DNA of 64,000 nucleotides from a virus: the IMG/VR virus record IMGVR_UViG_3300031566_000025, positions 1-64,000 of that record; one strand, 5' to 3'. The notes below the pieces were generated by a model. It ran no database searches and was not told where the DNA came from. It saw only the letters and a list, made by a program, of their open reading frames with translations. Numbering within the stretch: the first letter of the stretch is position 1; each line of letters begins with the position of its first letter. A program made the translations under genes and the position numbers. Positions 1-64,000 of the stretch are shown in pieces.

Positions 1-1
1 T

Positions 2-520
2 ATAAACCCTCAAGGTGCAAAAATATTATGGTGTGATGGAAATCACGAAAATCATTGGAAACTAAAGAAAAGAGAAAAAGATGAAATAGTTCCAGATGTT
101 ATTTATATGCCAAGGGGGAGCACTTATACAATAGAAGATGGTCGAGTAATTATGTTTATGGGCGGGGCAGATTCAATTGACAAACACCAAAGAAGAATTG
201 GAGAAACTTGGTTTCCAGATGAAATAATTACTCAAAAAGATTTATATAACTTACCAGATATTAAGATTGATATTTTTATTACACATACCTGTCCCATGGA
301 ATTAGTCTTTGAAATGCTTAAATACAATTCAGAAAAATTCGACGATCCATCTCCAAAGGCATTAAGTGAATTGTGGAAAATATACAGACCAGACTTATGG
401 TTCTATGGGCACTGGCATGTCTACAAAGAACTTGATATGTTTGGGACAAAATGCTATGGTCTTGGAAGCTGTTCCTGGTCAGATCAAACATGGTGGACGT
501 GGTTGCCAGAAAGGAGGTGA
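2..520 (+). CDS. Metallophosphoesterase (5' end outside window)
   Basis: Calcineurin-like phosphoesterase, cut by the left window edge; the frame is open from base 2. Visible motifs are GNHE near the left edge (metal-binding GNHE block), ITHTCP in the middle and YGHWH towards the C-terminus (final GHxH metal-ligand block). About 172 residues remain, so most of the catalytic fold is present. The substrate cannot be told; phage members may act on phosphoesters of nucleic acids or nucleotides. Just downstream, a strong SD (AAAGGAGG) precedes an ATG that is followed at once by TAA. Confidence 0.8.
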   Translation: MNPQGAKILWCDGNHENHWKLKKREKDEIVPDVIYMPRGSTYTIEDGRVIMFMGGADSIDKHQRRIGETWFPDEIITQKDLYNLPDIKIDIFITHTCPMELVFEMLKYNSEKFDDPSPKALSELWKIYRPDLWFYGHWHVYKELDMFGTKCYGLGSCSWSDQTWWTWLPERR

Positions 521-570
521 AATGTAAATTCATTTAAATCTTTTGTAATATTTTAAAAAAGGAGGGAATC

Positions 571-819
571 GTGTTATTTAATCTTACGGCACAGATCTTT
601 ATTATTCTTTTTACTTGCCCAGCAATTTGGTTAATTGTCAAATATGACGGATGGAGAGAATCAATCGGGGTTGCATTGGGTGTATTAGCTACCCCATTTA
701 TAATTTACAATGCCATTCATCACGGTCAATGGGGACTTCTTATTCCCTGCATTGTATTTATCGTGGCAACATTTCCAATTCTTTTAAAAGCTATTGAAAA
801 TAAAATCCGAAAGAATTGA
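571..819 (+). CDS. Small membrane protein
   Basis: 82-residue protein starting with GTG, 6 bases after a strong SD (GGAGGG). Two or three hydrophobic segments (roughly residues 3-23, 30-48, 52-72) and a basic C-terminus (ENKIRKN) suggest an inner-membrane protein with its tail in the cytoplasm. No family recognised. It sits between the phosphoesterase and another predicted membrane protein. Confidence 0.6.
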   Translation: MLFNLTAQIFIILFTCPAIWLIVKYDGWRESIGVALGVLATPFIIYNAIHHGQWGLLIPCIVFIVATFPILLKAIENKIRKN

Positions 820-958
820 CCATGAAAAATTTCTTATTATATGCTGCTAGGATGTGCATAAAGGATATACCTACTGTTTTGAGATTAGACTATATCATAA
901 TGAATATATAAAAGTCAAGTAAAAAATGAAGGTCTGGTAAAATTTCCATAAGGGTGAA

Positions 959-1217
959 ATGTATAATAATTACGACAGGGGGGAAATTATAAGATGGGAA
1001 CATGGTGGCAAAGACCCCACACCAGACCAGATTATATCAATGTATATAAAAGGATATATACCAAGGCATGAGATATATCTCTTAGTTATACAAAAGTATA
1101 TAAAAACATGTAGGAATCGCAATAATTGTCATTCCATTTATTGTAATCATAGTAATAGCAATTAATTTTATCCTCACTAAAAAGAGAAATAAATCTCAAA
1201 AGGAGAAACATCAATGA
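959..1217 (+). CDS. Small single-TM protein, apparently frameshifted
   Basis: The uninterrupted frame runs from 959 to 1165 and ends in an unconvincing Asn/Cys/His-rich tail. From about 1118 another frame reads VGIAIIVIPFIVIIVIAINF, a clear transmembrane helix, then a basic tail, and stops at 1217, where TGA overlaps the ATG of the next gene. Removing one A from the AAAAA run near 1110 joins the two into an ~85-residue protein with a soluble N-terminus (DPTPDQI) and one C-terminal membrane helix. It could be a sequencing indel, a true mutation or programmed frameshifting; the ATGA junction supports a once-intact gene. Confidence 0.45.
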
Positions 1218-2071
1218 AAAGAGTAAGTGTCCTAATTGTAGGAATTATATTTGTAATATCATTCACCGCCATGACATTTGCAGCAGACAAACCAATTATA
1301 AAGATGGGAACTGGAGGAGCAAAAGGTATTTATAATACTGTGGCAGGACCGGCAATCGCCCAACAGGTTAGAGATGAAATGACAATAGAATTTGTCCCTG
1401 GTGGTTCAGCTGTTAATATCAAAAGACTGAAGGCAGGAGAAATTCAACTTGCGATCATACAGGGGGATGCTCTACCTGATTCAGATGTTCCGCTCGCTGT
1501 TATCGGATATCTGCACCCAGAATATATGCATTTCATTGTTCGTCAAGGTGGAAAAATTAATGAATTTTCTGATCTAAATGAAAAAAATATAATTGCTGTT
1601 GGTTCCACCCAAGGTGGATCTATGATAACCTGGGATAAAATTAGATCGATTAGCAAGAAATATGCCAAGGTTCAAACTGATACAACAAGCGGTGCAAGAG
1701 CATTAGCTAAATTGGAAGGTGGACAGATTGATGGTGTATTTTATGTAACAGGGTTGAAAAGTAAATATATTATGGAAGCAAACCTCAAACCCGAGATATT
1801 TGAACTTGTTGAAGTTGATGCAAATGGATTCAAAGAATTCAAATATGCTGGAAAACCAATATATGAAGAGAAAAAGATAGATTCAAAAACTTATCCTGGT
1901 CTAATTCAAGGAGCATTAAACTGGTCTCAAACAGTTTGGAGAGTTCGAGCAGTATTAGTCTGCACAGATGAATGGGCAAATGACCATGATGATTTATTTG
2001 AAGTGTTATATTCCGGGTCAGCTAGAGCTTTACCCACAATTTTATCAAAAACAGGTTCTTCATTGGACTAG
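1214..2071 (+). CDS. TAXI/TRAP-type periplasmic substrate-binding protein
   Basis: 285 residues with a clear Sec signal peptide (basic MKR, hydrophobic core to about residue 20, AMTFA cleavage site). The mature start, KMGTGGAKGIYNTVAGPAIA, and the following PGGSAVNIKRLKAGEIQLAI fit the TAXI family of solute-binding proteins, which feed small carboxylates to TRAP transporters and have a MGTGG..G.Y start and a 'G..Q.a..q.D' block. No transporter subunits are nearby, so it may work with a host permease or simply bind a ligand in the periplasm. It ends in TAG. Such a protein is unexpected in a phage. Confidence 0.7.
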   Translation: MKRVSVLIVGIIFVISFTAMTFAADKPIIKMGTGGAKGIYNTVAGPAIAQQVRDEMTIEFVPGGSAVNIKRLKAGEIQLAIIQGDALPDSDVPLAVIGYLHPEYMHFIVRQGGKINEFSDLNEKNIIAVGSTQGGSMITWDKIRSISKKYAKVQTDTTSGARALAKLEGGQIDGVFYVTGLKSKYIMEANLKPEIFELVEVDANGFKEFKYAGKPIYEEKKIDSKTYPGLIQGALNWSQTVWRVRAVLVCTDEWANDHDDLFEVLYSGSARALPTILSKTGSSLD

Positions 2072-2085
2072 GGAGGTCATCTAAA

Positions 2086-2364
2086 ATGGGATTAGCAAGA
2101 TGGAAAAGAAAATTTGATAAGGCAAAAAAAGCAACAGTTGAGGGCGTTTCTGGAGCAGTCAGGAAAGCGTCGAGTATGCTTGACACCACCATAACATTCG
2201 AATCTGCTCAACAAGAACTTGCAGAAGATCTTGAAAAAGGATTGGGAATCTTTGATGAAATCGGATTGCCTCAGGATGTTGGAGATGCTATCCAGGAAGA
2301 CATTGCAGATTATGCAATGCAAAAATTAAAGGATAACTTTCCTAAACAAGAAACTAAAGTCTAA
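2086..2364 (+). CDS. Hypothetical protein (92 aa)
   Basis: Starts 15 bases after the TAXI-like gene, with SD GGGAGGT. A basic N-terminal half (RWKRKFDKAKKA) is followed by an acidic helical second half (AQQELAEDLEKGLGIFDEIG). No signal peptide or membrane segment. Tight spacing puts it in the same transcription unit as its neighbours. Function unknown. Confidence 0.55.
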   Translation: MGLARWKRKFDKAKKATVEGVSGAVRKASSMLDTTITFESAQQELAEDLEKGLGIFDEIGLPQDVGDAIQEDIADYAMQKLKDNFPKQETKV

Positions 2365-2378
2365 ACTCAAACCGATAA

Positions 2379-2401
2379 GGGGCGTCTACTCAAGGCGCCC
2401 C
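2379..2401 (+). promoter_or_regulatory. GC-rich intergenic hairpin
   Basis: GGGGCGTCT pairs with AGGCGCCCC (one G-U) around an ACTCA loop, in the 54-base gap before the next gene. No U-run follows, so it is more likely an mRNA stability, processing or translational element than an intrinsic terminator. It stands out strongly from the AT-rich surroundings. Confidence 0.55.
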
Positions 2402-2418
2402 AAAGGAATAATAAATTG

Positions 2419-2742
2419 ATGGAAGAAATGCCAGACGTAACAAAATTCAAAGAATTAGATAATATTAAAATGGAAGAAATTGATGATCAAATTAAAATTC
2501 GTCAATTTCTTTTCAACGATATGGTTGGTAACCTCTATCCAAGTATTTTAAAAGGAGAAATTTCAAAACTAAAAATAATGAAAAGATATCCTGTAGATAC
2601 TAAAGTGGAGGGAGGATTTCTTTACTACAAAGATGGGAAAGAATGGAAAATGGCAGGTCGTGAAGATCATCCATTAACCCAAAAATTCTTTAAGGAAGTA
2701 AAGCAAAGAATACATAACAAAAAACTAAAAGGTAGAATGTGA
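2419..2742 (+). CDS. Hypothetical protein (107 aa)
   Basis: ATG at 2419 is preferred over the adjacent in-frame TTG at 2416 because SD AAAGGA lies 11 bases upstream. Charged, lysine-rich protein with no membrane segment (contains DGKEWKMAGREDHP). Its stop overlaps the GTG start of the RNase H gene, implying translational coupling. No family recognised. Confidence 0.5.
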   Translation: MEEMPDVTKFKELDNIKMEEIDDQIKIRQFLFNDMVGNLYPSILKGEISKLKIMKRYPVDTKVEGGFLYYKDGKEWKMAGREDHPLTQKFFKEVKQRIHNKKLKGRM

Positions 2743-3269
2743 ATCTAACTCCTCGCAGACTCTCCAAAGATATTATCAACCACATATGGAGAAATTTAGA
2801 ATCAAATATTAATATGGATAAAGAACAATATCAAAAATGGATTGATGAAATTGAAAAAATTATCGAAGTTGCAAATAGTCAATATAAATATCTAGGATTT
2901 TTTGATGGTTCAGCTAGACCTAATCCTGGTATTATGCGTATTGGTGGTTACATTCAAGCTCCTAATAAAGTAAAAGAATATACATATTCTAGAAACATTG
3001 GACAAGGAACCAACAATATTGCAGAATATAGATCATTAATTCATATATTAGAAGAAGCTGAAAAACGCGGAATACAACGTTTTCTTGTTAGAGGTGATTC
3101 ACAACTAATTATTAAACAAGTAAACAATGAATGGAAAGTAAAAGATCCAACACTGAAAGAATTACACAGTAAGGCAGTTGAGATTATGAATAAAATACCT
3201 AGTTGTGAAATATCATGGCATGCAAGAGAAGATAATAAAGAAGCTGATAAACTAGCAAATAAAGGATAG
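2739..3269 (+). CDS. Ribonuclease H-like protein
   Basis: RNase HI-fold nuclease that would cut RNA in RNA-DNA hybrids. The family's carboxylates are visible in order: FDGSARPNPG (Asp), NNIAEYRSL (Glu), RGDSQLI (Asp) and, near the C-terminus, NKEADKLAN (Asp). The spacing fits bacterial and phage RNase HI proteins, with about 55 extra N-terminal residues. GTG 2739 has AAAGG upstream and overlaps the previous stop; an internal ATG (MDKEQYQ) is an alternative start. Likely roles are primer removal or R-loop processing. Ends in TAG. Confidence 0.85.
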   Translation: MNLTPRRLSKDIINHIWRNLESNINMDKEQYQKWIDEIEKIIEVANSQYKYLGFFDGSARPNPGIMRIGGYIQAPNKVKEYTYSRNIGQGTNNIAEYRSLIHILEEAEKRGIQRFLVRGDSQLIIKQVNNEWKVKDPTLKELHSKAVEIMNKIPSCEISWHAREDNKEADKLANKG

Positions 3270-3274
3270 ATATT

Positions 3275-3808
3275 ATGATGAATGAAATAATGCCTCAAAA
3301 ATATGAAATAAATAATACTTATCATGAATGTGTTGGATGTGGATTTTGTTGTCTTACAGCTCCATGCGAAGCATCTATAAGACTAAACCGTGGTCTAAGA
3401 CCCTGTCCTCAATTGCAATGGATTGATGAGGAAAACAAATATAGATGTGAACTTATGAGATTTGGTGGTCAACTTGGAGAATTTTATAGAAAAGAACTTC
3501 ATGCAGGAGCTGGTTGCTGTTCTAGTTTATTTAATTCATGGAGACAAGATGTAAGAAAAAGACATTCTATTCATGATAACAATTTAGAAAATTACTATAA
3601 CCCACTGGATTCTATATTTCAAATATTTTTAAAATCTTTATCAGCAAACTTTATATCTACAGATGCTATTAAGTTGACAATTCATGGAATGGAAAAGCAC
3701 TTGAGTGAAAGCGGATATTCTAATAAAGAAATACATAGCATTCAATCAAGAATTTTGGGAATGTTTGGTGACAATCAAAGTTCCTTTATGAAGGACTTTA
3801 TGGGTTAA
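3275..3808 (+). CDS. YkgJ-type cysteine-cluster protein
   Basis: N-terminal CVGCGFCC and later cysteines (APCEA, RPCPQLQW, YRCELM, GAGCC) match the YkgJ family, proposed to bind zinc or iron or carry an Fe-S cluster. The C-terminal ~90 residues are helical and not part of the usual domain. It lies between RNase H and the first vWA gene, 13 bases from the latter, so it may be expressed with the signalling block. Biochemical role unknown. Confidence 0.7.
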   Translation: MMNEIMPQKYEINNTYHECVGCGFCCLTAPCEASIRLNRGLRPCPQLQWIDEENKYRCELMRFGGQLGEFYRKELHAGAGCCSSLFNSWRQDVRKRHSIHDNNLENYYNPLDSIFQIFLKSLSANFISTDAIKLTIHGMEKHLSESGYSNKEIHSIQSRILGMFGDNQSSFMKDFMG

Positions 3809-3821
3809 GAAAGGAGAATTT

Positions 3822-4856
3822 ATGCTTCAAACGCACGTTGCATTTTGTATTGATGAAAGTGGTTCAGTCAGATCTATTATTGAACCATTAGTTAAAGCGT
3901 ATAATAAAACAGTCGAAGATATTAGAGATGCTGTTTTAGCTGAGGGGCAACAAGCAACCATGACCGCCCTTACATTTGGGGATATCAATGTTCAGCATAG
4001 AGTTTTATATGTTGGACAACAAGTTCAAACAGTGACCCCATTAGACCACACAGCTCTTAATCCCACTGGAATGACTCCATTATTTGATTCTGTATATCGA
4101 GCTATTAAAAAATTAGAAGAGTTGGATGATGGAAATGAAAAGACATCCCTTATTATAAATGTTGTCACTGATGGACAAGAAAATGCATCTAAAAATCCTG
4201 GAGTTCATGTAACATTAGATCTAATAGAAGAAAAAACTGCTCTTGATAGATGGACATTTGTATTTCTGGTTCCAAATGGACAATCACGTAACTTCTGTAG
4301 TAGATACAGAATTCCACCAGGAAATGTTCAGGAATGGGATGAAAAAACTGCAAAAGGAACAGAGCAGGCATTTGCTATAAGTTCTGTTGCTTACGCTGGA
4401 TATTTTAAAGAAAGATCTCGTGGTATTAGGTCTACCAAATCATTCTATTCAGATGTTAGTGATTTAACTGTAACCAAAGCAAGATCTGAATTATCAGAAA
4501 TTACCAACCAGGTTAAATTTATTAAACCATTGAAGGACTGTAACATTCGTGAATGTATAGAAAGAGCAGGAGAAGAATTTATCAAAGGTTCTGGATTCTA
4601 TCATTTAATCAAAACAGAGAAAAGAGTCCAATCATATAAATTAGTCGCTCTCAGGGTAAAGAGTTCTGGCAAGGTCTACTGTGGTCAAAAAGCTAGAGAA
4701 ATGCTTGGAATTGGTGGACTATCTGATACTGTTCGTTTAGTTCCTGGGGATCATGGCAAATTTGATGTCTTCATTCAATCAACAAGTTATAATAGAAAAA
4801 TACCAGCAAATACAGAAGTTCTTTATTGGCCAAAAGTAGGAAGTCAAAAGAAGTAA
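3822..4856 (+). CDS. von Willebrand factor A domain protein (vWA 1)
   Basis: N-terminal vWA domain (about residues 1-190) with a complete MIDAS metal site: DESGS at 11-15, the threonine in NPTGMTPLFD, and VTDGQEN. A second region (about 200-344) has no recognised family; it includes CGQKAREMLGIGGL. SD AAAGGAG precedes ATG 3822. vWA proteins usually act as metal-dependent protein-binding scaffolds. The neighbouring second vWA, PP2C and kinase genes suggest a place in a TerY-P-like phospho-signalling module. Confidence 0.8.
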   Translation: MLQTHVAFCIDESGSVRSIIEPLVKAYNKTVEDIRDAVLAEGQQATMTALTFGDINVQHRVLYVGQQVQTVTPLDHTALNPTGMTPLFDSVYRAIKKLEELDDGNEKTSLIINVVTDGQENASKNPGVHVTLDLIEEKTALDRWTFVFLVPNGQSRNFCSRYRIPPGNVQEWDEKTAKGTEQAFAISSVAYAGYFKERSRGIRSTKSFYSDVSDLTVTKARSELSEITNQVKFIKPLKDCNIRECIERAGEEFIKGSGFYHLIKTEKRVQSYKLVALRVKSSGKVYCGQKAREMLGIGGLSDTVRLVPGDHGKFDVFIQSTSYNRKIPANTEVLYWPKVGSQKK

Positions 4857-4884
4857 TTAATCACAAACTAATGAAGGAGGAAAA

Positions 4885-5802
4885 ATGAAAAAGAAGAAAC
4901 TAAGGGCACATCTATTGGTAATTGATCCACAAAACGATTTTTGTTGGCCAGGCATCGATCTAACAAAAATTTCAAAACAAGAACGTGAAACTTTACAAAA
5001 ATATGTTCCCGCAGAAGTTCTTGCAAAAGGAGCTCTATTTGTTGATGGAGCTGACAAGGACATGGAAAGATTAGCTGGATTTGTCAATCAATTCAAGGAC
5101 CAACTTGATGATATCCATGCAACAGTGGATTCTCATCATTATGTGGATATTGCCCATCCCATTTTCTGGGTAAACTCAAATGGTCAGCATCCTAATTCAT
5201 TTACTATTATTTCAGCTGAAGATGTTAGAAATGGAGTTTGGTTGACAACCAATCCGCAACACCAGAAGAGATGTTTAAATTATGTAAATCAACTGGAATC
5301 AAATGGTCGATATCCCCTTTGTATATGGCCACCACATTGTCGAATTGCAACATGGGGTTATTCTGTACATCCAACTCTTGCAGAAGAATTTCTCAATTGG
5401 GAAAAAGATTTTGCAATGGTCAACTATGTAACCAAAGGTTCAAATTTCTGGACAGAACATTATTCAGCAGTTCAGGCAGATGTTCCAGATCCAGAAGATA
5501 TGGGAACTCAATTGAATCTAAATGAAGGAGGTTTAATTTATACTCTTGCTGATAAGGCAGATATAATTCTCCTTGCCGGTGAAGCTAGATCACATTGTCT
5601 AGCAAATACAGTTCGAGATATTGCTGCAAACTTTGATAAAGGCAGTGTTGAAAAACTGTATCTCTTAGAAGACTGCACCTCAGATGTTATGGGATTCGAA
5701 TCCATGGGAGAGTCGTTTGTCAAGGATATGACAGCAATGGGAATGAAACTAACCAGCACCAAGAAATTCACAGAAGATCAATTCTATGAGAAAGGAGTCT
5801 AA
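4885..5802 (+). CDS. Isochorismatase-fold hydrolase, nicotinamidase-like
   Basis: 305 residues. LVIDPQNDFC carries the catalytic Asp, VTKGSNFWTEHYSA the catalytic Lys, and AGEARSHCLANTVRDI the nucleophilic Cys of the family. DSHHYVDIAHPIFW resembles the metal-binding Asp/His set of nicotinamidases. It is longer than PncA (about 210 aa). If active on nicotinamide it would make nicotinic acid for NAD salvage; another amide substrate is possible. It sits between two vWA genes, 28 bases after the first and 3 before the second. Confidence 0.75.
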   Translation: MKKKKLRAHLLVIDPQNDFCWPGIDLTKISKQERETLQKYVPAEVLAKGALFVDGADKDMERLAGFVNQFKDQLDDIHATVDSHHYVDIAHPIFWVNSNGQHPNSFTIISAEDVRNGVWLTTNPQHQKRCLNYVNQLESNGRYPLCIWPPHCRIATWGYSVHPTLAEEFLNWEKDFAMVNYVTKGSNFWTEHYSAVQADVPDPEDMGTQLNLNEGGLIYTLADKADIILLAGEARSHCLANTVRDIAANFDKGSVEKLYLLEDCTSDVMGFESMGESFVKDMTAMGMKLTSTKKFTEDQFYEKGV

Positions 5803-5805
5803 TCT

Positions 5806-6564
5806 ATGCCAAGACTGATGGCAACACAAGATGATCAAATTATTAGTATTCCGGGACCAGGCAATTTTCAATTCTCTGCAATAAAGATTGAAAATCTAGG
5901 TGCATCGGAATACACATTAGTTACAATTGTTTGTGACATTTCAGGAAGTGTTAATGCATTTGCAGTCCCTCTCCTAAACTGTATCAAATCAATTGTAGAA
6001 GCTTGTCAGAAAAGTCCTCGATCAGAAAATCTCCTAGTTCGTCTAGTCGTATTTAATTATACAGTTATTGAGATTCATGGTTTCAAAGATCTAAAAACAA
6101 TTGATGTTAATGATTATAAACCTCTAGTTCCAGATGGTATGACAGTTCTATATGATGGAACATATGATGCCGTTGGTGCAACTATTGAATTTTCAAGTGT
6201 TCTCAAGAAAAATGATTATGACGATGTAAATGGCGCAGTTTATATTATCACCGATGGAATGGATAACAGATCAAAAATTCGTCCTAAAGAAATTGCTGAT
6301 AAAATAGCAATTGCCAAAAAAGGTGAGCAAATTATATCATTGATAACTATTCTTGTTGCTCTCAATGATCCAAGTTCTCCAGATCCAGAAGTCACTAAAT
6401 ACTTATCAAAGTTTCAAGCAGAAGCTAATATAGATCAATTCATTGATATTGGCGATGCAACTCCACAGAAACTGGCAAAACTAGCAAACTTTGTATCACA
6501 GAGTATTAGTAGTCAATCTCAAGCACTGCAGTCAGGTGTCCCAAGTCAACAATTAGCATTCTAA
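5806..6564 (+). CDS. von Willebrand factor A domain protein (vWA 2, YegL/TerY-like)
   Basis: Single-domain vWA protein with MIDAS residues DISGS (Asp44), the threonine in DGMTVLYDG and ITDGMDN. Size and layout resemble the TerY/YegL class that occurs with a PP2C phosphatase and a kinase. SD AAAGGAG lies within the end of the preceding gene. No signal peptide, so cytoplasmic. Probably a scaffold or phosphorylation target of the kinase/phosphatase pair encoded 1.3-2.1 kb downstream (inference). Confidence 0.8.
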   Translation: MPRLMATQDDQIISIPGPGNFQFSAIKIENLGASEYTLVTIVCDISGSVNAFAVPLLNCIKSIVEACQKSPRSENLLVRLVVFNYTVIEIHGFKDLKTIDVNDYKPLVPDGMTVLYDGTYDAVGATIEFSSVLKKNDYDDVNGAVYIITDGMDNRSKIRPKEIADKIAIAKKGEQIISLITILVALNDPSSPDPEVTKYLSKFQAEANIDQFIDIGDATPQKLAKLANFVSQSISSQSQALQSGVPSQQLAF

Positions 6565-6575
6565 AGGAGATAAAC

Positions 6576-6617
6576 ATGACCAACAAATTAAAGGTGCTTC
6601 GTTATGACAGAAGCTAA
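6576..6617 (+). CDS. Possible 13-codon leader ORF
   Basis: AAAGGAG followed by an ATG opens a 13-residue frame (MTNKLKVLRYDRS) whose end overlaps the start of the 372-aa gene at 6604. The best SD in this gap belongs to this mini-frame, not to 6604. It could couple translation of the larger gene, or be the true 5' end of that gene after an indel. Confidence 0.3.
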   Translation: MTNKLKVLRYDRS

Positions 6618-7722
6618 GTATGTTTCAAAAACTCTGAAACAACTATTAGATTATCCTGTTGTAAAAGATATTCTGAACTATAATTCAAATATTTCCAACA
6701 GCGTTACAGAAGTTAGTGATTACTGGGGTTATGATCTTATGAACAGGAAACCCAGTGCACCATATACACAATATGGTATTTTTAAGGCAACAGATCTTGA
6801 TCTAGCTTGTTTCCTATATACACTAGCTGGACGTGGTTCTGTTATTAATATACCAGTATATAAAGCTTTAAGACAGTCTAAAATGAAAGAAGGAGAAGTA
6901 GTCACATCGAAATATAATCGTAATGGGAAATTAGTCAATGTGGCAGGTAATAAAGACTTCTTCATATTCTCCATATCAGTCATTGATCAAAATGTTGTTA
7001 GTGCAGACAAAGTTGGTGAGTTTCGAAACTTTGCACTGACAGATTTTCATGGAGATTTCTATAAAGGATGGAAAGAAATACAGTTCGTCCCAACTCTTAA
7101 TGAAAATAAATTCATTACAGAGAATTCATTATGGACGGGCAATAAAATATATTTCAAAAATTTTATCCATCCGAATCGTTGGACCAGCTTCTTTGGTTAT
7201 CATTATGTGATTACCAAGCTACTTATAAGCAGATTAGAAGCAGAGTCCTCACATTATTACACTCAAATGAAAAAAATATTAGAATCCGGAGTGACATACC
7301 CTCAAGACAGAGGTCCTAAGTCCTATATTACTGAGGCAGTCGGGGAAAAGAAATCTATGAAATTTCCTTCTTTTCAGGTAGATGTTTATATTCCTGATGT
7401 AGAGTTTGTTGGATCTTTCCCGGTGATGAAAAATACACAGGAAGATCTCCTAGATGCATACGACCATCGTAAGAAATTATTATATGGAACAATTCCTAGA
7501 TTACGATTTATGACCAGAGCAACCGAGTATGCACATTATATCGCACAAAATCGGTTTCCAGCTTGGATTAAAAATGCGGAGTGGGAAAGTGGATTTGTTA
7601 TCCCTGGAAAAAGAACAAAATGGGATCGATTAAAACTCTTTCAGACAAAACCTGGAGAAATGGCAGTCTCACTACTCAAAAGAACATATGATAAGTCGAC
7701 CCAAGTCGATATAAATTATTAA
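6604..7722 (+). CDS. Unknown 372-aa protein inside the vWA/PP2C/kinase cluster
   Basis: No family recognised. Soluble, mixed alpha/beta composition with many aromatics (WTSFFGYHYVITKLL, FPAWIKNAEWESGF) and no cysteine motif, signal or membrane segment. It lies between vWA 2 and the PP2C gene in the same orientation, so it is the best candidate for a dedicated effector or substrate of the module. AAAGGTG upstream of ATG 6604 is a moderate SD. Confidence 0.7.
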   Translation: MTEAKYVSKTLKQLLDYPVVKDILNYNSNISNSVTEVSDYWGYDLMNRKPSAPYTQYGIFKATDLDLACFLYTLAGRGSVINIPVYKALRQSKMKEGEVVTSKYNRNGKLVNVAGNKDFFIFSISVIDQNVVSADKVGEFRNFALTDFHGDFYKGWKEIQFVPTLNENKFITENSLWTGNKIYFKNFIHPNRWTSFFGYHYVITKLLISRLEAESSHYYTQMKKILESGVTYPQDRGPKSYITEAVGEKKSMKFPSFQVDVYIPDVEFVGSFPVMKNTQEDLLDAYDHRKKLLYGTIPRLRFMTRATEYAHYIAQNRFPAWIKNAEWESGFVIPGKRTKWDRLKLFQTKPGEMAVSLLKRTYDKSTQVDINY

Positions 7723-7728
7723 CAATTT

Positions 7729-7846
7729 GGGAAGAGCAAGAAAGAAAATCAAAAATAATAAATCTTTTCTCTTGACTCTTCCCTTGGGGAGGGAATAACG
7801 AGCGGTTACTTCTTTGCCGGGGTTGCCGTTCAACGTTCCCTCCCCA
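7729..7846 (+). promoter_or_regulatory. Two consecutive stem-loops upstream of the PP2C gene
   Basis: Hairpin A: GGGAAGAG (7729) pairs with CTCTTCCC (7776), extended by CAAGA/TCTTG. Hairpin B: TGGGGAGGGAA (7785) pairs exactly with TTCCCTCCCCA (7836) around a ~40-base loop that contains CGG/CCG pairing. Neither is followed by a U-run. The PP2C start is 21 bases after hairpin B. They may control expression of the phosphatase/kinase pair or be a processed small RNA. Confidence 0.5.
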
Positions 7847-7867
7847 TAACAATTACTGGAGAAAATA

Positions 7868-8677
7868 ATGCAAATAGATACTTTCATGACAATTGGAAAA
7901 AATCATAAAGTTTGTGAAGATTATATATTATCAGGAATGAATCCAATACCTTATATTATAATCTCTGATGGGTGCTCATCTTCAAAAGGAACTGATATGG
8001 GTGCAAGATTATTATGCTTTCTATCACAACAATATATTAGATTCAGAGCATCTTCAACTAATCACTTTGAACCAGATCATGATGAAATGGGTTTGTGGAT
8101 CATTCATAATGCAGAGTTGGTTGGCAAGCAACTTGGTCTTCCAAAAAATGCTTTAGATGCAACTTTAATTATTGGTTATCAATATACAGAAGATATTATC
8201 AAAGTTCATTTCTATGGAGATGGTTGTGTCATTCACTTTAGACCAAACTATGGATCAATTGAAATAATTGAATACTCAAAGAATGCCCCATACTATCTTT
8301 CGTATAAGATTGATGATGAAAGGCATAACTTATATCATAGCATGAACCAACAAAGAATAATCAAAACTTATCTAATAGAACCAGAGTATGTAGAAATTTG
8401 CAATCCTTATGATAATAATAAAAGTGTTTTTAATTTTGGTCTTAGTGAAATAGATAGTGGTTTATTAATTGCATCTGACGGATTAGCATCTTTTATTAAA
8501 GATGAAGAAGGAGTTATTCCATTTCCTTCCTTTGTTAAAAATTTCTTTGCTTTCAAAACAACAAAAGGTGAATTTCTTAAACGACGTGCCAATAAAGAAC
8601 TTATAACATTAGCAAAGGATGGAATTTATAATTATGATGATCTTTCAATTGGCGCATTCCTTCTGGGGAGCGAATAA
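7868..8677 (+). CDS. PP2C-family protein phosphatase
   Basis: 269 residues with PP2C hallmarks: CEDYIL near residue 16, IISDGCSSSKGTDMGA (metal-binding DG), FYGDGCVIHF, IASDGLASF and the C-terminal YDDLSIGAF (ddDs block). It would remove phosphate from Ser/Thr in a Mg/Mn-dependent way. Its stop overlaps the start codon of the kinase gene (TAATG), so the opposing enzymes are translationally coupled. Best match in concept: the PP2C of TerY-P/YegK systems. Confidence 0.85.
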   Translation: MQIDTFMTIGKNHKVCEDYILSGMNPIPYIIISDGCSSSKGTDMGARLLCFLSQQYIRFRASSTNHFEPDHDEMGLWIIHNAELVGKQLGLPKNALDATLIIGYQYTEDIIKVHFYGDGCVIHFRPNYGSIEIIEYSKNAPYYLSYKIDDERHNLYHSMNQQRIIKTYLIEPEYVEICNPYDNNKSVFNFGLSEIDSGLLIASDGLASFIKDEEGVIPFPSFVKNFFAFKTTKGEFLKRRANKELITLAKDGIYNYDDLSIGAFLLGSE

Positions 8678-10368
8678 TGAAAATAATAGTAAATGGTAAG
8701 GTTATCAACTTAAGTCAGAAAGATTTTGTTGCTAAAGGTGGAGAAGCTATGGTCTTCAACATAGGGGATGTTGCATATAAAGTATATGAAGATTTAAAGA
8801 AGATGGTTCCAGAAGCAAAATTAAAGGAATTATCAACACTGTCAAGTCCAAATATAGTTTCTCCAAAAGATTTAATTTATAACACAAAAAAACAGGTTGC
8901 TGGTTTTACAATGGCATGGTTAGGAACAGATATGCCTGCTTTATGTAAACTCTTCACCACAGGGTTTAGAAAGGCAAATCAAATTACAAATGATCAAACA
9001 TTAGAATTAGTTGAAAATATTAAAGAGAAAACCATATACATTCATGAGAATAACTTCCTAATTGTCGATGGAAATGAGCTTAATTACATGGTCGATAAGG
9101 ACTTTGTAACACCATATTTCATTGATGTAAATGCCTGGAAGACTCCAAGTTTTCCTCCAACAGCAATCATGCCTTCTATTCGTGATTATAGATCAAAGAT
9201 TTTCTCATCCTTAACTGATTGGTTTTCATTTGCAATCATAAGTTTTCAGTTGTTTATTGGAATGCATCCTTTTAAAGGAAAACATCCCAATTATCCAGAT
9301 AGAGATTTTGAATCTAGGGTAAAAAATTGTATATCAGTTTTAAATCCTCAGACTAAAACTACACCTAATATTAGAGATTTTGGTTTAATTCCAACATCCT
9401 ATATGGATTGGTATTTAAAACTATTTGAAAAAGGAGAAAGATTACCACCACCATTAAAAGCAGGTCAAATCGGGCAAGTTAAAACTAGAATTATTTTAGT
9501 TAGCAACACAGATAATTTTCACATTAAAGAACTATTAACGTTTAAGTCAGATATTATATTTCACAATGTTGTGAATAATAAACAAATAACTAAAACCCAA
9601 AATCATCTACACATTGACAAAGAAAAATATAAAGTTTCACCTGATGTTGAGGTTATATTAACACCCATGGAAGGAATTCCAATCTTTATAAAAATTGAAG
9701 GTGAATATGCAAAATTTCATTGTCCAGATATTAATTATAATCTTAAATCTATTGACATAAAATGTAATGAAAAAATGATAATCAACAATATATTATTTCT
9801 AAGAAATAGTGGAAAGCTTATTGAAATAGCTTTTTATGTATCAGGAAAAAATATATTAATTGGATCAAAAACCGTCTGGTCAATTGAACCCATTTCAAGT
9901 CAAATACTTAGTGGTGTTATACATCAAAGTATTTTGGGCAAATCATTTATTACTATTCCTTTACCAACATATCATAAGAGCTCATCAATTGTTAAAAAAA
10001 TTCCAGAGTTTGATGATTATAAAGTCATTGATGGAAAACATCAAAATAGAATTTGTATGTTTACCTTATATAAAAATGATGAATATAGCAGAGCAACACT
10101 CACATTTGATGACTCTTATAATAGGTATAAAATAGATATTAAAGAAGGAATAGACTATACACCAATCAACTTTATTGTTTTAGACAATGGAATTTGTATA
10201 TCAATCACAGATGATGATGCAGTTGAAATATTTTTGAATAAAATTGACAAACCTGATGTAAAAAGAATAGAAGATCCAGAAATCAACTCTGTGATGAAAC
10301 TATGTAATGATGGCGTTCAAGTAAGAGTATTTAAAGGAGAGAAACTTTTTGCAATTAAAATGAGGTAA
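8677..10368 (+). CDS. Protein kinase-like protein (YegI/TerY-P class) with C-terminal extension
   Basis: Residues ~15-265 form a kinase-like domain: glycine-rich AKGGEAMVF (19-27), Lys35 in VAYKVYE, catalytic-loop Asp131 and Asn136 in VDGNELNYMV, and metal-binding Asp150 in FIDVNAW. The HRD His is absent and the loop is short, as in the divergent kinases paired with PP2C and vWA proteins. Residues ~270-563 are beta-rich, possibly a sensor or propeller-like region, with no family recognised. No membrane segment. It would phosphorylate Ser/Thr on a partner, perhaps the vWA proteins. Confidence 0.8.
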   Translation: MKIIVNGKVINLSQKDFVAKGGEAMVFNIGDVAYKVYEDLKKMVPEAKLKELSTLSSPNIVSPKDLIYNTKKQVAGFTMAWLGTDMPALCKLFTTGFRKANQITNDQTLELVENIKEKTIYIHENNFLIVDGNELNYMVDKDFVTPYFIDVNAWKTPSFPPTAIMPSIRDYRSKIFSSLTDWFSFAIISFQLFIGMHPFKGKHPNYPDRDFESRVKNCISVLNPQTKTTPNIRDFGLIPTSYMDWYLKLFEKGERLPPPLKAGQIGQVKTRIILVSNTDNFHIKELLTFKSDIIFHNVVNNKQITKTQNHLHIDKEKYKVSPDVEVILTPMEGIPIFIKIEGEYAKFHCPDINYNLKSIDIKCNEKMIINNILFLRNSGKLIEIAFYVSGKNILIGSKTVWSIEPISSQILSGVIHQSILGKSFITIPLPTYHKSSSIVKKIPEFDDYKVIDGKHQNRICMFTLYKNDEYSRATLTFDDSYNRYKIDIKEGIDYTPINFIVLDNGICISITDDDAVEIFLNKIDKPDVKRIEDPEINSVMKLCNDGVQVRVFKGEKLFAIKMR

Positions 10369-10370
10369 TT

Positions 10371-10604
10371 ATGTTTAATCACACACTTATACTTTTTGTG
10401 GTTGTTGTTTTAATAATATCAATTTTAGGTTGGCAAAATTCATCCAATAGGATACTAAAAATCGTATTATCGAAATATGAATGGACTCTATATGCCAAAA
10501 GTTTAAAAAGACTAATCCCTGGATATTCAGTTTATTATTTATACAAATGGAAAAGACAAGTCAAAAGAGAAACCAAAAAACAAAAATTGAAAGGGATGTT
10601 ATGA
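10371..10604 (+). CDS. Small membrane-anchored basic protein
   Basis: 77 residues: an N-terminal transmembrane helix (about residues 4-24) and a strongly basic remainder (KWKRQVKRETKKQKLK). It starts 2 bases after the kinase gene and its TGA overlaps the next ATG. Position suggests co-expression with the kinase. Function unknown. Confidence 0.55.
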   Translation: MFNHTLILFVVVVLIISILGWQNSSNRILKIVLSKYEWTLYAKSLKRLIPGYSVYYLYKWKRQVKRETKKQKLKGML

Positions 10605-10912
10605 AAATTGTTGATAAAGAGGACATACCAGAGGACGCAGTTGAAATGCATTTATACGATTGGCAAAATGTAATGATGCCAAGAGGATCTAGACAAAAAG
10701 AATCAATATATGAAATTATCTTCCCAAGATTGGTTGAATCATTCCTATCTTTCACTGATCCAAAATATGGTGACAATCCACATATTGAAGATTTATTAAA
10801 AACTATGTCTAAAAATCTTTTAGGTGAAATGCTCAACGCTTGGGAAGATTTTTTAAATAATCCAACGGTAGAAGAACGAATGTATGAAATTAAAAAAAGA
10901 AAGGAGATTTAA
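10601..10912 (+). CDS. Hypothetical acidic protein (103 aa)
   Basis: ATG 10601 is chosen over the longer frame from 10481 because it has SD AAAGGGA and forms an ATGA overlap with the previous gene. Soluble and acidic (DKEDIPEDAVE near the start). No family recognised. Confidence 0.55.
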   Translation: MKIVDKEDIPEDAVEMHLYDWQNVMMPRGSRQKESIYEIIFPRLVESFLSFTDPKYGDNPHIEDLLKTMSKNLLGEMLNAWEDFLNNPTVEERMYEIKKRKEI

Positions 10913-10914
10913 AA

Positions 10915-11247
10915 ATGGTAACCTTTATAGAAAATGGAGTTATAGATCCACATAAGGTCAAAATCGTTCCAATCCCTAAAGGAGTTATGGAAGCTGATGA
11001 ATTAAAAGTAATTCAAATTATGAAAGTTGAAAAATTAAAGATCATGCATAAATTATGGGACCAGATCGGTATGGAGCTTCTATTTTGGCCAATTATATTA
11101 GATCAAGATTATGAAGTTATAAGTGGAATATGCGAAGTAGCATTTGCTCGCCAAAAAAATGTAGAGCAAATATCATTTAAAAGATATAACTTAACCAAAG
11201 AGGATAAAATCAGATTTTTGCCTCATGTACACATATTCAAAAAATAA
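10915..11247 (+). CDS. ParB-like fold protein, short and apparently degenerate
   Basis: 110 residues aligning with the N-terminal part of the next gene: GVIDPHKVK versus GYIEPNKVK, and FWPIILDQDYEVISG versus FPIVLDQDDRVPDG. The GxHR signature of ParB/sulfiredoxin-like domains is lost here (ISGICEVAFA). It looks like a duplicated copy that lost the nucleotide-binding or catalytic site and may act as a partner or inhibitor of the intact protein. Confidence 0.6.
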   Translation: MVTFIENGVIDPHKVKIVPIPKGVMEADELKVIQIMKVEKLKIMHKLWDQIGMELLFWPIILDQDYEVISGICEVAFARQKNVEQISFKRYNLTKEDKIRFLPHVHIFKK

Positions 11248-11281
11248 AAGAATAGATTAAAAAAAGAAAGGAGAAAAGAAA

Positions 11282-12268
11282 ATGACTAAAACAAAAGTGG
11301 TTACAAGAAAGAAAAAAATGGCAAAAATAACAACAGGCACCACAAAATTACCATTTCCAACTAATCTACCTTCTAAACATATAAATATGAGCCTTATGGA
11401 AAAAGGTTATATTGAACCAAATAAAGTCAAAATGGATCTTCCTTTTCAAAGAGATGAGGAACCTAATAGAATGAAATATCTTCTTGAGTCATTCGAAGCT
11501 TTAGGTATGTATGATGAAGCTTTTCCAATTGTATTAGATCAAGATGATAGGGTTCCAGATGGAACACATCGAATCATTATGGCGAAGCTTAAAAATTTAC
11601 CATTAATACCATATATTAGATATCACTTTGCAACCCAATTGGATAGATTAAAATATTTTCATATAGCACAGAGACACCCACAAGGTATGAAAGCAAGGGA
11701 TGAATTATATGCTTATAAGCTTGGTCAGCACGCATATGCGGAACTATTATATTCTTTATGTGGACAAAACGCTCCTACCTTATGTTCCACTTGCAGCGAT
11801 TTAAAGATGAATCAAGACTCAAAGATGTCAAATTCAAATATCAAAGTTGTACATCTTTGTTATATGGTTAATTACATAGTTCTTGGTTCAAAAACAAGTT
11901 GGGCGAGAACCCTGGCTGATACTCTGTATAAAAAATCCCTTCCGCATTTAAATGAGAAATCATATAAAATGAATTGTCAAAAAATCGACGATTTTTTACG
12001 ATTTTTTCTAAACTCAACCGGATGGGATATATCAAAAAAGGATCTAAGGTTTAAAGAGCATTTTATTTTAGCTTTTATTGAACTTTACACAGAACATCTG
12101 ATGCCTGATTCAAAATTCAAACTAAAAGGAGAAAAGAAAAGAATTGAAGGTATACTGAAAAGATATCGAATTATTTCTGAAGTGGTTACCAATCATAGGT
12201 TTGTCATTGTACAAAAATTATTAAAGGAGATAAATGGCACGAAAGGGCCAGAAAAATGTTATATCTAA
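11282..12268 (+). CDS. ParB/Srx-like N-terminal domain protein
   Basis: Residues ~30-120 carry a ParB-like block: FPIVLDQDDRVPDGTHRIIMAK, with the GTHR motif matching the GxHR of ParB CTPase/nuclease-type domains. The C-terminal ~200 residues contain a cysteine group (LCGQNAPTLCSTC) and end in a helical basic region. SD AAAGGAG lies upstream. A chromosome-partitioning ParB is unlikely without ParA; phage members are often DNA-binding or modification cofactors. Confidence 0.65.
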   Translation: MTKTKVVTRKKKMAKITTGTTKLPFPTNLPSKHINMSLMEKGYIEPNKVKMDLPFQRDEEPNRMKYLLESFEALGMYDEAFPIVLDQDDRVPDGTHRIIMAKLKNLPLIPYIRYHFATQLDRLKYFHIAQRHPQGMKARDELYAYKLGQHAYAELLYSLCGQNAPTLCSTCSDLKMNQDSKMSNSNIKVVHLCYMVNYIVLGSKTSWARTLADTLYKKSLPHLNEKSYKMNCQKIDDFLRFFLNSTGWDISKKDLRFKEHFILAFIELYTEHLMPDSKFKLKGEKKRIEGILKRYRIISEVVTNHRFVIVQKLLKEINGTKGPEKCYI

Positions 12269-12297
12269 TTTAAAATTTAAAAAGAAAGGAAATAGAT

Positions 12298-12849
12298 ATG
12301 TCAATAATTCAATACATCATCAAAAAAACCAGGAAGGAGCTTTTCATAACACAGGACATAAGCATTATTAAACAAAGAGTTGAAAGAATAAGACTCGGAG
12401 CAGAAAATAAACTTGAAAATCCCTGGATACCTTATGACAAAACTATGAAAGATATTTACTATTATAAAGAAAAAATAGGAGTTATGTATGCAGATGTTCT
12501 TCCAAAGTGGCCAGACAGAGTTATCATTGGTTATAGTCTATGTAATACTGGATTCGATATCTGGAATTATGTTGGAAACGGAAAAAGATACGAAAAAAAT
12601 TTTGGTATAAAAATTGCACGTGAAAGAGCAGAAAAATGGTCAGAATATGAGGATCCCCCTTTTACTTCTAATAAATATCTATTATTATCAAATCAGGTTC
12701 CCGATTCTATAAGAGATGACCTTATAAGATTCATTGACCGATGTATGAGCTATTATAAAGATAAAGAACTAACATACTGGGCAAAAGATCTTATGGGTTT
12801 AACAGTTACCCCTGCAATTTTTCTAGATACCGACAGAGAAATCATCTAG
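12298..12849 (+). CDS. Hypothetical protein (183 aa)
   Basis: SD AAAGGAA precedes ATG. Rich in aromatic and charged residues (CNTGFDIWNYVGNGKRYEK), no signal or membrane segment, no motif recognised. Ends in TAG. Part of the same + strand run as the ParB-like genes. Confidence 0.55.
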   Translation: MSIIQYIIKKTRKELFITQDISIIKQRVERIRLGAENKLENPWIPYDKTMKDIYYYKEKIGVMYADVLPKWPDRVIIGYSLCNTGFDIWNYVGNGKRYEKNFGIKIARERAEKWSEYEDPPFTSNKYLLLSNQVPDSIRDDLIRFIDRCMSYYKDKELTYWAKDLMGLTVTPAIFLDTDREII

Positions 12850-12865
12850 TCAATTAAGATATAAA

Positions 12866-13105
12866 ATGACAAGAGAAGAGGTCCAAACCTTAAGACATGG
12901 TCTATATCTTATTCACTGGAAAAATGGTGAAAAATCATTAGCAGCAGTTGGAAGTAAATATAATGGTGATAAATGGATATGCTGCACCAACTGGACAAGT
13001 GCAGAATATAAAGGAACTGATAGTCATTCTCAAAAAATATGGAATAATGTTGAAAAGGTGGGGGTAATATCTATTGATGAAAAAGGAAACTTCAAAAATG
13101 GTTGA
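12866..13105 (+). CDS. Hypothetical protein (79 aa)
   Basis: Short soluble protein (contains HWKNGEKSLAAVGSKYNGDKW) resembling the compact beta-rich small proteins common in phage early regions. SD is weak. It overlaps the start of the following gene by 8 bases. Confidence 0.5.
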   Translation: MTREEVQTLRHGLYLIHWKNGEKSLAAVGSKYNGDKWICCTNWTSAEYKGTDSHSQKIWNNVEKVGVISIDEKGNFKNG

Positions 13106-13481
13106 TAAATACATTTATAAAGTTATCAAAGGAAGAACCAGAATGAGTGCCATAATTAATGGTCGTAGTAAATATGGAAGACTCTATAAAAAAGGTGAAA
13201 CTGTTTATGCTGAACCAGACACACTCGGCATAATGTGTTTTAAAACTAAAGAAGAAGCAGTAAATTTTTCTATGGATTTATCCGGATGGAATTATCATCA
13301 CACTAAAAATTTTAAGGTGGTTAGAGTCAAACCAATTGGAAAAAGGAAAAAAATAGATTATATCTCTAAATTTTTAACAAGCAATTGCTTAGATAATTTC
13401 TATTCAAATGTTAGAGAAACTGTTATGGCAACAGCTCCCAATGGAACCATTGGATATCCTGGTGTGTTTGTTGTAGATTGA
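13098..13481 (+). CDS. Hypothetical protein (127 aa)
   Basis: ATG 13098 is preferred (AAAGGA 11 bases upstream, overlap ATGGTTGA with the previous stop); an upstream in-frame ATG at 13074 would add eight residues. Basic protein with a repeated GR(S/T) pattern, no family recognised. Last gene before the terminator closing the left + strand block. Confidence 0.55.
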   Translation: MVDKYIYKVIKGRTRMSAIINGRSKYGRLYKKGETVYAEPDTLGIMCFKTKEEAVNFSMDLSGWNYHHTKNFKVVRVKPIGKRKKIDYISKFLTSNCLDNFYSNVRETVMATAPNGTIGYPGVFVVD

Positions 13482-13499
13482 TTTATCATCTACAGCGGG

Positions 13500-13542
13500 A
13501 AAAGACTTGAGTTATTGAGATCCCAAACTCAAGTCTTTTTTT
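13500..13542 (+). terminator. Rho-independent terminator
   Basis: A 14-bp perfect stem, AAAAGACTTGAGTT against AACTCAAGTCTTTT, with a 12-base loop, followed by more T. It ends the + strand block; read from the other strand it also finishes in a short U-run, so it probably works on both convergent units. Confidence 0.9.
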
Positions 13543-13593
13543 ATTCTAAATTATTAATTTCAAAGTTCAAAAGCTTAAACACTACTTGGTAGA

Positions 13594-13767
13594 TCATATA
13601 AAAAGTTTTATTTTTTCATCTTTATAAATAGTTCTATCTGATAATTTTCCATTTTTTGTTGCTTTTCCGTTGCAATATTTACATATTATTACTTCTCTAT
13701 CAATATGTGGGGGTAGAGATAATGAAGTTAATTTCATACAATCGCTGCACTTATATTCATGTATCAT
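13594..13767 (-). CDS. Small zinc-ribbon protein (57 aa)
   Basis: Between the two convergent terminators the - strand holds a 57-codon frame starting MIHEYKCSDCMKL, with a second pair ICKYCNG about 20 residues later. This CxxC...CxxC spacing is that of a compact zinc ribbon. Only a weak SD (GGA) is visible. A bacterial-type zinc-ribbon regulator or RNA-binding protein is plausible. Confidence 0.55.
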   Translation of the reverse strand: MIHEYKCSDCMKLTSLSLPPHIDREVIICKYCNGKATKNGKLSDRTIYKDEKIKLFI

Positions 13768-13783
13768 TCCATATAAAAGTGAC

Positions 13784-13836
13784 GAAAAAAAGACCTGAAC
13801 AGGTCAAAGGAGGTAACCAAAAACCCTGTTCAGGTC
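13784..13836 (-). terminator. Rho-independent terminator after the capsid gene
   Basis: On the - strand GACCTGAACAGG pairs with CCTGTTCAGGTC (12 bp) and is followed by a run of seven T. It lies 22 bases after the major capsid stop codon. The loop is ~20 bases. Confidence 0.85.
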
Positions 13837-13857
13837 TTCCCGCCGGACACTAACTGA

Positions 13858-15312
13858 TTATGCACCAATAGATAGAGTTGCAATACCATTACTTCTAACA
13901 AGTGCAGTCGCATAACGACTCAAGATTGTTAGAGAAGGTGTGTAACCCAAAGGATACGGATGCAAAACTGCTGGGACATAAGGAGCGTAGAAATAAATAG
14001 CTTTCAGTTCTTCTACTGGTTTGTAGACCATAACCATTGTACCTTGTGTGACAACGGCAGATGTTAGAACTTTCCACTTTCCACCAGCAACTGTAGCTGA
14101 TCTATATCCCACATCTCCATCCACACTTGATGTTCCAGTGTAGTTGAATGTCTGTAGGTCTTCAAGGATAGCAACATCTAGGGGGTTAGCAAGAATGGTA
14201 TTTCCTGCATCAATGTTGGTATCTGTATAGATCTGACCAGATAGTTGATTCAGTACTGGGATGATATTTTCATGCCAATACTTTGTTCCCCATGTATAAG
14301 CGGTTGGTGGGGTACGAGTAAATGATCCTGCGTGCGAAGCAGCATTCAGACGTGTATTTGCTGTAATCAATGCATTGATGATTTCTCTATCAATGTCTAG
14401 AGCAACTTGTTGACCCAGAATGTTTACGATTTCAGCTTGCATAGAAACATCAAACAGAGCTCGCATATCTTGCTCCATATTGACAGTCCAGTTTGCGCTG
14501 ATCTGTCTGTCTCTTGCATACAGTCTTACCTTATCTACGTTTAGAGTAACTGATGGGTTCACTCTATTTTCTTCCAGTGAAATTGTCACTGTGTAACGTA
14601 CATATGTAACAGTACCGGTAGCACTAGAAATATCCACTGTACCATTCAAGTAATCAACTTTACCGGAAACAACATCTGCTGATCCTACTGTAACACTTTG
14701 TGAGAAATGTCCTTCAACAGCTGGTAGAATAGACACTGATGTCCATGCTGTACCGTCTGCTGAAACTGCTGTGATCTCAAAATCTCTTTCAAGATGAGCT
14801 TGTGTACTTGTCAATGTTGGACTAGCTGTTGCGAGAACATCATAAGAAGAACTCGGAACCGGAATTGAAGCAGCAACAGGTGTTCCAAATGCAACACCCT
14901 GAGAAATATCATTTGATGTTACAGGAGCATCATATGTGCTTGAACTGTTTGATGGAGTAAACTTTGCTTTGATGAAAGCTTTGATTGTTTCTGGTTTATC
15001 CATTGGTGATACAGTTACAGCTTCTTTTGCAACTAGTTTGGGGTAGAAAACACGAAGAATAGGTAATGTTAATGTTTCATAAGGATTGATCTGAAACATT
15101 GAATTTTCTAACAGATTAATTCTTGTATTTTCTGCAAGTACTAAAAATTGTTCACGATCTCTTTTGTTCTCAATTGATTCTGCCAATCCTGTAGCATATG
15201 CTTCAAATGCTGCATCGTCGACTAATACAGCTCGAAGATTGCCAGGTTTACTTGGGTCTACGCCACTAATTTTTTTGGTTGTAGCATAAACCTCTTGAAG
15301 TAATTCTTTCAT
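13858..15312 (-). CDS. Major capsid protein (T4 gp23-like)
   Basis: 484 residues, the last gene of the head operon and the only one just before a strong terminator, typical for the most abundant product. An N-terminal helical region (ending near MFQINPYETLTLPILRVFYP) would be removed by the prohead protease; a Ser/Thr-rich inserted domain (~residues 115-250) precedes the HK97-type core (ARDRQISANWTVNMEQDMRA, ALDIDREIINALI). The C-terminus has the PSLTILSRYATALVR block typical of gp23-like proteins. SD AGGAGGAAGG lies upstream. Confidence 0.85.
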   Translation of the reverse strand: MKELLQEVYATTKKISGVDPSKPGNLRAVLVDDAAFEAYATGLAESIENKRDREQFLVLAENTRINLLENSMFQINPYETLTLPILRVFYPKLVAKEAVTVSPMDKPETIKAFIKAKFTPSNSSSTYDAPVTSNDISQGVAFGTPVAASIPVPSSSYDVLATASPTLTSTQAHLERDFEITAVSADGTAWTSVSILPAVEGHFSQSVTVGSADVVSGKVDYLNGTVDISSATGTVTYVRYTVTISLEENRVNPSVTLNVDKVRLYARDRQISANWTVNMEQDMRALFDVSMQAEIVNILGQQVALDIDREIINALITANTRLNAASHAGSFTRTPPTAYTWGTKYWHENIIPVLNQLSGQIYTDTNIDAGNTILANPLDVAILEDLQTFNYTGTSSVDGDVGYRSATVAGGKWKVLTSAVVTQGTMVMVYKPVEELKAIYFYAPYVPAVLHPYPLGYTPSLTILSRYATALVRSNGIATLSIGA

Positions 15313-15419
15313 AAAATCCTTCCTCCTAATAATTTTTTAATAACGTTATTAAAAATCGAGACACTGATCTCAAGTCTTTCAATTATGTTCTAAATTTTTT
15401 TAAGAAAGAGTTTTCAACT

Positions 15420-15488
15420 TTTATAGGCAAAATTTATAGGCAGGATTAAGTTAGAATCTTATTTTCTTTTGACGCTTAAGATTCTAAC
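15420..15488 (-). promoter_or_regulatory. Intergenic region upstream of the capsid gene
   Basis: The 176-base gap before the capsid gene holds, on the - strand, a hairpin (GTTAGAATCTT/AAGATTCTAAC, 15450-15488) just after the preceding stop codon, then two spaced copies of CCTATAAA (CCTATAAATTTTG and CCTATAAAAG). The TATAAA cores recall T4 late -10 elements. Further on, AGAACATAATTGAAA partly matches the promoter motif found elsewhere in this window. Probably a dedicated capsid promoter. Confidence 0.45.
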
Positions 15489-15902
15489 TCATTTTGAAAA
15501 TCGTTTAGTTATCGTTTTCAGTGTGTTTCCCAAATGAAAATCTATCTTTTCATCAGATAATTTATTAACTATCTTAAGTAAAATGATAGTTTCATGTTTT
15601 AAACTTCCTTCATAGACAAGTCCAGAAATAATCATCTTTTCTATTCTATCAAGTAGTTTCAATATCTTTTTAACTCGATTAAATTCTAACATTAATACTT
15701 GAAGACTTTCTTTATTTTCTTTTACTTCAAGTTTCTTTTTTTTATAGTCGTTTTCTAAATCCTTTGTAGAATTTAAATAACCACTATACATATCATCAAA
15801 AAGAGGATAAATATTAGAAATAATATTATCAGCTAATATAATTTTTGAATGATCAATATTTTCCTCAACAACATCCGGAATTTTAGTTCTTTCAACTATC
15901 AT
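15489..15902 (-). CDS. Coiled-coil head-region protein (137 aa)
   Basis: Charged helical protein; the centre (YKKKKLEVKENKESLQVLML) is predicted coiled coil. Start codon overlaps the stop of the preceding gene (ATGA). Position between protease and capsid genes suggests a head assembly or core role. No family recognised. Confidence 0.55.
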   Translation of the reverse strand: MIVERTKIPDVVEENIDHSKIILADNIISNIYPLFDDMYSGYLNSTKDLENDYKKKKLEVKENKESLQVLMLEFNRVKKILKLLDRIEKMIISGLVYEGSLKHETIILLKIVNKLSDEKIDFHLGNTLKTITKRFSK

Positions 15903-16189
15903 AATTCACTTCCTAATTGTTCTAAAAGTTCATTTTGTTTTGATTCAATATCTTCTTTTATTAAAGATATTCTTCTTTTCACATCCTCAATTAATTTTTC
16001 TGATTGACTTAAAAGATTCCCCTGTTTACCAACTCTATTTTTTATAGTATTAATCTTTTCTTCAACTGATTGCATATCATCTTTTAGTTTAAAATGTGGA
16101 TCAGTTTTACAAATTGAAAATATTCTATTAATTGCTTGTGGTAGCATTTCTTTTCTATAAGGAATATTATCTAATATTTCAATTTCCAT
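15899..16189 (-). CDS. Coiled-coil head-region protein (96 aa)
   Basis: Short helical protein with heptad-like leucine/isoleucine spacing (SQSEKLIEDVKRRISLIKED). Coupled to the following gene by a 4-base overlap. The pair may form a hetero-oligomeric coiled coil in prohead assembly (inference). Confidence 0.5.
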   Translation of the reverse strand: MEIEILDNIPYRKEMLPQAINRIFSICKTDPHFKLKDDMQSVEEKINTIKNRVGKQGNLLSQSEKLIEDVKRRISLIKEDIESKQNELLEQLGSEL

Positions 16190-16204
16190 TCATATATCCT
16201 TTCT

Positions 16205-16645
16205 TTATTCAGCATATTTTTGTTGTGAAAGCTGTTGAAATCTAGACTTAAGTGCTCCAGCTTCTCCACCAACCTTACTCATTTTTGCATGAAATTTTTG
16301 TTTGCACTTGTCTGGACTCTTAGTTTTCATACATTTATTTGAAGCTTGTTTAAGAGCATTTAATTGAGCATTTTTTCCAGCTGATTTAGCTCTTAACATG
16401 CATAATGCTTTCTCTTTGCCTGGTAAATCTTTACATTGTCTAGCTGCTTTTGTAAAGTAATTCTTATATAAATTAAATGCCATATTGAAAGCTGAAAAGA
16501 CACTAACTGCTGCCAGAACAGGTGCAAAACTCATTCCTGCTGCCCCAACTGCTGCAGTTGCTCCTCCTCCAGCTAAACCTGCAACAGTACTACCTCCAGG
16601 CACCTCTTGTAATTGAGTTAAGTATTCTTCAATAAATTCACTCAT
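16205..16645 (-). CDS. Head-region Cys-motif membrane-type protein (member 5 of paralogue family)
   Basis: 146 residues: a Gly/Ala-rich hydrophobic stretch (~residues 15-60), then FTKAARQCKDLPGKEKALC and KCMKTKSPDKCKQKF. The cysteine block aligns with those of the three ~185-aa proteins and the 216-aa protein encoded upstream, but the N-terminal domain differs. Possibly an internal head or core protein cleaved by the adjacent protease, with a hydrophobic segment that could insert into membrane on ejection. Confidence 0.6.
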   Translation of the reverse strand: MSEFIEEYLTQLQEVPGGSTVAGLAGGGATAAVGAAGMSFAPVLAAVSVFSAFNMAFNLYKNYFTKAARQCKDLPGKEKALCMLRAKSAGKNAQLNALKQASNKCMKTKSPDKCKQKFHAKMSKVGGEAGALKSRFQQLSQQKYAE

Positions 16646-16659
16646 CTTTTACCTCACTA

Positions 16660-17325
16660 TTAAACCCATCTCTTAAAAAAAGTAATTACTTTTGTTTCAA
16701 TCAATTTATCAAAATACTCAGGCATAAAACATCTTCCATTCACACAAACTATGCCACTTGAAGTTTCCGTTAAGCAATCACTTTCAAACTTCATTTCATT
16801 AAAGTCAACAACAGCGGATTTATGTGATGGCATAGACACTGCATCAAAAGCTATGATTGTAAGAGGTCCTTTAACTTCATTATAATCTTGCTTTCGATCA
16901 AGTTCAGCAAGTCCTCTCATAGAAAATCCGACTCCTGTTCTATCCTTTAAAAGACCAAGTAATATTCCACCATTTGGAGTGCTTGTTGTTTCCATCTCAC
17001 CAAATAAATGTTTTCCCCTAAATTCATAATCACGAATTATATGAGATACTTCTTTTAATGCAACAGTGGTTTGTCTAATACCATCAACTTGTTGACTCCC
17101 TGTTGGTAATGGATGATCAAGTTCAGAATAGAAAGCTCTACGTCTCATTCTTGAAGAACAATTTGTCATTCCTTCATCAAGAACACTTGAAGGATATAGT
17201 CTATGATTTTGATTAACTTCATCAACTGATTGAATGGGACATCTAAATATAGCTTTGCTAGGAGTCTCCTTAATCATTGTTGCTTCGGAAAAGATTTGTT
17301 GTTCTATAATTAACGAAGGATTCAT
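16660..17325 (-). CDS. Prohead protease (T4 gp21-like)
   Basis: ATG 17325 (MNPSLIIEQQ) is chosen because the longer frame runs back into the previous gene; SD GGGAG precedes it. Catalytic residues of the phage prohead serine protease fold are visible: His71 in ELDHP and Ser135 in GVGFSMRG, followed by AFDAVSMPSHKSA. 221 residues, close to T4 gp21. It would mature capsid and core proteins during head assembly. Confidence 0.85.
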   Translation of the reverse strand: MNPSLIIEQQIFSEATMIKETPSKAIFRCPIQSVDEVNQNHRLYPSSVLDEGMTNCSSRMRRRAFYSELDHPLPTGSQQVDGIRQTTVALKEVSHIIRDYEFRGKHLFGEMETTSTPNGGILLGLLKDRTGVGFSMRGLAELDRKQDYNEVKGPLTIIAFDAVSMPSHKSAVVDFNEMKFESDCLTETSSGIVCVNGRCFMPEYFDKLIETKVITFFKRWV

Positions 17326-17326
17326 T

Positions 17327-17881
17327 TTATAGTGCTCCCATTTTAGCTTTTTCTTTATTAATTTTCCCTTGTAATTTTGATTTACATGAAGTTGGATCTT
17401 TTGTTTTCGCACATTTTGACATACCAGCTTGCAGTGCTTGAATTTTAGCAGCTTGTGCCTTTTTCTTAAATTCCTTCATACAAATAGCTTTTTCTTTACC
17501 ACGTTTGTCTTTACACGCTCTAGCTGCTTTGGATAAATAATCTTTATATACCCAATATGAATAAGATATAATTAAACCTGCTAAAGCAGCTCCCACAAGG
17601 TGTTTACTCTTTACTCCATGTTGACTAAGATAATTAGCAAGTTTTTGGACTGCCCCAACACCTGAATTAGCAGAATCTGAAGATCCTCCAATCATTGCCT
17701 CAAACAAATTTTTATCCTCTTCTGTCAACTTGTCTTTAACTTCACCACTCACTAACATATATTTAACTTGATCATCACTTGCTTCCATAATAAATTGACC
17801 AATAGCAAGTTTTTGTTCTTTTAAAAGATGATCATGTAATTTAACATATTCCAAAGCAAATATTTTTAATTCTTTATCCAT
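17327..17881 (-). CDS. Head-region Cys-motif protein, paralogue 3
   Basis: 184 residues with a conserved N-terminal module (ELKIFALEYVKLHDHLLK, then AIGQFIMEASDDQVKYML), a variable middle, a hydrophobic helix (HLVGAALAGLIISYSYWVYK) and a conserved C-terminal module with four cysteines (ARACKDKRGKEKAIC, KCAKTKDPTSCKSKL). It ends one base before the protease start. One of three near-identical-layout tandem genes. Confidence 0.7.
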   Translation of the reverse strand: MDKELKIFALEYVKLHDHLLKEQKLAIGQFIMEASDDQVKYMLVSGEVKDKLTEEDKNLFEAMIGGSSDSANSGVGAVQKLANYLSQHGVKSKHLVGAALAGLIISYSYWVYKDYLSKAARACKDKRGKEKAICMKEFKKKAQAAKIQALQAGMSKCAKTKDPTSCKSKLQGKINKEKAKMGAL

Positions 17882-17883
17882 TT

Positions 17884-18429
17884 TTATAGTTCTCCCATTT
17901 TAGCTTTTTCTTTATTAATTTTTGCTTGAAGTTTTGCTTTACATTTAGCTGGATCTTTCGTTTTCGCGCATTTTGACATACCAGCTTGAAGGGTTTGAAC
18001 TTTAGCAGCTTGTGCTTGTTTCTTATATTTATTTATACAACTTGTTTTTTCTAAACCACCTTTTTCTTTACATGCTCTAGCTGCTTTAGACCAAAATCTT
18101 TTATATGCCTTTATAGCTAATACTGCTGCTGTAGCCACTACTGCTGCTGTAGCTACTGCTGCTCCTCCCCCTGCTCGAATACCAATTTCCTTTCCATACT
18201 GAGCACCAGATTTAAAAGCTTCATAATCGCTATTACTCCACGATGCCTCAACCAAACTTTTATTTTCTTCAGTTAGACCATATTTAACTTCACCGCTCAA
18301 TAGCATATATTTAACTTGATCATCACTTGCTTCCATTATAAAATGACCAATAGCAAGTTTTTGTTTCTTCAAAAGATGATCATGTAGTTTAACATATTCC
18401 AAAGCAAATATTTTTAATTGTGTATCCAT
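17884..18429 (-). CDS. Head-region Cys-motif protein, paralogue 2
   Basis: 181 residues, same layout as its neighbours: N-terminal helical module, Ala-rich membrane-type helix (AVATAAVVATAAVLAIKAYK) and the four-cysteine C-terminus (ARACKEKGGLEKTSC, KCAKTKDPAKCKAKL). The middle (about 60-95) differs from the paralogues. Same strand, 2-base spacing to the next copy. Tandem duplication is evident from near-identical ends. Confidence 0.7.
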   Translation of the reverse strand: MDTQLKIFALEYVKLHDHLLKKQKLAIGHFIMEASDDQVKYMLLSGEVKYGLTEENKSLVEASWSNSDYEAFKSGAQYGKEIGIRAGGGAAVATAAVVATAAVLAIKAYKRFWSKAARACKEKGGLEKTSCINKYKKQAQAAKVQTLQAGMSKCAKTKDPAKCKAKLQAKINKEKAKMGEL

Positions 18430-18456
18430 TTTAATTCCCCTCCAGAGGATTCATCT

Positions 18457-19020
18457 TTACATTGCTCCCATTTTAGCTTTTTCTTTATTAATTCTTTTTT
18501 GAAGTTTTAATTTACATGTAGATGGATCCTTGCTTTTTTCACACCTTGACATACCAGCTTGTAGTTCTTTAATTCTTGCTGCTTGTGCTTGTTTCTTATA
18601 CTTCACCATACAATTTGTTTTTTCTAAACCGCCTTTTTCTTTACATGCTTTAGCAGCTTTAGATAAAAATCTTTTATATATTGCATATGATGCTGTCACT
18701 ACTGCTGCCACTATTGCTACTGCTGTTAAGGCATTCTGAACACCTCGATTATAACCTTTATATCCACCATATTTCTCACCATGTTCAACTCCACTTTCCC
18801 AACCAGCTGCAAATGGACTCTTTTCTTGTATCAATCTTTTAGTTAACACTATATCTTCTTCTGTTAAATTATCTTTAACTTCTCCAGTTATTAGCATATA
18901 TTTAACTTGATCATCACTTGCTTCCATAATAAATTGACCAATAGCAAGTTTTTGTTCTTTTAAAAGATGATCATGTAGTTTAACATACTCAAGTGCGAAT
19001 ATTTTTAATTCTTTACTCAT
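18457..19020 (-). CDS. Head-region Cys-motif protein, paralogue 1
   Basis: 187 residues: N-terminal module nearly identical to paralogues 2 and 3, a variable middle with a Gly-rich stretch (GGYKGYNRG), a hydrophobic helix (AVAIVAAVVTASYAIYK) and the cysteine module (AKACKEKGGLEKTNC, RCEKSKDPSTCKLKL). SD CTGGAGGG-type upstream. Function unknown; location between portal and protease matches the core/internal-protein slot of T4. Confidence 0.7.
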   Translation of the reverse strand: MSKELKIFALEYVKLHDHLLKEQKLAIGQFIMEASDDQVKYMLITGEVKDNLTEEDIVLTKRLIQEKSPFAAGWESGVEHGEKYGGYKGYNRGVQNALTAVAIVAAVVTASYAIYKRFLSKAAKACKEKGGLEKTNCMVKYKKQAQAARIKELQAGMSRCEKSKDPSTCKLKLQKRINKEKAKMGAM

Positions 19021-19021
19021 C

Positions 19022-19885
19022 TTAATTCCCTCCAGAGGTCTTATCCTTATAATAATCTCTAATTTTAAAGTAAATTTCTTTTAAAAATTTATAGTAAGAT
19101 ATAATTATATCGTCCATCTTTTCTTTATATGAATCTATATTTGAAGCTAAAATTTCAAAAAGTTCAATTGATTGAGAAACATATCTTCGTATTTCTGTAA
19201 GTTCAGGATCTGCTTCAGAAGCTAAATATGATTCGATTGATGTTAACCTTGTATATATTTTTTTCAATTCATAGATTCTGCCAAGATCATGGGGAGATTT
19301 TTCTTCTTCAGCACCTGCACCACCCATTCCCATATCTCCGCCTGCTTCATCACCCATGTCCCCCATATCTCCGCCCATATCTCCGCCCATATCTCCGCCT
19401 GGTTGCTCTGCGTTCATAGATGGGTCGGTTGTAGCTGGATCTGCTGGAAGCGCCATATCATCTCCAGCATTCTCTTCCGGTGCTTCCGCAGAAGGATCCA
19501 TTTCATCTTCGCCTTGTTCTCTAATTTTAATATCTTGGCCGTCAGATGTTCTCATTAATTTAGTTGGTTTTTTATTTTCTTCTTCATCTTCATCTCCAGA
19601 AGGAGCAGAATAATCAAAAGGTTGACCACTCTTATTATCAGGAAGTTGCGCTGCACTATGTCCACCTCCACCTGCTGGTAAAGCACCAATGTTAGAACTT
19701 GTTTTATATGGTTCTTCTGTTGATAAATCATTATCTGCAGAACCTTTATAACTAACATCACCAGCAATAGGTTTCATAAATGGACTACTATTAGAATCGT
19801 AATCCTTATCTACAACTTTAAACTTGTTAGATTTTATAATCGTTTTATCATATAATTTTGTTAGTGTATCAGTGGATGATGCCAT
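19022..19885 (-). CDS. Acidic head-region protein with GGDM repeats
   Basis: 287 residues. Low-complexity acidic and proline-rich first half, then four GGDM-type repeats (~residues 166-195, ending in GMGGAG), then a helical C-terminal ~90 residues (YELKKIYTRLTSIESYL). It may be a prohead core/scaffold or a T4 gp67/gp68-like protein; family not recognised. The repeat resembles the GGM tail of the portal protein encoded just upstream. Confidence 0.6.
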   Translation of the reverse strand: MASSTDTLTKLYDKTIIKSNKFKVVDKDYDSNSSPFMKPIAGDVSYKGSADNDLSTEEPYKTSSNIGALPAGGGGHSAAQLPDNKSGQPFDYSAPSGDEDEEENKKPTKLMRTSDGQDIKIREQGEDEMDPSAEAPEENAGDDMALPADPATTDPSMNAEQPGGDMGGDMGGDMGDMGDEAGGDMGMGGAGAEEEKSPHDLGRIYELKKIYTRLTSIESYLASEADPELTEIRRYVSQSIELFEILASNIDSYKEKMDDIIISYYKFLKEIYFKIRDYYKDKTSGGN

Positions 19886-19888
19886 AAT

Positions 19889-20539
19889 TTACCTCTTAAC
19901 TTTTAACATAGCAGATAGTTGTTTTTCTATCTCTGTTATTTTAGCTTTCTTTTCAACAACTTTATGTTGCAATTCTGCTACTTTCTTCTTAATTTTCATC
20001 TCACACTTTTGTTTATCTTTTGAATGGGCACATAATTTTATCTTTGATTTTAAAATTTGTATCTGTTTTTCAAGAGCAGCAATATCAACTTGATGATGGC
20101 ATTTTTTCTGTGCAGGACTATTGAGTTTATACTGTCTACATTTTTTTGGTTTTAATTGTTGTTTAATAACTTTACTAATCTTATATGATGCATAGATTAT
20201 AGCAAGTGCAGCAGCAGATCCAGCAATTACCTGTTGAGTTGTAGTTAGATTTGACAAAGTTTTAGAAATTTGATCTCCAAGATCACTAATATCACCTGCT
20301 GGATCTATTTTTTCAAAAGCATCAAGACCCTTTTTACTGGTATCTATACTCCATTTTGCCTCTAATAGCATCTGTTTAAGATCTTCTACCATCAAATCCA
20401 ACTCTACATGCTGAACACTTTCCAAATAAATTTCCAATATAGGATTATTTATTTCAGTTATATTCTCTCTTAAAATTCCACCTTTTTTTAAAGATTGATT
20501 TTCTTTTAAAATTTTTAAATAAGTCTCATCTGATAACAT
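19889..20539 (-). CDS. Head-region Cys-motif protein, divergent member
   Basis: 216 residues: N-terminal helical region, a short hydrophobic helix (VIAGSAAALAIIYASYKI) and a basic C-terminus with paired cysteines (KKCRQYKLNSPAQKKC, LCAHSKDKQKCEMKI) that match the pattern of the tandem paralogues. C-terminal coiled coil. It follows the portal gene directly. Confidence 0.6.
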   Translation of the reverse strand: MLSDETYLKILKENQSLKKGGILRENITEINNPILEIYLESVQHVELDLMVEDLKQMLLEAKWSIDTSKKGLDAFEKIDPAGDISDLGDQISKTLSNLTTTQQVIAGSAAALAIIYASYKISKVIKQQLKPKKCRQYKLNSPAQKKCHHQVDIAALEKQIQILKSKIKLCAHSKDKQKCEMKIKKKVAELQHKVVEKKAKITEIEKQLSAMLKVKR

Positions 20540-20551
20540 TTTTCTTCCTCC

Positions 20552-22516
20552 TTAGAAGCTTCCACCCATTCCACCCATTCCACCCATTCCACCACCCATT
20601 TCATCTTCTTTCTTGGATGGGTCAACTGCTGTTTCAACTTTTTCATCAATATCATATTTTTTAATTTCTGCCCAATCAAAGTTAGGTAGATATTTTCTCT
20701 TTGAGTATTCTTTTGGAATACCAATTCTTTCAAGACTATCAATCAGTCCAGTTATTTCGTTCATATATCTAGCTTCTCTTTCAAATTGTAGTGATTTTGG
20801 TGTGGGTAATGCAACTTCTATATTATCTAATAATGTTAATGCTTCTTCTGGATCAATTATATCAAAAATCTTTTGAACTAATTCTGTAAATTGATGTGTC
20901 AAATACTTTTGATGACCAATAACAGTTCTAGCAAAAAGAATATTTTCTTCGCTTAATGCTGCTTTGTTTGAAAGGTTCTCTTCTATACCAATAAAACTTG
21001 GAGGAACACCCAAACTAGCAACCATTTGGTCTCTCATAAATTTTAATTCATCAACCTTGCTTCTAACATCCACATTTCCCTCATTGAATGTAGAAATATC
21101 AACAAAAGGTTTTCCATCTTTTTGTGGAATATAAACATCTTCAAACGTAGTGATCATACTTGGAATTGTATCCACGGTTCCAAAGCTATCAAGACTTACT
21201 TTACGTTTTCTAAACTCTTCTTTCATAGCTTCAATTACATTTCTAGCATCTCTTGGCAGACCAATTTCAACAGCAATCTTTCTTTTTTCTGTTGATCTAG
21301 AAAGTCTCTGAACAGCTAAAGCAGTTTCAAGAGCGATCAAAACCTTTCCTGCATATTGAACCCCATCAAAAATTGATTCTCCGTATGGATGGAATCTCGT
21401 TGATGGAATTCTAAAATGAACTACTTTATCGGGCGGAACATATCTAATTTGCATTGCTTCATTAATATCAGATCCTCGAACCATTGCTTTAATAATATCT
21501 ACTAGTTCTCTATTATTTTTAAATTCCTTCATCTGTGGAATTTTCTTTTCAACACTCTGTATAATAGATTTACATATTTGATTGACCATATCGTCTTCAA
21601 GAGCTGGTCCAATAATACCAAATGATGTAATATTTGGAAAAACTAAATATCCAAAGCATATTGGAAATAATGAACTCTGTAATTTTACAACCAAACTAGG
21701 TTTGTGAAAAACAAGATTTAAATTTTTTATTTTCCTTTCTAATTTTTTAGTTCTGTTTGCATCAATTTTATCTGCTGGTTCCGGAGTAGTTCTTTCCATT
21801 ACTTCATTAAATGCTCTATAATCAATATCTACTTCAAATTTAAAAGAATCTGCTTTTCCATTTACTTTTTTATGGACAAAACTTATTCTGTCAATATCTC
21901 CAGATTGAATTGATTCCTCTACTTGACTTAAATATGTTTTAGATTCTGCTAATATTGTTTTACTTGTTAATGCAGTTTTTGCACTTGCAATTTCACAAAA
22001 GAAATCACCAAATGTAAGAGTATTTTTAACAATTATATCAAGTCGTTCTTCTAACTTAATTTGTTTAATAATAGTTTTAACTCTTTTAACTCTTGACTCA
22101 TTTGGTAACTCATCTTCTAAAAATGTTTTAGGTTTAATTTCAAGACTTATTTTTGTAATATCATCCGGAGACAATATATTATCAACTAAAACATTCAATG
22201 CTCTATGATTATAACTAATATGTGAAACAAGAGCTTCATATGTTTTATATCTATTTAATCTAGCTCCTTGTCCAAAAGCTGTTGGTCCTGATGATGCCTG
22301 TGCAAATATACCTCCTGACTGTGGAGATATTAACATGCTACCAGTTGATTTAGATATCACACTCTTTACAAGATTTATATATCCAAGTCTTCCACTATTA
22401 GCTTTATATTTAATGATGTCTTTAGTTGCTTGATCTAACTTTGCATCTACTTTTTGTGTTCGAGTGCCAACGAGAGTTGATTTTAATTGCGCATAAAGAT
22501 CTTCAATTTTAGCCAT
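20552..22516 (-). CDS. Portal protein (T4 gp20-like) with GGM tail
   Basis: 654 residues, the length and composition of T4-type portal proteins. Recognisable regions include NHRALNVLVDNIL, ILSPDDITKISLEI, FRIPSTRFHPYGESIFDG and the LGVPPSFIG...SEENILFARTV block near residue 500, which is characteristic of this family. The extreme C-terminus is GGGMGGMGGMGGSF, unlike typical portals. It would form the dodecameric DNA-entry vertex. Position upstream of protease and capsid agrees with T4 order. Confidence 0.85.
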   Translation of the reverse strand: MAKIEDLYAQLKSTLVGTRTQKVDAKLDQATKDIIKYKANSGRLGYINLVKSVISKSTGSMLISPQSGGIFAQASSGPTAFGQGARLNRYKTYEALVSHISYNHRALNVLVDNILSPDDITKISLEIKPKTFLEDELPNESRVKRVKTIIKQIKLEERLDIIVKNTLTFGDFFCEIASAKTALTSKTILAESKTYLSQVEESIQSGDIDRISFVHKKVNGKADSFKFEVDIDYRAFNEVMERTTPEPADKIDANRTKKLERKIKNLNLVFHKPSLVVKLQSSLFPICFGYLVFPNITSFGIIGPALEDDMVNQICKSIIQSVEKKIPQMKEFKNNRELVDIIKAMVRGSDINEAMQIRYVPPDKVVHFRIPSTRFHPYGESIFDGVQYAGKVLIALETALAVQRLSRSTEKRKIAVEIGLPRDARNVIEAMKEEFRKRKVSLDSFGTVDTIPSMITTFEDVYIPQKDGKPFVDISTFNEGNVDVRSKVDELKFMRDQMVASLGVPPSFIGIEENLSNKAALSEENILFARTVIGHQKYLTHQFTELVQKIFDIIDPEEALTLLDNIEVALPTPKSLQFEREARYMNEITGLIDSLERIGIPKEYSKRKYLPNFDWAEIKKYDIDEKVETAVDPSKKEDEMGGGMGGMGGMGGSF

Positions 22517-22526
22517 TCATAACTCC

Positions 22527-22766
22527 TTATCTTCTTGCTTTACTCCTAACTCTCGGAGAGTATTTTTTATGAATCATTGCTCGATATTTATAATACATTT
22601 CACGATATTTTACCATTCTCGCATATAGAGGATCATTTTTTTTACGAGCTTCAACGCTAGCAAGTTGTCCTGTTGCTTTCTTAATTTTTGTCTGACGAGT
22701 AACAACAGCACGACTAGTACGTTTTGCCTCGTTTAGTATTTCTTGAGTAATAGGATCTAAACTCAT
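22527..22766 (-). CDS. Small basic protein (79 aa)
   Basis: Highly basic, Arg/Lys-rich (KIKKATGQLASVEARKKN, KYSPRVRSKARR). Overlaps the previous gene by 4 bases and sits just before the portal gene. May bind DNA or be a head completion or core component; no family recognised. Confidence 0.5.
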   Translation of the reverse strand: MSLDPITQEILNEAKRTSRAVVTRQTKIKKATGQLASVEARKKNDPLYARMVKYREMYYKYRAMIHKKYSPRVRSKARR

Positions 22767-23209
22767 TTGTTCTCTTCCTCACCCATAGTTAAATTATCTA
22801 ACGCTGTTGATCTAATCTCATCTGTTTCATATTTTATATTAAAATATTCAATTATATTAAAAGTCAAAGCGTCATCCCCACCATATAAATATTTCAACTC
22901 ATCATATATCATTGGACCCATCATTTTAATTACTAATCTTCCATATGATGAAGACGCTTCATCAAATTTATCATTTGGAATCCCTGTTGCTTCAAGTGAG
23001 TAAATTAAAATTTGATCCTTATGTATAATCTCATATGCTCTTTCCATATGATACTGTAATATAGCTACATAGCTATCAAAATGATCGAGTATATTTTGTT
23101 TTTTTTGAATCTCTTGTTTTCTTACTATAACTATAATAGTTACTATAAACATTAAGATTAAAATTATAGCAACCAATGAAATAATTAAATATTCAGATGT
23201 AGACGTCAT
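22763..23209 (-). CDS. Single-pass membrane protein (148 aa)
   Basis: N-terminal membrane helix (~residues 8-28: LIISLVAIILILMFIVTIIV) followed by RKQEIQKK and a soluble domain with acidic C-terminus. No signal cleavage site is obvious. Unusual in a head operon; possibly anchors assembly at the membrane. Confidence 0.55.
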   Translation of the reverse strand: MTSTSEYLIISLVAIILILMFIVTIIVIVRKQEIQKKQNILDHFDSYVAILQYHMERAYEIIHKDQILIYSLEATGIPNDKFDEASSSYGRLVIKMMGPMIYDELKYLYGGDDALTFNIIEYFNIKYETDEIRSTALDNLTMGEEENK

Positions 23210-23213
23210 TTCA

Positions 23214-23522
23214 CTACTCCATATCTGTAACTATATCCTCTGTAAAAGTTTCAATAGTTTGTTCTACTTTTTCATCATTAATTTCAGGTTGCTTTATAGG
23301 AGTGACTTCTTTGGTAGGATATTCGACATCTTTTTCAACAACGATGCCAGATATATAACTAGGTCTAACTAAAACTGAAGTGTGTGAAGTTTTTACAACT
23401 GCTACTGTAGTTCCTCGCATCATATCTAGTAAGAATTTAATTGTTTCTTCTGTAGTTTGTTCATCATTATCATCTAATAATTCAATCGGACCATCTTTCG
23501 TATTTATAGTTATTCTTTTCAT
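23214..23522 (-). CDS. Hypothetical protein (102 aa) ending in TAG-TGA
   Basis: Soluble protein with an acidic tail (NDEKVEQTIETFTEDIV). It is the only gene I find in the 13.9-34.0 kb block that ends in TAG, and that TAG is followed directly by an in-frame TGA. Overlaps the preceding gene by 4 bases. No family recognised. Confidence 0.5.
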   Translation of the reverse strand: MKRITINTKDGPIELLDDNDEQTTEETIKFLLDMMRGTTVAVVKTSHTSVLVRPSYISGIVVEKDVEYPTKEVTPIKQPEINDEKVEQTIETFTEDIVTDME

Positions 23523-23833
23523 TCCTTTTCCTTTTTTGAATCCATCACTAATTGATCAAGAATACTTCTAGTTTCATTTTCATCATCAAATATTTCTTCA
23601 ATAACAACTTCTTCAACTTCCGTTACAGGAACGAACTTTTTATATAAATTAAATTCTTTATCGACCTCATCTTTAGACCTAATTGAATATTCTTCAGCAC
23701 CTACCTGACGAAGCATCACCTTAAACAATTTAACCTCTTCTTTTGTTAATGTGAACTTGGCAGGAGTTCTTATTGGTCTGCCCTTATGTGTCAAAAGCTT
23801 ATTCGGAGTTTTAACCTCTAATATGTAATGCAT
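23519..23833 (-). CDS. Hypothetical protein (104 aa)
   Basis: Basic N-terminal half (TPNKLLTHKGRPIRTPAKFT) and acidic C-terminal half (VTEVEEVVIEEIFDDENE). Located between the acidic core-like gene and portal cluster. SD AAAGGAG at 23840. No family recognised. Confidence 0.5.
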   Translation of the reverse strand: MHYILEVKTPNKLLTHKGRPIRTPAKFTLTKEEVKLFKVMLRQVGAEEYSIRSKDEVDKEFNLYKKFVPVTEVEEVVIEEIFDDENETRSILDQLVMDSKKEKE

Positions 23834-23848
23834 TTCACTCCTTTCATA

Positions 23849-23882
23849 TGAGGGTTGAGAATTTCTATTTTCTCAACCCTCA
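23849..23882 (-). promoter_or_regulatory. 13-bp intercistronic hairpin
   Basis: TGAGGGTTGAGAA pairs exactly with TTCTCAACCCTCA around a short loop, between the stop of the acidic protein gene and the SD of the next gene. Without a U-run it is probably a processing or partial-attenuation site that adjusts the ratio between the first gene and the rest of the head operon. Confidence 0.6.
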
Positions 23883-23907
23883 AAACATCTAAAATATTTA
23901 GTCGACT

Positions 23908-24915
23908 TTATTTATCTTCATCCTCGTCTTCTTCTTCATCCTCGTCTTCTTCTTCTTCCTCAATTTCTTCTTTAAAAAGTTTAAAAGCTTCTTCTAGATC
24001 GTCTTGATCTGAATCTTCTGCATCTGGTCCACCAGGAAATCCTGCAGCTTCTTCAACTTTTTTATCTACATCTAGATCTTTTTCTTCTTCTTCTCCACCT
24101 TCTTCTCCACCTTCTTCTCCACCTTCTTCATCTGTATCTTCTATTTCTTGCATCAATTTTTCAATTAGTTTATCTTCATTATAATTTTTTGGTTTTACCA
24201 TTTGATCGTGACGATCTTTTCTATCAGGAACTTGACCATCAGATGATCCTGTTCCAGCTTGATCTTCTCCGCCAACACCTTTGGTATCTTCCTCAGGACC
24301 TTTTGCTTTCTTTTCTTGTGGAGCATCTGGAACACCTTTGAAATCACTAGATACATTTCCATCGCTTTCTTCTACTGCTTCTTCTTCATCTCCTTCGTCT
24401 TCATCTTCATCTTCATCTTCTTCCATTTCTGAAATTAATTTTTCAATAACTGCATTTTCTACTTCTTCTGACAAATCTACATCTGCTGATTCGTCAGTGT
24501 ACTTTTTCTTCTTGGGAACATCATCGTCATCCCATTCTTTCTCACTAACCATCCCTTCTTTAGCAATGTCTTTACCTTTTTCATCTTTGGAAGCTGGAAT
24601 TGTAGCAGCATCACTTGTTCCTGCTTGTTCCTCTCCACCCGGTCCTTCTGTATGTTCGGAACCAGCTTTTGATTTTACACCCTTATCATTTTCATAATCA
24701 GACTCGGAAACTTCCACACCTTTCTCTCGCTTCTCATTGAAGTAATACCTTTCGAGAACACTTGCAGCATCCTTATAAGTGGGTAGTTCGCCATCGCCTT
24801 CATACGACAAAATCGGGTCCAACATCGGACCTTTGACATCTACATTATTTGACGTATCAAATTCACTAATAGCTTCTTTTAATAACTGTTGATATGATAC
24901 AACTTTTTTGCTCAT
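23908..24915 (-). CDS. Highly acidic core/scaffold-like protein
   Basis: 335 residues dominated by Glu/Asp runs (e.g. EMEEDEDEDEDEGDEEE) with a partly ordered N-terminal ~60 residues. Two diverged internal repeats share GGE(E/D)QAGT followed by P..KD. Extreme acidity and position at the head of the structural operon suggest a prohead core or scaffold, possibly processed by the gp21-like protease. It is the first gene after a candidate promoter at 24967. Confidence 0.55.
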   Translation of the reverse strand: MSKKVVSYQQLLKEAISEFDTSNNVDVKGPMLDPILSYEGDGELPTYKDAASVLERYYFNEKREKGVEVSESDYENDKGVKSKAGSEHTEGPGGEEQAGTSDAATIPASKDEKGKDIAKEGMVSEKEWDDDDVPKKKKYTDESADVDLSEEVENAVIEKLISEMEEDEDEDEDEGDEEEAVEESDGNVSSDFKGVPDAPQEKKAKGPEEDTKGVGGEDQAGTGSSDGQVPDRKDRHDQMVKPKNYNEDKLIEKLMQEIEDTDEEGGEEGGEEGGEEEEKDLDVDKKVEEAAGFPGGPDAEDSDQDDLEEAFKLFKEEIEEEEEDEDEEEDEDEDK

Positions 24916-24966
24916 CTTTCTATTCCTCCATAGTAATATTAAGGTATAAATACCTTACCAAATCCA

Positions 24967-24982
24967 ATTTATAATATGTTCT
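24967..24982 (-). promoter_or_regulatory. Candidate phage promoter, copy 3 (head operon)
   Basis: Reads AGAACATATTATAAAT on the - strand, identical in pattern to the elements upstream of structured RNA 1 (38318) and the first tRNA (38559). It lies 52 bases before the ATG of the acidic core-like gene, in the gap after the helicase gene, so transcription of the structural genes could start here separately from the replication genes. Confidence 0.6.
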
Positions 24983-25015
24983 AATATTTATAAGAAACTA
25001 CATCCAGTTCGTTTC

Positions 25016-26530
25016 TTAAAATTTCATATCACCAAAACCTGAAAATGACGAGATAGCATTACACGAATCTTTATTAGAAGAAAATGATGATGATTTTTCA
25101 GGGTTTGAACTTAAACTTGCTGACACAAACAAAAAATGTTCAAAATTTGCTATATATTCAATTCCTAAATTACTACGACCCGATCTATTTTTTCCCACTT
25201 TTCCATGTATTTTTTTATCATCAGTCATATCTCTTGCTAGTAATATAATACAATCTGCATGTTCTACTTTCTTAATTGATTCAGACATTTGATCAAGATT
25301 CAACTCGCCAGAATCTTTTATTCTATATGCTGCTCTACCCAATTGAGATCCTGTTACAACAGGGATATTATATTCAACTCCTATTGTTTTCAAAGATAAT
25401 GCTATATGACCCAACTCAATTCTGTATAGATCATATTTATTATCTGTTTTTAACAAATCTAAATAATCAACATATAAACCACTAATAGATTCTTTTCCAT
25501 AAATATTTATTACATCATCAAGCACACCCATTAAATCAATTGTACTGATGGATAATGCTGGAAAATATTTCATTACAATTGTTGAGTTATTTTGTAATAA
25601 AATATTATTAATTCTAGCTTTAATATCAACACCATGTGAAATGTCATAGAGCATATCTCGTAAACTTTTATTAAACAACCCCTGATAGATTCTCATAAGG
25701 GATTCTTCAATTGTATTTTCCATAGTTACATAAACGTAAACTCTAGTAATCTCTCCAGCTGGTGGTGGTACAAAGTCAGGAAATTCCATATAATTTATCG
25801 GTTTGATTATTGATTTAAAAATCGTATTAGTTAACATTGTTGATTTACCTGAACCTGAACCCCCACCATAAATATAAAGTCTTGAAGGTTCATAACCTCC
25901 ATTCATTACAAAACCATCAATTATGTCAAACCCTGTTGATACTGTACTATGTTTTTCATATTTTTTCTTGATCATTTCAATAACATGACTAAAATCATCT
26001 TTTCCTATATCTAAAGAAGCTGCTGCCTCAATTGTAATTTGTCTATTTGACTCCATCATATTTGAAAACAGACCTTTTATTGTTAACTCATATTTACTAA
26101 CCAGATCATCAATAGCTTCAAATGATCCCGTTTTTATTGTATTTAGAATTTCATCTAGATCATCATAATTTTCAAATAATGATTTTATTTTTTTACGAAT
26201 ACGAACCTGCTTTAAATAATCTTGAAAAACATCATCCTTCATATCTTCTGTAATAACACGATATAAAAAATCTGAATATTGTTTAAACTTTCCACTCACA
26301 AGACTATCATAAACTGAATCAATTTGTCTTCCCTCCAATAGCATATTAGAAGCTTTTTTTAGACAACTTAATTTACCTTTAACTTCTATTGGTATCTCGA
26401 ATGAATGTTTGGTTTCATAAAAATCAATAATCTCTAAAATATCTCTATATAAACCAGGCGATCTTTTAATCTTTGACTGTTTATTTAATAGTAAGGATAA
26501 ACAGCTATTTACAAAAGATTCTGTTAGCAC
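25016..26530 (-). CDS. DnaB-like replicative helicase
   Basis: 504 residues: a helical N-terminal region, then a RecA-fold ATPase with Walker A GGGSGSGKST (222-231), the YVDYLDLL Walker B region, IPVVTGSQLGRAAY (motif H3-like) and GKVGKNRSGRSN near the C-terminus. The C-terminal tail is Ser-rich and ends SGFGDMKF. It would unwind DNA at the fork with the phage polymerase encoded upstream. Family SF4, T4 gp41-like role. Confidence 0.8.
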   Translation of the reverse strand: MLTESFVNSCLSLLLNKQSKIKRSPGLYRDILEIIDFYETKHSFEIPIEVKGKLSCLKKASNMLLEGRQIDSVYDSLVSGKFKQYSDFLYRVITEDMKDDVFQDYLKQVRIRKKIKSLFENYDDLDEILNTIKTGSFEAIDDLVSKYELTIKGLFSNMMESNRQITIEAAASLDIGKDDFSHVIEMIKKKYEKHSTVSTGFDIIDGFVMNGGYEPSRLYIYGGGSGSGKSTMLTNTIFKSIIKPINYMEFPDFVPPPAGEITRVYVYVTMENTIEESLMRIYQGLFNKSLRDMLYDISHGVDIKARINNILLQNNSTIVMKYFPALSISTIDLMGVLDDVINIYGKESISGLYVDYLDLLKTDNKYDLYRIELGHIALSLKTIGVEYNIPVVTGSQLGRAAYRIKDSGELNLDQMSESIKKVEHADCIILLARDMTDDKKIHGKVGKNRSGRSNLGIEYIANFEHFLFVSASLSSNPEKSSSFSSNKDSCNAISSFSGFGDMKF

Positions 26531-26543
26531 AAAAGTTACCTCC

Positions 26544-27953
26544 TTAAAATTTGAATGTCAATTCAGGTTTTTCTAATTCCATAAACTCATCCTTTGATAA
26601 ACACTTGTTGACAATATACTCACAATATTCTTCATCAAGATCCCTCAACATATCAAGAGATTTAGATATACTGTGTGACTTAATCTTTTGTTTTTTTGTT
26701 AACTTTCCTTGATTTAGAATCCTTGTAGTCATAAGACACATCTCATTAAACGCTTCTACTTCGCCAGATTCATAAACAGGATATGATTCATTAGCAAACT
26801 GTCTCATTCCTTCCTGTAAGTGCGCATAAATACCCAAGGTATAAAGAATTGAATAAACTTTTACATCTTCATGAAATGTCTTTGTTGTACTATCATAAAC
26901 TCCATCAGTTGAAATCTCTTTAAATCCGTATTTTCTCGCACATTCATTTAAGACCTTTTCAAACATCTCTTCAACTCTAAAACCTGTATATGATCCATTA
27001 TTTAAAATGGTATCAAATCTCTTATCTAAATTATCAGATTTAATACTCATTTTTCTAATGTGATTATGCTTATCTGCAACATGAACAAATCTTGCGTGCA
27101 TAACCTGCTTATAAATTCCAGATGAATCATATGTTATATTTAAATCAATGTTATGAACCTTTTTTGTAGTTATTCTAAATAACTCATAAAATAATATATC
27201 TCTAAAATTTGCTCCACCCAATATATGAAAATTTAAATAATTTCTTCCATATTTTATACACTCATTGAGTAACGGTATAAGAGGTAATACATAAATGATA
27301 CAAGGAATTGACATATCACCAGACATATTAGCAACGATACCACCAGTGCCATGATAATTAAAACTCGGAAAGAACTCATGATCTCTCATCAATTTAGTAT
27401 ATATTTTCCATAATCTAGGAGTTCTAAAATGATGAATATAAATAATTTTTTCTCTTACATGATCTGGCAGATCTCTAGCAATTTCATATGATTTTAAATT
27501 AATATCATAAACATCTTTAAAGTCTTTGAATATTTCACAACCAGGTCCAGGAGGGATATCAAGTATAAATGCTTTATCATAAACCTTATAACTATCCTCT
27601 AACCATTTATAGTACATTTCAAATAATAAGTCTGATTCTATACGTGTTAGTTTTCCAATTGAAATTTGAAAACCTCCACTATCTGCTATTAAATTACAAC
27701 CATCGAAAATTCTCATTTCTCTACATTTTTTAAATAGATCATATTCTTTTTGATTATATTTATCATACTTTTTCTTTCCTGGAAAATCTTGACCATATGA
27801 ATGTAAAAATCCTGCACCAATATTTGCAAGAAAATGGGAGATTTGTTCTCTCGTAAAATTATTTTCAAATCTCCCTCTTTTCCCAAGAAAAAAATTGTCA
27901 ACAATTGTTGCTAATGTTTCAAATCCAGCTAAAATATAACCACTTTTTACCAT
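26544..27953 (-). CDS. dpdA: DpdA-like DNA guanine transglycosylase
   Basis: 469 residues with a tRNA-guanine transglycosylase-type barrel: ADSGGFQ at 90-96 (Asp91) and the likely nucleophile Asp276 in ITYDSSG. Phage proteins of this divergent TGT branch (DpdA) insert 7-deazaguanine bases into DNA rather than tRNA. A zinc-binding CxCxxC block like that of tRNA TGTs is not evident. Its co-occurrence with QueE in the same operon supports a DNA-modification role over a tRNA role; the exact base is unknown. Confidence 0.75.
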   Translation of the reverse strand: MVKSGYILAGFETLATIVDNFFLGKRGRFENNFTREQISHFLANIGAGFLHSYGQDFPGKKKYDKYNQKEYDLFKKCREMRIFDGCNLIADSGGFQISIGKLTRIESDLLFEMYYKWLEDSYKVYDKAFILDIPPGPGCEIFKDFKDVYDINLKSYEIARDLPDHVREKIIYIHHFRTPRLWKIYTKLMRDHEFFPSFNYHGTGGIVANMSGDMSIPCIIYVLPLIPLLNECIKYGRNYLNFHILGGANFRDILFYELFRITTKKVHNIDLNITYDSSGIYKQVMHARFVHVADKHNHIRKMSIKSDNLDKRFDTILNNGSYTGFRVEEMFEKVLNECARKYGFKEISTDGVYDSTTKTFHEDVKVYSILYTLGIYAHLQEGMRQFANESYPVYESGEVEAFNEMCLMTTRILNQGKLTKKQKIKSHSISKSLDMLRDLDEEYCEYIVNKCLSKDEFMELEKPELTFKF

Positions 27954-28011
27954 ATCAACATTCTCCTATCCTCATCATTTATTCTTTGTTCTTAATTCAC
28001 TTGTAGAAGAC

Positions 28012-28539
28012 TCACTTTAAAATTTCTTCAATGATATATGGCGGACCAGTTGACATATCATAAGTACCTGATGCTTCTAAAGCAGTTAATATTCTTTTTT
28101 TAGAATCCTTCCATGCTTCTGTTGTATATAAGGATCCAAACGCATATGAACTTCCTGAACCAATACATGTATAATCTTTAATCTCACTCATTTGAAAATC
28201 TACTAAAATTTCAAATAGTTTTCCATTTGAGGTCCCTATTAAAAAATTTGACTCCATTAAATAAATTCCAGTTTCGGAATTTCTACCTAAGCATCCATTC
28301 TTCTCAAACTGTTCAATCATCTTATCAGGAAAGTCAAAAATATTTTTGGGGGGTTTAAAGTATTCTGGTTTAAGTACCTGCCCAGATCTAATACTACCAA
28401 TGTAACCAATCAAATAAGGTCCGTTAATAAATATCTTTTTACATTTTATTCGTCTCTTTTCACCATCCGAATTAGTAGCATAACTATCTGCTCCAATCAA
28501 GACTTTTCCACTATTCACAATACCAATAACAGTTGACAT
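28012..28539 (-). CDS. HslV/proteasome-like Ntn hydrolase
   Basis: 175 residues. After Met removal the N-terminus is Ser; Asp17 (GADS) and Lys33 (IKCKKIF) fall at canonical proteasome-fold positions. IGYIGSIRSG and YTCIGSGSSYAFGS match the GF.G and GSG..yA blocks of HslV. It would be a threonine/serine-type peptidase, perhaps using host HslU or acting in head or host-protein turnover. No ATPase partner is visible here. Confidence 0.75.
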   Translation of the reverse strand: MSTVIGIVNSGKVLIGADSYATNSDGEKRRIKCKKIFINGPYLIGYIGSIRSGQVLKPEYFKPPKNIFDFPDKMIEQFEKNGCLGRNSETGIYLMESNFLIGTSNGKLFEILVDFQMSEIKDYTCIGSGSSYAFGSLYTTEAWKDSKKRILTALEASGTYDMSTGPPYIIEEILK

Positions 28540-29343
28540 TTACTCTCCCTTCAATTTTACATCATCTCGCATTCTTAAACACTTTGCAAGATCAAATGAA
28601 TAATCATAAATATGAAGACCCTTACTTGTAGCAATTATCTCACCATCTTCAACTCCAATTTCTCCCGCCACATACTCCTTCAATAATTGAATTCCACCAA
28701 GATTGGCAGGAAAACCACCCCACAAGTCCCAACTTCTAAAGTAAGGATAAAAATGTAACTTTCCATCTTGAATCCTTGTGTCAATCTGTCTCAAGCAAGG
28801 GGGATCTTGAAGTAACATATCAGTTGGATGCGCCACTTGAAAAACCATCTGATTATTTCTATGTCCATACTTTTTATAGGTTTGAATAAGCAACTCAATC
28901 TGGTTTAAATAAAATATATTGTCCTCATACATAATAATTTTCTTATCTCTCATTTCTTCCATATCTTGAATTAAAATATCTTTCCATTGTGGTGAACTAT
29001 ATGCATATATAGGATAATCAATTGGATATTTAGTCAACCTCTGTCCATATGTATATGATTCGCCCATTTTTAATTCACCAGTCATTAAATACAAAAGATA
29101 ATCATCTAAATAATCATCTGCAACTGGATTTGGTAAATTGTGATGGGATTCTATTTGAGGTGTTAACGGTCTATCACCAGGTCTTTTAATATAAACTGTA
29201 ATCCAGTCAAACTCTAGTCTTTTTTGACCTTCATAAGAACCACGATCAATTTTAAATACTGTACCTTCTTCAAGTATTTTAAATAGAGTTTGAAACCATG
29301 CGTCGCTCAAATCTCTTGCCTTAATGTACTGCATGTTTAACAT
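28540..29343 (-). CDS. Thymidylate synthase-family enzyme
   Basis: 267 residues. Cys183, Arg203, Ser204, Asp206, Asn214, His244 and Tyr246 lie at a constant +37 offset from E. coli ThyA Cys146, Arg166, Ser167, Asp169, Asn177, His207 and Tyr209, so the whole catalytic set is present. Retained Asn at the 177 site favours dUMP over dCMP. The surrounding sequence (YFRSWDLWGGFPANLGG, SKGLHIYDY) looks like the archaeal/methanogen branch. Product could be dTMP or a 5-hydroxymethyl pyrimidine. Confidence 0.8.
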   Translation of the reverse strand: MLNMQYIKARDLSDAWFQTLFKILEEGTVFKIDRGSYEGQKRLEFDWITVYIKRPGDRPLTPQIESHHNLPNPVADDYLDDYLLYLMTGELKMGESYTYGQRLTKYPIDYPIYAYSSPQWKDILIQDMEEMRDKKIIMYEDNIFYLNQIELLIQTYKKYGHRNNQMVFQVAHPTDMLLQDPPCLRQIDTRIQDGKLHFYPYFRSWDLWGGFPANLGGIQLLKEYVAGEIGVEDGEIIATSKGLHIYDYSFDLAKCLRMRDDVKLKGE

Positions 29344-29362
29344 TTTAACCTTCCCTTCAAAA

Positions 29363-29713
29363 TTAGTGAATTATTCCAGAAGGACTTTTTATTTGTATTG
29401 TTCCTTCATTACTAATTGCACCAATTTCAAGATGTACTAAAGATTTTTTTGTCTCCTCATGTTCTAGAATTCCATAAATTTCTTCATATTTTAGTATTCT
29501 TAAAAGAAGTTTTCCTATTAAAGATGCTTGGCCACCACGATTGTGGAAAACAATAACATCACCTACATTTAAATTCTCTACATCCTCACCAAAAGATAAA
29601 ACTTTTCCATATCCTTGAGGATCGCTTGAACTATCTGGTAAAATAATTCCACCTTCTGTTTTAGTTCTTTTCAATTCTTCAACAACTATTTTATCACCAA
29701 CAGCTTTAATCAT
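29363..29713 (-). CDS. GroES-like co-chaperonin
   Basis: 116 residues starting with the Cpn10 pattern KAVGDKIVVEELKRTKTEGGI, then GGIILPDSS (mobile-loop region), YGKVLSFGE and NVGDVIVFHNRGG. It has a ~20-residue C-terminal extension. It probably replaces or adjusts host GroES for folding the capsid protein, as T4 gp31 does. Its start overlaps the bS21-like gene by 8 bases. Confidence 0.85.
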   Translation of the reverse strand: MIKAVGDKIVVEELKRTKTEGGIILPDSSSDPQGYGKVLSFGEDVENLNVGDVIVFHNRGGQASLIGKLLLRILKYEEIYGILEHEETKKSLVHLEIGAISNEGTIQIKSPSGIIH

Positions 29714-30032
29714 CAGAATATCTCCCTTTCATTTTTTTTCTATTACTTTTTAATCTATCAATACGACCTTGTTTATGAAACTGTTCCGCTTTTTCTTGTT
29801 CTTTTAACCTCAACCGAATTGATTGTGCCTTTTTTCTACGCTTCTTATTACTAGGTTTTTCAAACTGCATTCTTTGTTTTAACTCTCTAGATATTCCACT
29901 TCTAGTATACTTTTTTCTAAATCTTTTTATAAAATCATCAAAAGATTCATCTTCATGTCTAACAACACAAATACCTGAATGTTCATCTGGATAAAAGTGC
30001 CTGCTTCTATTAAATGATTGAATTTTAATCAC
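29706..30032 (-). CDS. Ribosomal protein bS21-like protein
   Basis: 108 residues. The centre, VVRHEDESFDDFIKRFRKK, followed by SRELKQRMQFEKPSNKKRRKK, aligns with bS21 (basic, F..A.RRF...; FEKP...R.K block). It has ~25 extra N-terminal and ~30 extra C-terminal residues. bS21 sits near the mRNA exit and SD helix, so a phage copy may swap into host ribosomes and bias initiation towards phage mRNA. bS21 is bacteria-specific, so the host is a bacterium. Confidence 0.8.
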   Translation of the reverse strand: MIKIQSFNRSRHFYPDEHSGICVVRHEDESFDDFIKRFRKKYTRSGISRELKQRMQFEKPSNKKRRKKAQSIRLRLKEQEKAEQFHKQGRIDRLKSNRKKMKGRYSDD

Positions 30033-30041
30033 CGCCTTTCA

Positions 30042-30710
30042 TTAAACAAAACCAAATATAATATGACTCCTTGATGAAAAACTAAACTTAAATTTTTCAC
30101 ATAAATCAAATGTCTTTTCAGAATTCTTAATTAAATCTACTCTATTTGTTCCTTCTGGCATCAACCAAATTTTTTGATCCCATATAAGTTGTTCTTCTTT
30201 ACTTAAAATTTCCAAAAATTTATAAATAAGATCACTTCCATCATAAACCACTTTAACGTAAACTGTATTATATGCTTTAATTTCTTCAAGAGTTTTTAAT
30301 GATTTATCAATGTCTTCAGAACAGAAGATTTTAGGCGAGAACATAAATTTTATTTTCTTTGAATAGTCAACTTCAGATAATAATTCTTTTAGATGATATC
30401 CATTTGATTCAACATTTGCTATGGGGTATTCTAATTCGTTTAAGAGAGAAACGGTTTCATTAAAATGTCTTTCTACTGTTGGTTCCCCTCCTGTTACTAA
30501 AATTCCAGCATTTCTTTCAAATATTGTATTTTGAATATCTTTTAATTTATGTGGAGCTTCAGCAGAAATTCTCATTTTGACAGATGTATCACACCAGGGA
30601 CATTTAAGATTACACGTTTTAAATCTAAGTATAATCATTGTTTTCCCTGAATCTGGTCCTTCACCTTGCCAACTTACAAAATTTTCAATTAATCTAACTT
30701 CACCTTCCAT
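30042..30710 (-). CDS. queE: 7-carboxy-7-deazaguanine synthase (QueE-like radical SAM)
   Basis: Start ATG 30710 (MEGEVRLIENF) is preferred because AAGGAG lies 8 bases before it; a longer frame would overlap the polymerase gene. Radical SAM CxxxCxxC at Cys33, Cys37, Cys40 (CNLKCPWC), preceded by WQGEGPDSG, and GGEP later (LVTGGEPT). 222 residues, the usual QueE size. It makes CDG, the 7-deazaguanine precursor; QueC/QueD/FolE are not in this window. With DpdA it implies modified phage DNA. Confidence 0.8.
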   Translation of the reverse strand: MEGEVRLIENFVSWQGEGPDSGKTMIILRFKTCNLKCPWCDTSVKMRISAEAPHKLKDIQNTIFERNAGILVTGGEPTVERHFNETVSLLNELEYPIANVESNGYHLKELLSEVDYSKKIKFMFSPKIFCSEDIDKSLKTLEEIKAYNTVYVKVVYDGSDLIYKFLEILSKEEQLIWDQKIWLMPEGTNRVDLIKNSEKTFDLCEKFKFSFSSRSHIIFGFV

Positions 30711-30744
30711 ATTATATTCTCCTTCATGTTTATTTGTTCTAAAT

Positions 30745-33700
30745 TTAAAATAAAATAACCTCATTTTTCTTTTCTTCTATTGCTTTGAATAATGGTTTTA
30801 AGAATAATGCATGTCTATCTTCAAATGTAAATTTTAATGTTGACTGAACATCTGGAATAAAATAATGTGGTAATTTTTCTTCTTCATCTGGAATTGCTAT
30901 TACTTCCAATTTTTTACCTCCAGATATAAATTTATGATACTTTTCTAAAACATCTTTTGGCGCTTTATCAATATCTATTCCTTTCACCCAGTATAAATAA
31001 CCCTTTGCACCTGTGCGATGAATATCATACATTATACTATTCCATGCCTGCATACTTCTTACTCCCTGTGGAACCATTTTATAATCCTCTAATTTTTTAC
31101 CCCATGATACAGGTCTACCAATTTTCTTATCCCCATTTCTTATCATTTCTACAAAATCTCTTTTGCTTCTATTAATAAAATCCATAATTTTAGGAGGTGA
31201 CATCTTTTCAGATTTTGACTTTAATAAAAGTTCAGATAACTCTATTAAAAATTCTTTTGATTTACTTGGATAATCAGATCTTTTAATTTCAACTCCCATA
31301 AAATTAGTTTTATCAACTTCCTTCCCTTCATTATTTACAACATGAATTGCATATCGTTTTTTAGCAAGAAATAATCCTCTTGAAATAATTAACTCATTTT
31401 TTAATTTCAATCTGTTATACTCTAAATTAACATTATATCTCTTTACAACTTCAGCAATTTTATCATTATTTAAAAAATCTTCTATTTTATCACACCATTT
31501 ACGAATATTATCAATCGTTTTCTCTTCCACAAAATTTTCAAACTTACAAAAAATTGAATCTGTATCTCCAGTTATAATGAAATCGTTTGATCTGTCAGGT
31601 AATGTATATAACTCTGGTTCTGCCTTTGGATCTGCAAACATTTCTTCTTTTGTTAAAGTCTTTGGTTTTATATACTCTATTCCTGTTGCCATACTTCTCA
31701 TTAAAGCATCGCCTTCAATAATTGAAGTTTTCAATGCTTCTTGACCAGTCAATGTGATTGCTGATGCTAGTGATAGATCATAAAATCTAAATGACTTGTT
31801 TGCAACAACCCCATATAAAGTATTTGCTAAAACCTTATAAACAAGTTGTCTTGTATAAAAGAATTTTTCTGCATTCTTATCTTTCTTTTCAATAGCATCA
31901 AACATCTGACTTTTATATGTATCACGAGATGACATTAACATCTCGACTACTTCTCCAAACACAGAAAACTTTTTCTTATGCGAGTTAAAAAAGCATCCAT
32001 TAACTGTATAAACTAACTCTTTTTCTTTTATCAATTTCAATAACCCATTTTTATCAATTTCTACAAGTTCTTTCTTATATAGAGGATCAACAACTACACT
32101 TATTTTATCTGGCAACTTTTCTGGATTATATGCAATATCATATCCAAGATGCGGATTGGTTGTTTTCATTACAAAACTATTAATACCAATATTATAAGTA
32201 ATCATTAAACTTGGATACAGAGACTTAAAATCAAAATCTGTTATCCAACTATAAAGTCCAGGTATTGGTTCATAGACATAAGCTCCAGGATAACTTTCTT
32301 TTGAAATGTGTGGATCAGAATTTTTAGAAGCTATTCCCTTACTTCTTAAATATGAAACCATCAATGAATCAATCTGCCCCATAGATGTGACAGAATCAAA
32401 ACTTGTATTACAAATAATTCTCAATTCATTTAACAAATTAATATGACCTAATTTATCATCTAATTCTTTTAACAATTCTGTATCTCGAATATTATACTTA
32501 ATCGTCATATTTAACTTCTGCCAATACATCTCATTGAAGGACAACGGCAATTGAATTTTTGTACGCCCCAGCTCACTCTCTGCAATAAATCCAAGTTTAT
32601 AATTTTCCATTTTTGTAAATGTAAATGTTCTATATAAAAAATCTTGATCAATAGCAACACATCCAGGAATTAAACAAATCCATCTTGCACCATCAACAAA
32701 AAATTCCCCAAATTTTGTCATTAAAGTATCAGGTATTTTTAAATTTCTAATTCTATTAAAAATGTATTGCATATCAAAACTAATTAAATTCCATCCAGAA
32801 ATAAAATCAGGATCAGTATCTCTAAAATCTTTCATAAATGTACGCAACATCTTATTTTCATCTTTTATATCAAAAATCTTATAAACAACACCATCAACTT
32901 TTTCTATTGGTTCAGTTTTATTATCAAGAACATAAGTGGTTGTAACACCATTATAAATTGATGTAAACATATTTATTGAAAACTCTGCTTCTATTGGACT
33001 TGGAAAGATCTTTTCTTTTCCAGTATCAATTTCAATATCAAAAAACATAACATTAGATTCTACCTTTGGAGCATCCCCTTTGTTAAAATGATAATAATCC
33101 ATAGCATGTTTAGTTGTTATTCTAATATCCCCTTCATACGTTATATCTGGATCTAATTGATTTCTATCTCTATATGATAAAGAAATTTGTTTAAGATCTT
33201 CATAAGGAATAATCTTTCTTGCTTCAACTCCATCTTTTATCTGATAACAAATATATTCATCACTTTCTGTATGATAAATTTTTTTATTATTTCTATCTCT
33301 AAAAATATAAAGAACCTCTTGCTTTTTACTAATAAATTGAACATCAATGAGTCTGTAATCGTCTGTATAAAACTTCTCTGGAATCTTATATCTGTATATG
33401 CCTTCTCCAATTTTCTTCTCATTAACTTTAAATGATACGTCTGAAACAACGCCATTTAACAAATCTGAAATTTTTAACATATCTTCTTCAAATTTTGGTT
33501 CCCATACCTTTAAATTTCTATTAGCAAAAGAAGGATGGATTGTTAAAAAAACTTTAAATCCTTCCCATTCAAACGTTTTACCATGAAGATTAGTTATACC
33601 CGATTTAGCAATGCCAAATGCACTCATAGGAGTTGCACCCATCAAAACAATCAACTTTGGTTTACATTGTCTAATAATTTCCATACAATTCATTTTACAT

Positions 33701-34020
33701 CTTTCAATAACATCTGGTTCTGGATTGCCAGTTGTTTTATCTGGATTTATTGTCTGACATAAAACTGTATTTGTTAGAAGATATTTTACTTTATTTAATT
33801 CATATTTTGCAAAATATTTTCTAAACATTCTGCCTGACTTACCAACCAACGGTGCTGGTTCTGGTTTTTTGGCAACCTCATTCTTACCAGGATTCTCTGC
33901 TACAAATACAATTTCAACCTGTGTAAGATCAACTTTTGAATTTGTTTCTAGAATACAAGAAGGAGCATCTAATAATTGACAAGTTGAGCAATCAGCAAAA
34001 GAATCTTTAATTGAAATCAT
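30745..34020 (-). CDS. Fused uracil-DNA glycosylase / family B DNA polymerase
   Basis: 1091 residues. N-terminal ~190 form a family 4-type UDG: CSTC (11-14), AENPGKNE (41-48), NTVLCQ with Cys88, Cys108/Cys112, and IHPSF (161-165); four cysteines fit a 4Fe-4S cluster. The rest is PolB: exonuclease DIE (328-330), NLISFD (411-416), YNIRD (509-513); polymerase motif A DFKSLYPS (597-604), B K729..N733TLYG, C TGDTDS (818-822). All catalytic carboxylates are intact, so replication with proofreading and an attached uracil sensor or excision domain is expected. Confidence 0.9.
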   Translation of the reverse strand: MISIKDSFADCSTCQLLDAPSCILETNSKVDLTQVEIVFVAENPGKNEVAKKPEPAPLVGKSGRMFRKYFAKYELNKVKYLLTNTVLCQTINPDKTTGNPEPDVIERCKMNCMEIIRQCKPKLIVLMGATPMSAFGIAKSGITNLHGKTFEWEGFKVFLTIHPSFANRNLKVWEPKFEEDMLKISDLLNGVVSDVSFKVNEKKIGEGIYRYKIPEKFYTDDYRLIDVQFISKKQEVLYIFRDRNNKKIYHTESDEYICYQIKDGVEARKIIPYEDLKQISLSYRDRNQLDPDITYEGDIRITTKHAMDYYHFNKGDAPKVESNVMFFDIEIDTGKEKIFPSPIEAEFSINMFTSIYNGVTTTYVLDNKTEPIEKVDGVVYKIFDIKDENKMLRTFMKDFRDTDPDFISGWNLISFDMQYIFNRIRNLKIPDTLMTKFGEFFVDGARWICLIPGCVAIDQDFLYRTFTFTKMENYKLGFIAESELGRTKIQLPLSFNEMYWQKLNMTIKYNIRDTELLKELDDKLGHINLLNELRIICNTSFDSVTSMGQIDSLMVSYLRSKGIASKNSDPHISKESYPGAYVYEPIPGLYSWITDFDFKSLYPSLMITYNIGINSFVMKTTNPHLGYDIAYNPEKLPDKISVVVDPLYKKELVEIDKNGLLKLIKEKELVYTVNGCFFNSHKKKFSVFGEVVEMLMSSRDTYKSQMFDAIEKKDKNAEKFFYTRQLVYKVLANTLYGVVANKSFRFYDLSLASAITLTGQEALKTSIIEGDALMRSMATGIEYIKPKTLTKEEMFADPKAEPELYTLPDRSNDFIITGDTDSIFCKFENFVEEKTIDNIRKWCDKIEDFLNNDKIAEVVKRYNVNLEYNRLKLKNELIISRGLFLAKKRYAIHVVNNEGKEVDKTNFMGVEIKRSDYPSKSKEFLIELSELLLKSKSEKMSPPKIMDFINRSKRDFVEMIRNGDKKIGRPVSWGKKLEDYKMVPQGVRSMQAWNSIMYDIHRTGAKGYLYWVKGIDIDKAPKDVLEKYHKFISGGKKLEVIAIPDEEEKLPHYFIPDVQSTLKFTFEDRHALFLKPLFKAIEEKKNEVILF

Positions 34021-34238
34021 TTAAATCCTCCATTTCATCATTTTATTTTTGTTACGCAAACAAAAATTATTTTCCCATTTAAACAAAAGTATCTATATAT
34101 ATTAATAAGTGAATATTGAATTTGGTTTATTTTTTTTTAAATTAACTTTCAACAAAAGGAGGTCAATGTGGATAAAAAACTAAATAACTGACTATGGCGG
34201 AAACAAAAATTAACAAGAGTATCGAAATGATATAGGAG
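34021..34238 (+). promoter_or_regulatory. Divergent intergenic regulatory region, copy A
   Basis: 218 bases between divergent genes. It contains ATCTATATATATTAATAA (about 34091-34108), identical to 18 bases at 37974-37991, plus similar flanking blocks (CATTTTATT..TTGTTAC, AAATTAT..TT, ATTTAAA). After the AT-rich core come an AAAGGAGG followed by a five-codon frame and a 13-codon frame (ATG 34194), neither convincing. Probably holds promoters for both strands. Confidence 0.5.
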
Positions 34239-34244
34239 ATGTGG

Positions 34245-35141
34245 ATGACCAAAATAGTACAGCAAGTTAGCTCCGGGAACAATTCTGAAATTGACCCAAA
34301 TTCTATAAAATATTATAAGCAGTTAGATCGAATTAAAAAATTGGCTCTTGATACCAATGTACCAGAAGATTTTCATATTAAATGGTTGCAAGCTAAAACA
34401 ATAATTGGAGTTCAAGATAACCTCATTGAAGATACTGTACATATTTTAAAATCCTTTCTAGTAAAATATGTTGATGAGGAGGAACAACAAAAATTAATTG
34501 ATTTAAAAAATGCAAGAAATTTATTAATTGAAACAAACCTTCTAACCCAAATTCATACCACAGGACAATTTGAAAAATGGAAAAAACCATTTTCAAATAC
34601 TTGTCAAAAATGTAAAGGTGCAGGTGAACTTCTACTTTTCAATCGTATTACAAAAGATGTAACTTGTAATAAATGTAAACATGGAATAGTCTGGTTACCT
34701 TGCCCAAAATGTGATGGAACTGGTAGAGTTATCGTTAGATATAAAAAAGGTGGAGGAACAGATTCAATATGTGATAAATGTTTAGAATCAACTAAAGAGT
34801 ATATAAAAACTGAAGAATATGGGACTCTTCTCAAACTAAATGAAAAAAATCCAGAATCTCATCCCCTTAATATTAATAAAATAAAAGTATCTTGTAGAAC
34901 ATGCAAGGGAACAACAATTGCAAAAATTTTAGTTTTAGATTATTCTTTAAAATCTACTACTCCTTGTGATTCATGTGATTCATTAGGTTATATAATTAAA
35001 ACCCAAACCCCCAAGAAAAAACAAAAAGAACCAATTCCAGATAATCCAGTCTTAAATCAAGAGCTAGCACTAAAAATTAACCTCCTATTAGACAGTCAAA
35101 AAGATCTCAATTCCACAGACGAAACCAACCCTACAACATAA
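34245..35141 (+). CDS. DnaJ-type zinc-finger protein
   Basis: 298 residues; ATG 34245 has AGGAG 6 bases upstream (an in-frame ATG at 34239 touches the SD). The C-terminal two thirds carry DnaJ central-domain-like repeats: CQKCKGAG, CNKCKHG, CPKCDGTG, ICDKC, CRTCKGT and CDSCDSLG, six CxxC units for about three zinc ions. There is no J domain (HPD). It may bind unfolded protein or RNA; possibly pairs with the phage GroES in a folding role. Confidence 0.75.
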   Translation: MTKIVQQVSSGNNSEIDPNSIKYYKQLDRIKKLALDTNVPEDFHIKWLQAKTIIGVQDNLIEDTVHILKSFLVKYVDEEEQQKLIDLKNARNLLIETNLLTQIHTTGQFEKWKKPFSNTCQKCKGAGELLLFNRITKDVTCNKCKHGIVWLPCPKCDGTGRVIVRYKKGGGTDSICDKCLESTKEYIKTEEYGTLLKLNEKNPESHPLNINKIKVSCRTCKGTTIAKILVLDYSLKSTTPCDSCDSLGYIIKTQTPKKKQKEPIPDNPVLNQELALKINLLLDSQKDLNSTDETNPTT

Positions 35142-35150
35142 CATTTCCAA

Positions 35151-35199
35151 ATAGCTGAAAACTTTTCTACACTTCCATGATAGAGAAGTTTTCAGCTAT
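35151..35199 (+). terminator. Convergent bidirectional terminator-like hairpin
   Basis: ATAGCTGAAAACTTTTCTA pairs almost perfectly with TAGAGAAGTTTTCAGCTAT (one bulge). It separates the convergent DnaJ-type gene and the 178-aa gene, and its right arm covers the last codons of the latter. No long U-run follows. Confidence 0.65.
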
Positions 35200-35703
35200 A
35201 AAATCTTTCAATGATTTTTTAACTACTATTTTTTTTGTAGATTTTATTTTTTGCTTTTTAATATTCTCAAGTCCTAAAGAATTATAAAAAGTATCTCTTT
35301 TATCAGACTTATTTATTATATCACACAGAAAGTCCACTTCAAAAGATTTTAACTGTGGATATCTTTTTTCAATAACATTATAAAGTTTATCATTATACTT
35401 TCTTTTATAATAAGTTGTATCATATTTACCAACTCTAAACTCCAATACACATTTCTTAATAAAATATAAAAGCTCTTCCCTTGGAATTGAATAAATATTT
35501 ATATTATTAAAGTATTGATCTAAATATTTATTTAATGAAAGATTTCTTAAAAATACACTGATAACATATCTATTTGTTATTGGACTATTATACTTTAATA
35601 TATTTGGAACAATAACTTTTCCATCTTCAGTCGTTCTTGGTGCTGGAATTTTACTATTTATATTTCCATCAAATAACCAATTGAAATACGTTTTAAATGG
35701 CAT
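35167..35703 (-). CDS. Hypothetical protein (178 aa)
   Basis: Basic, Lys/Tyr-rich soluble protein (contains YNDKLYNVIEKRYPQLKSF) ending in TAG inside a hairpin. Last gene of the short - strand operon with HNH, glycosyltransferase and PIG-L genes. No family recognised. Confidence 0.55.
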   Translation of the reverse strand: MPFKTYFNWLFDGNINSKIPAPRTTEDGKVIVPNILKYNSPITNRYVISVFLRNLSLNKYLDQYFNNINIYSIPREELLYFIKKCVLEFRVGKYDTTYYKRKYNDKLYNVIEKRYPQLKSFEVDFLCDIINKSDKRDTFYNSLGLENIKKQKIKSTKKIVVKKSLKDFIAENFSIMEV

Positions 35704-35714
35704 TATTTCTCCTT

Positions 35715-36236
35715 TTAGAAAAGAATAATATGTTCCGCTCTATTCTTGTAAGTTCTCTCTTTAGCTTCAAAGTAATTATGTTCTGTATTAAGACATAATA
35801 ACAAATTCCATTCATTATCATCCCAATAATTTCCATTCCAATGATGTATATGCCAAATAAACTCTTTTCCATACAATAACTTGCCACTTGGACCATAAAC
35901 TGCCTTAACATTTCCGAATAGATCTTTATTCGGTATAACAGGAAATTTATAATTTAATTCTGGACGAGCTTGAAAATAATACAGTGTATGCTTTCCCATT
36001 GATGGTAAATTGATCAATCCATATTTACTAAACACCTTTGAACTAGGATAAACCCTTATCCTTCTTTCATTTATTTTACTATCATAAATACTGCTAAAAC
36101 AAAAAGGACAATCTATACAAACAGTATTTTTAAGATTTCTATCAACAACATTACACATCTGACAATCACCTTTTAATTCTGAATCAATGCCTGAATAATC
36201 AACTGGTATATTATTAGAAAAATCAATATTTGCCAT
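35715..36236 (-). CDS. HNH-type endonuclease-like protein
   Basis: 173 residues. N-terminal cysteines (CQMC, CIDCPFC) may form a zinc ribbon; the C-terminal block WHIHHWNGNYWDDNEWNLLL ending TEHNYFEAKER fits an HNH motif (HH...N...H). Could be a homing or free-standing nuclease, or a packaging-associated nuclease. SD AAAGGAGG upstream. Confidence 0.7.
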   Translation of the reverse strand: MANIDFSNNIPVDYSGIDSELKGDCQMCNVVDRNLKNTVCIDCPFCFSSIYDSKINERRIRVYPSSKVFSKYGLINLPSMGKHTLYYFQARPELNYKFPVIPNKDLFGNVKAVYGPSGKLLYGKEFIWHIHHWNGNYWDDNEWNLLLCLNTEHNYFEAKERTYKNRAEHIILF

Positions 36237-36251
36237 TTGAACCTCCTTTCT

Positions 36252-37190
36252 CTACATCATTCTATGTATTATATTCTCGTAAAACATCTTCATTTCCCCT
36301 TCACATATAAGAGATGGAACTCTTAATCTACCTCTATCAACTGCTTCAATTTTATCAATAAGGTCTTCTTTATCATTATAAATGTATTGTCTTGGAAGAA
36401 TCTCTGGATAAGCACATCTATTAGGAGCTAGTGGAATACAATTGTTCATAACAGCATCCACGATTTGATAACCAAATGTATCCTCATGCGCTGATATTAA
36501 AAGAATCTTACTCATACTCAAAAATTTATAATAATTTTCCCAAGTATTTTTTTCTTTATCTCGAGTTCTTCTAACAATGTCAATACCCTTCTCCAATTCT
36601 GCATCAACTTTCTGTCTTGTTGGTCTTGATGCTGAAGCAATACCAATCGTTTTTTCAGAAACTAAATTTGATATATCTTTGAAAGGAGGAAAAGGTAATC
36701 TAACAACCACTGTATTTGCCCATTTTAACTTTTTCTGATGATAATTTGAACCAATGAAAATTTCATCAAACATTCTTGAATGCGCTGTCTCAACTAAAAA
36801 TTTACTATCACTCACACTTTCAAAATAATCAAATTTATTAATACTTGTTGCATGACAATAAGCAAACGATTTCTTTGGTTTCTTATGATATAGAACATTA
36901 CAGAAGAAACCTGGAAAACTTATATCTGCGACAAATAAAATATCATCAACTTTTAAATCCATTGCCATATATTCTTTTATCTGTTCAGATTCAAATCTAA
37001 TAGCTGCCTCGATTGGAGAAAACATTCCTTTTGTCTCAACACCTTTAATGTTATATTTAGCTGCTTTTTCTCCCAGAATATAAACTTCAAATCCTGCGTT
37101 TCTAAATTCTAGAGGAAACTTTGAGTACCACCATTCCTGATATCTCATAGGAGTTGGATATTGAGGCACAAAAATAATTCTCTTATTCAT
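36252..37190 (-). CDS. GT-B glycosyltransferase-like protein
   Basis: 312 residues with a two-domain GT-B appearance: N-terminal IIFVPQYPTPMRYQEWW, central FIGSNYHQKKLKW, and the C-terminal donor-binding block EDTFGYQIVDAVMNNCIPLA followed by YPEILP, like the E(x7)E region of GT4 enzymes. It could glycosylate modified DNA bases or a host surface component. It directly follows a small gene and a PIG-L deacetylase in one operon. Confidence 0.7.
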   Translation of the reverse strand: MNKRIIFVPQYPTPMRYQEWWYSKFPLEFRNAGFEVYILGEKAAKYNIKGVETKGMFSPIEAAIRFESEQIKEYMAMDLKVDDILFVADISFPGFFCNVLYHKKPKKSFAYCHATSINKFDYFESVSDSKFLVETAHSRMFDEIFIGSNYHQKKLKWANTVVVRLPFPPFKDISNLVSEKTIGIASASRPTRQKVDAELEKGIDIVRRTRDKEKNTWENYYKFLSMSKILLISAHEDTFGYQIVDAVMNNCIPLAPNRCAYPEILPRQYIYNDKEDLIDKIEAVDRGRLRVPSLICEGEMKMFYENIIHRMM

Positions 37191-37399
37191 TATTCTTTCT
37201 CCTTTCTGCTCCTTTTTAAAAGTTTAGGAATATCTAATGGTCTTCTATATTTACACGCCCAGCAATAATTTTCTCCAATATTATTATACATTTCACAAAC
37301 AACATCATATATACACCAATCTTTCATACCTAATTTCAAATTATAATATTTCCTATATTTTATATCTTCATCTTTTATTCCTGATGGTCCTTTACTCAT
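37190..37399 (-). CDS. Small cysteine-containing protein (69 aa)
   Basis: Contains CIYDVVCEM and YCWACKYRRP, a possible zinc or Fe-S site, and a basic tail. Its stop overlaps the glycosyltransferase start. No family recognised. Confidence 0.5.
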   Translation of the reverse strand: MSKGPSGIKDEDIKYRKYYNLKLGMKDWCIYDVVCEMYNNIGENYCWACKYRRPLDIPKLLKRSRKEKE

Positions 37400-37408
37400 A
37401 TTGCCTCC

Positions 37409-37879
37409 TTAAAACACCCATTTGCAATAACCTTCAAAGAGAACATACTTCTTCTCATATTTCCACATATCACGTTGACTTGCATAAACTTCATTTAATA
37501 TATATTCCTTTCTAGTTGGTTCCAATGACTCGTGAATATATGGAGCATTCATTATAGTGCTATAAAAAGTTACATCAATTCCTGATCTAGCATATAATTC
37601 TCCAGTCATACCCAATTCTCTATGTTTTGGATGAGTCTCATAGATTGGATCAGGAAAATAAAACTTATGATTTTTATTAATCATTGCCATAGGAATACTA
37701 CTTTGAAACATTTGAACCTTAATTCCATCTATATATTCTTTTAACCTCATTGCTTCCTTTCTACGATTTGCATTTACATCTGGAGAATAAATAATTATAA
37801 TAGTTTCCTCTCTTTTCAATACCTCATAACATCCAATAATTTCATCATCAGGATGTGGTGCCACAATTACATGATTCAT
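37409..37879 (-). CDS. PIG-L/LmbE-type deacetylase
   Basis: 156 residues beginning with VIVAPHPDDEIIG, the zinc-binding AHPDDE signature of GlcNAc-PI de-N-acetylase (PIG-L/LmbE) proteins; HPKHREL later supplies the third ligand. Shorter than the usual 220-270 residues, so the C-terminal part is trimmed. Substrate probably an N-acetyl sugar conjugate; the neighbouring glycosyltransferase suggests the two act in sequence. Confidence 0.75.
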   Translation of the reverse strand: MNHVIVAPHPDDEIIGCYEVLKREETIIIIYSPDVNANRRKEAMRLKEYIDGIKVQMFQSSIPMAMINKNHKFYFPDPIYETHPKHRELGMTGELYARSGIDVTFYSTIMNAPYIHESLEPTRKEYILNEVYASQRDMWKYEKKYVLFEGYCKWVF

Positions 37880-37884
37880 AAATG

Positions 37885-38047
37885 TCTCCTTTCAATCATT
37901 TTATTATTTGTTACCATATCAAATAAAATTATCTTAATTATTTTTTCTCAAATTTAAAAATCTGATCTATATATATTAATAATTGAGAAGGAGGTTTTTA
38001 TTCATTTTTTTAAGAATAAATAATAAGAATTTAAGGAGAAACACGCC
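37885..38047 (+). promoter_or_regulatory. Divergent intergenic regulatory region, copy B
   Basis: 163 bases between divergent genes, similar to 34021-34110: CATTTTATT..TTTGTTAC, AAATTATCTT, ATTTAAA and then the shared ATCTATATATATTAATAA (37974-37991). SDs for both flanking genes lie at its ends (AAGGAG at 38034). Probably early promoters facing both ways. Confidence 0.5.
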
Positions 38048-38317
38048 ATGTTAAAAACTCTTCAAAAGTGTATAGATGGAGCTCGAATAACAGCAGTTAA
38101 AGATTCCATCAAGATAGGAAAATCGTTAGACATCATTAAATCAACTGTAGAGCATGGAGAGTGGTTACCGTTTATAAAGAAAAATTTCTCTATTAGTATT
38201 CGAAGCTGTCAAAACTTTATGTATCTTGCTAAACAACCAATTGCTAAAAAGTATTATAAACTTGGCACTGAGGAGTTAATAATACGTCTTCGCAACGGAG
38301 AGGATTTATCTATTTAA
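38048..38317 (+). CDS. DUF3102-like small protein
   Basis: 89 residues. KIGKSLDIIKSTVEHGEWLP followed by FSISIRSCQNFMYLA resembles DUF3102 (G..L...K....HG.W..w......S.r..q.ym), a helical family of phages and mobile elements probably binding DNA. First gene of the right-hand + strand region. SD AAGGAG is strong. Confidence 0.65.
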   Translation: MLKTLQKCIDGARITAVKDSIKIGKSLDIIKSTVEHGEWLPFIKKNFSISIRSCQNFMYLAKQPIAKKYYKLGTEELIIRLRNGEDLSI

Positions 38318-38333
38318 AGAACAAAATATAAAT
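38318..38333 (+). promoter_or_regulatory. Candidate phage promoter, copy 1 (structured RNA 1)
   Basis: AGAACAAAATATAAAT, with TATAAAT at 38327-38333. A start site 6-7 bases further would fall at 38339-38340, exactly where the long stem of structured RNA 1 begins. Same motif at 38559 and (on -) 24967. Confidence 0.6.
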
Positions 38334-38338
38334 TCAGT

Positions 38339-38430
38339 TTGCATGGGGCACTGGGCAGGGCGCTATTTAGGATGGTCCTGAGCAAACCACCAAAGATGGC
38401 ATCTCCTCCTGATCCTGGTGTTCCATGCAA
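38339..38430 (+). ncRNA. Structured RNA 1 (17-bp closing stem)
   Basis: TTGCATGGGGCACTGGG (38339) pairs along its whole length with CCTGGTGTTCCATGCAA (38414), including four G-U pairs. Inside, CAGG/CCTG and TGGT/ACCA can pair. GC content is far above the surroundings and there is no open frame. It lies just ahead of the tRNA array, the position of the stable RNAs of unknown function in T4. No match to tmRNA, RNase P RNA or 6S could be seen. Confidence 0.65.
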
Positions 38431-38438
38431 TTAAAGCT

Positions 38439-38516
38439 TGCGCACGATGTTGACATAGAACGATTAAAGGTTGCGCTCCTCGTCGTTCTAGCAATAATCC
38501 GTCTTCATCGTGCGCA
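38439..38516 (+). ncRNA. Structured RNA 2 (nested stems)
   Basis: TGCGCACGATG (38439) pairs exactly with CATCGTGCGCA (38506); nested inside, TAGAACGA (38456) pairs exactly with TCGTTCTA (38483). TTTT follows, so the 3' end could terminate transcription. It may be a separate RNA or the 3' domain of the same transcript as RNA 1, 8 bases upstream. Confidence 0.65.
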
Positions 38517-38558
38517 TTTTAATTTAGTTCGTTTCTTAATATTATTTTAATTTTTTTA

Positions 38559-38574
38559 AGAACATATTATAAAT
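38559..38574 (+). promoter_or_regulatory. Candidate phage promoter, copy 2 (tRNA array)
   Basis: AGAACATATTATAAAT, with TATAAAT at 38568-38574. The predicted start (~38580-38581) coincides with the first base of tRNA-Pro, which would give a nearly leaderless tRNA transcript. Confidence 0.6.
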
Positions 38575-38580
38575 ATATAT

Positions 38581-38660
38581 CGGAACGTAGCTCAGTCTGG
38601 TATTAGAGCGCGTGGTTTGGGTCCACGAAGTCGGAGGTTCGAATCCTCTCGTTCCGACCA
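38581..38660 (+). tRNA. tRNA-Pro (anticodon UGG)
   Basis: Acceptor CGGAACG/CGTTCCG, anticodon stem CGTGG/CCACG with loop TTTGGGT, T-arm GGAGG/CCTCT type, encoded CCA. First of 27 tRNA or tRNA-like genes. Confidence 0.95.
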
Positions 38661-38665
38661 TCTTT

Positions 38666-38751
38666 GCCCGAGTAGACGAATTGGCATAGTCAACAGGTTT
38701 AGGCCCTGTGCATTAAATTGCGTGGGAGTTCGACTCTCCCCTTGGGCACCA
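38666..38751 (+). tRNA. tRNA-Leu (anticodon UAG)
   Basis: Acceptor GCCCGAG/CTTGGGC, anticodon stem ACAGG/CCTGT with loop TTTAGGC, class II variable arm, encoded CCA. Confidence 0.95.
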
Positions 38752-38825
38752 TTCTCATATAAAAATGGTTATGTATATCTTTTGTCTCAAATTTAAATAT
38801 TACAACGAAAGGTAAAAAAATTACT

Positions 38826-39173
38826 ATGCGAAAAGATGACAAGATGAAAGCATATATCAGTAAACATGTCTATCTATCCAACGCTCGTAAAAAATTAGAT
38901 AGCAGCGGAAGATATTTAGTTCCTCCTGAAGAAGGAAGAATATTAAGATGTGGTAATTTTATCAACCAGGGAATATTTAGAACCTTTACAAACAATAATA
39001 TTGAATTATGGCAAGAGATTGAGATAGAAGCTCCATATGATGAAGAAGAATCAATAAAGAAACTTGATGAAATAACAACTTGGAATCCAGGAAGAAAATT
39101 TGCAATTTGTAAAGTATTAATACATCAAATCAAAAAAGATATAAAAAACAAAAAATTTGATAACCAATTTTAG
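38826..39173 (+). CDS. Hypothetical protein (115 aa)
   Basis: Soluble protein with basic ends and an acidic centre (IEIEAPYDEEESIKKLDE). SD GAAAGG is somewhat far from the ATG; in-frame ATG at MKAYISK is an alternative. Ends in TAG three bases before the next tRNA. No family recognised. Confidence 0.5.
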   Translation: MRKDDKMKAYISKHVYLSNARKKLDSSGRYLVPPEEGRILRCGNFINQGIFRTFTNNNIELWQEIEIEAPYDEEESIKKLDEITTWNPGRKFAICKVLIHQIKKDIKNKKFDNQF

Positions 39174-39175
39174 AT

Positions 39176-39262
39176 GCCACCGTCGCTTAGTGGACGATAG
39201 CGCTGGATTTGTAATCCAGAGATCCTTGATCCTCGTAGGTTCGAATCCTACCGGTGGCTCCA
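39176..39262 (+). tRNA. tRNA-Thr (anticodon UGU) with unusually long variable arm
   Basis: Acceptor GCCACCG/CGGTGGC, stem CTGGA/TCCAG with loop TTTGTAA giving UGU, T-arm GTAGG/CCTAC, encoded CCA. The variable region is about 15 bases with GAT/ATC pairing, as in class II tRNAs, which is not expected for Thr. Confidence 0.8.
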
Positions 39263-39292
39263 TTGTTAAAAGGTTACAGAGGTAACTATAAT

Positions 39293-39751
39293 ATGATATC
39301 TAATTATCTTAAATTTTTACAATCTGAAAAATACAATTACAATGAAGAAGACTTATCCAGTCATCATGGAGTTTCTGCAATTATTTATGATAAGAATAAA
39401 AGAATTCTTATGCAGGAACATGTTAAGTTAAAATTTTGGACAATACCAGTAGGCAAAGTCAAATCAGATGAAACTGTAATTCAAGGTTTGAAAAAAGAGA
39501 TTTTGGAAGAGTGTGGAATCAAATTAATAAAATTTAAAGAAGTAGTAAAATTTAATAAAAAATATACCAGGCATGGAAAGAATGTAACAGTATTTGGTCA
39601 TATTTTTGAAGTAGAAAAATATTCAGGTACTCCACGTAATCTTGAACCCCAAAAACATAAGCAGCAAATTTTTATGAGTATTGAAGAGATTAAAAAGAAA
39701 GCAAAATTATCAGATTCGACTATTCAAGCATTAAAATATTTAGAAAAATAA
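39293..39751 (+). CDS. Nudix hydrolase
   Basis: 152 residues from ATG 39293 (the frame upstream runs through the tRNA). Nudix box: GKVKSDETVIQGLKKEILEE with CGI following, matching GX5EX7REUXEEXGU except Lys for Arg. It would hydrolyse a nucleoside diphosphate derivative (damaged dNTP, NDP-sugar, or RNA cap-like substrates). Lies between two tRNA genes. Confidence 0.85.
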   Translation: MISNYLKFLQSEKYNYNEEDLSSHHGVSAIIYDKNKRILMQEHVKLKFWTIPVGKVKSDETVIQGLKKEILEECGIKLIKFKEVVKFNKKYTRHGKNVTVFGHIFEVEKYSGTPRNLEPQKHKQQIFMSIEEIKKKAKLSDSTIQALKYLEK

Positions 39752-39831
39752 GACCCTGTAGCTCAGTCCGGATTTAGAGCATCTGATTACGAATCAGAAA
39801 GTCGGAGGTTCAAATCCTCTCAGGGTCTCCA
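39752..39831 (+). tRNA. tRNA-Arg (anticodon ACG)
   Basis: Acceptor GACCCTG/CAGGGTC, stem TCTGA/TCAGA with loop TTACGAA; A34 would be read as inosine if edited. Encoded CCA. Confidence 0.95.
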
Positions 39832-39837
39832 ATCATT

Positions 39838-39912
39838 GCCCCCATAGCTCAACGGATAGAGTAAGGTGCTTCTACCGCCTCGACGTGCGTTCAACTCGTA
39901 CTGGGGGTACCA
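39838..39912 (+). tRNA. tRNA-Arg (anticodon UCU)
   Basis: Acceptor GCCCCCA/TGGGGGT (terminal G-U), stem AGGTG/CGCCT with loop CTTCTAC, encoded CCA. Reads AGA, a codon favoured in AT-rich phages. Confidence 0.9.
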
Positions 39913-39927
39913 AATGAAAGAAACACC

Positions 39928-40173
39928 ATGTACACAAAAAAAGATTATAGAGGTGCAATCAATTTTGGTCTAAATTTTCCTCCAGATTTTGATCTTGTTA
40001 AACATGATATAGAAAAGGATCTATATAGGGTTTATGTATTTGATGGAGGTTGGTATGATATAAATCTACATGGATATTACGTTAGATCTTGTTTAAAATG
40101 GAAAGGAATTAAGAAATGGGATCATCATGGTCAGATGGAAAATGCCAAAGATGCCAAAAGGAAACAACCATAA
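39928..40173 (+). CDS. Hypothetical protein (81 aa)
   Basis: Short soluble protein with aromatic-rich core (FDGGWYDINLHGYYVRSCLKW). Overlaps the next gene by 58 bases in another frame. No family recognised. Confidence 0.5.
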   Translation: MYTKKDYRGAINFGLNFPPDFDLVKHDIEKDLYRVYVFDGGWYDINLHGYYVRSCLKWKGIKKWDHHGQMENAKDAKRKQP

Positions 40174-40331
40174 CCACTATGAGTATGTTTAATACTGATC
40201 ATTGCTGTCTTGAATGTATAGATAAAGAGAAGAAACATCCAGATTATAAATATGCTAAACAAATGGAATTATTAGCAATTGAAACTGGTAATTATAACTT
40301 TCCAGGAATTGGATTACCAGATGATTTATAA
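40116..40331 (+). CDS. Small zinc-finger protein of a common phage family
   Basis: 71 residues: CQRCQKETTITTMSMFNTD, then CCLECIDKEKKHPDY and a C-terminal GNYNFPGIGLPDDL. The CxxC...CxxC layout with the TMSMFN and HPDY blocks is a widespread small phage/bacterial protein of unknown function. SD AAAGGAATT lies inside the overlapping gene. Confidence 0.7.
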   Translation: MGSSWSDGKCQRCQKETTITTMSMFNTDHCCLECIDKEKKHPDYKYAKQMELLAIETGNYNFPGIGLPDDL

Positions 40332-40335
40332 ATTT

Positions 40336-40412
40336 AGAGGCGTTGTCTAGCGGTCCAAGACACAAGACTTTGACTCTTGTATTCGTAGGTTCAAATCCTA
40401 CCGCCTCTTCCA
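40336..40412 (+). tRNA. tRNA-Gln (anticodon UUG)
   Basis: Acceptor AGAGGCG/CGCCTCT, stem CAAGA/TCTTG with loop CTTTGAC, encoded CCA. Confidence 0.95.
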
Positions 40413-40469
40413 AACAAATGAAAGGAGAATTTATAAAGTGTGAAAACCTGTAAAGATGAATAATATTAA

Positions 40470-40553
40470 GGGGGAATAGACGAACTGGTCCAGTCAAGGG
40501 ATTTAAAATCCCTGCTTAAGTGCGTCCGGGTTCAACTCCCGGTTCCCCTACCA
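40470..40553 (+). tRNA. tRNA-Leu (anticodon UAA)
   Basis: Acceptor GGGGGAA/TTCCCCT (terminal G-U), stem AGGGA/TCCCT with loop TTTAAAA, ~13-base variable arm, encoded CCA. Confidence 0.95.
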
Positions 40554-40574
40554 AAAGTGAAAGGACTATATTAA

Positions 40575-40922
40575 ATGAAAGTTTATACAGAAATTCATAC
40601 ACCATTCAGTTTTGGCGCAAAATATGCATATATCAAAACTGAAATTGAAGAATATCAAAGAATTGATATTGGAAAAGGATATTTTGGAATCCTCTTTAAA
40701 AATCCTTCCAGAAAACTATGGCATATAGTGCAAGAGGACTGTGGAGCTCTTATTGGAACTAATAAATCAAAATCTAAACTTATTAAATCTGTATTAAATG
40801 ATGTTGCAAGTGGGGATACTAAATTAATGCAAGAACAAATTGAAATCGGAAAAAAGCAAATGTCCCAAGCTCATTCTCTTGAAAGAGATGAATGGTTCAA
40901 ACGTTTTCCAAAATCTAAGTAA
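40575..40922 (+). CDS. Hypothetical protein (115 aa)
   Basis: Soluble; N-terminus YTEIHTPFSFGAKYAYIKTE and YFGILFKNPSRKLWHIVQED suggest a compact beta-rich domain. SD GAAAGGA. No family recognised. Confidence 0.5.
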   Translation: MKVYTEIHTPFSFGAKYAYIKTEIEEYQRIDIGKGYFGILFKNPSRKLWHIVQEDCGALIGTNKSKSKLIKSVLNDVASGDTKLMQEQIEIGKKQMSQAHSLERDEWFKRFPKSK

Positions 40923-40933
40923 TACAGGAGCTT

Positions 40934-41380
40934 ATGAATATGATAAAAAAATTCTTTATAACAATTTCAATCATATCAGTATTAATATTGTCAATGATAC
41001 CATCTGTATTCGCACAAGATCAAGAAATAACACTAGCTTGGGATGCTAATGTAGAACCTGATCTAAAACTTTATACCATCTACTACGGAACAGCTAGTGG
41101 AGACTATAGTCATGTTATTAATACAGAAACAGATACTTCTGGAAGACCTCCAGCATGCACCACTTATGATCCATTTGATGCCAACTGCTGCGAATACACA
41201 GTAAAAGGATTGAGTATAGGAACATATTATTTTGCAGCTACAGCATCTGATCAAGATGGAAATCAAAGTGAATTTTCAATAGAATTGACTCACACATTTA
41301 TAGATGATAGCACTACTGAAAAGTTACCTAAACAACTAGAACAACCATCTAAAATTCAAAGCATTCCACCAATAGAATAA
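40934..41380 (+). CDS. Exported fibronectin type III-like protein
   Basis: 148 residues. Signal peptide (basic MIKK, hydrophobic to ~25, SVFA cleavage site), then a single FN3-like domain: ITLAWDANVEPDLKLYTIYY, YTVKGLSIGTYYFAATASD and DQDGNQSEFS. Cys pairs may form disulfides in the periplasm. Possibly an envelope-modifying or superinfection-related factor; a virion role is also possible. Confidence 0.7.
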   Translation: MNMIKKFFITISIISVLILSMIPSVFAQDQEITLAWDANVEPDLKLYTIYYGTASGDYSHVINTETDTSGRPPACTTYDPFDANCCEYTVKGLSIGTYYFAATASDQDGNQSEFSIELTHTFIDDSTTEKLPKQLEQPSKIQSIPPIE

Positions 41381-41434
41381 AACGAAAATCAGAAAAAGAT
41401 TTCTATCAACCACTAACTGCAAAGGAGACAATAT

Positions 41435-41965
41435 GTGGAACGAAACCCGAACCATACCGAAACTACAATTGGATTGTTTGGAACATGTGATAACAGTCAA
41501 TGGAGACTCCCATTTATTAAAAAGTATGACGAGTTGGGAATAGCTTGGTTCAACCCTGATGCTGGAGATAACTGGCATCCTGGATTAATTGAGCTTGAGA
41601 ATTATTATCTCAATTATGCAGAGATTATATTATTTCCAATTTTGAAAGAGTCTCTTGGTTCAGGAAGTTTAGGAGAAATTGGATTCAGTGTTCAAAATGT
41701 TATTAGAAATATTCAAAATGGAAGGCAACAAACCCTGATTGCTCTCATCGACAATGATTGTACAGATGAAAGAAAATCAGAAGAAGAAAGAAAACGTTCT
41801 ATTAAAGACAGAAAACTTGTAAAAACAAAATTCTTAAAAAACGTTTCCTGTCCTGTGATTACATTAGTCAATACATTAGATGAAATGCTGATAATGAGTC
41901 TTGAATTATATGACTTCTTTACTAAAGGTTGTCCAGTAGAAGAAACAGCACCAAGATCAGCATAA
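41435..41965 (+). CDS. Nucleoside 2-deoxyribosyltransferase-like protein
   Basis: GTG 41435 is 7 bases after AAAGGAG. IGLFGTCDNSQWRLPFIKKY, WFNPDAGDNWHPG and LKESLGSGSLGEIGFS match the (FNP..W, S..E) pattern of the nucleoside 2-deoxyribosyltransferase-like superfamily, with the likely catalytic Glu in GEIGF. Role in nucleotide scavenging or base exchange is possible; the family also contains non-enzymatic ligand binders. Confidence 0.6.
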   Translation: MERNPNHTETTIGLFGTCDNSQWRLPFIKKYDELGIAWFNPDAGDNWHPGLIELENYYLNYAEIILFPILKESLGSGSLGEIGFSVQNVIRNIQNGRQQTLIALIDNDCTDERKSEEERKRSIKDRKLVKTKFLKNVSCPVITLVNTLDEMLIMSLELYDFFTKGCPVEETAPRSA

Positions 41966-41972
41966 CATCAAT

Positions 41973-42050
41973 AGCTCTGTGGTGGAACGGTATACACGAT
42001 TGATTCAAAATCAATTAGGATTAAGGGTTCAAATCCCTTCAGAGCTACCA
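41973..42050 (+). tRNA. tRNA-Leu (anticodon CAA) with short variable arm
   Basis: Acceptor AGCTCTG/CAGAGCT, stem ATTGA/TCAAT with loop TTCAAAA, T-arm AAGGG/CCCTT, encoded CCA. The variable region is only ~7 bases, against >10 normally for Leu. Confidence 0.85.
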
Positions 42051-42059
42051 ACAGAACAA

Positions 42060-42148
42060 TGCGGGGTAGAGTAGTCCGGTCCAACTCGCTGGTCTCATAA
42101 GCCAGATCTCGAAAGAGAACGTGGGTTCAAATCCCACCCCCGCTACCA
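42060..42148 (+). tRNA. Initiator-like tRNA-Met (anticodon CAU) with inserted variable hairpin
   Basis: Loop CTCATAA gives CAU. Position 1-72 is a T-T mismatch (acceptor TGCGGGG/CCCCGCT), and the D-stem is GAGT/ACTC with A11-U24: both are initiator tRNA features, and the body resembles bacterial tRNA-fMet. The variable region carries an extra hairpin TCTC-GAAA-GAGA absent from normal initiators. Encoded CCA. Confidence 0.75.
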
Positions 42149-42189
42149 TTCATATAGAGAGATCATATTAAAATGAAAGGATATTAAAA

Positions 42190-42468
42190 ATGGAAGATGT
42201 AGATGATTTAGAAGAAACTGGATATATAAAACTAAAAAAATCAAAGAATATAATATACGCCCATTGTAGAAACTGTATTCACGACATGGAACCAGGTTAT
42301 AATCCAGCAAAATGGGCTGATCTCGAAGCAATCATTGATCTTAAAACTGGGATATTAACTCTTGGTTGTAGAAGATGTAACCTTCCTATTTTATGCGCCA
42401 TGGTCCCAAGTGACATGGTAAAGCATGTAGACCATTGTGGATGCGAAATGTGTAAAACTGAACAATAG
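42190..42468 (+). CDS. Small cysteine-rich (zinc) protein
   Basis: 92 residues with CRNC, GCRRCNLPILC and a terminal CGCEMC; the spacing suggests two zinc sites. SD GAAAGGATA. Ends in TAG. No family recognised. Confidence 0.6.
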   Translation: MEDVDDLEETGYIKLKKSKNIIYAHCRNCIHDMEPGYNPAKWADLEAIIDLKTGILTLGCRRCNLPILCAMVPSDMVKHVDHCGCEMCKTEQ

Positions 42469-42492
42469 ACCAAACTCATCTGGGAGCGAATC

Positions 42493-43305
42493 ATGACCAA
42501 AACATTCAAAGGTGGTGAGATACCTAAATCTCCAAGTGCTAGTGGAATTTTAATTGGAGGTAAAGTAACACTCGAAGAACATGTTTTTCTTGAAGAAGCA
42601 AAAGAACTTGGTGAAGAACTGACTCCTGATAATGTAAAACCATATCACAAAACAAAAATAAAATATAAAGATCATAAGGAGTCAAATAAACCTGGAAGAA
42701 TACTCACCAGACGTGAAATTAACAAAGAACAATGGGAGAAAATTATTATGGCACAAACAACAATTGATAGCGTAATTATTGGTGCACTATTATCAGGAAG
42801 AGAAATAGCTGGAACCGAATTAATGAATATCGTATTAGAAAAAGTTCCTGAAAAATTAAAAACAGACTATTCCTGCAGAAGCTCATACATGTTCCATAAA
42901 ACCGATTTTGGCAAATTTGTTACAGATAGACAAGTAGGAAATGGAAAGATGTTTAAACTTGTAACTGCTGCACTTGATTGTACAGTAGATGAACTGCTTC
43001 CTTTCCTTTATAAAGAAAAGGTAGATGAAAGGTTAGCAACTTTGGATAAGCATATAGCTCTCCGTCCTTTTCTGGAACAAACCAAACCAGAAAAACAGAT
43101 TGAAGTTGAATCCGTAGAATTTAAACCAGATGAACCAAAAGTTGAACCAGAAATTGTCAATCTGAAAGATTTCGAAAATATCAAAAAGACAAACGAAAAG
43201 GTAAATACCGCCATTGAATCTGCCATATCAAAAGTAATAAATGAACTTGGAATCAATGTCACCGTGAATGGTAAAGTAGAGTTCGTATTCAAATGGGGAA
43301 ATTAA
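42493..43305 (+). CDS. Hypothetical protein (270 aa)
   Basis: Soluble protein. Residues ~80-170 (LLSGREIAGTELMNIVLEKV) look helical and could be a winged-helix-like domain; a Glu/Pro/Val-rich linker (KPEKQIEVESVEFKPDEPK) precedes a C-terminal helix and strand. Followed by a strong terminator. No family recognised. Confidence 0.55.
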   Translation: MTKTFKGGEIPKSPSASGILIGGKVTLEEHVFLEEAKELGEELTPDNVKPYHKTKIKYKDHKESNKPGRILTRREINKEQWEKIIMAQTTIDSVIIGALLSGREIAGTELMNIVLEKVPEKLKTDYSCRSSYMFHKTDFGKFVTDRQVGNGKMFKLVTAALDCTVDELLPFLYKEKVDERLATLDKHIALRPFLEQTKPEKQIEVESVEFKPDEPKVEPEIVNLKDFENIKKTNEKVNTAIESAISKVINELGINVTVNGKVEFVFKWGN

Positions 43306-43308
43306 TAA

Positions 43309-43369
43309 AAAACGAAGAGATTCTCTTTCTGTAATATTAAAAAATCAGACAAGAGAATCTCTTCGTTTT
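43309..43369 (+). terminator. Strong terminator hairpin
   Basis: AAAACGAAGAGATTCTCTT pairs exactly with AAGAGAATCTCTTCGTTTT (19 bp), extended by TCTG/CAGA with one bulged C. The right arm ends in TTTT. It splits the + strand small-gene region. Confidence 0.8.
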
Positions 43370-43390
43370 AAATGTGAATAAGGAATTGAA

Positions 43391-43930
43391 ATGATAATAC
43401 ACTCAATTAGCACACATAATATGATTACCGTTGCAACAGATAAACGTTCAATTGCAGAATTGTCAGCGATCATTCCAATTAAAGATATACCAGGAAAAGT
43501 TTTTTATTTTCATAGAATTAAAGTTCTTCCCAAATATGAAGGAACAGGAGAAGGAAGAGAACTGATAATTGAAGTATGCAAACTTATAGATAAACAAAAT
43601 GCAACAATTTATAATGAACTAAATCCTTATGGTAAAAGAGATTTGAAAGGTTTAATAAGTTTCTTTAAAGCTTCTAGATTTGAGATGTACAAAGAACCAA
43701 ATATTATGATACGAAAACCAAAAGATACAACACGGGAATACCCATATATAATTAAAGAGAAAATAATTAAAGAAAGAAATTATAACATAAATTATGGGGA
43801 TGATAGAATATGTGAATGTGGACATCCTTATCATAGACACTTTGACCCATATGAAAATATGAATCCTTGTGGTTGTAAATATTGCAACTGTTATATATTC
43901 ATAGAGAAAAAAGAGAAAGGAAAAAAATGA
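43391..43930 (+). CDS. GNAT-like acetyltransferase with C-terminal zinc motif
   Basis: 179 residues. FYFHRIKVLPKYEGTGEGRELI resembles the GNAT acetyl-CoA loop (Q/RxxGxG/A), followed by FKASRFEMYKEP. The C-terminus adds CECGHPYHRHF and CGCKYCNCYIF, a likely zinc-binding tail. The target (protein, nucleotide or sugar) is unknown. Stop overlaps the next ATG. Confidence 0.65.
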   Translation: MIIHSISTHNMITVATDKRSIAELSAIIPIKDIPGKVFYFHRIKVLPKYEGTGEGRELIIEVCKLIDKQNATIYNELNPYGKRDLKGLISFFKASRFEMYKEPNIMIRKPKDTTREYPYIIKEKIIKERNYNINYGDDRICECGHPYHRHFDPYENMNPCGCKYCNCYIFIEKKEKGKK

Positions 43931-44277
43931 GAATAAAACTTCCAACAAATATAACACTAACAAACTTTATATCTATACAATGGTTAAAAAATTTGAAAGA
44001 TTCATCGTTTATCAAATCTATCAAAAGATTTGGTAGAAGCAATAAAGTTTCTAACTTTATTATAACAACCATTGCATCTATTATCATTCTACTATTTGCT
44101 CTTATTCCCACTTGGTTTTATTTTGGAATAAGATTTCTTATTGAACCAGAAGGATTTTGGCAAGAATTTGCTCTTGTCACCATATGTATGATTGTAATAG
44201 GATGGTTACAAGCAATTATGCTCATTATTGCAGTAGGTTTAATTTTTCACATCATCTTAGATGATTCCCCATACTAA
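43927..44277 (+). CDS. Membrane protein (116 aa)
   Basis: ATG 43927 overlaps the previous TGA (ATGA). Two strong membrane helices (ATTIASIIILLFALIPTWFY region and VTICMIVIGWLQAIMLIIAV) with a basic N-terminus. Function unknown; a holin-like role cannot be excluded but the genome position (far from the endolysin) does not favour it. Confidence 0.6.
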   Translation: MRIKLPTNITLTNFISIQWLKNLKDSSFIKSIKRFGRSNKVSNFIITTIASIIILLFALIPTWFYFGIRFLIEPEGFWQEFALVTICMIVIGWLQAIMLIIAVGLIFHIILDDSPY

Positions 44278-44287
44278 AGGAGAAACA

Positions 44288-44743
44288 ATGAATACGCCCG
44301 AAACTGAAAATACAATATCATATAAAACAATGAAATTAGACGAAATTGGCAACTCAATTTATTATAGAGTAGCTTGCCAATGTGGAAGTCAAGATTGTGA
44401 TTTAGTTTTAGAATTAGAATATGATAAAGATTTTGATTCCATCAACATTAGAATGTATAAAAAATTACACGCTTCTGCACACTGGGGTGAATCCTGGGAT
44501 CATTTTGACTTTATCAGAGTTCTGTGGAACAAAATCAAAATGTGCAGTATAGTTATGACAAAAGGTTATGTTGAAATTACCGAAGAAACAATGATTCAGG
44601 GGGAAGAACATATTGACAGTTTTATTTCAGCTTTACAACAAGGCAAGAGATTTATTGTTGGAAAGGAGAAGGAATGGCAGAAATTCCTAGAATTACAAAA
44701 ACAAGAACCAAAAAACTTGTCCAATGCAGAGAAGGACAAATAG
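44288..44743 (+). CDS. Hypothetical protein (151 aa)
   Basis: ATG 44288 follows AAAGGAG; a longer frame from 44261 overlaps the membrane protein. Contains CQCGSQDCDL, a possible metal site, and HASAHWGESWDHFDF. Ends in TAG. No family recognised. Confidence 0.55.
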   Translation: MNTPETENTISYKTMKLDEIGNSIYYRVACQCGSQDCDLVLELEYDKDFDSINIRMYKKLHASAHWGESWDHFDFIRVLWNKIKMCSIVMTKGYVEITEETMIQGEEHIDSFISALQQGKRFIVGKEKEWQKFLELQKQEPKNLSNAEKDK

Positions 44744-44880
44744 TAAAATTTCCAACCGCTATGGCACAAATGGATGTTGAAGAAATTGCAACTGAATATG
44801 GATTTAGAGTTTGGTTCTTTGAACCAGGCGATATGGAATATAACAAACATGGACGGAATGTTGTTAAACTTATAAAATAA
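44674..44880 (+). CDS. Hypothetical protein (68 aa)
   Basis: Overlaps the preceding gene by 70 bases in another frame but has the strong SD GGAAAGGAGAAGG. Contains FRVWFFEPGDMEYNKHGRNV. Its TAA ends one base before tRNA-Ser. No family recognised. Confidence 0.5.
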   Translation: MAEIPRITKTRTKKLVQCREGQIVKFPTAMAQMDVEEIATEYGFRVWFFEPGDMEYNKHGRNVVKLIK

Positions 44881-44970
44881 GGCGAGTTACCCAAGTCAGG
44901 TTTAAGGGAGCTGTTTGCTAAACAGTCGGGGATAAAACCTCCACAGGTTCGAATCCTGTACTCGCCGCCA
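44881..44970 (+). tRNA. tRNA-Ser (anticodon GCU)
   Basis: Acceptor GGCGAGT/ACTCGCC, stem GCTGT/ACAGT with loop TTGCTAA, class II variable arm, G73, encoded CCA. The 106-base gap after it has a small GCACAA/TTGTGC hairpin (45002-45027) and no gene. Confidence 0.95.
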
Positions 44971-45076
44971 GTCAGGGATACGTGGGAGGTCCAGTAGGAC
45001 GGCACAATCAGGGGTGGGCACTTGTGCAACAGAAAGAGAAAATGAATCTATTACTAAAACATAGAGGAGAGATACA

Positions 45077-46162
45077 ATGAAAAAAAGTCTTTTACTAATT
45101 ACAATTTTATTATTAACGCTGTATGGAGTTGCTCAAGCTGCCAGAGTAACTAATAATTTAGTTTTATTATATGATTTTACTGAAACAACCGGTGAAGTTA
45201 TAACAGACAAAGCAACCGGAACACCAATGCTCAATTTAGATATTACTGAACCCGCAGATGTAACATTTTTAAATCCAGGATTGAGGGTGACAGCAGCAAC
45301 TATTATTAAGACAAGTGCTGCACGTACCAAATTAGGTGCTAGCGTCTTTTTCACCAATGGTATCACAATAGAGGCATGGTTAAAACCTCTTAACAATACT
45401 CAAGGTGGACCTGCACGCATCATTTCTTTTTCTTCAGATAGTGGAAATCGTAATTTCACTCTTGGACAAGTAAATGATAAATGGGACGTAAGATTCAGAA
45501 CTAGTGTCAATCCTGGTAATGGAACTGCTCCAAGCACCACAACTCTCGCTGGTAGTATTGCTGCAACTCCTGCACTTCAGCATGTTGTCTACACTAGAGA
45601 TTCAGCAGGTAATGCAAAAATTTATATTGATAAAGTTGAAGTAGCAACACAGTCTATTCCAGGAGATGGAAGCAATTGGGATATCTCGTATGGATTTGGA
45701 TTGTTCAATGAGTTATCTTATCCTGCTATCCCTGATGATGAAAGAACATGGTTGGGAGATATATTCATAGCTGCAATTTATGGTAAGAATTTGACTATAG
45801 CTGAAATAACCCAGAATTTTGATGCCGGTCCTAATGCAACACCAGCTCCACCTGTATTACCAGTAACAAGATCTTATAAAATTACTACAACTTTATGTGA
45901 TTCAACAACAAAGGTTACTAACTCAAAATTTGATCCCGGCATGACTTGGGCAACATTCATGGCACAAAATAAAGGTACAGATAACTTTGTTGATGCCCCA
46001 AATACAAATCCTGCTACTAAAGGAGAAGTAGCTGGAATGTATATGCCTGCTGATCCAACAGAAGTTGTTGCTGCAAATCTTAGATCAACAATAGTATCAG
46101 CAGATGAAACAAGAACAATTAGAATATATAAAGCTATATGTTCTTCTGTCTTTTTAGAATGA
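45077..46162 (+). CDS. Exported LamG/concanavalin-like domain protein
   Basis: 361 residues. Signal peptide MKKSLLLITILLLTLYGVAQA, then a LamG-like jelly-roll: LVLLYDFTETTGEVITDKA, ITIEAWLKPLNN, GNRNFTLGQ, HVVYTRDSAGNAKIYIDKVE and TWLGDIFIAAIYGKNLT, a classic LamG3 pattern. The C-terminal ~100 residues are separate, after a Pro-rich linker (TPAPPVLP). It probably binds a glycan outside the cytoplasm. Confidence 0.75.
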   Translation: MKKSLLLITILLLTLYGVAQAARVTNNLVLLYDFTETTGEVITDKATGTPMLNLDITEPADVTFLNPGLRVTAATIIKTSAARTKLGASVFFTNGITIEAWLKPLNNTQGGPARIISFSSDSGNRNFTLGQVNDKWDVRFRTSVNPGNGTAPSTTTLAGSIAATPALQHVVYTRDSAGNAKIYIDKVEVATQSIPGDGSNWDISYGFGLFNELSYPAIPDDERTWLGDIFIAAIYGKNLTIAEITQNFDAGPNATPAPPVLPVTRSYKITTTLCDSTTKVTNSKFDPGMTWATFMAQNKGTDNFVDAPNTNPATKGEVAGMYMPADPTEVVAANLRSTIVSADETRTIRIYKAICSSVFLE

Positions 46163-46169
46163 GGTATAA

Positions 46170-46421
46170 ATGGAAGAACCAACAGTCGCAAAAGCAATAA
46201 TGGGAAGGAGATTCCTAGTTACAGATTCACAACTAAGTACTCTTTTTGAATATATTAGAAGAAATGATACAAAAAGAGCATCCATATTAATTAAATCCAT
46301 AAGAAAATTACAATATGTTTTTGAGTCTCAAAATATTATTTCTGAGGATGTTGATAGAGTACAAGGAAGAGCTGGTAGTATTCTAACTGATATATTGGAG
46401 GGGTGGTCAAGTATGGTGTGA
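46170..46421 (+). CDS. Hypothetical protein (83 aa) overlapping a tRNA
   Basis: Basic helical protein (RRNDTKRASILIKSIRKLQ). The last 25 bases are shared with tRNA-Ser(UGA), so its C-terminus is dictated by the tRNA acceptor and D-arm. No family recognised. Confidence 0.5.
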   Translation: MEEPTVAKAIMGRRFLVTDSQLSTLFEYIRRNDTKRASILIKSIRKLQYVFESQNIISEDVDRVQGRAGSILTDILEGWSSMV

Positions 46422-46485
46422 CAGCAGTCTTGAAAACTGTCGGGTGTAAAAAGCTTTGCAGGTTCGAATCCTGTCCCCTCCGCCA
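46397..46485 (+). tRNA. tRNA-Ser (anticodon UGA)
   Basis: Acceptor GGAGGGG/CCCCTCC, stem GCAGT/ACTGT with loop CTTGAAA, class II variable arm, G73, encoded CCA. Confidence 0.95.
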
Positions 46486-46501
46486 ACAAAAAGGGTTTCT
46501 A

Positions 46502-46777
46502 ATGGTAAAATACAATACATCGAAATATAACATTGGTGATCTTGTTACTATTGTAAGCACCAAAAACTCTAGTCCTAATCATTTAATGATAAATATGATT
46601 GGACATGTATATCCAATACAAGGAATTCCAGATCATACTTCTTGTATTATTAATAACTTTTACTGGTCCTCTAAGGATATTAAAAAATTTCATCCAGACA
46701 AAGAAAACAAAGAAAATATGAAACCAAAAAAATTTAATGTGAATAACTTGCTTATTGAGGAACAATATGAAAAATAA
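46502..46777 (+). CDS. Hypothetical protein (91 aa)
   Basis: ATG 46502 chosen (AAAAGGG upstream); the longer frame runs through the tRNA. Beginning GDLVTIVSTKNSSPNHL suggests a small SH3-like barrel, as in a family of tiny phage proteins with VG.I..I. Basic C-terminus. Confidence 0.5.
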   Translation: MVKYNTSKYNIGDLVTIVSTKNSSPNHLMINMIGHVYPIQGIPDHTSCIINNFYWSSKDIKKFHPDKENKENMKPKKFNVNNLLIEEQYEK

Positions 46778-47093
46778 TTGGGATCTAGAACAAATCAGAA
46801 TTCATATTCACTGGACTGATAAGTTATTAGCTTTAGGAGCTTGTGGTGGCAATTTAAGAGTTGAAATGATAAATCCTTTAAAAGGACATACAAGACAAAA
46901 ATTACTCACCGCAAGAGTCAAAGTGGAAAGATTTAACAGTGGTTATAATAACATTGAATGGTACAACAATTTAACACAAAAAGAGTTTGAAGAACATCTT
47001 AAAGATACCATAGATGTAATGATAAAATCATATCATAGAGGAATGCTTTTACTAGATGAAGATTATAACTGGATTGAAAACTGGCAATTATGA
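46767..47093 (+). CDS. Hypothetical protein (108 aa)
   Basis: ATG 46767 is 6 bases after GAGG and overlaps the previous stop. Soluble (contains HIHWTDKLLALGACGGNLRVE). Its stop overlaps the next ATG. No family recognised. Confidence 0.5.
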   Translation: MKNNWDLEQIRIHIHWTDKLLALGACGGNLRVEMINPLKGHTRQKLLTARVKVERFNSGYNNIEWYNNLTQKEFEEHLKDTIDVMIKSYHRGMLLLDEDYNWIENWQL

Positions 47094-47377
47094 CAATCTC
47101 TGATATGGTATCAAAAGTATTTGAGAAACAATTATTACCTTGTAAAAACTGTTTCGTTCAACCAATATGTCAAACTAAAACTCCATGGAATCATAGATTT
47201 AGAATCTGTAGCAGATATATAAAATATAGACAAAATATTAATACATACAAAAATATATTAGAAACTCTTCGCACGTGTATAACACTTTTTATAATCTTCT
47301 TAATTTTTCTTTATATAATAGTAACATTTTTTATGGGTCTAATTCATCAATATCTTTTAATTTTTGAGGGCGTATAG
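47090..47377 (+). CDS. Small Cys-motif membrane protein
   Basis: 95 residues: N-terminal PCKNCFVQPICQTK...CSRYI (C-x2-C-x5-C pattern, possible metal or Fe-S site) and a C-terminal membrane helix (ITLFIIFLIFLYIIVTFFMG). It ends inside the following tRNA-like gene. The Cys block recalls the 80-aa protein at 47757. Confidence 0.55.
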   Translation: MTISDMVSKVFEKQLLPCKNCFVQPICQTKTPWNHRFRICSRYIKYRQNINTYKNILETLRTCITLFIIFLIFLYIIVTFFMGLIHQYLLIFEGV

Positions 47378-47447
47378 CTCAGTGGTAGAGCACCTTGGTC
47401 AATTGCTATCACCTTGGAGGTCGATGGTTCGAATCCATCTACGCCTA
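47368..47447 (+). tRNA. Aberrant tRNA-like gene (isotype unclear)
   Basis: Acceptor GGGCGTA/TACGCCT, D-arm GCTC/GAGC and T-arm GATGG/CCATC are good, but the anticodon region is ~8 bases too long, holds two copies of CACCTTGG and forms no 5-bp anticodon stem. The 3' end reads AACA, not CCA. Val is the only standard amino acid absent from the rest of the array and the body resembles tRNA-Val, so it may be a decayed or inserted-into tRNA-Val. Confidence 0.55.
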
Positions 47448-47471
47448 ACATTTATAAGGAGGTACCAAATT

Positions 47472-47638
47472 ATGGGGAAGCAAAGAGAAAGTATCACATA
47501 GTAGAATTTAATGATCATTGGAAGGTTGAAAAAAGAATTATATTTGATCTTTGGTTCTACGTTAGAGACAAAAAATTAAAAAAGATAAAGTTTAATAATT
47601 TTCAAGAAGTTGTGAAATATGTCAACAAAAGAAAATAA
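47472..47638 (+). CDS. Small basic protein with a probable 5' frameshift
   Basis: AAGGAGG at 47456 precedes ATG 47472, but that frame stops after nine codons. The neighbouring frame stays open to 47638 and encodes a sensible ~53-residue tail (YHIVEFNDHWKVEKRIIF) without any start codon after the SD. One extra G in the GGGG run after the ATG would join them. Gene disrupted by an indel or sequence error. Confidence 0.4.
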
Positions 47639-47646
47639 TCTAAGAT

Positions 47647-47735
47647 GGGGGGTGTTCCTGTTGCTGGGCTGTAAACTCAGTGTCATAAAACATATAGGAG
47701 GGTGACGAGAGGTTCAATTCCTTCGCCCCCCACCA
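47647..47735 (+). tRNA. tRNA-Tyr (anticodon GUA) with reduced D-arm
   Basis: Acceptor GGGGGGT/GCCCCCC, stem CTGGG/CTCAG with loop CTGTAAA, long variable arm with GTCA/TGAC pairing, encoded CCA. Only ~10 bases lie between the acceptor stem and the anticodon stem, too few for a normal D-arm. Confidence 0.7.
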
Positions 47736-47756
47736 TTTGAGAAGGAATTCTAATGT

Positions 47757-47999
47757 ATGAAAAACCCATGTGACATATGCATTTGTAAGGTAATATGTAC
47801 TGAAATATGTCCAGAAAAAGAAAACTATCTAACATTAATTAAAAATGCTATTATCCAAAATTCTTATTCAAAAAGAGGAATTCGAATACCAAAAAATGAT
47901 AATTTTAGAAAATATCTTGAAATGCAACAACAACATTTCAAAGATACAGCGAAAATCAATGTGAGAAATTATAAGAAGAGGGGAGGAATGATTTCATGA
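47757..47999 (+). CDS. Small Cys-motif protein (80 aa)
   Basis: N-terminus CDICICKVICTEICPEKE: five closely spaced cysteines, like a small metal or Fe-S binding motif seen in several tiny phage proteins. SD GAAGGA. Its stop overlaps the RtcB start. Possibly a partner of RtcB (inference from coupling only). Confidence 0.55.
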   Translation: MKNPCDICICKVICTEICPEKENYLTLIKNAIIQNSYSKRGIRIPKNDNFRKYLEMQQQHFKDTAKINVRNYKKRGGMIS

Positions 48000-49195
48000 T
48001 CCCGTATCAAGGAAAATATGGAAAAGCTTCTGTAATGCTTAACGAACTAAACGATCAGAATACTATTAGTCAGATATATGAATTTTTAAATCATCCAGCA
48101 TTTACAAATCCAATTGCTATCATGCCAGATTGTCATTATGGAAAGGGTGCTGTAATTGGATTTACAATGGAAATGACTGATATGATTATTCCAAATATAG
48201 TCGGGGTCGATATTAATTGTGGTATGCTTTCTCTATTTCTTGGACCCAATGCTTTAGAAAAATTAACTATCGAACAAATTGATCAGAAAATAAGACAAAA
48301 GATTCCCTTATCAAAACATGTCCATCAAGAAGTAACATTATCTCATCATATGCTAGACAATTATTTTTGGAAACATGCAAGCTATAATCACAAACATTTT
48401 ACCTTACAATATAATAAACGATATGGAACCAAATATGATCCATTTAAATTTGATATTGATTGGTTTGAAGATAAATGCAAACAAATCAAAATGGATTTTA
48501 CAAGAGCTTTATCATCTATTGGAACCTTGGGAGGCGGAAACCATTTTTTAGAACTGGGTAAATTAGTCAATCGAAAAGAATACCTTTTCACAATCCATTC
48601 AGGATCAAGACAATTTGGATTGAAAGTTTGTGATTACTGGCAACGAAAAGCTGGAAAAGGTCATTTAGCATATTTGACCGGAGATGATATGTTTGGTTAT
48701 CTTACAGATATGGTATTTACCCAAATATATGCACAAACAAATAGAGAAGCAATGGCAACGATCATTGAACGTATTTTTGATATTCAATCTTATAAGACGA
48801 TTGAAACATGCCATAACTTTATAAGTATTCAAGATTTTATTATTCGCAAAGGTGCAATAGCTTCTTATAAGGAACATCAGATGATCATTCCATTAAACAT
48901 GGAAGATGGTTTATTAATATGTGAAGGAAAATCAAATCCAGAATGGAATTATTCAGCTCCCCACGGAGCAGGAAGAATTAGTTCAAGATCTAGTATTAAA
49001 AGAAAAATGAAAGAAAAATCATCCGCTGAAATTGTTCAAGAACGAATGAAAGAGAAAGGAATATACATATCAGTAGTTCCATTGGATGAAACAAAAGAAG
49101 CATATAAAGATCCAAAACTAATTGAAGATACTATTGACCCAACTGCATCAATTATTGATCGTGTAATGCCTGTGCTCAATATTAAAGCAATTTAA
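47996..49195 (+). CDS. rtcB: RNA-splicing ligase RtcB
   Basis: 399 residues. Family motifs: MPDCHYGKG (43-51), GVDINCGM with metal ligands Asp72 and Cys75, GTLGGGNHFLE, IHSGSRQFG and APHGAGR containing the histidine that takes GMP. RtcB joins 2',3'-cyclic phosphate and 5'-OH RNA ends with GTP. Within a phage tRNA array the obvious job is resealing tRNAs cut by host anticodon nucleases. Confidence 0.92.
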   Translation: MIPYQGKYGKASVMLNELNDQNTISQIYEFLNHPAFTNPIAIMPDCHYGKGAVIGFTMEMTDMIIPNIVGVDINCGMLSLFLGPNALEKLTIEQIDQKIRQKIPLSKHVHQEVTLSHHMLDNYFWKHASYNHKHFTLQYNKRYGTKYDPFKFDIDWFEDKCKQIKMDFTRALSSIGTLGGGNHFLELGKLVNRKEYLFTIHSGSRQFGLKVCDYWQRKAGKGHLAYLTGDDMFGYLTDMVFTQIYAQTNREAMATIIERIFDIQSYKTIETCHNFISIQDFIIRKGAIASYKEHQMIIPLNMEDGLLICEGKSNPEWNYSAPHGAGRISSRSSIKRKMKEKSSAEIVQERMKEKGIYISVVPLDETKEAYKDPKLIEDTIDPTASIIDRVMPVLNIKAI

Positions 49196-49228
49196 TTGAA
49201 TGTTAAATCGAAAGGAGATAACCATTCA

Positions 49229-49642
49229 TTGGATATAGATGGTTTTAAAAAATATATTCATACGGGAAGATCGTATATACCCAAAGTAACTATTAGAAAA
49301 AATGGAGTACTCGCTTTCAATAGTGGTGCTGTTCAAAAGTATGATCTATATGCATATAAATATGCTATACTTTATATCTCGGATGATAGGAATAGAATAG
49401 CAGTCAGATTTACAAATAGTGAAAAGGAATCTGGTATTCTTCAAATACAAAGTAGACCAGGAAATTTTCAAATATCTGCTAGAACCTTTTTTGGTCTATA
49501 TGATATTGATTGGTCTGAAAATCGTAACTATGATTTCCTATGGAATGAAAGAGATAAAACAGCAATTTTAAAAGTAAAGGACTCAAAACCAGAAATTATT
49601 AAACAACAAAGAGAGACTCTTCTTGCTATTAAGAACAAATAA
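49229..49642 (+). CDS. Hypothetical protein (137 aa)
   Basis: TTG 49229 is 11 bases after AAAGGAG; an upstream TTG (49196) lacks an SD. Beta-rich (VTIRKNGVLAFNSGAVQKY, YAILYISDDRNRIAVRF), probably a single compact domain. Follows RtcB by a few bases, so it may be co-translated. No family recognised. Confidence 0.5.
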   Translation: MDIDGFKKYIHTGRSYIPKVTIRKNGVLAFNSGAVQKYDLYAYKYAILYISDDRNRIAVRFTNSEKESGILQIQSRPGNFQISARTFFGLYDIDWSENRNYDFLWNERDKTAILKVKDSKPEIIKQQRETLLAIKNK

Positions 49643-49671
49643 CAAATTTGCTTATACAAAGGAGAATAGCT

Positions 49672-49800
49672 ATGAATGATAAAGCTGTAAATCTAATTCA
49701 TTAGGTTTACACCAATCCACCGTAGAGTTGTAGAGGTCCCCCCAGTTGTTTTCATTCAAATAATAACTTTAACTTTGAACTGAAAACAAAAAGGGGAATA
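49672..49800 (+). promoter_or_regulatory. Leader-peptide-like mini-ORF and hairpins
   Basis: AAAGGAG then ATG 49672 opens a 10-codon frame (MNDKAVNLIH) ending at 49704, whose end lies in a hairpin (GTAAATCTAAT/ATTAGGTTTAC). A second stem GTTTTCA/TGAAAAC follows, then the SD of the next gene. The layout resembles an attenuation or translational-control leader, but the peptide has no obvious codon bias. Confidence 0.4.
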
Positions 49801-49805
49801 AAACA

Positions 49806-50177
49806 ATGACACGAAAAGAATTGAAGAATAAAATAAAAGAAGAACAAAAATTATTAGCAATCAAAATTAAAAGAGGAAAGTTTCTTAATAAACCTAGTCA
49901 TAGAGAAAATATGACTGAGGAAGAAAAAGAATTCTATATCTCAATTTATGATGGAATATCACATTTCAAAGATTGGAAAGTTGGACAATTAAGTCATGAG
50001 TATCGTCATAAACATATCATCTATTGTCAAATGTTTAACAATACTCCTTATGAAAAAATTGAACACCCAAGAGTCAGTAATAAACCCACTCCCCAACATC
50101 TAAAACTTTATAAAGAACGATGGGAAGTGATACTTTGGGAAGCACAACGTGATGAAGCTTTACATAATAATACGTAA
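49806..50177 (+). CDS. Hypothetical protein (123 aa)
   Basis: Basic, helical protein (ELKNKIKEEQKLLAIKIKRG, LSHEYRHKHIIYCQMF). It resembles a type of small phage protein often next to tRNA or Pth2-like genes; no named family. Overlaps the next gene. Confidence 0.5.
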   Translation: MTRKELKNKIKEEQKLLAIKIKRGKFLNKPSHRENMTEEEKEFYISIYDGISHFKDWKVGQLSHEYRHKHIIYCQMFNNTPYEKIEHPRVSNKPTPQHLKLYKERWEVILWEAQRDEALHNNT

Positions 50178-50442
50178 AGATTTATCAATTTCACAAAGGG
50201 CAGTGCAGGCAGGACATGCTGTAGCGGAGTTTTGTCTGCGCGGTCCTATCTCGAGTTGGTCTAATGGAACTCTAATCTACTTGGGGGTTAGAAACTTAAA
50301 TCAACTTGAAAAATTAATGTATCAACTTAATAATGAAAATATTAGATATATCGAATTTCGTGAACCTGACTTATATAATCAAGTAACAGCAATAGCAACT
50401 GATCAACACTGTGAAATTTTTGAAAGGATAAGATTATTATGA
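50152..50442 (+). CDS. Peptidyl-tRNA hydrolase 2-like protein
   Basis: 96 residues (GTG 50149 is an alternative start). KLYIIIRKDLSISQRAVQAG followed by HAVAEF aligns with the Pth2 start (DL..GK.aaQ.aHA), though Lys of the GK is replaced. Family members hydrolyse peptidyl-tRNA; phage and bacterial homologues may act on other tRNA conjugates. Adjacent to RtcB, fitting a tRNA-maintenance set. Confidence 0.65.
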   Translation: MKLYIIIRKDLSISQRAVQAGHAVAEFCLRGPISSWSNGTLIYLGVRNLNQLEKLMYQLNNENIRYIEFREPDLYNQVTAIATDQHCEIFERIRLL

Positions 50443-50717
50443 TTAAACTTGGAGAAAAAAGAATCAATCCTAACAATATAATTAAATATTATCCAGAACT
50501 AGAAAACTCTATTAAATTTGAATTAGTTAATGGCAAATCTGAAAGTATCTTTTTTAGACATCAGCAAGAACGAGATGAAATGTTAAAAATGCTAGATGAT
50601 TATCTGGTATTTTTTGACAACGGAATACTGAAGGGAATACGAGATCAAAATTTGCCATCATTTATTATTAATGATACAGACAAAGGATACGGTCCAGGCG
50701 GAATACCAATGCAATAA
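50439..50717 (+). CDS. Hypothetical protein (92 aa)
   Basis: ATGA-type overlap with the Pth2-like gene. Beta-alpha small domain (IIKYYPELENSIKFELVNGK) with a Gly-rich C-terminus (GYGPGGIPMQ). No family recognised. Confidence 0.5.
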   Translation: MIKLGEKRINPNNIIKYYPELENSIKFELVNGKSESIFFRHQQERDEMLKMLDDYLVFFDNGILKGIRDQNLPSFIINDTDKGYGPGGIPMQ

Positions 50718-50725
50718 AATTTAGT

Positions 50726-50803
50726 GGTCCAGTAGCTCCAGTGGTTAGAGCAGGAAACTCTAAATTTCCGTTTGCGAGGGTTCGAATCCCTCCTGGACCA
50801 CCA
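50726..50803 (+). tRNA. Amber-suppressor-type tRNA (anticodon CUA)
   Basis: Acceptor GGTCCAG/CTGGACC, D-stem GCTC/GAGC, anticodon stem GGAAA/TTTCC with loop CTCTAAA giving CUA, T-arm GAGGG/CCCTC, A73, encoded CCA. All stems are perfect. The loop differs from tRNA-Trp (CTCCAAA) by one base. It would read UAG codons; which amino acid it carries cannot be told from sequence alone. Confidence 0.9.
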
Positions 50804-50824
50804 AAGTAAAAGAAAGGATATAGA

Positions 50825-51031
50825 ATGCAAACAATAAAGTGTATTAGCGATTATTCTATAGAAGCAGAGGGGACAATAAAATTTGGAACAATTTTAACTG
50901 AAATGCCTGAATCTGACACGGGATTTGCTCAATATAGAAATGAGAAAGGAGAAATATTCTATTTCGATGCTGAAGAAATTATGTTTTCTGATGAATTCTC
51001 GCAATCATTTAGATTAATTTCAAATGAATAA
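50825..51031 (+). CDS. Hypothetical protein (68 aa)
   Basis: Acidic, probably SH3-like small protein (TILTEMPESDTGFAQYRNEK). SD GAAAGGATA. No family recognised. Confidence 0.45.
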   Translation: MQTIKCISDYSIEAEGTIKFGTILTEMPESDTGFAQYRNEKGEIFYFDAEEIMFSDEFSQSFRLISNE

Positions 51032-51058
51032 TCATGTGTCAGTATCGAAAGGATAACA

Positions 51059-51304
51059 ATGATAACTCAAGTGATTGGAAAAGGAACAACAATATTAGAT
51101 CAACAAGAATTTGATGAAATTCCAACATTAATTGCTAATGAACTTCCAAATGCTGATATGTATCCTACTATATTACAATTTAAAATGATTGGCATGGATG
51201 GAAATTGGCTCTTATTTGATATTATTCATGTAAACGGAAAGGATGAAATTCAACAAGGTATTAATATATTTGCTACCAAAATTCAAGTTGAAACAGATGA
51301 TTAG
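51059..51304 (+). CDS. Hypothetical protein (81 aa)
   Basis: Small alpha/beta protein (IIHVNGKDEIQQGINIFATK). SD GAAAGGATA. Ends in TAG. No family recognised. Confidence 0.45.
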   Translation: MITQVIGKGTTILDQQEFDEIPTLIANELPNADMYPTILQFKMIGMDGNWLLFDIIHVNGKDEIQQGINIFATKIQVETDD

Positions 51305-51321
51305 AAAGGATAAAAAAAATA

Positions 51322-51513
51322 ATGTCAGCAACTGTTAAACAGGATGAATCTAAATTAGTTTTCTGTTCATTCTGTTCTAAAAGCAATCAAATGATATATA
51401 TTTATTGTGGTGAAACCGCTTCAATTTGTGACGAATGTTTGAATATAGTAAATCAGATAAAGATTATGCGTGACAAGAATGTTATCAAATTTATTGGAAA
51501 AATCCCAGAATGA
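51322..51513 (+). CDS. ClpX-type zinc-finger protein
   Basis: 63 residues with FCSFCSKS and ICDECLNIV, about 20 residues apart, the pattern of the ClpX N-terminal C4 zinc domain that recruits substrates and adaptors. No AAA+ domain follows. It could occupy adaptor sites or redirect host ClpXP. A second such gene lies at 58719. Stop overlaps tRNA-Glu by 2 bases. Confidence 0.65.
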   Translation: MSATVKQDESKLVFCSFCSKSNQMIYIYCGETASICDECLNIVNQIKIMRDKNVIKFIGKIPE

Positions 51514-51590
51514 TCCTGTAGTCCAAATAGGCATAAGGATATGAGACTTTCAATCTCAACACGAGGGTTCGAGTCCCTCCAGGATCACCA
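51512..51590 (+). tRNA. tRNA-Glu (anticodon UUC)
   Basis: Acceptor GATCCTG/CAGGATC, stem TGAGA/TCTCA with loop CTTTCAA, T-arm GAGGG/CCCTC, encoded CCA. Confidence 0.93.
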
Positions 51591-51611
51591 ACTTTAAGAA
51601 AGGATAAAATC

Positions 51612-51878
51612 ATGCCATTTTTTGTTTTAAGACTTATTCTTGTTCTTGGATCTATAGTTGGAGGAGTTTTTGGATTTAAAAAATTAACTGAAATTGCTGA
51701 AAAAAAATACTTCAATAATGGAAGCTGTAAGAAATGCGGTGGGCACTTTAAAATAATTGAAGGGGATGTTGGTAATGATCCAAAAGGATACAAATGCGAT
51801 GTCTGTGATAATTGTGTTTGGATTTCTTATGGTTCAGATATAGGATATAAATACACACCAAGCAAACATTCTCAATAA
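51612..51878 (+). CDS. Membrane-anchored zinc-ribbon protein
   Basis: 88 residues: N-terminal membrane helix (LRLILVLGSIVGGVFGF), then SCKKCGGHF and KCDVCDNCVW, a zinc ribbon. SD GAAAGGATA. Function unknown. Confidence 0.6.
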   Translation: MPFFVLRLILVLGSIVGGVFGFKKLTEIAEKKYFNNGSCKKCGGHFKIIEGDVGNDPKGYKCDVCDNCVWISYGSDIGYKYTPSKHSQ

Positions 51879-51903
51879 CAATTTGGTTTGTAGTCCAGAT
51901 CCT

Positions 51904-51968
51904 GACCAGTGAAGGACGACGTTTCCAAGGGTGAAATTAATCGAAACAGGTCGGGTTGGTCCCCTTCA
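51904..51968 (+). ncRNA. Possible structured noncoding element
   Basis: The 181-base gap before the REC-PAS gene has no open frame. TGAAGG (51910) pairs with CCTTCA (51963) and GTTTC (51921) with GAAAC (51943) inside it. The start of the stretch (TAGTCCAG) resembles a tRNA D-arm, but no acceptor or anticodon stem forms. Could be a decayed tRNA or a leader for the regulator gene. Confidence 0.35.
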
Positions 51969-52059
51969 ATGTCGTGATAAAGTAACCCAAAAACATACTA
52001 TACGTATAAGGAAAAATTATATAATGATTAAAATAAAAAATCGACAATAGGAGAAAATT

Positions 52060-53433
52060 ATGTTCATCCCCAACAACATAAATCTTCTATATATAGAAGA
52101 TGATGAGGAAAATGCAAATCTTATTCTGTCATTTTTAAAATTATCTGAATATACAAAATTTAATACAACTCATAAAAGTACATTAGAACAAGGTTTAGAC
52201 TATATTACAGATAACTGTATTTCTACTTGTAATAACACTTGTAAAACTCAAAATATTGAAAACTGTGGAACAGATGTTATTTTATTAGATCTAGTTTTAC
52301 AAAATAGTCGAGGAGTTGATACATATAAATCAGTTTTAGAAAAATGCCCCTGTATTCCAATTGTTATCATATCTGGATATGAACAAATGGCATATGAATG
52401 TGTTAAACTAGGAGCTCAAGACTATTTAGTAAAACCCCATATTAATCCAGGTTTAATTATCAGATCATTGGTATATGCAATTGAAAGAAATAATCTAGAA
52501 AACTCAAAAATACAAGCTGAAAAGAAATTTAGAGAAGTTATTTATGCAACTCCAATTGGTTTTCATAATTATGAACTAAAAGAAGAAGATCTAATATTTA
52601 TAGGTTATAATCCAGCAGCAGATCGAATACTAAAAATTGATCATAAACAATTATTAGGAAAAACAATTGATCAAGCATTTCCCTCTCTAACTAAAATGAA
52701 AATTCCTGAAAAATATAAAATAGTTGCAAAAACAGGCAAACCATGGGAATCACAAATTTTAGAATACGAAGACCATAATATTAAAAAAGCTTATTTTAAA
52801 ATACATGCATTTAGAACATACCCTGGTTCTATAACCTCTTCATTTGAGGATATTACAGAGCAAATAATAGCAACAGAAAAACTAGAATATAGTGAAAAAA
52901 GATTTAGAAACCTAGTTGAAATAACAGGTGCAGGAATATATGAAATAGATCTCACTAATGGAAAATTTACTTATGTAAATCATGTTATGTGTAAACAAAC
53001 TGGATATACTAAAGAAGAACTTTTTGAAATTGGACCTTCTGGACTTTTAACTCAAAAAAGCTATCTTGACTGGGTTGATAGATGGGAAAGATTTACTGAT
53101 CCAGAATATATTAATGGAGGAGCTTATGATGGTCCATTTCAATATGAAGCTATTGCAAAAGATGGTTCTCATCTTTGGTCATTAGTTATAGCAGAATTTG
53201 TAATGGATAAAAATAAAAATATAACCAAAGCAAATGTTGTTGCTATTGATATAACGAAACAAAAATTAATAGAATCTCAATTAAAGAAAAAAGAAGATAT
53301 TATATTCAATCAATTAGAAGATAAAATACATCAATGGAGGGATGAAATAACCGAAAGATCTTCAGTTGAATTTCAAAAATTAAAAGACATGGACAATAAA
53401 ATAATATCCATTAGTAATCAAATTGTGGAGTAA
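52060..53433 (+). CDS. REC-PAS-PAS response-regulator-like protein
   Basis: 457 residues. Receiver domain (5-145): EDDEE acidic pocket, phosphoacceptor Asp77 in ILLDLV, VIISGYE with the conserved Ser, and Lys in YLVKPH. Four cysteines sit in a loop before Asp77 (C53, C57, C61, C69). Two PAS domains follow (~160-275 and ~285-410, e.g. VMCKQTGYTKEELFEIGPSG) and a C-terminal helix. No kinase, GGDEF or HTH output domain. It would bind or intercept host phospho-signalling. Confidence 0.85.
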   Translation: MFIPNNINLLYIEDDEENANLILSFLKLSEYTKFNTTHKSTLEQGLDYITDNCISTCNNTCKTQNIENCGTDVILLDLVLQNSRGVDTYKSVLEKCPCIPIVIISGYEQMAYECVKLGAQDYLVKPHINPGLIIRSLVYAIERNNLENSKIQAEKKFREVIYATPIGFHNYELKEEDLIFIGYNPAADRILKIDHKQLLGKTIDQAFPSLTKMKIPEKYKIVAKTGKPWESQILEYEDHNIKKAYFKIHAFRTYPGSITSSFEDITEQIIATEKLEYSEKRFRNLVEITGAGIYEIDLTNGKFTYVNHVMCKQTGYTKEELFEIGPSGLLTQKSYLDWVDRWERFTDPEYINGGAYDGPFQYEAIAKDGSHLWSLVIAEFVMDKNKNITKANVVAIDITKQKLIESQLKKKEDIIFNQLEDKIHQWRDEITERSSVEFQKLKDMDNKIISISNQIVE

Positions 53434-53436
53434 CTT

Positions 53437-53964
53437 ATGCCAGAAAATATAGATCTGATGGTTAAATTATTTGATACTTTAAAGCAATCATCAGATAAAA
53501 ATGAAGCAACTCTTCAAAAATTAATAGAGCAGCAACGATCTCTAATTGGTCATATAGAGTATCTACCGATTAAAGATTTACAGCAAGCTCTAAAAGAACA
53601 CAATGCTCATTCATCCTCCGAAATTAACTCATGTACAGAAACTGTTAATACAACAACTAATAACATATTGGATAAAGTAAAGAATATCGAATCTAAAATA
53701 GCAAGGATGATTGTAGTTGTCCTTGTTGCATCTAGTGTTTTAGGACTTGCTTTTCTTGTAGGACGACTATCTCTTGATACAGGATCATTAGAAAAAAAAA
53801 TTGAAGATAGACAACAGGCAGAACACAAAGAAATAATTGATTCTGTTAGAAAATTAGTGCGTCAGGAATTTCAAACTATAGAAGAAAAAATAAATAAATT
53901 CCACAATTATGAAAAAAAAGAAAAAATTGAAGATACACACAATACAGAAAAAAAATTTAAATAA
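53437..53964 (+). CDS. Single-TM coiled-coil protein following the REC-PAS gene
   Basis: 175 residues: coiled-coil N-terminal half, one membrane helix (MIVVVLVASSVLGLAFLVGR, about 88-107), then a second charged coiled coil. 3-base spacing from the REC-PAS gene. The layout is like a stripped-down transducer; it may anchor or receive signals from the REC-PAS protein (inference). Confidence 0.6.
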   Translation: MPENIDLMVKLFDTLKQSSDKNEATLQKLIEQQRSLIGHIEYLPIKDLQQALKEHNAHSSSEINSCTETVNTTTNNILDKVKNIESKIARMIVVVLVASSVLGLAFLVGRLSLDTGSLEKKIEDRQQAEHKEIIDSVRKLVRQEFQTIEEKINKFHNYEKKEKIEDTHNTEKKFK

Positions 53965-54020
53965 AAAAAGAATTTAAATTAATATATGAATAATAATCTA
54001 ACTAAAAGAAGGAGAGAAAA

Positions 54021-54299
54021 ATGAAAAATCTAATGCTATATTTTGAAAATCCATTAACCGTTCTCTATATTTTACTAATTTTTAATTTAGTGGTTGCTGC
54101 GATAGTTATACTAGCTTCTAACTTTATAAGAAAAGCAATGAAAAATATTATTAAAGTTACCGAAGTACAATTTGATGCAAGCAAGCAGATGGAAAAATCA
54201 TTTACAACAATGATGGAAGCAATGGTTAAAATGACAGAATTAAGAAAACAAATAATTCTTTCTACTGATGATGAAAAAACAAAAAAGATTTCTCAATAA
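54021..54299 (+). CDS. Small membrane protein with coiled coil
   Basis: 92 residues: N-terminal membrane helix (LYILLIFNLVVAAIVILASN) and a helical cytoplasmic tail (FDASKQMEKSFTTMMEAMVK). SD AAGGAGAG. Same orientation as the two signalling-type genes before it. Confidence 0.55.
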   Translation: MKNLMLYFENPLTVLYILLIFNLVVAAIVILASNFIRKAMKNIIKVTEVQFDASKQMEKSFTTMMEAMVKMTELRKQIILSTDDEKTKKISQ

Positions 54300-54310
54300 A
54301 ACCAAAATTT

Positions 54311-54384
54311 GGGGTGGGATCTGGTTATGATCAAAGAGGACTCCAAACCCTCTTATCAGAGTTCGATTCTCTGTCACCCTGCCA
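54311..54384 (+). tRNA. tRNA-Trp (anticodon CCA)
   Basis: Acceptor GGGGTGG/TCACCCT (two G-U), anticodon stem GAGGA/CCCTC with one A-C mismatch and loop CTCCAAA, T-arm CAGAG/CTCTG, G73, encoded CCA. D-arm slightly short. Confidence 0.85.
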
Positions 54385-54445
54385 TTTTATAAAATTTCAT
54401 AAATAGAACAAATATTTGAAATATATAATCGAGGAGATGACTAGA

Positions 54446-54919
54446 ATGAAATCTAAAAGTTTTCTTAAACTAATTTTAATTTTGACATTTTTATTTTTTT
54501 CATTAAGCGCATATGCATGGGAGGAAATAGATTACCATTTGTACTATGGAGATACTTCAAAATTTATAACTGTTGCGTGGGGAGATCCAAGAGTTACAAC
54601 ACCAGAGAATACAATGGATGATTATAATCCTGCAACTGATAGCTTTGAAATTTCAATTTTTAACAAAGAAAGAAATATAGAGCAAGTTGTAGCAACTAAT
54701 ATCCCTGGTAATGTATTTGAATATAGTTTCCGTGCACCTAAAACAGGACATTGGATTCCTAAAATAAGAGTAGTTAGATATGAAATTGTAGATGGGGTAG
54801 AAGAAAATACAGTTACAGATTGGTCTGAATCAATTAACCCAGAAGTAGCAGAGGTCAATGGTCTTCCAAAAGCATGGTGGATATTTGCATGGATAGCACC
54901 AGTAGGACCAATTGAATAG
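54446..54919 (+). CDS. Exported FN3-like protein
   Basis: ATG 54446 chosen: SD GAGGAG is 8-9 bases upstream. Signal peptide (KSKSFLKLILILTFLFFSLS, cleavage after AYA), then a beta-sandwich: FITVAWGDPRVTTPEN, FEISIFNKERNIEQVVATN and FEYSFRAPKTGHWIPKIRVV. Similar in design to the exported protein at 40934. Ends in TAG. Confidence 0.6.
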   Translation: MKSKSFLKLILILTFLFFSLSAYAWEEIDYHLYYGDTSKFITVAWGDPRVTTPENTMDDYNPATDSFEISIFNKERNIEQVVATNIPGNVFEYSFRAPKTGHWIPKIRVVRYEIVDGVEENTVTDWSESINPEVAEVNGLPKAWWIFAWIAPVGPIE

Positions 54920-55049
54920 TGTTTAGTAGTACAGAAAATCGTGTAATAGAATATCAACAATAAATTTAAAAAATTGAATTCTCTATAAAGAGAATCTCTT
55001 ATAAAATTCTCTTTATAATATAAAGAGAGTTCGGTAGGAGGAATTTAAC

Positions 55050-55367
55050 ATGGCAAAATTAGTAGGATTAAAAATTAAATTTCAAGCTTCAGCTTCACCA
55101 GATGTTGTAACAAATAAACTGTATTATGTTGAAAGTCCAGCAGTTGTAGATTATGATTCACCATTTGTAGATGTAGGAAATGTCAAAGATGAGAGCGGTT
55201 TTGTAATTGTAGATCTTGCTCAATATCTTTCAGGTTTAGAAGGTCGATATAATATAGGTGTTGCTGCAGTTGATGATGCTGGTAATGAAGCTGATATGTC
55301 TAAGGCAAATGACCTCCCTTTAAATTTCCTGGCGCCAGAAAGTGTTGGAGCTATCATCGTCCTGTAG
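55050..55367 (+). CDS. FN3-like small protein
   Basis: 105 residues without signal peptide: KIKFQASASPDVVTNKLYYV and YNIGVAAVDDAGNEADMS match an FN3-type strand pattern like the exported proteins in this region. Preceded by an AT-rich hairpin-prone leader (TTCTCT/AGAGAA repeats, 54977-55028). Ends in TAG. Possibly a fibre decoration or envelope factor. Confidence 0.5.
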   Translation: MAKLVGLKIKFQASASPDVVTNKLYYVESPAVVDYDSPFVDVGNVKDESGFVIVDLAQYLSGLEGRYNIGVAAVDDAGNEADMSKANDLPLNFLAPESVGAIIVL

Positions 55368-55484
55368 ACATTTTTTGGTGCCTCATAAGAGAGGCATTAG
55401 ATGCTCTTGAACTTATGCAACAAGAAGCTGGTAAAAAAGCAAAAGATCTTGAAGAATAAGTTCTAGCATGTTTTATTCAATGAC

Positions 55485-55563
55485 GCCTGTGTGGTAGTAG
55501 GTGGTGAGCTACGCGAGACTGTCGATCTTGAGATAGCGGGTTCGATTCCCGTCATGGGCGCCA
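55485..55563 (+). tRNA. tRNA-Asp (anticodon GUC)
   Basis: Acceptor GCCTGTG/CATGGGC, stem CGAGA/TCTTG with loop CTGTCGA, G73, encoded CCA. Several G-U pairs in the acceptor. Confidence 0.88.
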
Positions 55564-55602
55564 AACAAAATTTTTAGAACAAAAAATTCTATAAAATTAA
55601 AT

Positions 55603-55678
55603 GGGGGTGTAGCTCAGTTGGGAGAGCGCTGCTTTTGCACGGCAGAGGTCGCAGGTTCGATTCCTGTCACTTCCACCA
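55603..55678 (+). tRNA. tRNA-Ala (anticodon UGC)
   Basis: Acceptor GGGGGTG/CACTTCC, stem CTGCT/GGCAG with loop TTTGCAC, T-arm GCAGG/CCTGT, encoded CCA. The 3-70 pair is G-U, the Ala identity element. Confidence 0.93.
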
Positions 55679-55682
55679 ATAT

Positions 55683-55757
55683 GGGAGTGTAGCTCAATGG
55701 TAGAGCAATCAACTTATAATTGATAGAAGTGAGGTTCGATTCCTCTCGCTCCTACCA
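55683..55757 (+). tRNA. tRNA-Ile (anticodon UAU)
   Basis: Acceptor GGGAGTG/CGCTCCT, stem ATCAA/TTGAT with loop CTTATAA, encoded CCA. Reads AUA directly, avoiding the need for lysidine modification. Confidence 0.92.
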
Positions 55758-55791
55758 ATTTAAACTGTGAAAATGTGAAGGAAGAAAAATT

Positions 55792-55956
55792 ATGATTTTT
55801 GGAATTGTAGGTGCAATAGTTATTCTTTATTTGTTATTTGGTTGTATAATGGCGTGGTATGAAAGTTCTCAAACAGATGACCAATTTAAGTGGCAGTCAG
55901 TAATTTTATGGTTACCTAAAATGCTGGGAGTGAAAATTGGTGACGCAAGAAAATGA
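55792..55956 (+). CDS. Small membrane protein (54 aa)
   Basis: Short frame starting ATG 55792 (SD GAAGGAAG). N-terminal membrane helix (GIVGAIVILYLLFGCIMAWY) then a soluble tail ending KIGDARK. Too short for automatic calls but with good SD and composition. Confidence 0.5.
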   Translation: MIFGIVGAIVILYLLFGCIMAWYESSQTDDQFKWQSVILWLPKMLGVKIGDARK

Positions 55957-55970
55957 ATAGGTGAAACTCA

Positions 55971-56363
55971 ATGAGAAATCTTATGCAAGAAAGTCAAACA
56001 ATTGAAAACCTAAAAATTATGCTAAAAGAACAAGATCTTGGAATGATCATTAAAAATGATTTCTTTAAAAATACTCTCGAATATCCAAATAAGAAAAATT
56101 TCAAGGTCAATAAAGTTTGTGAGCACTGTGGTTCATCATATACAGATAAAGAAGCATTTATTAAATATAAACAATCTAGAGATGAATACCAGGCAGAAGA
56201 AAATAGACTATATTATTTATTTAGAGATTCTCTGTTTTTGAATCACAATATAGAAATAACAGACAAAGGAAAAGTAATGTTTGAGATAGCATGGTCAAGG
56301 GGACATTCATCCGGACTATATGATGTATTTTTATGTTTTGAGGAAATGGTTGAAATATTATAA
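55971..56363 (+). CDS. Hypothetical protein with one CxxC (130 aa)
   Basis: Helical, charged protein with CEHCGSSYTDKEAF in the middle and FEIAWSRGHSSGLYDVFLCF near the end. TAATG overlap with the next gene. No family recognised. Confidence 0.5.
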   Translation: MRNLMQESQTIENLKIMLKEQDLGMIIKNDFFKNTLEYPNKKNFKVNKVCEHCGSSYTDKEAFIKYKQSRDEYQAEENRLYYLFRDSLFLNHNIEITDKGKVMFEIAWSRGHSSGLYDVFLCFEEMVEIL

Positions 56364-56560
56364 TGGAAATATTAGATTTTGAAGTTGGTTATTATTATTT
56401 ACATATAAATAGTCAAATAATATGGAAACCTAGAATTGTAGTTGAATCCGATTTAGACTATTTTAATAGTCCTTTCGTTGTAAAACATTGGAAAGTCGAA
56501 AATAATTTTGAGTTTCAAAAAATGAAATCTGAAGCAAAAGCAATTGATTCAGGAGCGTAA
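56363..56560 (+). CDS. Hypothetical protein (65 aa)
   Basis: Small aromatic-rich soluble protein (VGYYYLHINSQIIWKPRIVV). Coupled to the previous gene by overlap. No family recognised. Confidence 0.45.
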   Translation: MEILDFEVGYYYLHINSQIIWKPRIVVESDLDYFNSPFVVKHWKVENNFEFQKMKSEAKAIDSGA

Positions 56561-56561
56561 G

Positions 56562-56753
56562 ATGGGTAAGTCCAAAAATGAGCATAATAAAGGTTGGAAT
56601 CCACCAAATCGTTTTCTAAAAGAAAGTTTGAAAGGAAAAAGAAGATTAGCAGAAAGAATGTATCTACATAAGTTGAAGGAAGATCCATATTACTATGAAG
56701 AAAAAGACATAGAAAAAGATGATGAGTTAGATGATATTGATAATTGGGAATAG
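56562..56753 (+). CDS. Hypothetical char-rich small protein (63 aa)
   Basis: ATG 56562 is 7 bases after AGGAG. Basic first half (RFLKESLKGKRRLAERM), acidic second half (EEKDIEKDDELDDIDNWE). Ends in TAG four bases before tRNA-Asn. No family recognised. Confidence 0.5.
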   Translation: MGKSKNEHNKGWNPPNRFLKESLKGKRRLAERMYLHKLKEDPYYYEEKDIEKDDELDDIDNWE

Positions 56754-56757
56754 TTAT

Positions 56758-56834
56758 TCCAGGGTGGCTCAATGGTGAAGCGGGTGACTGTTAATCACTG
56801 TCTTATGTGGGTTCGATTCCCACCCCTGGAGCCA
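56758..56834 (+). tRNA. tRNA-Asn (anticodon GUU)
   Basis: Acceptor TCCAGGG/CCCTGGA, stem GGTGA/TCACT with loop CTGTTAA, T-arm GTGGG/CCCAC, G73, encoded CCA. Confidence 0.95.
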
Positions 56835-56859
56835 AAACTTGTTAAGAGATTGGAGAAGA

Positions 56860-57387
56860 ATGAAAATAATTGAAAAAATTGAAAGTTTATACTATAGAAT
56901 AGATCGTATGTCTCCATTTCGGAATATTAAATATGGAGTTCGAAATCTTATCAAATGGTTTCCAGTGATATGGAATGATAGAGATTGGGACTTCTTCTTC
57001 ATCTGGACTATATTACATAAAAAATTAGAACTAATGGAAAAAGAAATTAGAGTCAATGGTCATCATAAAAATAATATTAGAGACGCAAATCAAATTAAGT
57101 TATGTGTCAATCTTCTCAAAAGATTAATAGATGATCAATACCATGAAAATGTTTTTATACATCACGAAAAGAAATGGGGTAAATCCCATATGAAATGGGA
57201 ACCAACTGAAGATCCAGAATTACAGTCTCTACATATAATAAGAGACAATGTAAATACAGATGAAGAAAAAGAACAAGAAACAAAAGAATTTCAAAGATTA
57301 AGTCCAAAAGTTGAGGAGTTAAGACAACAAGACATCAATCATTTATTTGACTATATGAAAAAACATATACTTGGTTGGTGGGATTAA
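56860..57387 (+). CDS. Hypothetical protein (175 aa)
   Basis: ATG 56860 follows TTGGAGAAGA. Helical, charged, Trp-rich (KWFPVIWNDRDWDFFFIWTI region; HHEKKWGKSHMKWE). This type of protein, built around 'D.D..f...L..KL..m', is frequent in phage tRNA/early regions; function unknown. Ends one base before tRNA-Ile. Confidence 0.6.
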   Translation: MKIIEKIESLYYRIDRMSPFRNIKYGVRNLIKWFPVIWNDRDWDFFFIWTILHKKLELMEKEIRVNGHHKNNIRDANQIKLCVNLLKRLIDDQYHENVFIHHEKKWGKSHMKWEPTEDPELQSLHIIRDNVNTDEEKEQETKEFQRLSPKVEELRQQDINHLFDYMKKHILGWWD

Positions 57388-57461
57388 AGCACCGTAGCTC
57401 AAGGGAAGAGCAAGCGACCGATAATCGCTCGACATCAGTTCAACTCTGTTCGGTGCTACCA
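57388..57461 (+). tRNA. tRNA-Ile (anticodon GAU) with C33
   Basis: Acceptor AGCACCG/CGGTGCT, stem AGCGA/TCGCT with loop CCGATAA, so position 33 is C instead of the near-universal U. T-stem ATCAG/CTGTT has one mismatch. Encoded CCA. May be impaired. Confidence 0.8.
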
Positions 57462-57467
57462 TTTAAA

Positions 57468-57550
57468 GCGGACGTCGTCCAAGTGGTAGGACACTAGATT
57501 TCCAATCTGGCGCTTCGGCATTGCAGGTTCAAATCCTGTCGTCCGCTCCA
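57468..57550 (+). tRNA. tRNA-Gly (anticodon UCC) with extended variable region
   Basis: Acceptor GCGGACG/CGTCCGC, stem CTAGA/TCTGG with loop TTTCCAA, T-arm GCAGG/CCTGT, encoded CCA. The variable region is 12 bases and can form a GC-TTCG-GC mini-hairpin. Confidence 0.88.
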
Positions 57551-57568
57551 TTCTAAAGAGGACTACAA

Positions 57569-57688
57569 ATGAAAAAAGATCCTTTAAAAACTTCAAAGAT
57601 TAAACCAGTAGGTTTAATAAAAATTGGTAAAGATTTAAAAATACCATTAAAACTAATAAAGAAATCTGATCAAAAAAGGAAAAAATGA
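57569..57688 (+). CDS. Tiny basic protein (39 aa)
   Basis: ATG 57569, SD AGAGGA. Lys/Ile-rich (KPVGLIKIGKDLKIPLKLIK). ATGA overlap with the next gene supports translation. Function unknown. Confidence 0.45.
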   Translation: MKKDPLKTSKIKPVGLIKIGKDLKIPLKLIKKSDQKRKK

Positions 57689-57897
57689 AGATTGAAATTG
57701 AAATAGGAGATAATCTTAAAGATTTTCTTATATCACAAAATTATGATACAAAAGAAGAATTAGAAATTATAATGAAATCATTAGAAAGAATGTTTGAAAA
57801 TCAAAAAGTTTACACCTGTCAATTATGTGGTGGTGCTCATTATGTAGGAGATATATGTCCTTATCAACAAACAGAAAAATTAAATATGCGGGCGTAG
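57685..57897 (+). CDS. Small zinc-knuckle-like protein overlapping a tRNA
   Basis: 70 residues: acidic helical N-terminus and CQLCGGAHYVGDICPY, which resembles a CCHC-type knuckle (C-x2-C-x4-H-x4-C). The TAG stop lies inside tRNA-Gly(CCC), ten bases past its start. Confidence 0.55.
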   Translation: MKIEIEIGDNLKDFLISQNYDTKEELEIIMKSLERMFENQKVYTCQLCGGAHYVGDICPYQQTEKLNMRA

Positions 57898-57963
57898 CTC
57901 AGTGGTAGAGCGTCATTCTCCCCGAATGAAGATCGCAGTGTTCAAATCCTGTCGTCCGCTCCA
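57888..57963 (+). tRNA. tRNA-Gly (anticodon CCC) with bulged T-stem
   Basis: Acceptor GCGGGCG/CGTCCGC, stem TCATT/AATGA with loop CTCCCCG. The T-arm has an extra T (GCAGTG against CCTGT), and its 3' end repeats that of the Gly(UCC) gene. Possibly a decaying duplicate. Confidence 0.75.
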
Positions 57964-57983
57964 TTTTTGAAAGGATGGATATA

Positions 57984-58127
57984 TTGATACTTATAAAAAG
58001 ACCAATGTTTTTTGCTAAAAAAGGTTGGTGGGGTGAACATGGTTATATTAGAATATCTTTTTTAAAATACTTATATATAAGAAGAGAATATGTAACAAAA
58101 GTAAAATGGTTTAAATGTGGAAAGTAA
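57984..58127 (+). CDS. Small basic protein (47 aa)
   Basis: TTG 57984 is 8 bases after AAAGGA; ATG 57975 in frame touches the SD. Contains KKGWWGEHGYIRISFLKYLY then WFKCGK. Compact and conserved-looking, but family unknown. Confidence 0.45.
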   Translation: MILIKRPMFFAKKGWWGEHGYIRISFLKYLYIRREYVTKVKWFKCGK

Positions 58128-58147
58128 TTGATACAGGATTAGACTAA

Positions 58148-58504
58148 ATGCAAATAAAAGTTAAGGATATAATATGGGAAACTTGGGGAGCTATAAGTTA
58201 CACTATCATTTTTGGAGATAATGAAATTCCATGCTTTGTTATGCTGCAAGAGATACAAATTGGCGAAAGAAATAATATAGATAAAATCCCTAAAGAAGTT
58301 TATAAAATTGCAGAAGATTTTGGTTTTATGATTCAAAATAAAATAACAAAAATTATCAAAAAGCAACTTTCTAGATATGAAGATGTTATTATTTCTCCTA
58401 TTAATGATCAAAAAAAATGTCCTAAAACAATGAATTACATTTCTTTTGTTTCCGATGAAGTTAACTGGTTAGTTAATGCTGACTCTCTAAGGTTAGTAGT
58501 TTAA
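58148..58504 (+). CDS. Hypothetical protein (118 aa)
   Basis: Alpha/beta soluble protein (IIFGDNEIPCFVMLQEIQIG). SD AGGATT weak. No family recognised. Confidence 0.5.
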   Translation: MQIKVKDIIWETWGAISYTIIFGDNEIPCFVMLQEIQIGERNNIDKIPKEVYKIAEDFGFMIQNKITKIIKKQLSRYEDVIISPINDQKKCPKTMNYISFVSDEVNWLVNADSLRLVV

Positions 58505-58535
58505 TATTAGAACAAATAAATACTAGAAAATATAT

Positions 58536-58612
58536 GCCACGTGTAGCTCACCGGTAGAGCTCTAGCTTGAAGCGCTGGGTAGCAGGGAGTTCAATTCTCC
58601 TCCGTGGCACCA
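58536..58612 (+). tRNA. tRNA-Phe (anticodon GAA)
   Basis: Acceptor GCCACGT/CCGTGGC (7-66 mismatch), stem CTAGC/GCTGG with loop TTGAAGC, T-arm GGGAG/CTCCT, encoded CCA. Confidence 0.88.
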
Positions 58613-58620
58613 AAGCTTAT

Positions 58621-58699
58621 GGTGGTCATACTCGAGTAAGGTCTCAGAGGCAAGGTTGTGGCCCTTGTTACGTGGGTTCAAATCCCACTGATCACCCCA
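58621..58699 (+). tRNA. tRNA-His (anticodon GUG)
   Basis: G-1 at 58621 opposite C73 (the His identity pair), acceptor GTGGTCA/TGATCAC, stem CAAGG/CCTTG with loop TTGTGGC, encoded CCA. Confidence 0.93.
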
Positions 58700-58718
58700 T
58701 TCTGAAAGGAATTGTGAA

Positions 58719-58922
58719 ATGACTAAACCATATCATTGTTTATTTTGTGGAAGAGAAAATAAAAAAGTTAAAAAAATGTTCTGTTCAGAAGAAACCAAAT
58801 GTATTTGTAATGAATGTTTAGATCTTTGTAAAGAGATCGATGAAAATGGTGAAAAGAAAATAGTTATTAATCTAAATATACCAACGTTGAAAAGAATTGA
58901 TCATCCAGACATTGTAGCATGA
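58719..58922 (+). CDS. ClpX-type zinc-finger protein 2
   Basis: 67 residues with HCLFCGREN and CICNECLDLC, matching the ClpX N-terminal zinc domain, without an ATPase. Second of two in this window (see 51322). SD GAAAGGA. ATGA overlap with the next gene. Confidence 0.65.
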   Translation: MTKPYHCLFCGRENKKVKKMFCSEETKCICNECLDLCKEIDENGEKKIVINLNIPTLKRIDHPDIVA

Positions 58923-59302
58923 ATGAATCATGCTGGCATTATGTAATCAAATTTATTAATGAACATGAAGATGGCGAAATATTAAATGCAACATCAATGC
59001 TTCATTACGTTAGAAAGCATAAACCAGAATATAAAAGAAAATATTATTACACGGGTATATATGACCATGTTGGAGTAGATGCTTTACCAGATCTAGTATA
59101 CTCATATAGAGTTATATTAGAAAGACTAGGTTTTCTCAAACACATAAAAAAAGGTTCGTGGATAAAAGTTAGAAGTTTTCCAGAACATATTAGTAGCTAT
59201 AAAGCTAAAAAGATTGCATTTTCAAAGTTACCTTGGCAAGCATGGTTCATCCCTCCAGGATGGATAGTAGAAGGAAAAACTCAAAAATCAAAGGGGGGTT
59301 AA
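58919..59302 (+). CDS. Hypothetical protein (127 aa)
   Basis: Basic protein; central SYRVILERLGFLKHIKKGSW looks like a winged-helix recognition part. Begins in ATGA overlap and ends in TAATG overlap with the HD gene, so the three genes are co-translated. No family recognised. Confidence 0.5.
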   Translation: MNESCWHYVIKFINEHEDGEILNATSMLHYVRKHKPEYKRKYYYTGIYDHVGVDALPDLVYSYRVILERLGFLKHIKKGSWIKVRSFPEHISSYKAKKIAFSKLPWQAWFIPPGWIVEGKTQKSKGG

Positions 59303-60054
59303 TGGAAGATGTAGCAGTAAATTTGCCCAATGGTGATATTACAACAGATAAAGATAAATTAAATCAATTATTAGATTCAAGTTATCCTTTACTACAAAAA
59401 TTTAGAGAGTTATGCCCTGGTTCTTATAAACACTCTCAATCAGTATCTTCCATGGTGGAAGGAATATCACTATCACTAGGTTTAAACGTTACTTTTATGA
59501 AAGTAGCATCTCTTTATCATGATATTGGAAAAATGTTTAATCCAAAATATTTCACTGAGAATCAGTTAGAAGATGAGAATATCCATGATAAACTAGATGC
59601 AAAAATTAGTTATCAATATATTTCAAGACATATTTCAGATACTGCATTGATATTATTAAATGATGAAAACTTTCCAAGAGATTTGATTGAAATAATTACA
59701 CAGCATCATGGTACAACTGTTATTAAATACTTCTTTGATAAATCAGGAAGTGATATAGAAGACAACTTTAGATACAAGTCAAAGAGACCAAAAAAAATTG
59801 AATCCATGTTATTAATGATATGCGATTCTATAGAAGCTAAGTCAAGATCTCTTGTTCAAAGTGGTAACTTTGATCCAACTGAAACCATAGAAGAAACTAT
59901 TAATAATCTTCTAAGTGATGGACAATTGGATGATGTTGTAATGAGACTTGGAGATTTACAAAAATTAAAAGACGGACTAGCAAAAGAACTAGAAGGAACC
60001 TACCAAAAAAGGGTTAATTATTCTAAAGCAAAAGATGAAGTAAAATCTGAATAA
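59302..60054 (+). CDS. PgpH-like HD-domain phosphodiesterase (soluble)
   Basis: 250 residues. HD motifs: His44 (YKHSQ), His73-Asp74 (LYHDIGK), NPKYFTENQ, NIHDKLDAKISYQYI, ITQHHGTTVIKYFF, FRYKSKRPKKIESML and CDSIEAKSRSL. This order and wording match the HD domain of PgpH/7TMR-HD enzymes that hydrolyse cyclic di-AMP. The membrane and extracellular parts of PgpH are missing, giving a free cytosolic enzyme. It may lower host c-di-AMP or degrade related defence nucleotides (inference). Confidence 0.8.
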   Translation: MEDVAVNLPNGDITTDKDKLNQLLDSSYPLLQKFRELCPGSYKHSQSVSSMVEGISLSLGLNVTFMKVASLYHDIGKMFNPKYFTENQLEDENIHDKLDAKISYQYISRHISDTALILLNDENFPRDLIEIITQHHGTTVIKYFFDKSGSDIEDNFRYKSKRPKKIESMLLMICDSIEAKSRSLVQSGNFDPTETIEETINNLLSDGQLDDVVMRLGDLQKLKDGLAKELEGTYQKRVNYSKAKDEVKSE

Positions 60055-60068
60055 TAACTCATACCATC

Positions 60069-60148
60069 TTGTGCCAGAAGATCCAAAATCCTGGGACTCC
60101 CATTTTTGAATGGATTAAGAGTCACCAGAAAGGATTCTTCTGGCACAA
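60069..60148 (+). ncRNA. Structured RNA 3
   Basis: TTGTGCCAGAAGATCC (60069) pairs with GGATTCTTCTGGCACAA (60132) with one bulge; inside, GACTC (60095) pairs with GAGTC (60119) and CCATT-TTTG-AATGG (60100-60113) closes a tetraloop. Three coaxial stems in the gap after the HD gene; no U-run. Could be a small RNA or a 3'/5' UTR control element. Confidence 0.6.
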
Positions 60149-60180
60149 CTTTATTGAAAGATATTATGGAGTGGATAGAT

Positions 60181-60393
60181 ATGCAACAGAAAAGAATATT
60201 AGTCATATTAGTATTTCTTTTTTTATTTATATCTTGTGCTAAAAAATATACAATTAATCACGATCATCCATATCATCCTTCTCCTGCTATAAAATATAAC
60301 TGTCCATATGATAGCTGTCCCTATCCACCATTTTTTCATGAACACAAAGGATATGGCAGACATCAACATGAATATAAAGGCGAATATGAATAA
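60181..60393 (+). CDS. His-rich lipoprotein (70 aa)
   Basis: Start ATG 60181 gives a lipoprotein signal (MQQKRILVILVFLFLFISC, lipobox FISC). The mature part is short and rich in His, Tyr and Pro (NHDHPYHPSP, HEHKGYGRHQHEYKG), a likely metal-binding surface. Possible roles: superinfection exclusion or metal sequestration in the envelope. A longer in-frame start would bury the signal. Confidence 0.65.
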   Translation: MQQKRILVILVFLFLFISCAKKYTINHDHPYHPSPAIKYNCPYDSCPYPPFFHEHKGYGRHQHEYKGEYE

Positions 60394-60397
60394 TAGT

Positions 60398-60472
60398 GGC
60401 GGTGTATCCAAGTGGGAAGGAAGCTGACTGCAAATCAGTTATACGGGAGTTCGATTCTCTCCACCGCCTCCA
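60398..60472 (+). tRNA. tRNA-Cys (anticodon GCA)
   Basis: Acceptor GGCGGTG/CACCGCC, stem GCTGA/TCAGT with loop CTGCAAA, encoded CCA. Confidence 0.93.
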
Positions 60473-60485
60473 TTTAATTTTTAAT

Positions 60486-60564
60486 GGGATAGTAACTCAG
60501 CTAGGATTAGAGTAACTGACTTTTAATCAGTAAGTCGTGGGTTCGATTCCCACCTGTCCCACCA
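60486..60564 (+). tRNA. tRNA-Lys (anticodon UUU)
   Basis: Acceptor GGGATAG/CTGTCCC, stem ACTGA/TCAGT with loop CTTTTAA, T-arm GTGGG/CCCAC, encoded CCA. Last tRNA of the array; the convergent gene on the - strand reads through it. Confidence 0.95.
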
Positions 60565-60902
60565 TTAAAACGACCCAGACACTCAGGACATCTTTCTAAT
60601 AAATCCCTGAGTGCCTTATTTTTATCAACTTCCCAATACTGTTTTTCTTGAGATAAATCTAAAATACAAGCACATTCTTCTTCACACATATCACTCTTAT
60701 GATTATATCCTCTATTAATCATTTCTTCTTTCAAATCTTCATGTCTTTGATATAATACACGTGGTTCAAATAAATTATTCTTAAAATATCCATCTAATTT
60801 TTTTTGCTTCTTTAATGATCCGAGAAACATATGCATCTCTAAATGTTCCCCACATAAATGCTTCTGACACATAATCTTTGGATCACATAACCACATTCTC
60901 AT
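60507..60902 (-). CDS. Pyrimidine-dimer DNA glycosylase-like protein
   Basis: ATG 60902 (MRMWLCDPKIM) chosen; upstream residues overlap the previous gene. CQKHLCGEHLEMHMFLGSL, the GYF..NLFEPRVLYQRHEDL block and EEMINRGYNHKS match the Pyr_excise family related to T4 endonuclease V, which removes UV dimers. The normal end (RCPECLGRF) is followed by ~18 extra residues encoded antisense to tRNA-Lys before the stop, probably non-functional. Confidence 0.8.
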   Translation of the reverse strand: MRMWLCDPKIMCQKHLCGEHLEMHMFLGSLKKQKKLDGYFKNNLFEPRVLYQRHEDLKEEMINRGYNHKSDMCEEECACILDLSQEKQYWEVDKNKALRDLLERCPECLGRFNGGTGGNRTHDLLIKSQLL

Positions 60903-60903
60903 C

Positions 60904-61191
60904 TTACCAAGTTCCTTTCGCCTGTCTCTTCTTCCTTTCCATAGATAATTCAAGTCTTAATTTTGTAATACAAGTGTGCTTGATCTTGCCAGTTCTAAAT
61001 CCAGTTCCTGTTAGATAGTTCATTACCACTCTTATCTTATCATTAGATGTGCTAGATATGGGACCCAAATACTTTCTCAATCGAGCACAACACCATTCAG
61101 GATCCTCTTTCCATTTTCCTAAAAGACTCTTACGAACAGCTTGCCACTCTGGACTTTTAACCAATACATTTTTTGGATTTTCATCACTCAT
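60904..61191 (-). CDS. Hypothetical protein (95 aa)
   Basis: Basic helical protein (SPEWQAVRKSLLGKWKEDPE; IRVVMNYLTGTGFRTGKIKH). Adjacent to the glycosylase gene in the same direction. Type of protein common next to phage lysis genes, no named family. Confidence 0.55.
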   Translation of the reverse strand: MSDENPKNVLVKSPEWQAVRKSLLGKWKEDPEWCCARLRKYLGPISSTSNDKIRVVMNYLTGTGFRTGKIKHTCITKLRLELSMERKKRQAKGTW

Positions 61192-61200
61192 TATTATCTC

Positions 61201-61791
61201 CTATACAGTTACTCTCTTAAACCATCCCCTTGCATATTTTTTTTGCTTTGAATTACCATCCATATAATCCATATAATGTTGTCCTTGAAGTGTATTAAGC
61301 ATTTTAACTAATACTTTTTCATCCCCACCTTTTTCACTAAGAGAATTAAGTGCGCTCAATGTTTTTTTACCAATTTTTCCATCCACCTCAAGTTCATCAA
61401 ATAACTCACCATTTCTGTTCAGATAATTTAATGACCTTTGTAAGAATTTAGCAGCTCTAAGAACACCCAAATTTACACCAGTATCAAACATTTCTTCTGC
61501 TACTTCTTGTGAAAATTCATCAAGACAATTTATGTTCCAATATTTATCTTTAAAAAAACTTGCAACTTCATTTTTAAGTCTAAGTGAATCATCTAAACTC
61601 TTTGGAAAATAAGGATCATATCTATGAAAATCAATAATTTCCCATCCATACCAATCAGGATTAAATTTTCTTGAAATTCCTTTATATGTTTCTCCTCCTG
61701 CATCATCCATATCATTTACATAACCACCTTCATTAATCATTGTTTTTTCAAAAGCATCAATAAAACTCGACTTACAAATAGCGCTTTCCAT
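61201..61791 (-). CDS. Endolysin, GH108-type N-acetylmuramidase
   Basis: 196 residues. NEGGYVNDMDDAGGETYKGIS near the start contains the catalytic Glu21 and the family signature EGGY.nd..D.GG.T..GIs; the C-terminal half (NRNGELFDELEVDGKIGKKT onward) is the putative peptidoglycan-binding domain 3. No signal peptide, so release would need a holin, not identified nearby. It cuts the glycan chain of murein at lysis. Confidence 0.85.
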   Translation of the reverse strand: MESAICKSSFIDAFEKTMINEGGYVNDMDDAGGETYKGISRKFNPDWYGWEIIDFHRYDPYFPKSLDDSLRLKNEVASFFKDKYWNINCLDEFSQEVAEEMFDTGVNLGVLRAAKFLQRSLNYLNRNGELFDELEVDGKIGKKTLSALNSLSEKGGDEKVLVKMLNTLQGQHYMDYMDGNSKQKKYARGWFKRVTV

Positions 61792-62018
61792 TACATAATT
61801 CCCCCAGACGGTTTAAAACTAACACCTATTCTGACCATTGAAATAATTTTTCTTGATCTCTTTAACTGATCAAACTTTTTCCAAAATTTCTGATTACCAA
61901 AAACCTTACGATAAATTGGGCAAGTTTCAGAATAATCAATATAACCATTATCATTCACACAAACAGAACCACAAGCAAATGTACTATCTAACCAATAGTG
62001 TATCTTATTATATGTCAA
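61791..62018 (-). CDS. Hypothetical protein (75 aa)
   Basis: TTG 62018 is preferred, with GGGTAAGTGGG upstream; an ATG at 62057 lies deep in the cupin gene. LTYNKIHYWLDSTFACGSVC and YSETCPIYRKVFG look like a degenerate zinc-ribbon of the kind seen in phage HNH-associated proteins. Stop overlaps the endolysin start. Confidence 0.5.
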   Translation of the reverse strand: MTYNKIHYWLDSTFACGSVCVNDNGYIDYSETCPIYRKVFGNQKFWKKFDQLKRSRKIISMVRIGVSFKPSGGIM

Positions 62019-62391
62019 CCCACTTACCCTCTTCCAATTTACATCTATATGAATCATCGTCAGAATGAGTCGTTGATACTTCTATAAATACACAACCATA
62101 TTCTGTTTCTGATGTAAATCTATGTCTAATATAAGGTTTTATCCTGAATAATTCTCCGGGTCCTAAGATTTCAAATGTATGCTCCTCACCTTTAACATAA
62201 TCAAGATGTAGAAATCCATCTAATACATAAAATGTCTCATCTTTAATTTTGTGATAATGAAACTCACCCTTTGAAGACCATTTTTCAAAAGCAACATATA
62301 TCTTCTTTCCACAATATCCAACATTCTCTTCATTGACATTAGCAAACCAAATCTCATGTCCCCATGTTTTCTTCACAAATTCTCCTGTCAT
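62008..62391 (-). CDS. Cupin-domain protein
   Basis: 127 residues. SKGEFHYHKIKDETFYVLDG and LGPGELFRIKPYIRHRFTS are the two cupin motifs (HxH...E, then H); VKKTWGHEIWFAN at the start and STTHSDDDSYR at the end resemble sugar-nucleotide/mannose-isomerase-type cupins. Possibly a sugar isomerase or epimerase-like enzyme. SD AGGAGGAT. Confidence 0.75.
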   Translation of the reverse strand: MTGEFVKKTWGHEIWFANVNEENVGYCGKKIYVAFEKWSSKGEFHYHKIKDETFYVLDGFLHLDYVKGEEHTFEILGPGELFRIKPYIRHRFTSETEYGCVFIEVSTTHSDDDSYRCKLEEGKWVDI

Positions 62392-62410
62392 ATATCCTCC
62401 TTTGGTTTAT

Positions 62411-62830
62411 TTAGAATCTTTTTTCCCCAAAACCCATAAAAGAGAAATCTTTTACATCTTTCCACCATTCGTTTATATCTTCCATTATAAGTTCGCCATC
62501 ATCTTCATTTCTATCTGTTCGATCTATATTCCTATAAAATTTTGGAGACCATTTTTTTATAAAACTTTTTGCATCTTCTAATGTTTCGCCTTTCCATGTT
62601 ACTACTAAATTTTTCTCAATTGCTTTTATAAATTTTTTTTGTTTATTTGTTGGAGGAAATGGTTTATTATTTTTAATATAGTACAGTCTTTGTTCGTTTT
62701 TATGTTTCGATATAAATGCTTCTACTTCTTCTCTATCCATCAATTTTCCAGAGTATTTAATATTAAGATCTCTACATATAGATTTTAAATATTCTCTTTG
62801 TGCTTTGGTGCTTTTTATTATATTTTTCAT
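62411..62830 (-). CDS. Two-repeat helical protein (139 aa)
   Basis: Two copies of a T..Q..Y/Fik.I...L.....G motif: TKAQREYLKSICRDLNIKYS and TNKQKKFIKAIEKNLVVTWK, each followed by a D/E..eaf/sfI block. Such repeats occur in small bacterial and phage proteins of unknown function, possibly nucleic-acid binding. Confidence 0.55.
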   Translation of the reverse strand: MKNIIKSTKAQREYLKSICRDLNIKYSGKLMDREEVEAFISKHKNEQRLYYIKNNKPFPPTNKQKKFIKAIEKNLVVTWKGETLEDAKSFIKKWSPKFYRNIDRTDRNEDDGELIMEDINEWWKDVKDFSFMGFGEKRF

Positions 62831-63027
62831 TTGTTATACTCCTCTAAATATAAATCAGATATTTTCTTTATTGTTTCTATAATGTTTGTCTTTGATAACC
62901 ATGCATCATTTGAAATATCAGTTATTAGAGAAGAAAATTTTTGTCCAAACGATTCAATGAGATCTTCAAATTCCGAAAATCTAATGTCTTCGGAGAGAGT
63001 TTTATATACAGCTTCTTCTATTTCCAT
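62827..63027 (-). CDS. Hypothetical protein (66 aa)
   Basis: Acidic small protein (EEAVYKTLSEDIRFSEFEDL). Stop overlaps the next gene start by 4 bases. No family recognised. Confidence 0.45.
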   Translation of the reverse strand: MEIEEAVYKTLSEDIRFSEFEDLIESFGQKFSSLITDISNDAWLSKTNIIETIKKISDLYLEEYNK

Positions 63028-63042
63028 TAGATTTTATCCTCC

Positions 63043-63498
63043 CTATATATGTGGCAAAGTATTTACAATCTGATAAAACTCCATAGCACATTTTTCATGA
63101 GTCATAAAATCACCATAGGCAGATGAACAGAACAACTTATCAACATACCAACAGACAATCACACCTTCTGCAACTCCACGTTTCACTTTATTATAATGCT
63201 TTACAATTTCATCACTCAACATACCACATGTATTTCTCACACCTTGAATTGTTCCATTTACAAAATCAAGTTCTCTTGCTCCATCCATAATATCATTTAC
63301 AACGTCATCTAAATCATTGAGATTTGCGTCACATATAATACCAATATACATTGGCCATCCTTCCATTTGATATTTCCTGACAATTAAAGGACTCCAATTT
63401 TTATCTAATAATCTTGTAGAAGTTGAACTATCATCTCTTGTCATTCCAGCATTTGCTTCACTTCCCATATTCTTATTTCTCTCTACATGATCGGTCAT
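63043..63498 (-). CDS. Hypothetical protein (151 aa)
   Basis: ATG 63498 forms an ATGA overlap with the preceding gene and is preferred over 63519. Low-complexity N-terminus (DDSSTSTR), then a domain with MYIGIICDANLNDLDDVVND and an HEKCAMEFYQI end. No family recognised. Confidence 0.5.
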   Translation of the reverse strand: MTDHVERNKNMGSEANAGMTRDDSSTSTRLLDKNWSPLIVRKYQMEGWPMYIGIICDANLNDLDDVVNDIMDGARELDFVNGTIQGVRNTCGMLSDEIVKHYNKVKRGVAEGVIVCWYVDKLFCSSAYGDFMTHEKCAMEFYQIVNTLPHI

Positions 63499-63689
63499 TT
63501 GCTTTTCATCTCCTTCCATTTTGTTATTACTTCTTGAACTATTTCTTCACTTGATGCAGGTAAATAAAATACAGTATTCCCACCTTTTGAATTGCCACTA
63601 TACCACCAAGCATCTGGAAATTTCATTAATATATATTGCTCTTCTTCATAGGATTCTGTAATTATTTCTATTACCAATTTATGTTTCAT
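63495..63689 (-). CDS. Hypothetical protein (64 aa)
   Basis: Small alpha/beta protein (KLVIEIITESYEEEQYILMK). Overlaps both neighbours slightly (ATGA at its end). SD AAAGGAAC. No family recognised. Confidence 0.45.
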   Translation of the reverse strand: MKHKLVIEIITESYEEEQYILMKFPDAWWYSGNSKGGNTVFYLPASSEEIVQEVITKWKEMKSK

Positions 63690-64000
63690 TATTATGTTCC
63701 TTTAATAGTCCATTGTATTCTTTATCTTTACCTTCCCTAACCAACCTTCTCCACATTTCTATTCTACGATTTCTCTCCTCTTCATCCATTAAATCTAAAG
63801 TATATGGATTTCTTTCATCTTGTCCAATACCATTTCTTTCATACTCCATAAGAGCAAAACATCCCCAAACTGCCATTGCTAAATGATGGCAATTACTTTC
63901 TTCATCTAACTTCTCACCACGAATCCATTTCCATAGATGTCTCAAAAGTGGACCAATAACTTCCTTTCTCCATTTTAATCCCTTCCACCAATTATAATTT
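63679..64000 (-). CDS. dATP/dGTP diphosphohydrolase-like protein (5' end outside window)
   Basis: The frame is open through the right edge, so the start is missing. LLRHLWKWIRGEKLDEESNC followed by HHLAMAVWGCFALMEYE fits the DUF5664/dATP-dGTP diphosphohydrolase family (RH...W..GE..D.ESG..HLAH), whose members trim dNTP pools, including in phages that exclude normal purines. Here ESG..H is ESNCHH, a small deviation near the metal site. Confidence 0.65.
   Translation of the reverse strand, partial: NYNWWKGLKWRKEVIGPLLRHLWKWIRGEKLDEESNCHHLAMAVWGCFALMEYERNGIGQDERNPYTLDLMDEEERNRRIEMWRRLVREGKDKEYNGLLKEHNNET

Follow-up and report, generated by a model that had tools for sequence, protein, structure and literature searches.

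Genome comparison shows that a tRNA with anticodon CUA, which reads the amber codon UAG, is specifically linked to two small protein genes, PTH2L (peptidyl-tRNA-hydrolase-2-like) and X. The three genes lie on one strand in the order X - PTH2L - tRNA(CUA), forming a module that probably moves horizontally. We lean towards the reading that the module holds a working amber-decoding tRNA and that PTH2L limits this suppressor or cleans up after it. In the window, which is the whole stretch of 64,000 bases analysed here from a virus fragment of 64,297 bases, the genes of the module and others around them are as follows.

47996-49195: RtcB-type RNA ligase within the tRNA array (E 3.7e-100 against the PHROG tRNA splicing ligase)
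49806..50177, plus strand: gene X, encoding an uncharacterised protein of 123 aa and overlapping the start of PTH2L with its 3' end
50152..50442, plus strand: PTH2L, 96 aa (a GTG start is possible at 50149)
50439..50717, plus strand: ORF Y, 92 aa, between PTH2L and the tRNA; recognised by position only
50726..50803, plus strand: tRNA with anticodon CUA, recognised by ARAGORN, Rfam, stem pairing and covariation
52060-53433: protein of 457 aa with response-regulator and PAS domains, within the tRNA array

The CUA tRNA in the window and its clade

The window belongs to a T4-like phage, in which profiles of DNA polymerase, portal, capsid and DnaB-like helicase were matched. Close relatives were not found in the annotated phage collection, and relatives were gathered from IMG/VR by a search with the capsid protein, which recovered 24. 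Twenty relative records, whole or nearly whole and joined from adjacent tiles, make up a 21-record clade together with the window. The late genes of the window phage lie beyond the fragment, and the relatives were used in their place. Eight of the 21 records carry a CUA tRNA (G000, G001, G008, G011, G014, G015, G021 and G023), and four of these eight genomes exceed 200 kb; some of the records without it are only short pieces, and G010 nearly duplicates G011 in truncated form. Genes for ribosome rescue recur in the clade. Genes for tmRNA occur in the tRNA-rich relatives G001, G008, G010/G011, G021 and G023, with tags such as ADDYYTEVALAA, and none was detected in the window. Open frames of 119-147 aa with an RF-1 domain, an ArfB-like size, are present in G008, G011 and G022. 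The window has no match to PF00472 or PF00579, that is, to a phage RF1/RF2 or a Trp/Tyr-type synthetase.

ARAGORN found 25 tRNAs in the window, one of them with anticodon CUA. This array (38581-60564) has no tRNAs for Val, Tyr or Trp; those for Tyr and Trp are also missing in G001 and G023, and both are present in G008, G011 and G021. The initial annotation described the CUA tRNA as clean, with perfect stems, and this was confirmed: ARAGORN places it at 50726-50803, Rfam RF00005 matches 50726-50800 with 57.3 bits (E 1e-9), pairing is complete in each of the four stems, and CUCUAAA forms the anticodon loop. The tRNA belongs to class I, its CCA end is encoded and its discriminator is A73; the canonical tRNA fold with a CUA anticodon was confirmed. 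The 'Pyl' label given by ARAGORN reflects the anticodon only and does not imply PylRS/tRNA-Pyl features; the anticodon stem is an ordinary one of 5 bp, and the D arm is also ordinary.

Could this tRNA be a decayed one, for example a tRNA-Trp whose CCA anticodon changed to CUA, surviving without function by chance in a large array? It is 77% identical to the tRNA-Trp of G008, its loop differs by one base from the CUCCAAA of Trp, and tRNA-Trp is absent from the window. However, the eight divergent CUA tRNAs (the window and seven relatives) keep both the CUA anticodon and the stems, with 97% of stem cells paired and 17 of 21 stem pairs altered on both sides by compensatory change. Covariation among them is 0.755, against 0.274 when shuffled and at most 0.202 when slid. 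Furthermore, seven of the eight cluster even when the anticodon is masked, in one group that holds 18 of the 156 tRNAs, the masked tree placing the CUA tRNAs of G000 and G001 as sisters (support 0.93), and the linkage with PTH2L recurs in dozens of phages. Decay is thus a very improbable explanation, and these comparisons show the CUA tRNA to be real and under structural selection.

Linkage of the tRNA to PTH2L and X

PTH2L matches the Pfam family PF01981 (PTH2) with 23.1 bits, against a cut-off of 23. Its AlphaFold2 model has a pLDDT of 95.1, is matched by Foldseek to MJ0051 (E about 1e-5), and is superposed by VIA-align on the Pth2 AF2095 (3erj, Z 13.6) and on human Bit1 (1q7s, Z 13.4). The Pth2 fold is thus a high-confidence prediction for PTH2L. 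PTH2L shares this fold with archaeal and eukaryotic Pth2, and the Q-x-x-H motif and the C-terminal D...T region are conserved, the Q and H being retained in the alignment with MJ0051 and AF2095. In contrast to Pth2, PTH2L is shorter at 96 aa, has EPDxxN in place of DAGxTQ, and has S-Q-Q/R where Pth2 is Lys-rich ahead of its AAQ motif. Its catalytic activity is uncertain. Three clade members have a separate canonical PTH2 gene in addition.

G001, 82295-82690: canonical PTH2, directly 5' of tRNA-Lys(UUU)
G023, 156774-157163: canonical PTH2, directly 5' of tRNA-Lys(UUU)
G013, 24401-24775: canonical PTH2, near tRNA-Ala

X proteins are about 100 aa long; the X of the window has the motif RHxHIAYCxxRGRTxEQIE, and an HMM of 24 homologues matches the window at 49779-50174 (E 1.5e-18). 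X is predicted to be all-helical (AlphaFold2 pLDDT 96); it has no fold match in the PDB, no profile hit and no Pfam family above cut-off. At locus L199, X and PTH2L are matched within one ORF. X seems to hold an in-frame TAG at another locus (L221, 162-326), where no CUA tRNA lies in the 4 kb downstream. An ORF stands at the same place as Y in G001 and G023 and is absent from compact modules; Y has no Pfam match.

Within the clade, PTH2L is present in all eight records with the CUA tRNA and in none of the 13 without it (Fisher 5e-6; some of the latter are fragments), and it always shares the strand of the tRNA and lies on its 5' side, with a gap of 0 to about 770 nt. X shows the same distribution, occurring in all eight genomes that have the tRNA and nowhere else in the clade. 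Searching IMG/VR with the eight PTH2L proteins of the clade gave 67 loci. The CUA tRNA is present at 57 of them, always downstream of PTH2L on its strand, and at many it is the sole tRNA; X is present at 53. Dereplication, in which identical proteins and loci with less than 700 nt downstream were dropped, left 61 loci. The first downstream tRNA has anticodon CUA at 52 of these and another anticodon at none, while nine have no tRNA. The gap between PTH2L and the CUA tRNA has a median of 79 nt and is often 4-16 nt. By comparison, CUA accounts for 8 of the 217 tRNAs of the clade. Judged from these counts, chance pairing of PTH2L with the CUA tRNA is out of the question, although the loci are not fully independent.

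In a second scan, other PTH2L members served as queries; it kept 80 of 228 relatives and yielded at least 33 new distinct contigs, three rows with shifted ends being left out as repeats. The CUA tRNA lies within 2.5 kb of PTH2L in 31 of the 33, and 5' of it at four loci. In RAS14, LR756511, L275 and L276, the CUA tRNA is elsewhere in the record or was missed by ARAGORN. Two loci found by the CUA-tRNA pattern alone, outside the PTH2L set, also carry PTH2L (L197 and L199), and five have a CUA tRNA with no recognisable PTH2L nearby (L191, L194, L195, L196 and L198). Named phages also show the pairing: a CTA tRNA adjoins PTH2L in Acinetobacter phage ME3, tRNA-Sup lies 2.6 kb from PTH2L in Tenacibaculum phage pT24, and XacN1 has a PTH2L homologue (ORF364) and four CUA tRNA matches. 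Phages CBB and Summit were absent among the PTH2L matches. In bacterial genomes, PTH2L was found on two contigs only, both without the tRNA.

UAG as terminator in the clade and in frame within PTH2L

The initial annotation proposed stage-specific read-through or recoding of TAG, possibly in late genes outside the window. Recoding would be of the code-15 type known from crAss-like and Lak phages. Besides the CUA tRNA itself, the rarity of TAG in one block of the window speaks for such recoding. Our count agrees with that of the annotation: the block at 13.8-34.1 kb has 17 TAA, 5 TGA and one TAG, the last at 23214 and directly followed by an in-frame TGA, with 23 genes called where the annotation had 24. 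Its statement that TAG ends about a dozen small genes elsewhere also holds, with 16 further called ORFs ending in TAG outside the block. The shortage in the block (13.9-34 kb) was rejected as evidence, being near chance (P=0.054 for at most one TAG in 24 stops at a rate of 18%) and not shared by the orthologues, which end in TAG in 16.5% of cases in relatives with the CUA tRNA and in 19.7% in those without it.

Further observations on the clade stand against recoding. In the genomes with the CUA tRNA, gene ends coincide with those of homologues for 74% of TAG ends, compared with 79% for TAA and 76% for TGA. None of the unshadowed TAGs in the eight genomes is spanned by a homologous called gene. 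A looser spanning test gave the same apparent rate for TAG, TAA and TGA, as is expected from in-frame neighbours. TAG usage relative to background is not rarer in these genomes, a back-up second stop behind TAG is not commoner (36% vs 33%), no conserved extension beyond TAG was seen in the four testable ortholog pairs, and coding density shows no gain specific to TAG read-through in the clade. Three weak cases of a TAG with a 'longer homologue' in G008 and G011 were discarded as small paralogous genes or weak matches. By these measures, TAG is an ordinary terminator in the CUA-bearing relatives, and genome-wide recoding is rejected. Late-gene read-through is not supported either. For the clade, recoding, whether complete or in late genes, is refuted; only late genes of the window phage that differ from those of its relatives could still rescue it, and we give it next to no probability. 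The TAG-recoding Lak phages, which also have PTH2L beside a UUA tRNA, are a further point in its favour.

L201 (Prevotella phage Lak-B4), 3341-3413: UUA (ochre) tRNA, with PTH2L about 0.7 kb 3'
L202 (Prevotella phage Lak-A1), 3233-3305: UUA (ochre) tRNA, with PTH2L about 0.7 kb 3'

No gene with sequence conserved across an in-frame TAG was found in the window and clade, the outcome that the initial annotation had named as counting against its reading. The wider module family does contain such a gene, and it is the linked PTH2-like gene rather than a structural or lysis gene. A single internal stop occurs in 9 of the 67 PTH2L genes, and it is TAG in all nine and never TAA or TGA. The second set added two more, both TAG, giving 11 of about 95 genes; the chance of 11 out of 11 being TAG is 2e-7 to 6e-6 at a TAG share of 25-33%. 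In each of the first nine cases, the alignment of 47-50 homologues continues through the stop, and identity is high before and after it. By parsimony on the PTH2L tree, these nine UAGs are nine independent events. Most of the UAGs lie in a variable loop before an invariant Trp. The CUA tRNA was detected at 10 of the 11 loci, the exception, L242, ending about 1.2 kb away at the contig end; at L270, the TAG is at 4094 and the tRNA starts 7 nt past the PTH2L gene. No amino acid identity is predicted for the tRNA, as the residues at positions homologous to the UAG vary; the discriminator base of the CUA tRNAs also varies (U, G, A, C).

The in-frame UAGs appear confined to PTH2L. No convincing in-frame TAG in other genes was found in 47,655 homologue-covered codons at the 67 loci, nor in 4,173 such codons in the flanking genes of the nine UAG loci, and the enrichment of TAG in PTH2L is significant (Fisher 2e-9). 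The few stop-spanning cases in other genes are artefactual and, unlike PTH2L, do not have high identity on both sides. No UAG target besides PTH2L was found. Long genes of the UAG-bearing phages were also checked for their code. In-frame TAG is absent from the helicase and ribonucleotide reductase of G035, G036 and G040, the reductase of G038, the terminase and helicase of G041, the polymerase, terminase and helicase of G042, and the polymerase of G034. Lak controls have several TAGs, up to six per gene, with five to six in the terminase. Six UAG-bearing phages are clear in this check, and G037, G039, G043 and G044 are poorly covered. Six of the phages with a UAG in PTH2L are thus assigned to the standard code, because their long genes have no in-frame TAG. 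The DNA polymerase gene on the contig of L223 (G034:C1:1877-4411) has one in-frame TGA.

The CUA tRNAs of at least the UAG-bearing modules would have to be charged and to read UAG, since otherwise PTH2L would have been broken 11 times, and by this one stop only. Comparison of genes thus provides evolutionary evidence for the reading of UAG by such tRNAs in phages that keep the standard code.

A possible amber-suppression module and known systems

The linkage and the in-frame UAGs come from sequence, and the biochemistry is what we infer from them. In the mechanism we propose, the CUA tRNA would be charged by a host synthetase and would compete with release factor 1 at UAG, giving partial suppression. 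Where PTH2L contains a UAG, its synthesis would require the tRNA of the same module. The most likely substrate of PTH2L is the suppressor tRNA in its acyl or peptidyl form, or else peptidyl-tRNAs arising from read-through and drop-off. Such action would cap suppression or relieve its cost, keeping TAG usable as a stop, and with a UAG in the PTH2L gene the loop would adjust itself. Translation of X, whose gene overlaps PTH2L, is probably coupled to that of PTH2L; X may be its partner or its regulator. The PTH2L of the window has no in-frame UAG, and therefore the loop is not closed by that means there. The same is true of about 88% of PTH2L genes, so that control by UAG is not general. Tolerance, and not selection, could account for the in-frame UAGs, since PTH2L travels with its suppressor.

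PTH2L is paired specifically with the CUA tRNA, which suggests that this tRNA is what it handles. The main rival is neutral co-travel, in which the tRNA suppresses amber codons and PTH2L is functionally untied to it, serving general rescue of peptidyl-tRNA after host-defence cleavage of tRNAs. The PTH2 of jumbo phages has been proposed to rescue peptidyl-tRNAs on damaged tRNAs (PMC7824862), and that discussion takes the rescue view with suppressors unmentioned. The RtcB-type ligase near the module in the window, whose place in the tRNA array is consistent with repair of cleaved tRNAs, the tmRNA and small RF-1-domain genes of the relatives, and the location of the UAGs in tolerant loops also agree with it. 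However, co-travel leaves unexplained both the exclusive pairing with CUA (52 of 52) and the persistence of the module in phages that have no other tRNA at the locus, and we regard it as rather unlikely.

Another possibility is tRNA-guided termination, in which the CUA tRNA reads UAG and PTH2L hydrolyses peptidyl-tRNA(CUA), the pair substituting for release factor 1. That TAG remains a true terminator in phages with the CUA tRNA would fit this, as would the Pth2 fold and the strict pairing. The UAGs inside PTH2L, however, demand read-through and not termination, and the substrate of Pth enzymes is free peptidyl-tRNA and not peptidyl-tRNA on the ribosome. Substitution for release factor 1 is accordingly improbable.

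Amber suppression by a module that includes PTH2L can be compared with several known systems. Orphan CUA suppressor tRNAs were reported several times in jumbo and other phages of the standard code, among them XacN1 (PMC5852040) and Summit (PMC9022506), for which in silico read-through yielded no target gene (PMC5852040, PMC9022506). The CUA tRNA of XacN1 is 78% identical to that of the window, and XacN1 also has PTH2L, as noted above. Those suppressors were described alone, whereas here the tRNA has the partners X and PTH2L and, in some members, a UAG target. TAG recoding is known in Lak phages (PMC6784885). Code-15 phages (crAss-like and Lak) resemble the present case in encoding a stop-decoding tRNA; in them, however, TAG is sense in many genes, whereas here TAG stays a stop and in-frame UAGs occur only in PTH2L. 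Theta ribozyme-linked suppressor tRNAs of gut phages (PMC10879173) likewise have a dedicated element tied to the phage suppressor tRNA. That element is an RNA processing element found mostly in recoded phages, and an Rfam scan of the window gave tRNAs only. No link of suppressor tRNAs to a PTH2-like gene or to X was found in open-access papers.

We tentatively propose, as a possibility, that X - PTH2L - tRNA(CUA) is an undescribed mobile module for self-limiting amber suppression, in which PTH2L is both sensor and brake. Such a module would let phages of the standard code, perhaps in transition towards recoding or away from it, exploit UAG read-through with their genomes unrecoded. For the target-less suppressor tRNAs of standard-code phages the linkage supplies a partner that is conserved and, one gene away in 11 phages, a UAG-containing target. 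It seems that these puzzling tRNAs belong to a dedicated read-through module and do not signal whole-genome recoding, and the question is testable with two or three small genes. If the proposal is true, the module would be a natural, self-contained amber-suppression circuit, which could be useful in genetic code expansion. It may also show how phages tolerate a stop-decoding tRNA and move towards recoding, as the recoded Lak phages share the PTH2-like gene.

Follow-up and report, generated by a model that had tools for sequence, protein, structure and literature searches.

A soluble PgpH-type HD-domain protein from a jumbo-phage lineage belongs to a virus-only clade of predicted cyclic di-AMP hydrolases

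Introduction

Cyclic di-AMP (c-di-AMP) is essential in many bacteria. PgpH of Listeria hydrolyses c-di-AMP to pApA and does not hydrolyse c-di-GMP, and the metal ligands of its HD domain are H514, H543, D544, H580, an HH pair and D648 (PMC8177086). A further active-site residue of PgpH, Lys547, stabilises the oxyanion (PMC12072042).

Phages are known to encode nucleases, such as Acb1 and Apyc1, that destroy the cyclic-nucleotide signals of CBASS-like defences (PMC9117128), and HD-GYP and HD-alarmone phosphodiesterases of jumbo phages have been predicted to be counter-nucleotide defences (Iyer et al., 2021; PMC7824862). On the bacterial side, 2',3'-c-di-AMP serves the Panoptes system as a tripwire that guards against the depletion of cyclic nucleotides by phages (PMC12657230).

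Here we describe an HD-domain protein encoded in a 64,000-nucleotide stretch of viral DNA (hereafter the window; positions 1 to 64,000 of the 64,297-base IMG/VR record IMGVR_UViG_3300031566_000025). The original prediction, made from the window's sequence alone, held that this protein is a free PgpH-like phosphodiesterase in a coupled three-gene unit. A search of the open literature, a scope that leaves subscription journals and preprints largely outside, returned no description of PgpH-type enzymes from phages.

Results

The window encodes a PgpH-type HD domain without a membrane sensor

The positions of the HD gene and of the features discussed with it are listed in Table 1. The mechanically called open reading frame of the HD gene starts at a TTG (59233); the likely start is the ATG at 59302, which is preceded by a strong Shine-Dalgarno sequence, aaagggggg, and overlaps the stop codon of the gene for the 127-aa protein as TAATG.

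Table 1. Features of the window discussed in the text
Feature	Position	Strand	Basis or remark
67-aa protein with ClpX-type C4 zinc finger, no ATPase	58719..58922	+	PF06689, E 2e-8
127-aa protein, no family	58919..59302	+	overlaps zinc protein and HD genes
Shine-Dalgarno sequence of HD gene	59290..59298	+	within 3' end of the 127-aa gene
Free PgpH-type HD phosphodiesterase (putative), 250 aa	59302..60054	+	PDB match, fold, ligands
tRNA-Phe and tRNA-His genes, upstream of HD gene	58536..58699	+	ARAGORN
tRNA-Cys and tRNA-Lys genes, downstream of HD gene	60398..60564	+	ARAGORN
gp23-type major capsid protein	13858..15312	-	PF07068, E 1.1e-33
Family B DNA polymerase with fused N-terminal uracil-DNA-glycosylase domain	30745..34020	-	Pfam

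The HD protein matched the HDIG family of NCBIfam (TIGR00277, E 1.1e-13) and the Pfam HD domain (E 1.1e-12); it belongs to no PHROGs family, and its relatives gave only weak PHROGs matches. Comparison with the PDB returned a single strong match, the HD domain of Listeria PgpH (Lmo1466, 4s1b; E 2.9e-39, 138 bits), the runner-up scoring E 0.28 and 14 bits. Identity to PgpH, the single structurally characterised enzyme of this type, is only 34-37%. No transmembrane segment was found in the protein or upstream of it, in agreement with the original prediction that the domain stands without its membrane sensor, and the same was true of every viral relative checked. Since the entire extracellular 7TMR-HDED and 7TM membrane part of PgpH is missing, the protein corresponds to the HD domain of PgpH and not to full-length PgpH. 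Taken together, sequence and structure model strongly support its assignment as a soluble homologue of the PgpH-type HD domain.

The predicted fold and the active site are those of PgpH

An AlphaFold2 model of the HD protein, built from 34 aligned sequences, had a pLDDT of 91.8 and a pTM of 0.86. Foldseek aligned this model with the PgpH HD domain at E 8.3e-15 (TM-score of 0.91 on the target), compared with about 2e-3 for HD-GYP domains and 5.9e-3 for a Thermus dNTPase. VIA-align gave the same ranking: the PgpH HD domain was superposed over 207 residues at 1.6 A with a Z score of 29.9, and the next families followed at 12.9 (best HD-GYP), 11.5 (YhaM), 9.1 (YfbR) and 9.0 (DatZ). The comparison of a structure model with PgpH that had been proposed as a check thus places PgpH nearest.

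The metal ligands of the window protein are H44, H73, D74, H110, H135, H136 and D175, and the catalytic lysine of its HDIGK motif is K77. None of these eight residues varies among the viral homologues (25 of 25). The PgpH-type series H...HD...H...HH...D plus lysine is thus complete, in line with the motif-by-motif match of the original prediction. An HD-GYP identity was ruled out: no GYP triad follows the HH pair (the window sequence reads HHGTTVIKYFF), the HD_5 model scored below its cut-off, and the fold Z score for HD-GYP is the 12.9 given above, against 29.9 for PgpH.

The viral proteins nevertheless differ from cellular PgpH at conserved positions. Position 138, directly after HHG, is T in 50 of 53 cellular PgpH sequences and D, T or N in the viral clade; in addition, G114 is replaced by S or T and G160 by C, T or S, and one residue is inserted at 119. 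These changes indicate that the specificity of the viral clade may have shifted. Residues that are near-fixed in the viral proteins, by comparison with PgpH, are F34, L59, L61, Y104, R109, K159, L203, G217, L226 and E229.

Free HD homologues form a virus-only clade

IMG/VR was scanned twice, giving 28 loci, about 24 of which are distinct; three more came from a search within the phage lineage to which the window belongs. Beyond the window, at least 26 distinct viral contigs encode a free HD homologue. At every one of the 28 scanned loci, including one truncated at the 5' end where its contig stops, the HD domain stands alone, has a length of about 230-280 aa and is not preceded by a transmembrane segment. 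By comparison, a simple hydropathy count found at least five upstream transmembrane segments in 77 of the 80 closest cellular matches (GTDB, one genome per species); the remaining three are truncated by a contig end. Homology to PgpH starts at the cytosolic linker (TTDxxxL), directly past the last helix, and the viral protein retains this post-membrane motif at its N-terminus; judged from the sequences, the domain looks as if it had been excised from PgpH exactly at the membrane exit.

Phylogenetic analysis showed that the tested viral sequences form one clade on a long stem, with no cellular member (SH-aLRT 100; 100/99 in the more careful tree). With the tree left unrooted, capture of a bacterial gene followed by loss of the sensor would be the parsimonious origin of this clade.

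Searches of other collections gave no verified viral counterpart. Among INPHARED and GenBank phages there was no verified good match, and the full-length matches were all unverified clones. These clones were rejected as phage homologues, given that four of the five inspected carry the 7TM region and resemble ordinary bacterial pgpH; the fifth is cut at a contig edge. Plasmid matches reached only 30-39% identity, several of them annotated as PgpH or HDIG proteins, and BFVD contained no viral structure model at E <= 1e-3.

The HD gene is an accessory gene that moves between phages

The major capsid protein of the window is 64-87% identical to those on contigs of up to 312 kb, indicating that the record is a fragment from a jumbo-phage lineage. 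Its DNA polymerase, which was used as the lineage marker against which the HD gene was compared, is 46-65% identical within the same lineage. The HD gene is present in 6 of 24 records of this lineage, including five of the eight that exceed 200 kb, and is therefore an accessory gene.

Relationships among the HD proteins did not follow those of the phages. In one record of the lineage (G015), in which the HD gene adjoins the polymerase gene, the capsid protein and the polymerase are 82% and 63% identical to those of the window and the HD protein only 44%; conversely, two contigs with no detectable relative of the polymerase (G001 and G005) encode HD proteins 62-69% identical to the window protein. 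When the HD genes of the lineage were forced into a single clade, the tree was rejected (AU p 1.7e-5). This conflict between the HD and the phage phylogenies shows that the gene moves between phages, and the sequence comparisons imply either two or more entries into the lineage or exchange.

Several other genes of these phages were recorded. The window also encodes a TAXI/NMT1-type solute-binding protein (1214-2071; PF16868, E 8e-16), a protein that combines receiver and PAS domains (52060-53433), and a PP2C-type phosphatase whose gene overlaps that of a 563-aa protein weakly matching protein kinases (7868-10368), possibly a phage kinase/phosphatase pair. Two HD-carrying phages have a tRNA with a CUA anticodon, called Pyl by ARAGORN (window 50726-50803; L003 2246-2321). 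Amber recoding in the window was rejected, TAG still being an ordinary stop in 9 of 62 open reading frames. On three related phage contigs, genes for cytochrome c7 or class III-like multihaem proteins lie at a distance of a few kb from that for the HD protein (L005 1004-1297, L022 670-957, L030 146-445), which suggests anaerobic metal- or sulfate-reducing hosts.

The neighbourhood of the HD gene is conserved only in part

The open reading frames upstream of the HD gene are as the original prediction had described them, a ClpX-type zinc protein and a 127-aa protein. The zinc-finger match of the former is above the gathering score; the protein consists of the zinc finger only, without the AAA+ ATPase, and does not qualify as ClpX. 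The 127-aa protein has no Pfam or NCBIfam family and no relative in the phage collection; weak homologues (29-34% identity) occur within the same jumbo-phage lineage, not adjacent to the HD gene. Its gene overlaps that of the zinc protein by ATGA at 58919-58922. Together with the TAATG overlap, this bears out the proposed translational coupling of the three genes within the window; in relatives the unit is not conserved. The closest relative (G025, whose capsid protein is 87% identical) has all three genes within about 3 kb, that for the 127-aa protein in two paralogous copies, with tRNAs and other genes between them. This is the only relative in which the zf-C4_ClpX protein was found again; in the next relative (G044) the zinc finger was not found, and at other viral loci the neighbours of the HD gene are entirely different. 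A conserved functional module of three genes was therefore rejected, the zinc protein recurring in one relative and the 127-aa homologues being weak and non-adjacent.

What is constant in the window, G025 and G044 is the location of the HD gene within a tRNA array, with Phe and His upstream and Cys and Lys downstream. The array of G044 also contains genes for an RNA ligase, RlaP, a CCA-adding enzyme and PTH2, and two further loci (G043 and L010) have an RNA ligase one or two genes from the HD gene. Elsewhere, NAD-dependent DNA ligases and ClpA-like ATPases are found as neighbours. In some phages, mainly of one subclade, a MESH1/SpoT-like alarmone hydrolase is encoded two or three genes away, which is consistent with a role in clearing host signal nucleotides. 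No diadenylate cyclase partner was found in 25 phage records, and a scan of six loci detected only tRNAs, with no c-di-AMP (ydaO) or other riboswitches. PADLOC returned only weak Cas3/Cas10 HD matches.

Gene arrangements around the HD gene were also recorded at three loci. In L156, from a jumbo phage, PTH2, the HD phosphodiesterase, RNA ligase, RlaP and CCA-adding enzyme form an RNA-repair island interleaved with tRNAs (5772-10561, minus strand). In L157, the HD gene directly adjoins that of an RNA ligase split by an intein, which includes a LAGLIDADG endonuclease (6670-8931, minus strand). The HD gene of L003 has an NAD biosynthesis set (NAPRTase, a cytidylyltransferase-like NadD and NAD synthase) at a distance of about 2-5 kb (8761-11492, minus strand).

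Discussion

The window protein resembles Listeria PgpH and its relatives in HD sequence and fold, and shares with them the seven metal ligands and the active-site lysine. By analogy with PgpH, and from the sequence and the model, it is likely to be an unregulated c-di-AMP hydrolase yielding pApA. If the mechanism is transferred from the Listeria enzyme, two metal ions bound by the seven ligands would activate a water molecule, the activated water would open the c-di-AMP ring to give 5'-pApA, and K77 would stabilise the leaving oxyanion. With the 7TMR-HDED/7TM sensor missing, the phage enzyme should be constitutively active and cytosolic; it would then deplete the infected cell of 3',3'-c-di-AMP and override host control of this nucleotide. 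We infer the substrate, the constitutive activity and the depletion of c-di-AMP in vivo, and the combined claim, that the protein drains c-di-AMP during infection, appears probable, slightly less so than the activity itself.

Two other activities were considered. The position of the HD gene among the tRNAs of the window and of its two closest relatives, one of which also has RNA-repair genes there, and the RNA ligase genes nearby in two further loci raise the alternative that the domain trims RNA ends, such as 2',3'-cyclic phosphates, within a phage island for tRNA maintenance. This location could point away from a role in c-di-AMP hydrolysis. However, most viral homologues have no RNA-repair neighbours, PgpH is far ahead of other HD families in both fold and sequence, and the active site of PgpH is preserved in full, which makes a role in RNA-end processing improbable. 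A dNTP or nucleotide-pool hydrolase of the dNTPase, YfbR or DatZ type would share the superfamily fold, and such HD enzymes do occur in phages (e.g., DatZ). YfbR, DatZ and the HD dNTPase of E. faecalis reached VIA-align Z scores of only 8-9 against 29.9 for PgpH, the Thermus dNTPase trailed PgpH by Foldseek (5.9e-3 against 8e-15), and the NCBIfam dGTPase model gave E 0.017, far below its cut-off, so that this activity is very improbable indeed. What had been named as speaking against the original prediction was inactivity on all cyclic nucleotides together with a closer match to HD proteins of the dNTPase type; given the margin of PgpH in both structural comparisons, sequence and fold point the other way.

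A different question is whether the same chemistry is aimed at an immune signal and not at housekeeping c-di-AMP, the enzyme destroying the cyclic di- or oligonucleotide alarms of CBASS-like systems, or the c-di-AMP of a defence cyclase, so that the effector stays silent. An accessory, patchy and horizontally exchanged gene in large phages is what would be expected of an arms-race gene, and the relaxed positions of the viral clade would permit a wider range of substrates. Precedents are available as well. Like the HD-GYP and HD-alarmone proteins of jumbo phages, the window protein is a phage-borne member of the HD superfamily with a predicted action on signal nucleotides; unlike them, it lacks GYP, is of the PgpH subtype and is not among the phosphodiesterases described in that work (PMC7824862). 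Acb1 and Apyc1 are likewise phage enzymes that destroy cyclic nucleotides, as is predicted for the HD protein, but their folds and mechanisms are unrelated to it (a metal-independent nuclease and a metallo-beta-lactamase fold, respectively). Few characterised CBASS systems, however, use c-di-AMP as their main signal. A scan made without a dedicated anti-defence library recognised no known anti-defence gene among the neighbours of the HD gene, and PgpH reportedly leaves other cyclic dinucleotides, c-di-GMP among them, intact (PMC8177086). Moreover, the Panoptes decoy is 2',3'-c-di-AMP, so that promiscuous depletion could backfire if the enzyme accepts this isomer (PMC12657230). The Panoptes tripwire implies, independently of this enzyme, that depletion of cyclic nucleotides is a pressure against which bacteria guard. 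Both roles named in the original prediction, collapse of host c-di-AMP signalling and destruction of CBASS-type signals, are plausible. Overall, counter-defence seems the less likely explanation, and we lean towards reprogramming of the host rather than escape from defence as the benefit of c-di-AMP hydrolysis to the phage.

More broadly, and only tentatively, the viral proteins may represent an old, mobile family of sensor-less PgpH enzymes, a class undescribed in the literature searched, that wipes out c-di-AMP in hosts using this nucleotide and thereby collapses host physiology or blinds a defence signalled by c-di-AMP. If this is true, the targeting of c-di-AMP by phages would become directly testable through a virus-only clade of stripped-down PgpH enzymes, as would the part that defences such as Panoptes may play in guarding against this targeting. 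The family would be an addition to the phage counter-nucleotide repertoire of HD-GYP, HD-alarmone, DHH and Acb1 proteins, and would supply soluble c-di-AMP hydrolases as tools.
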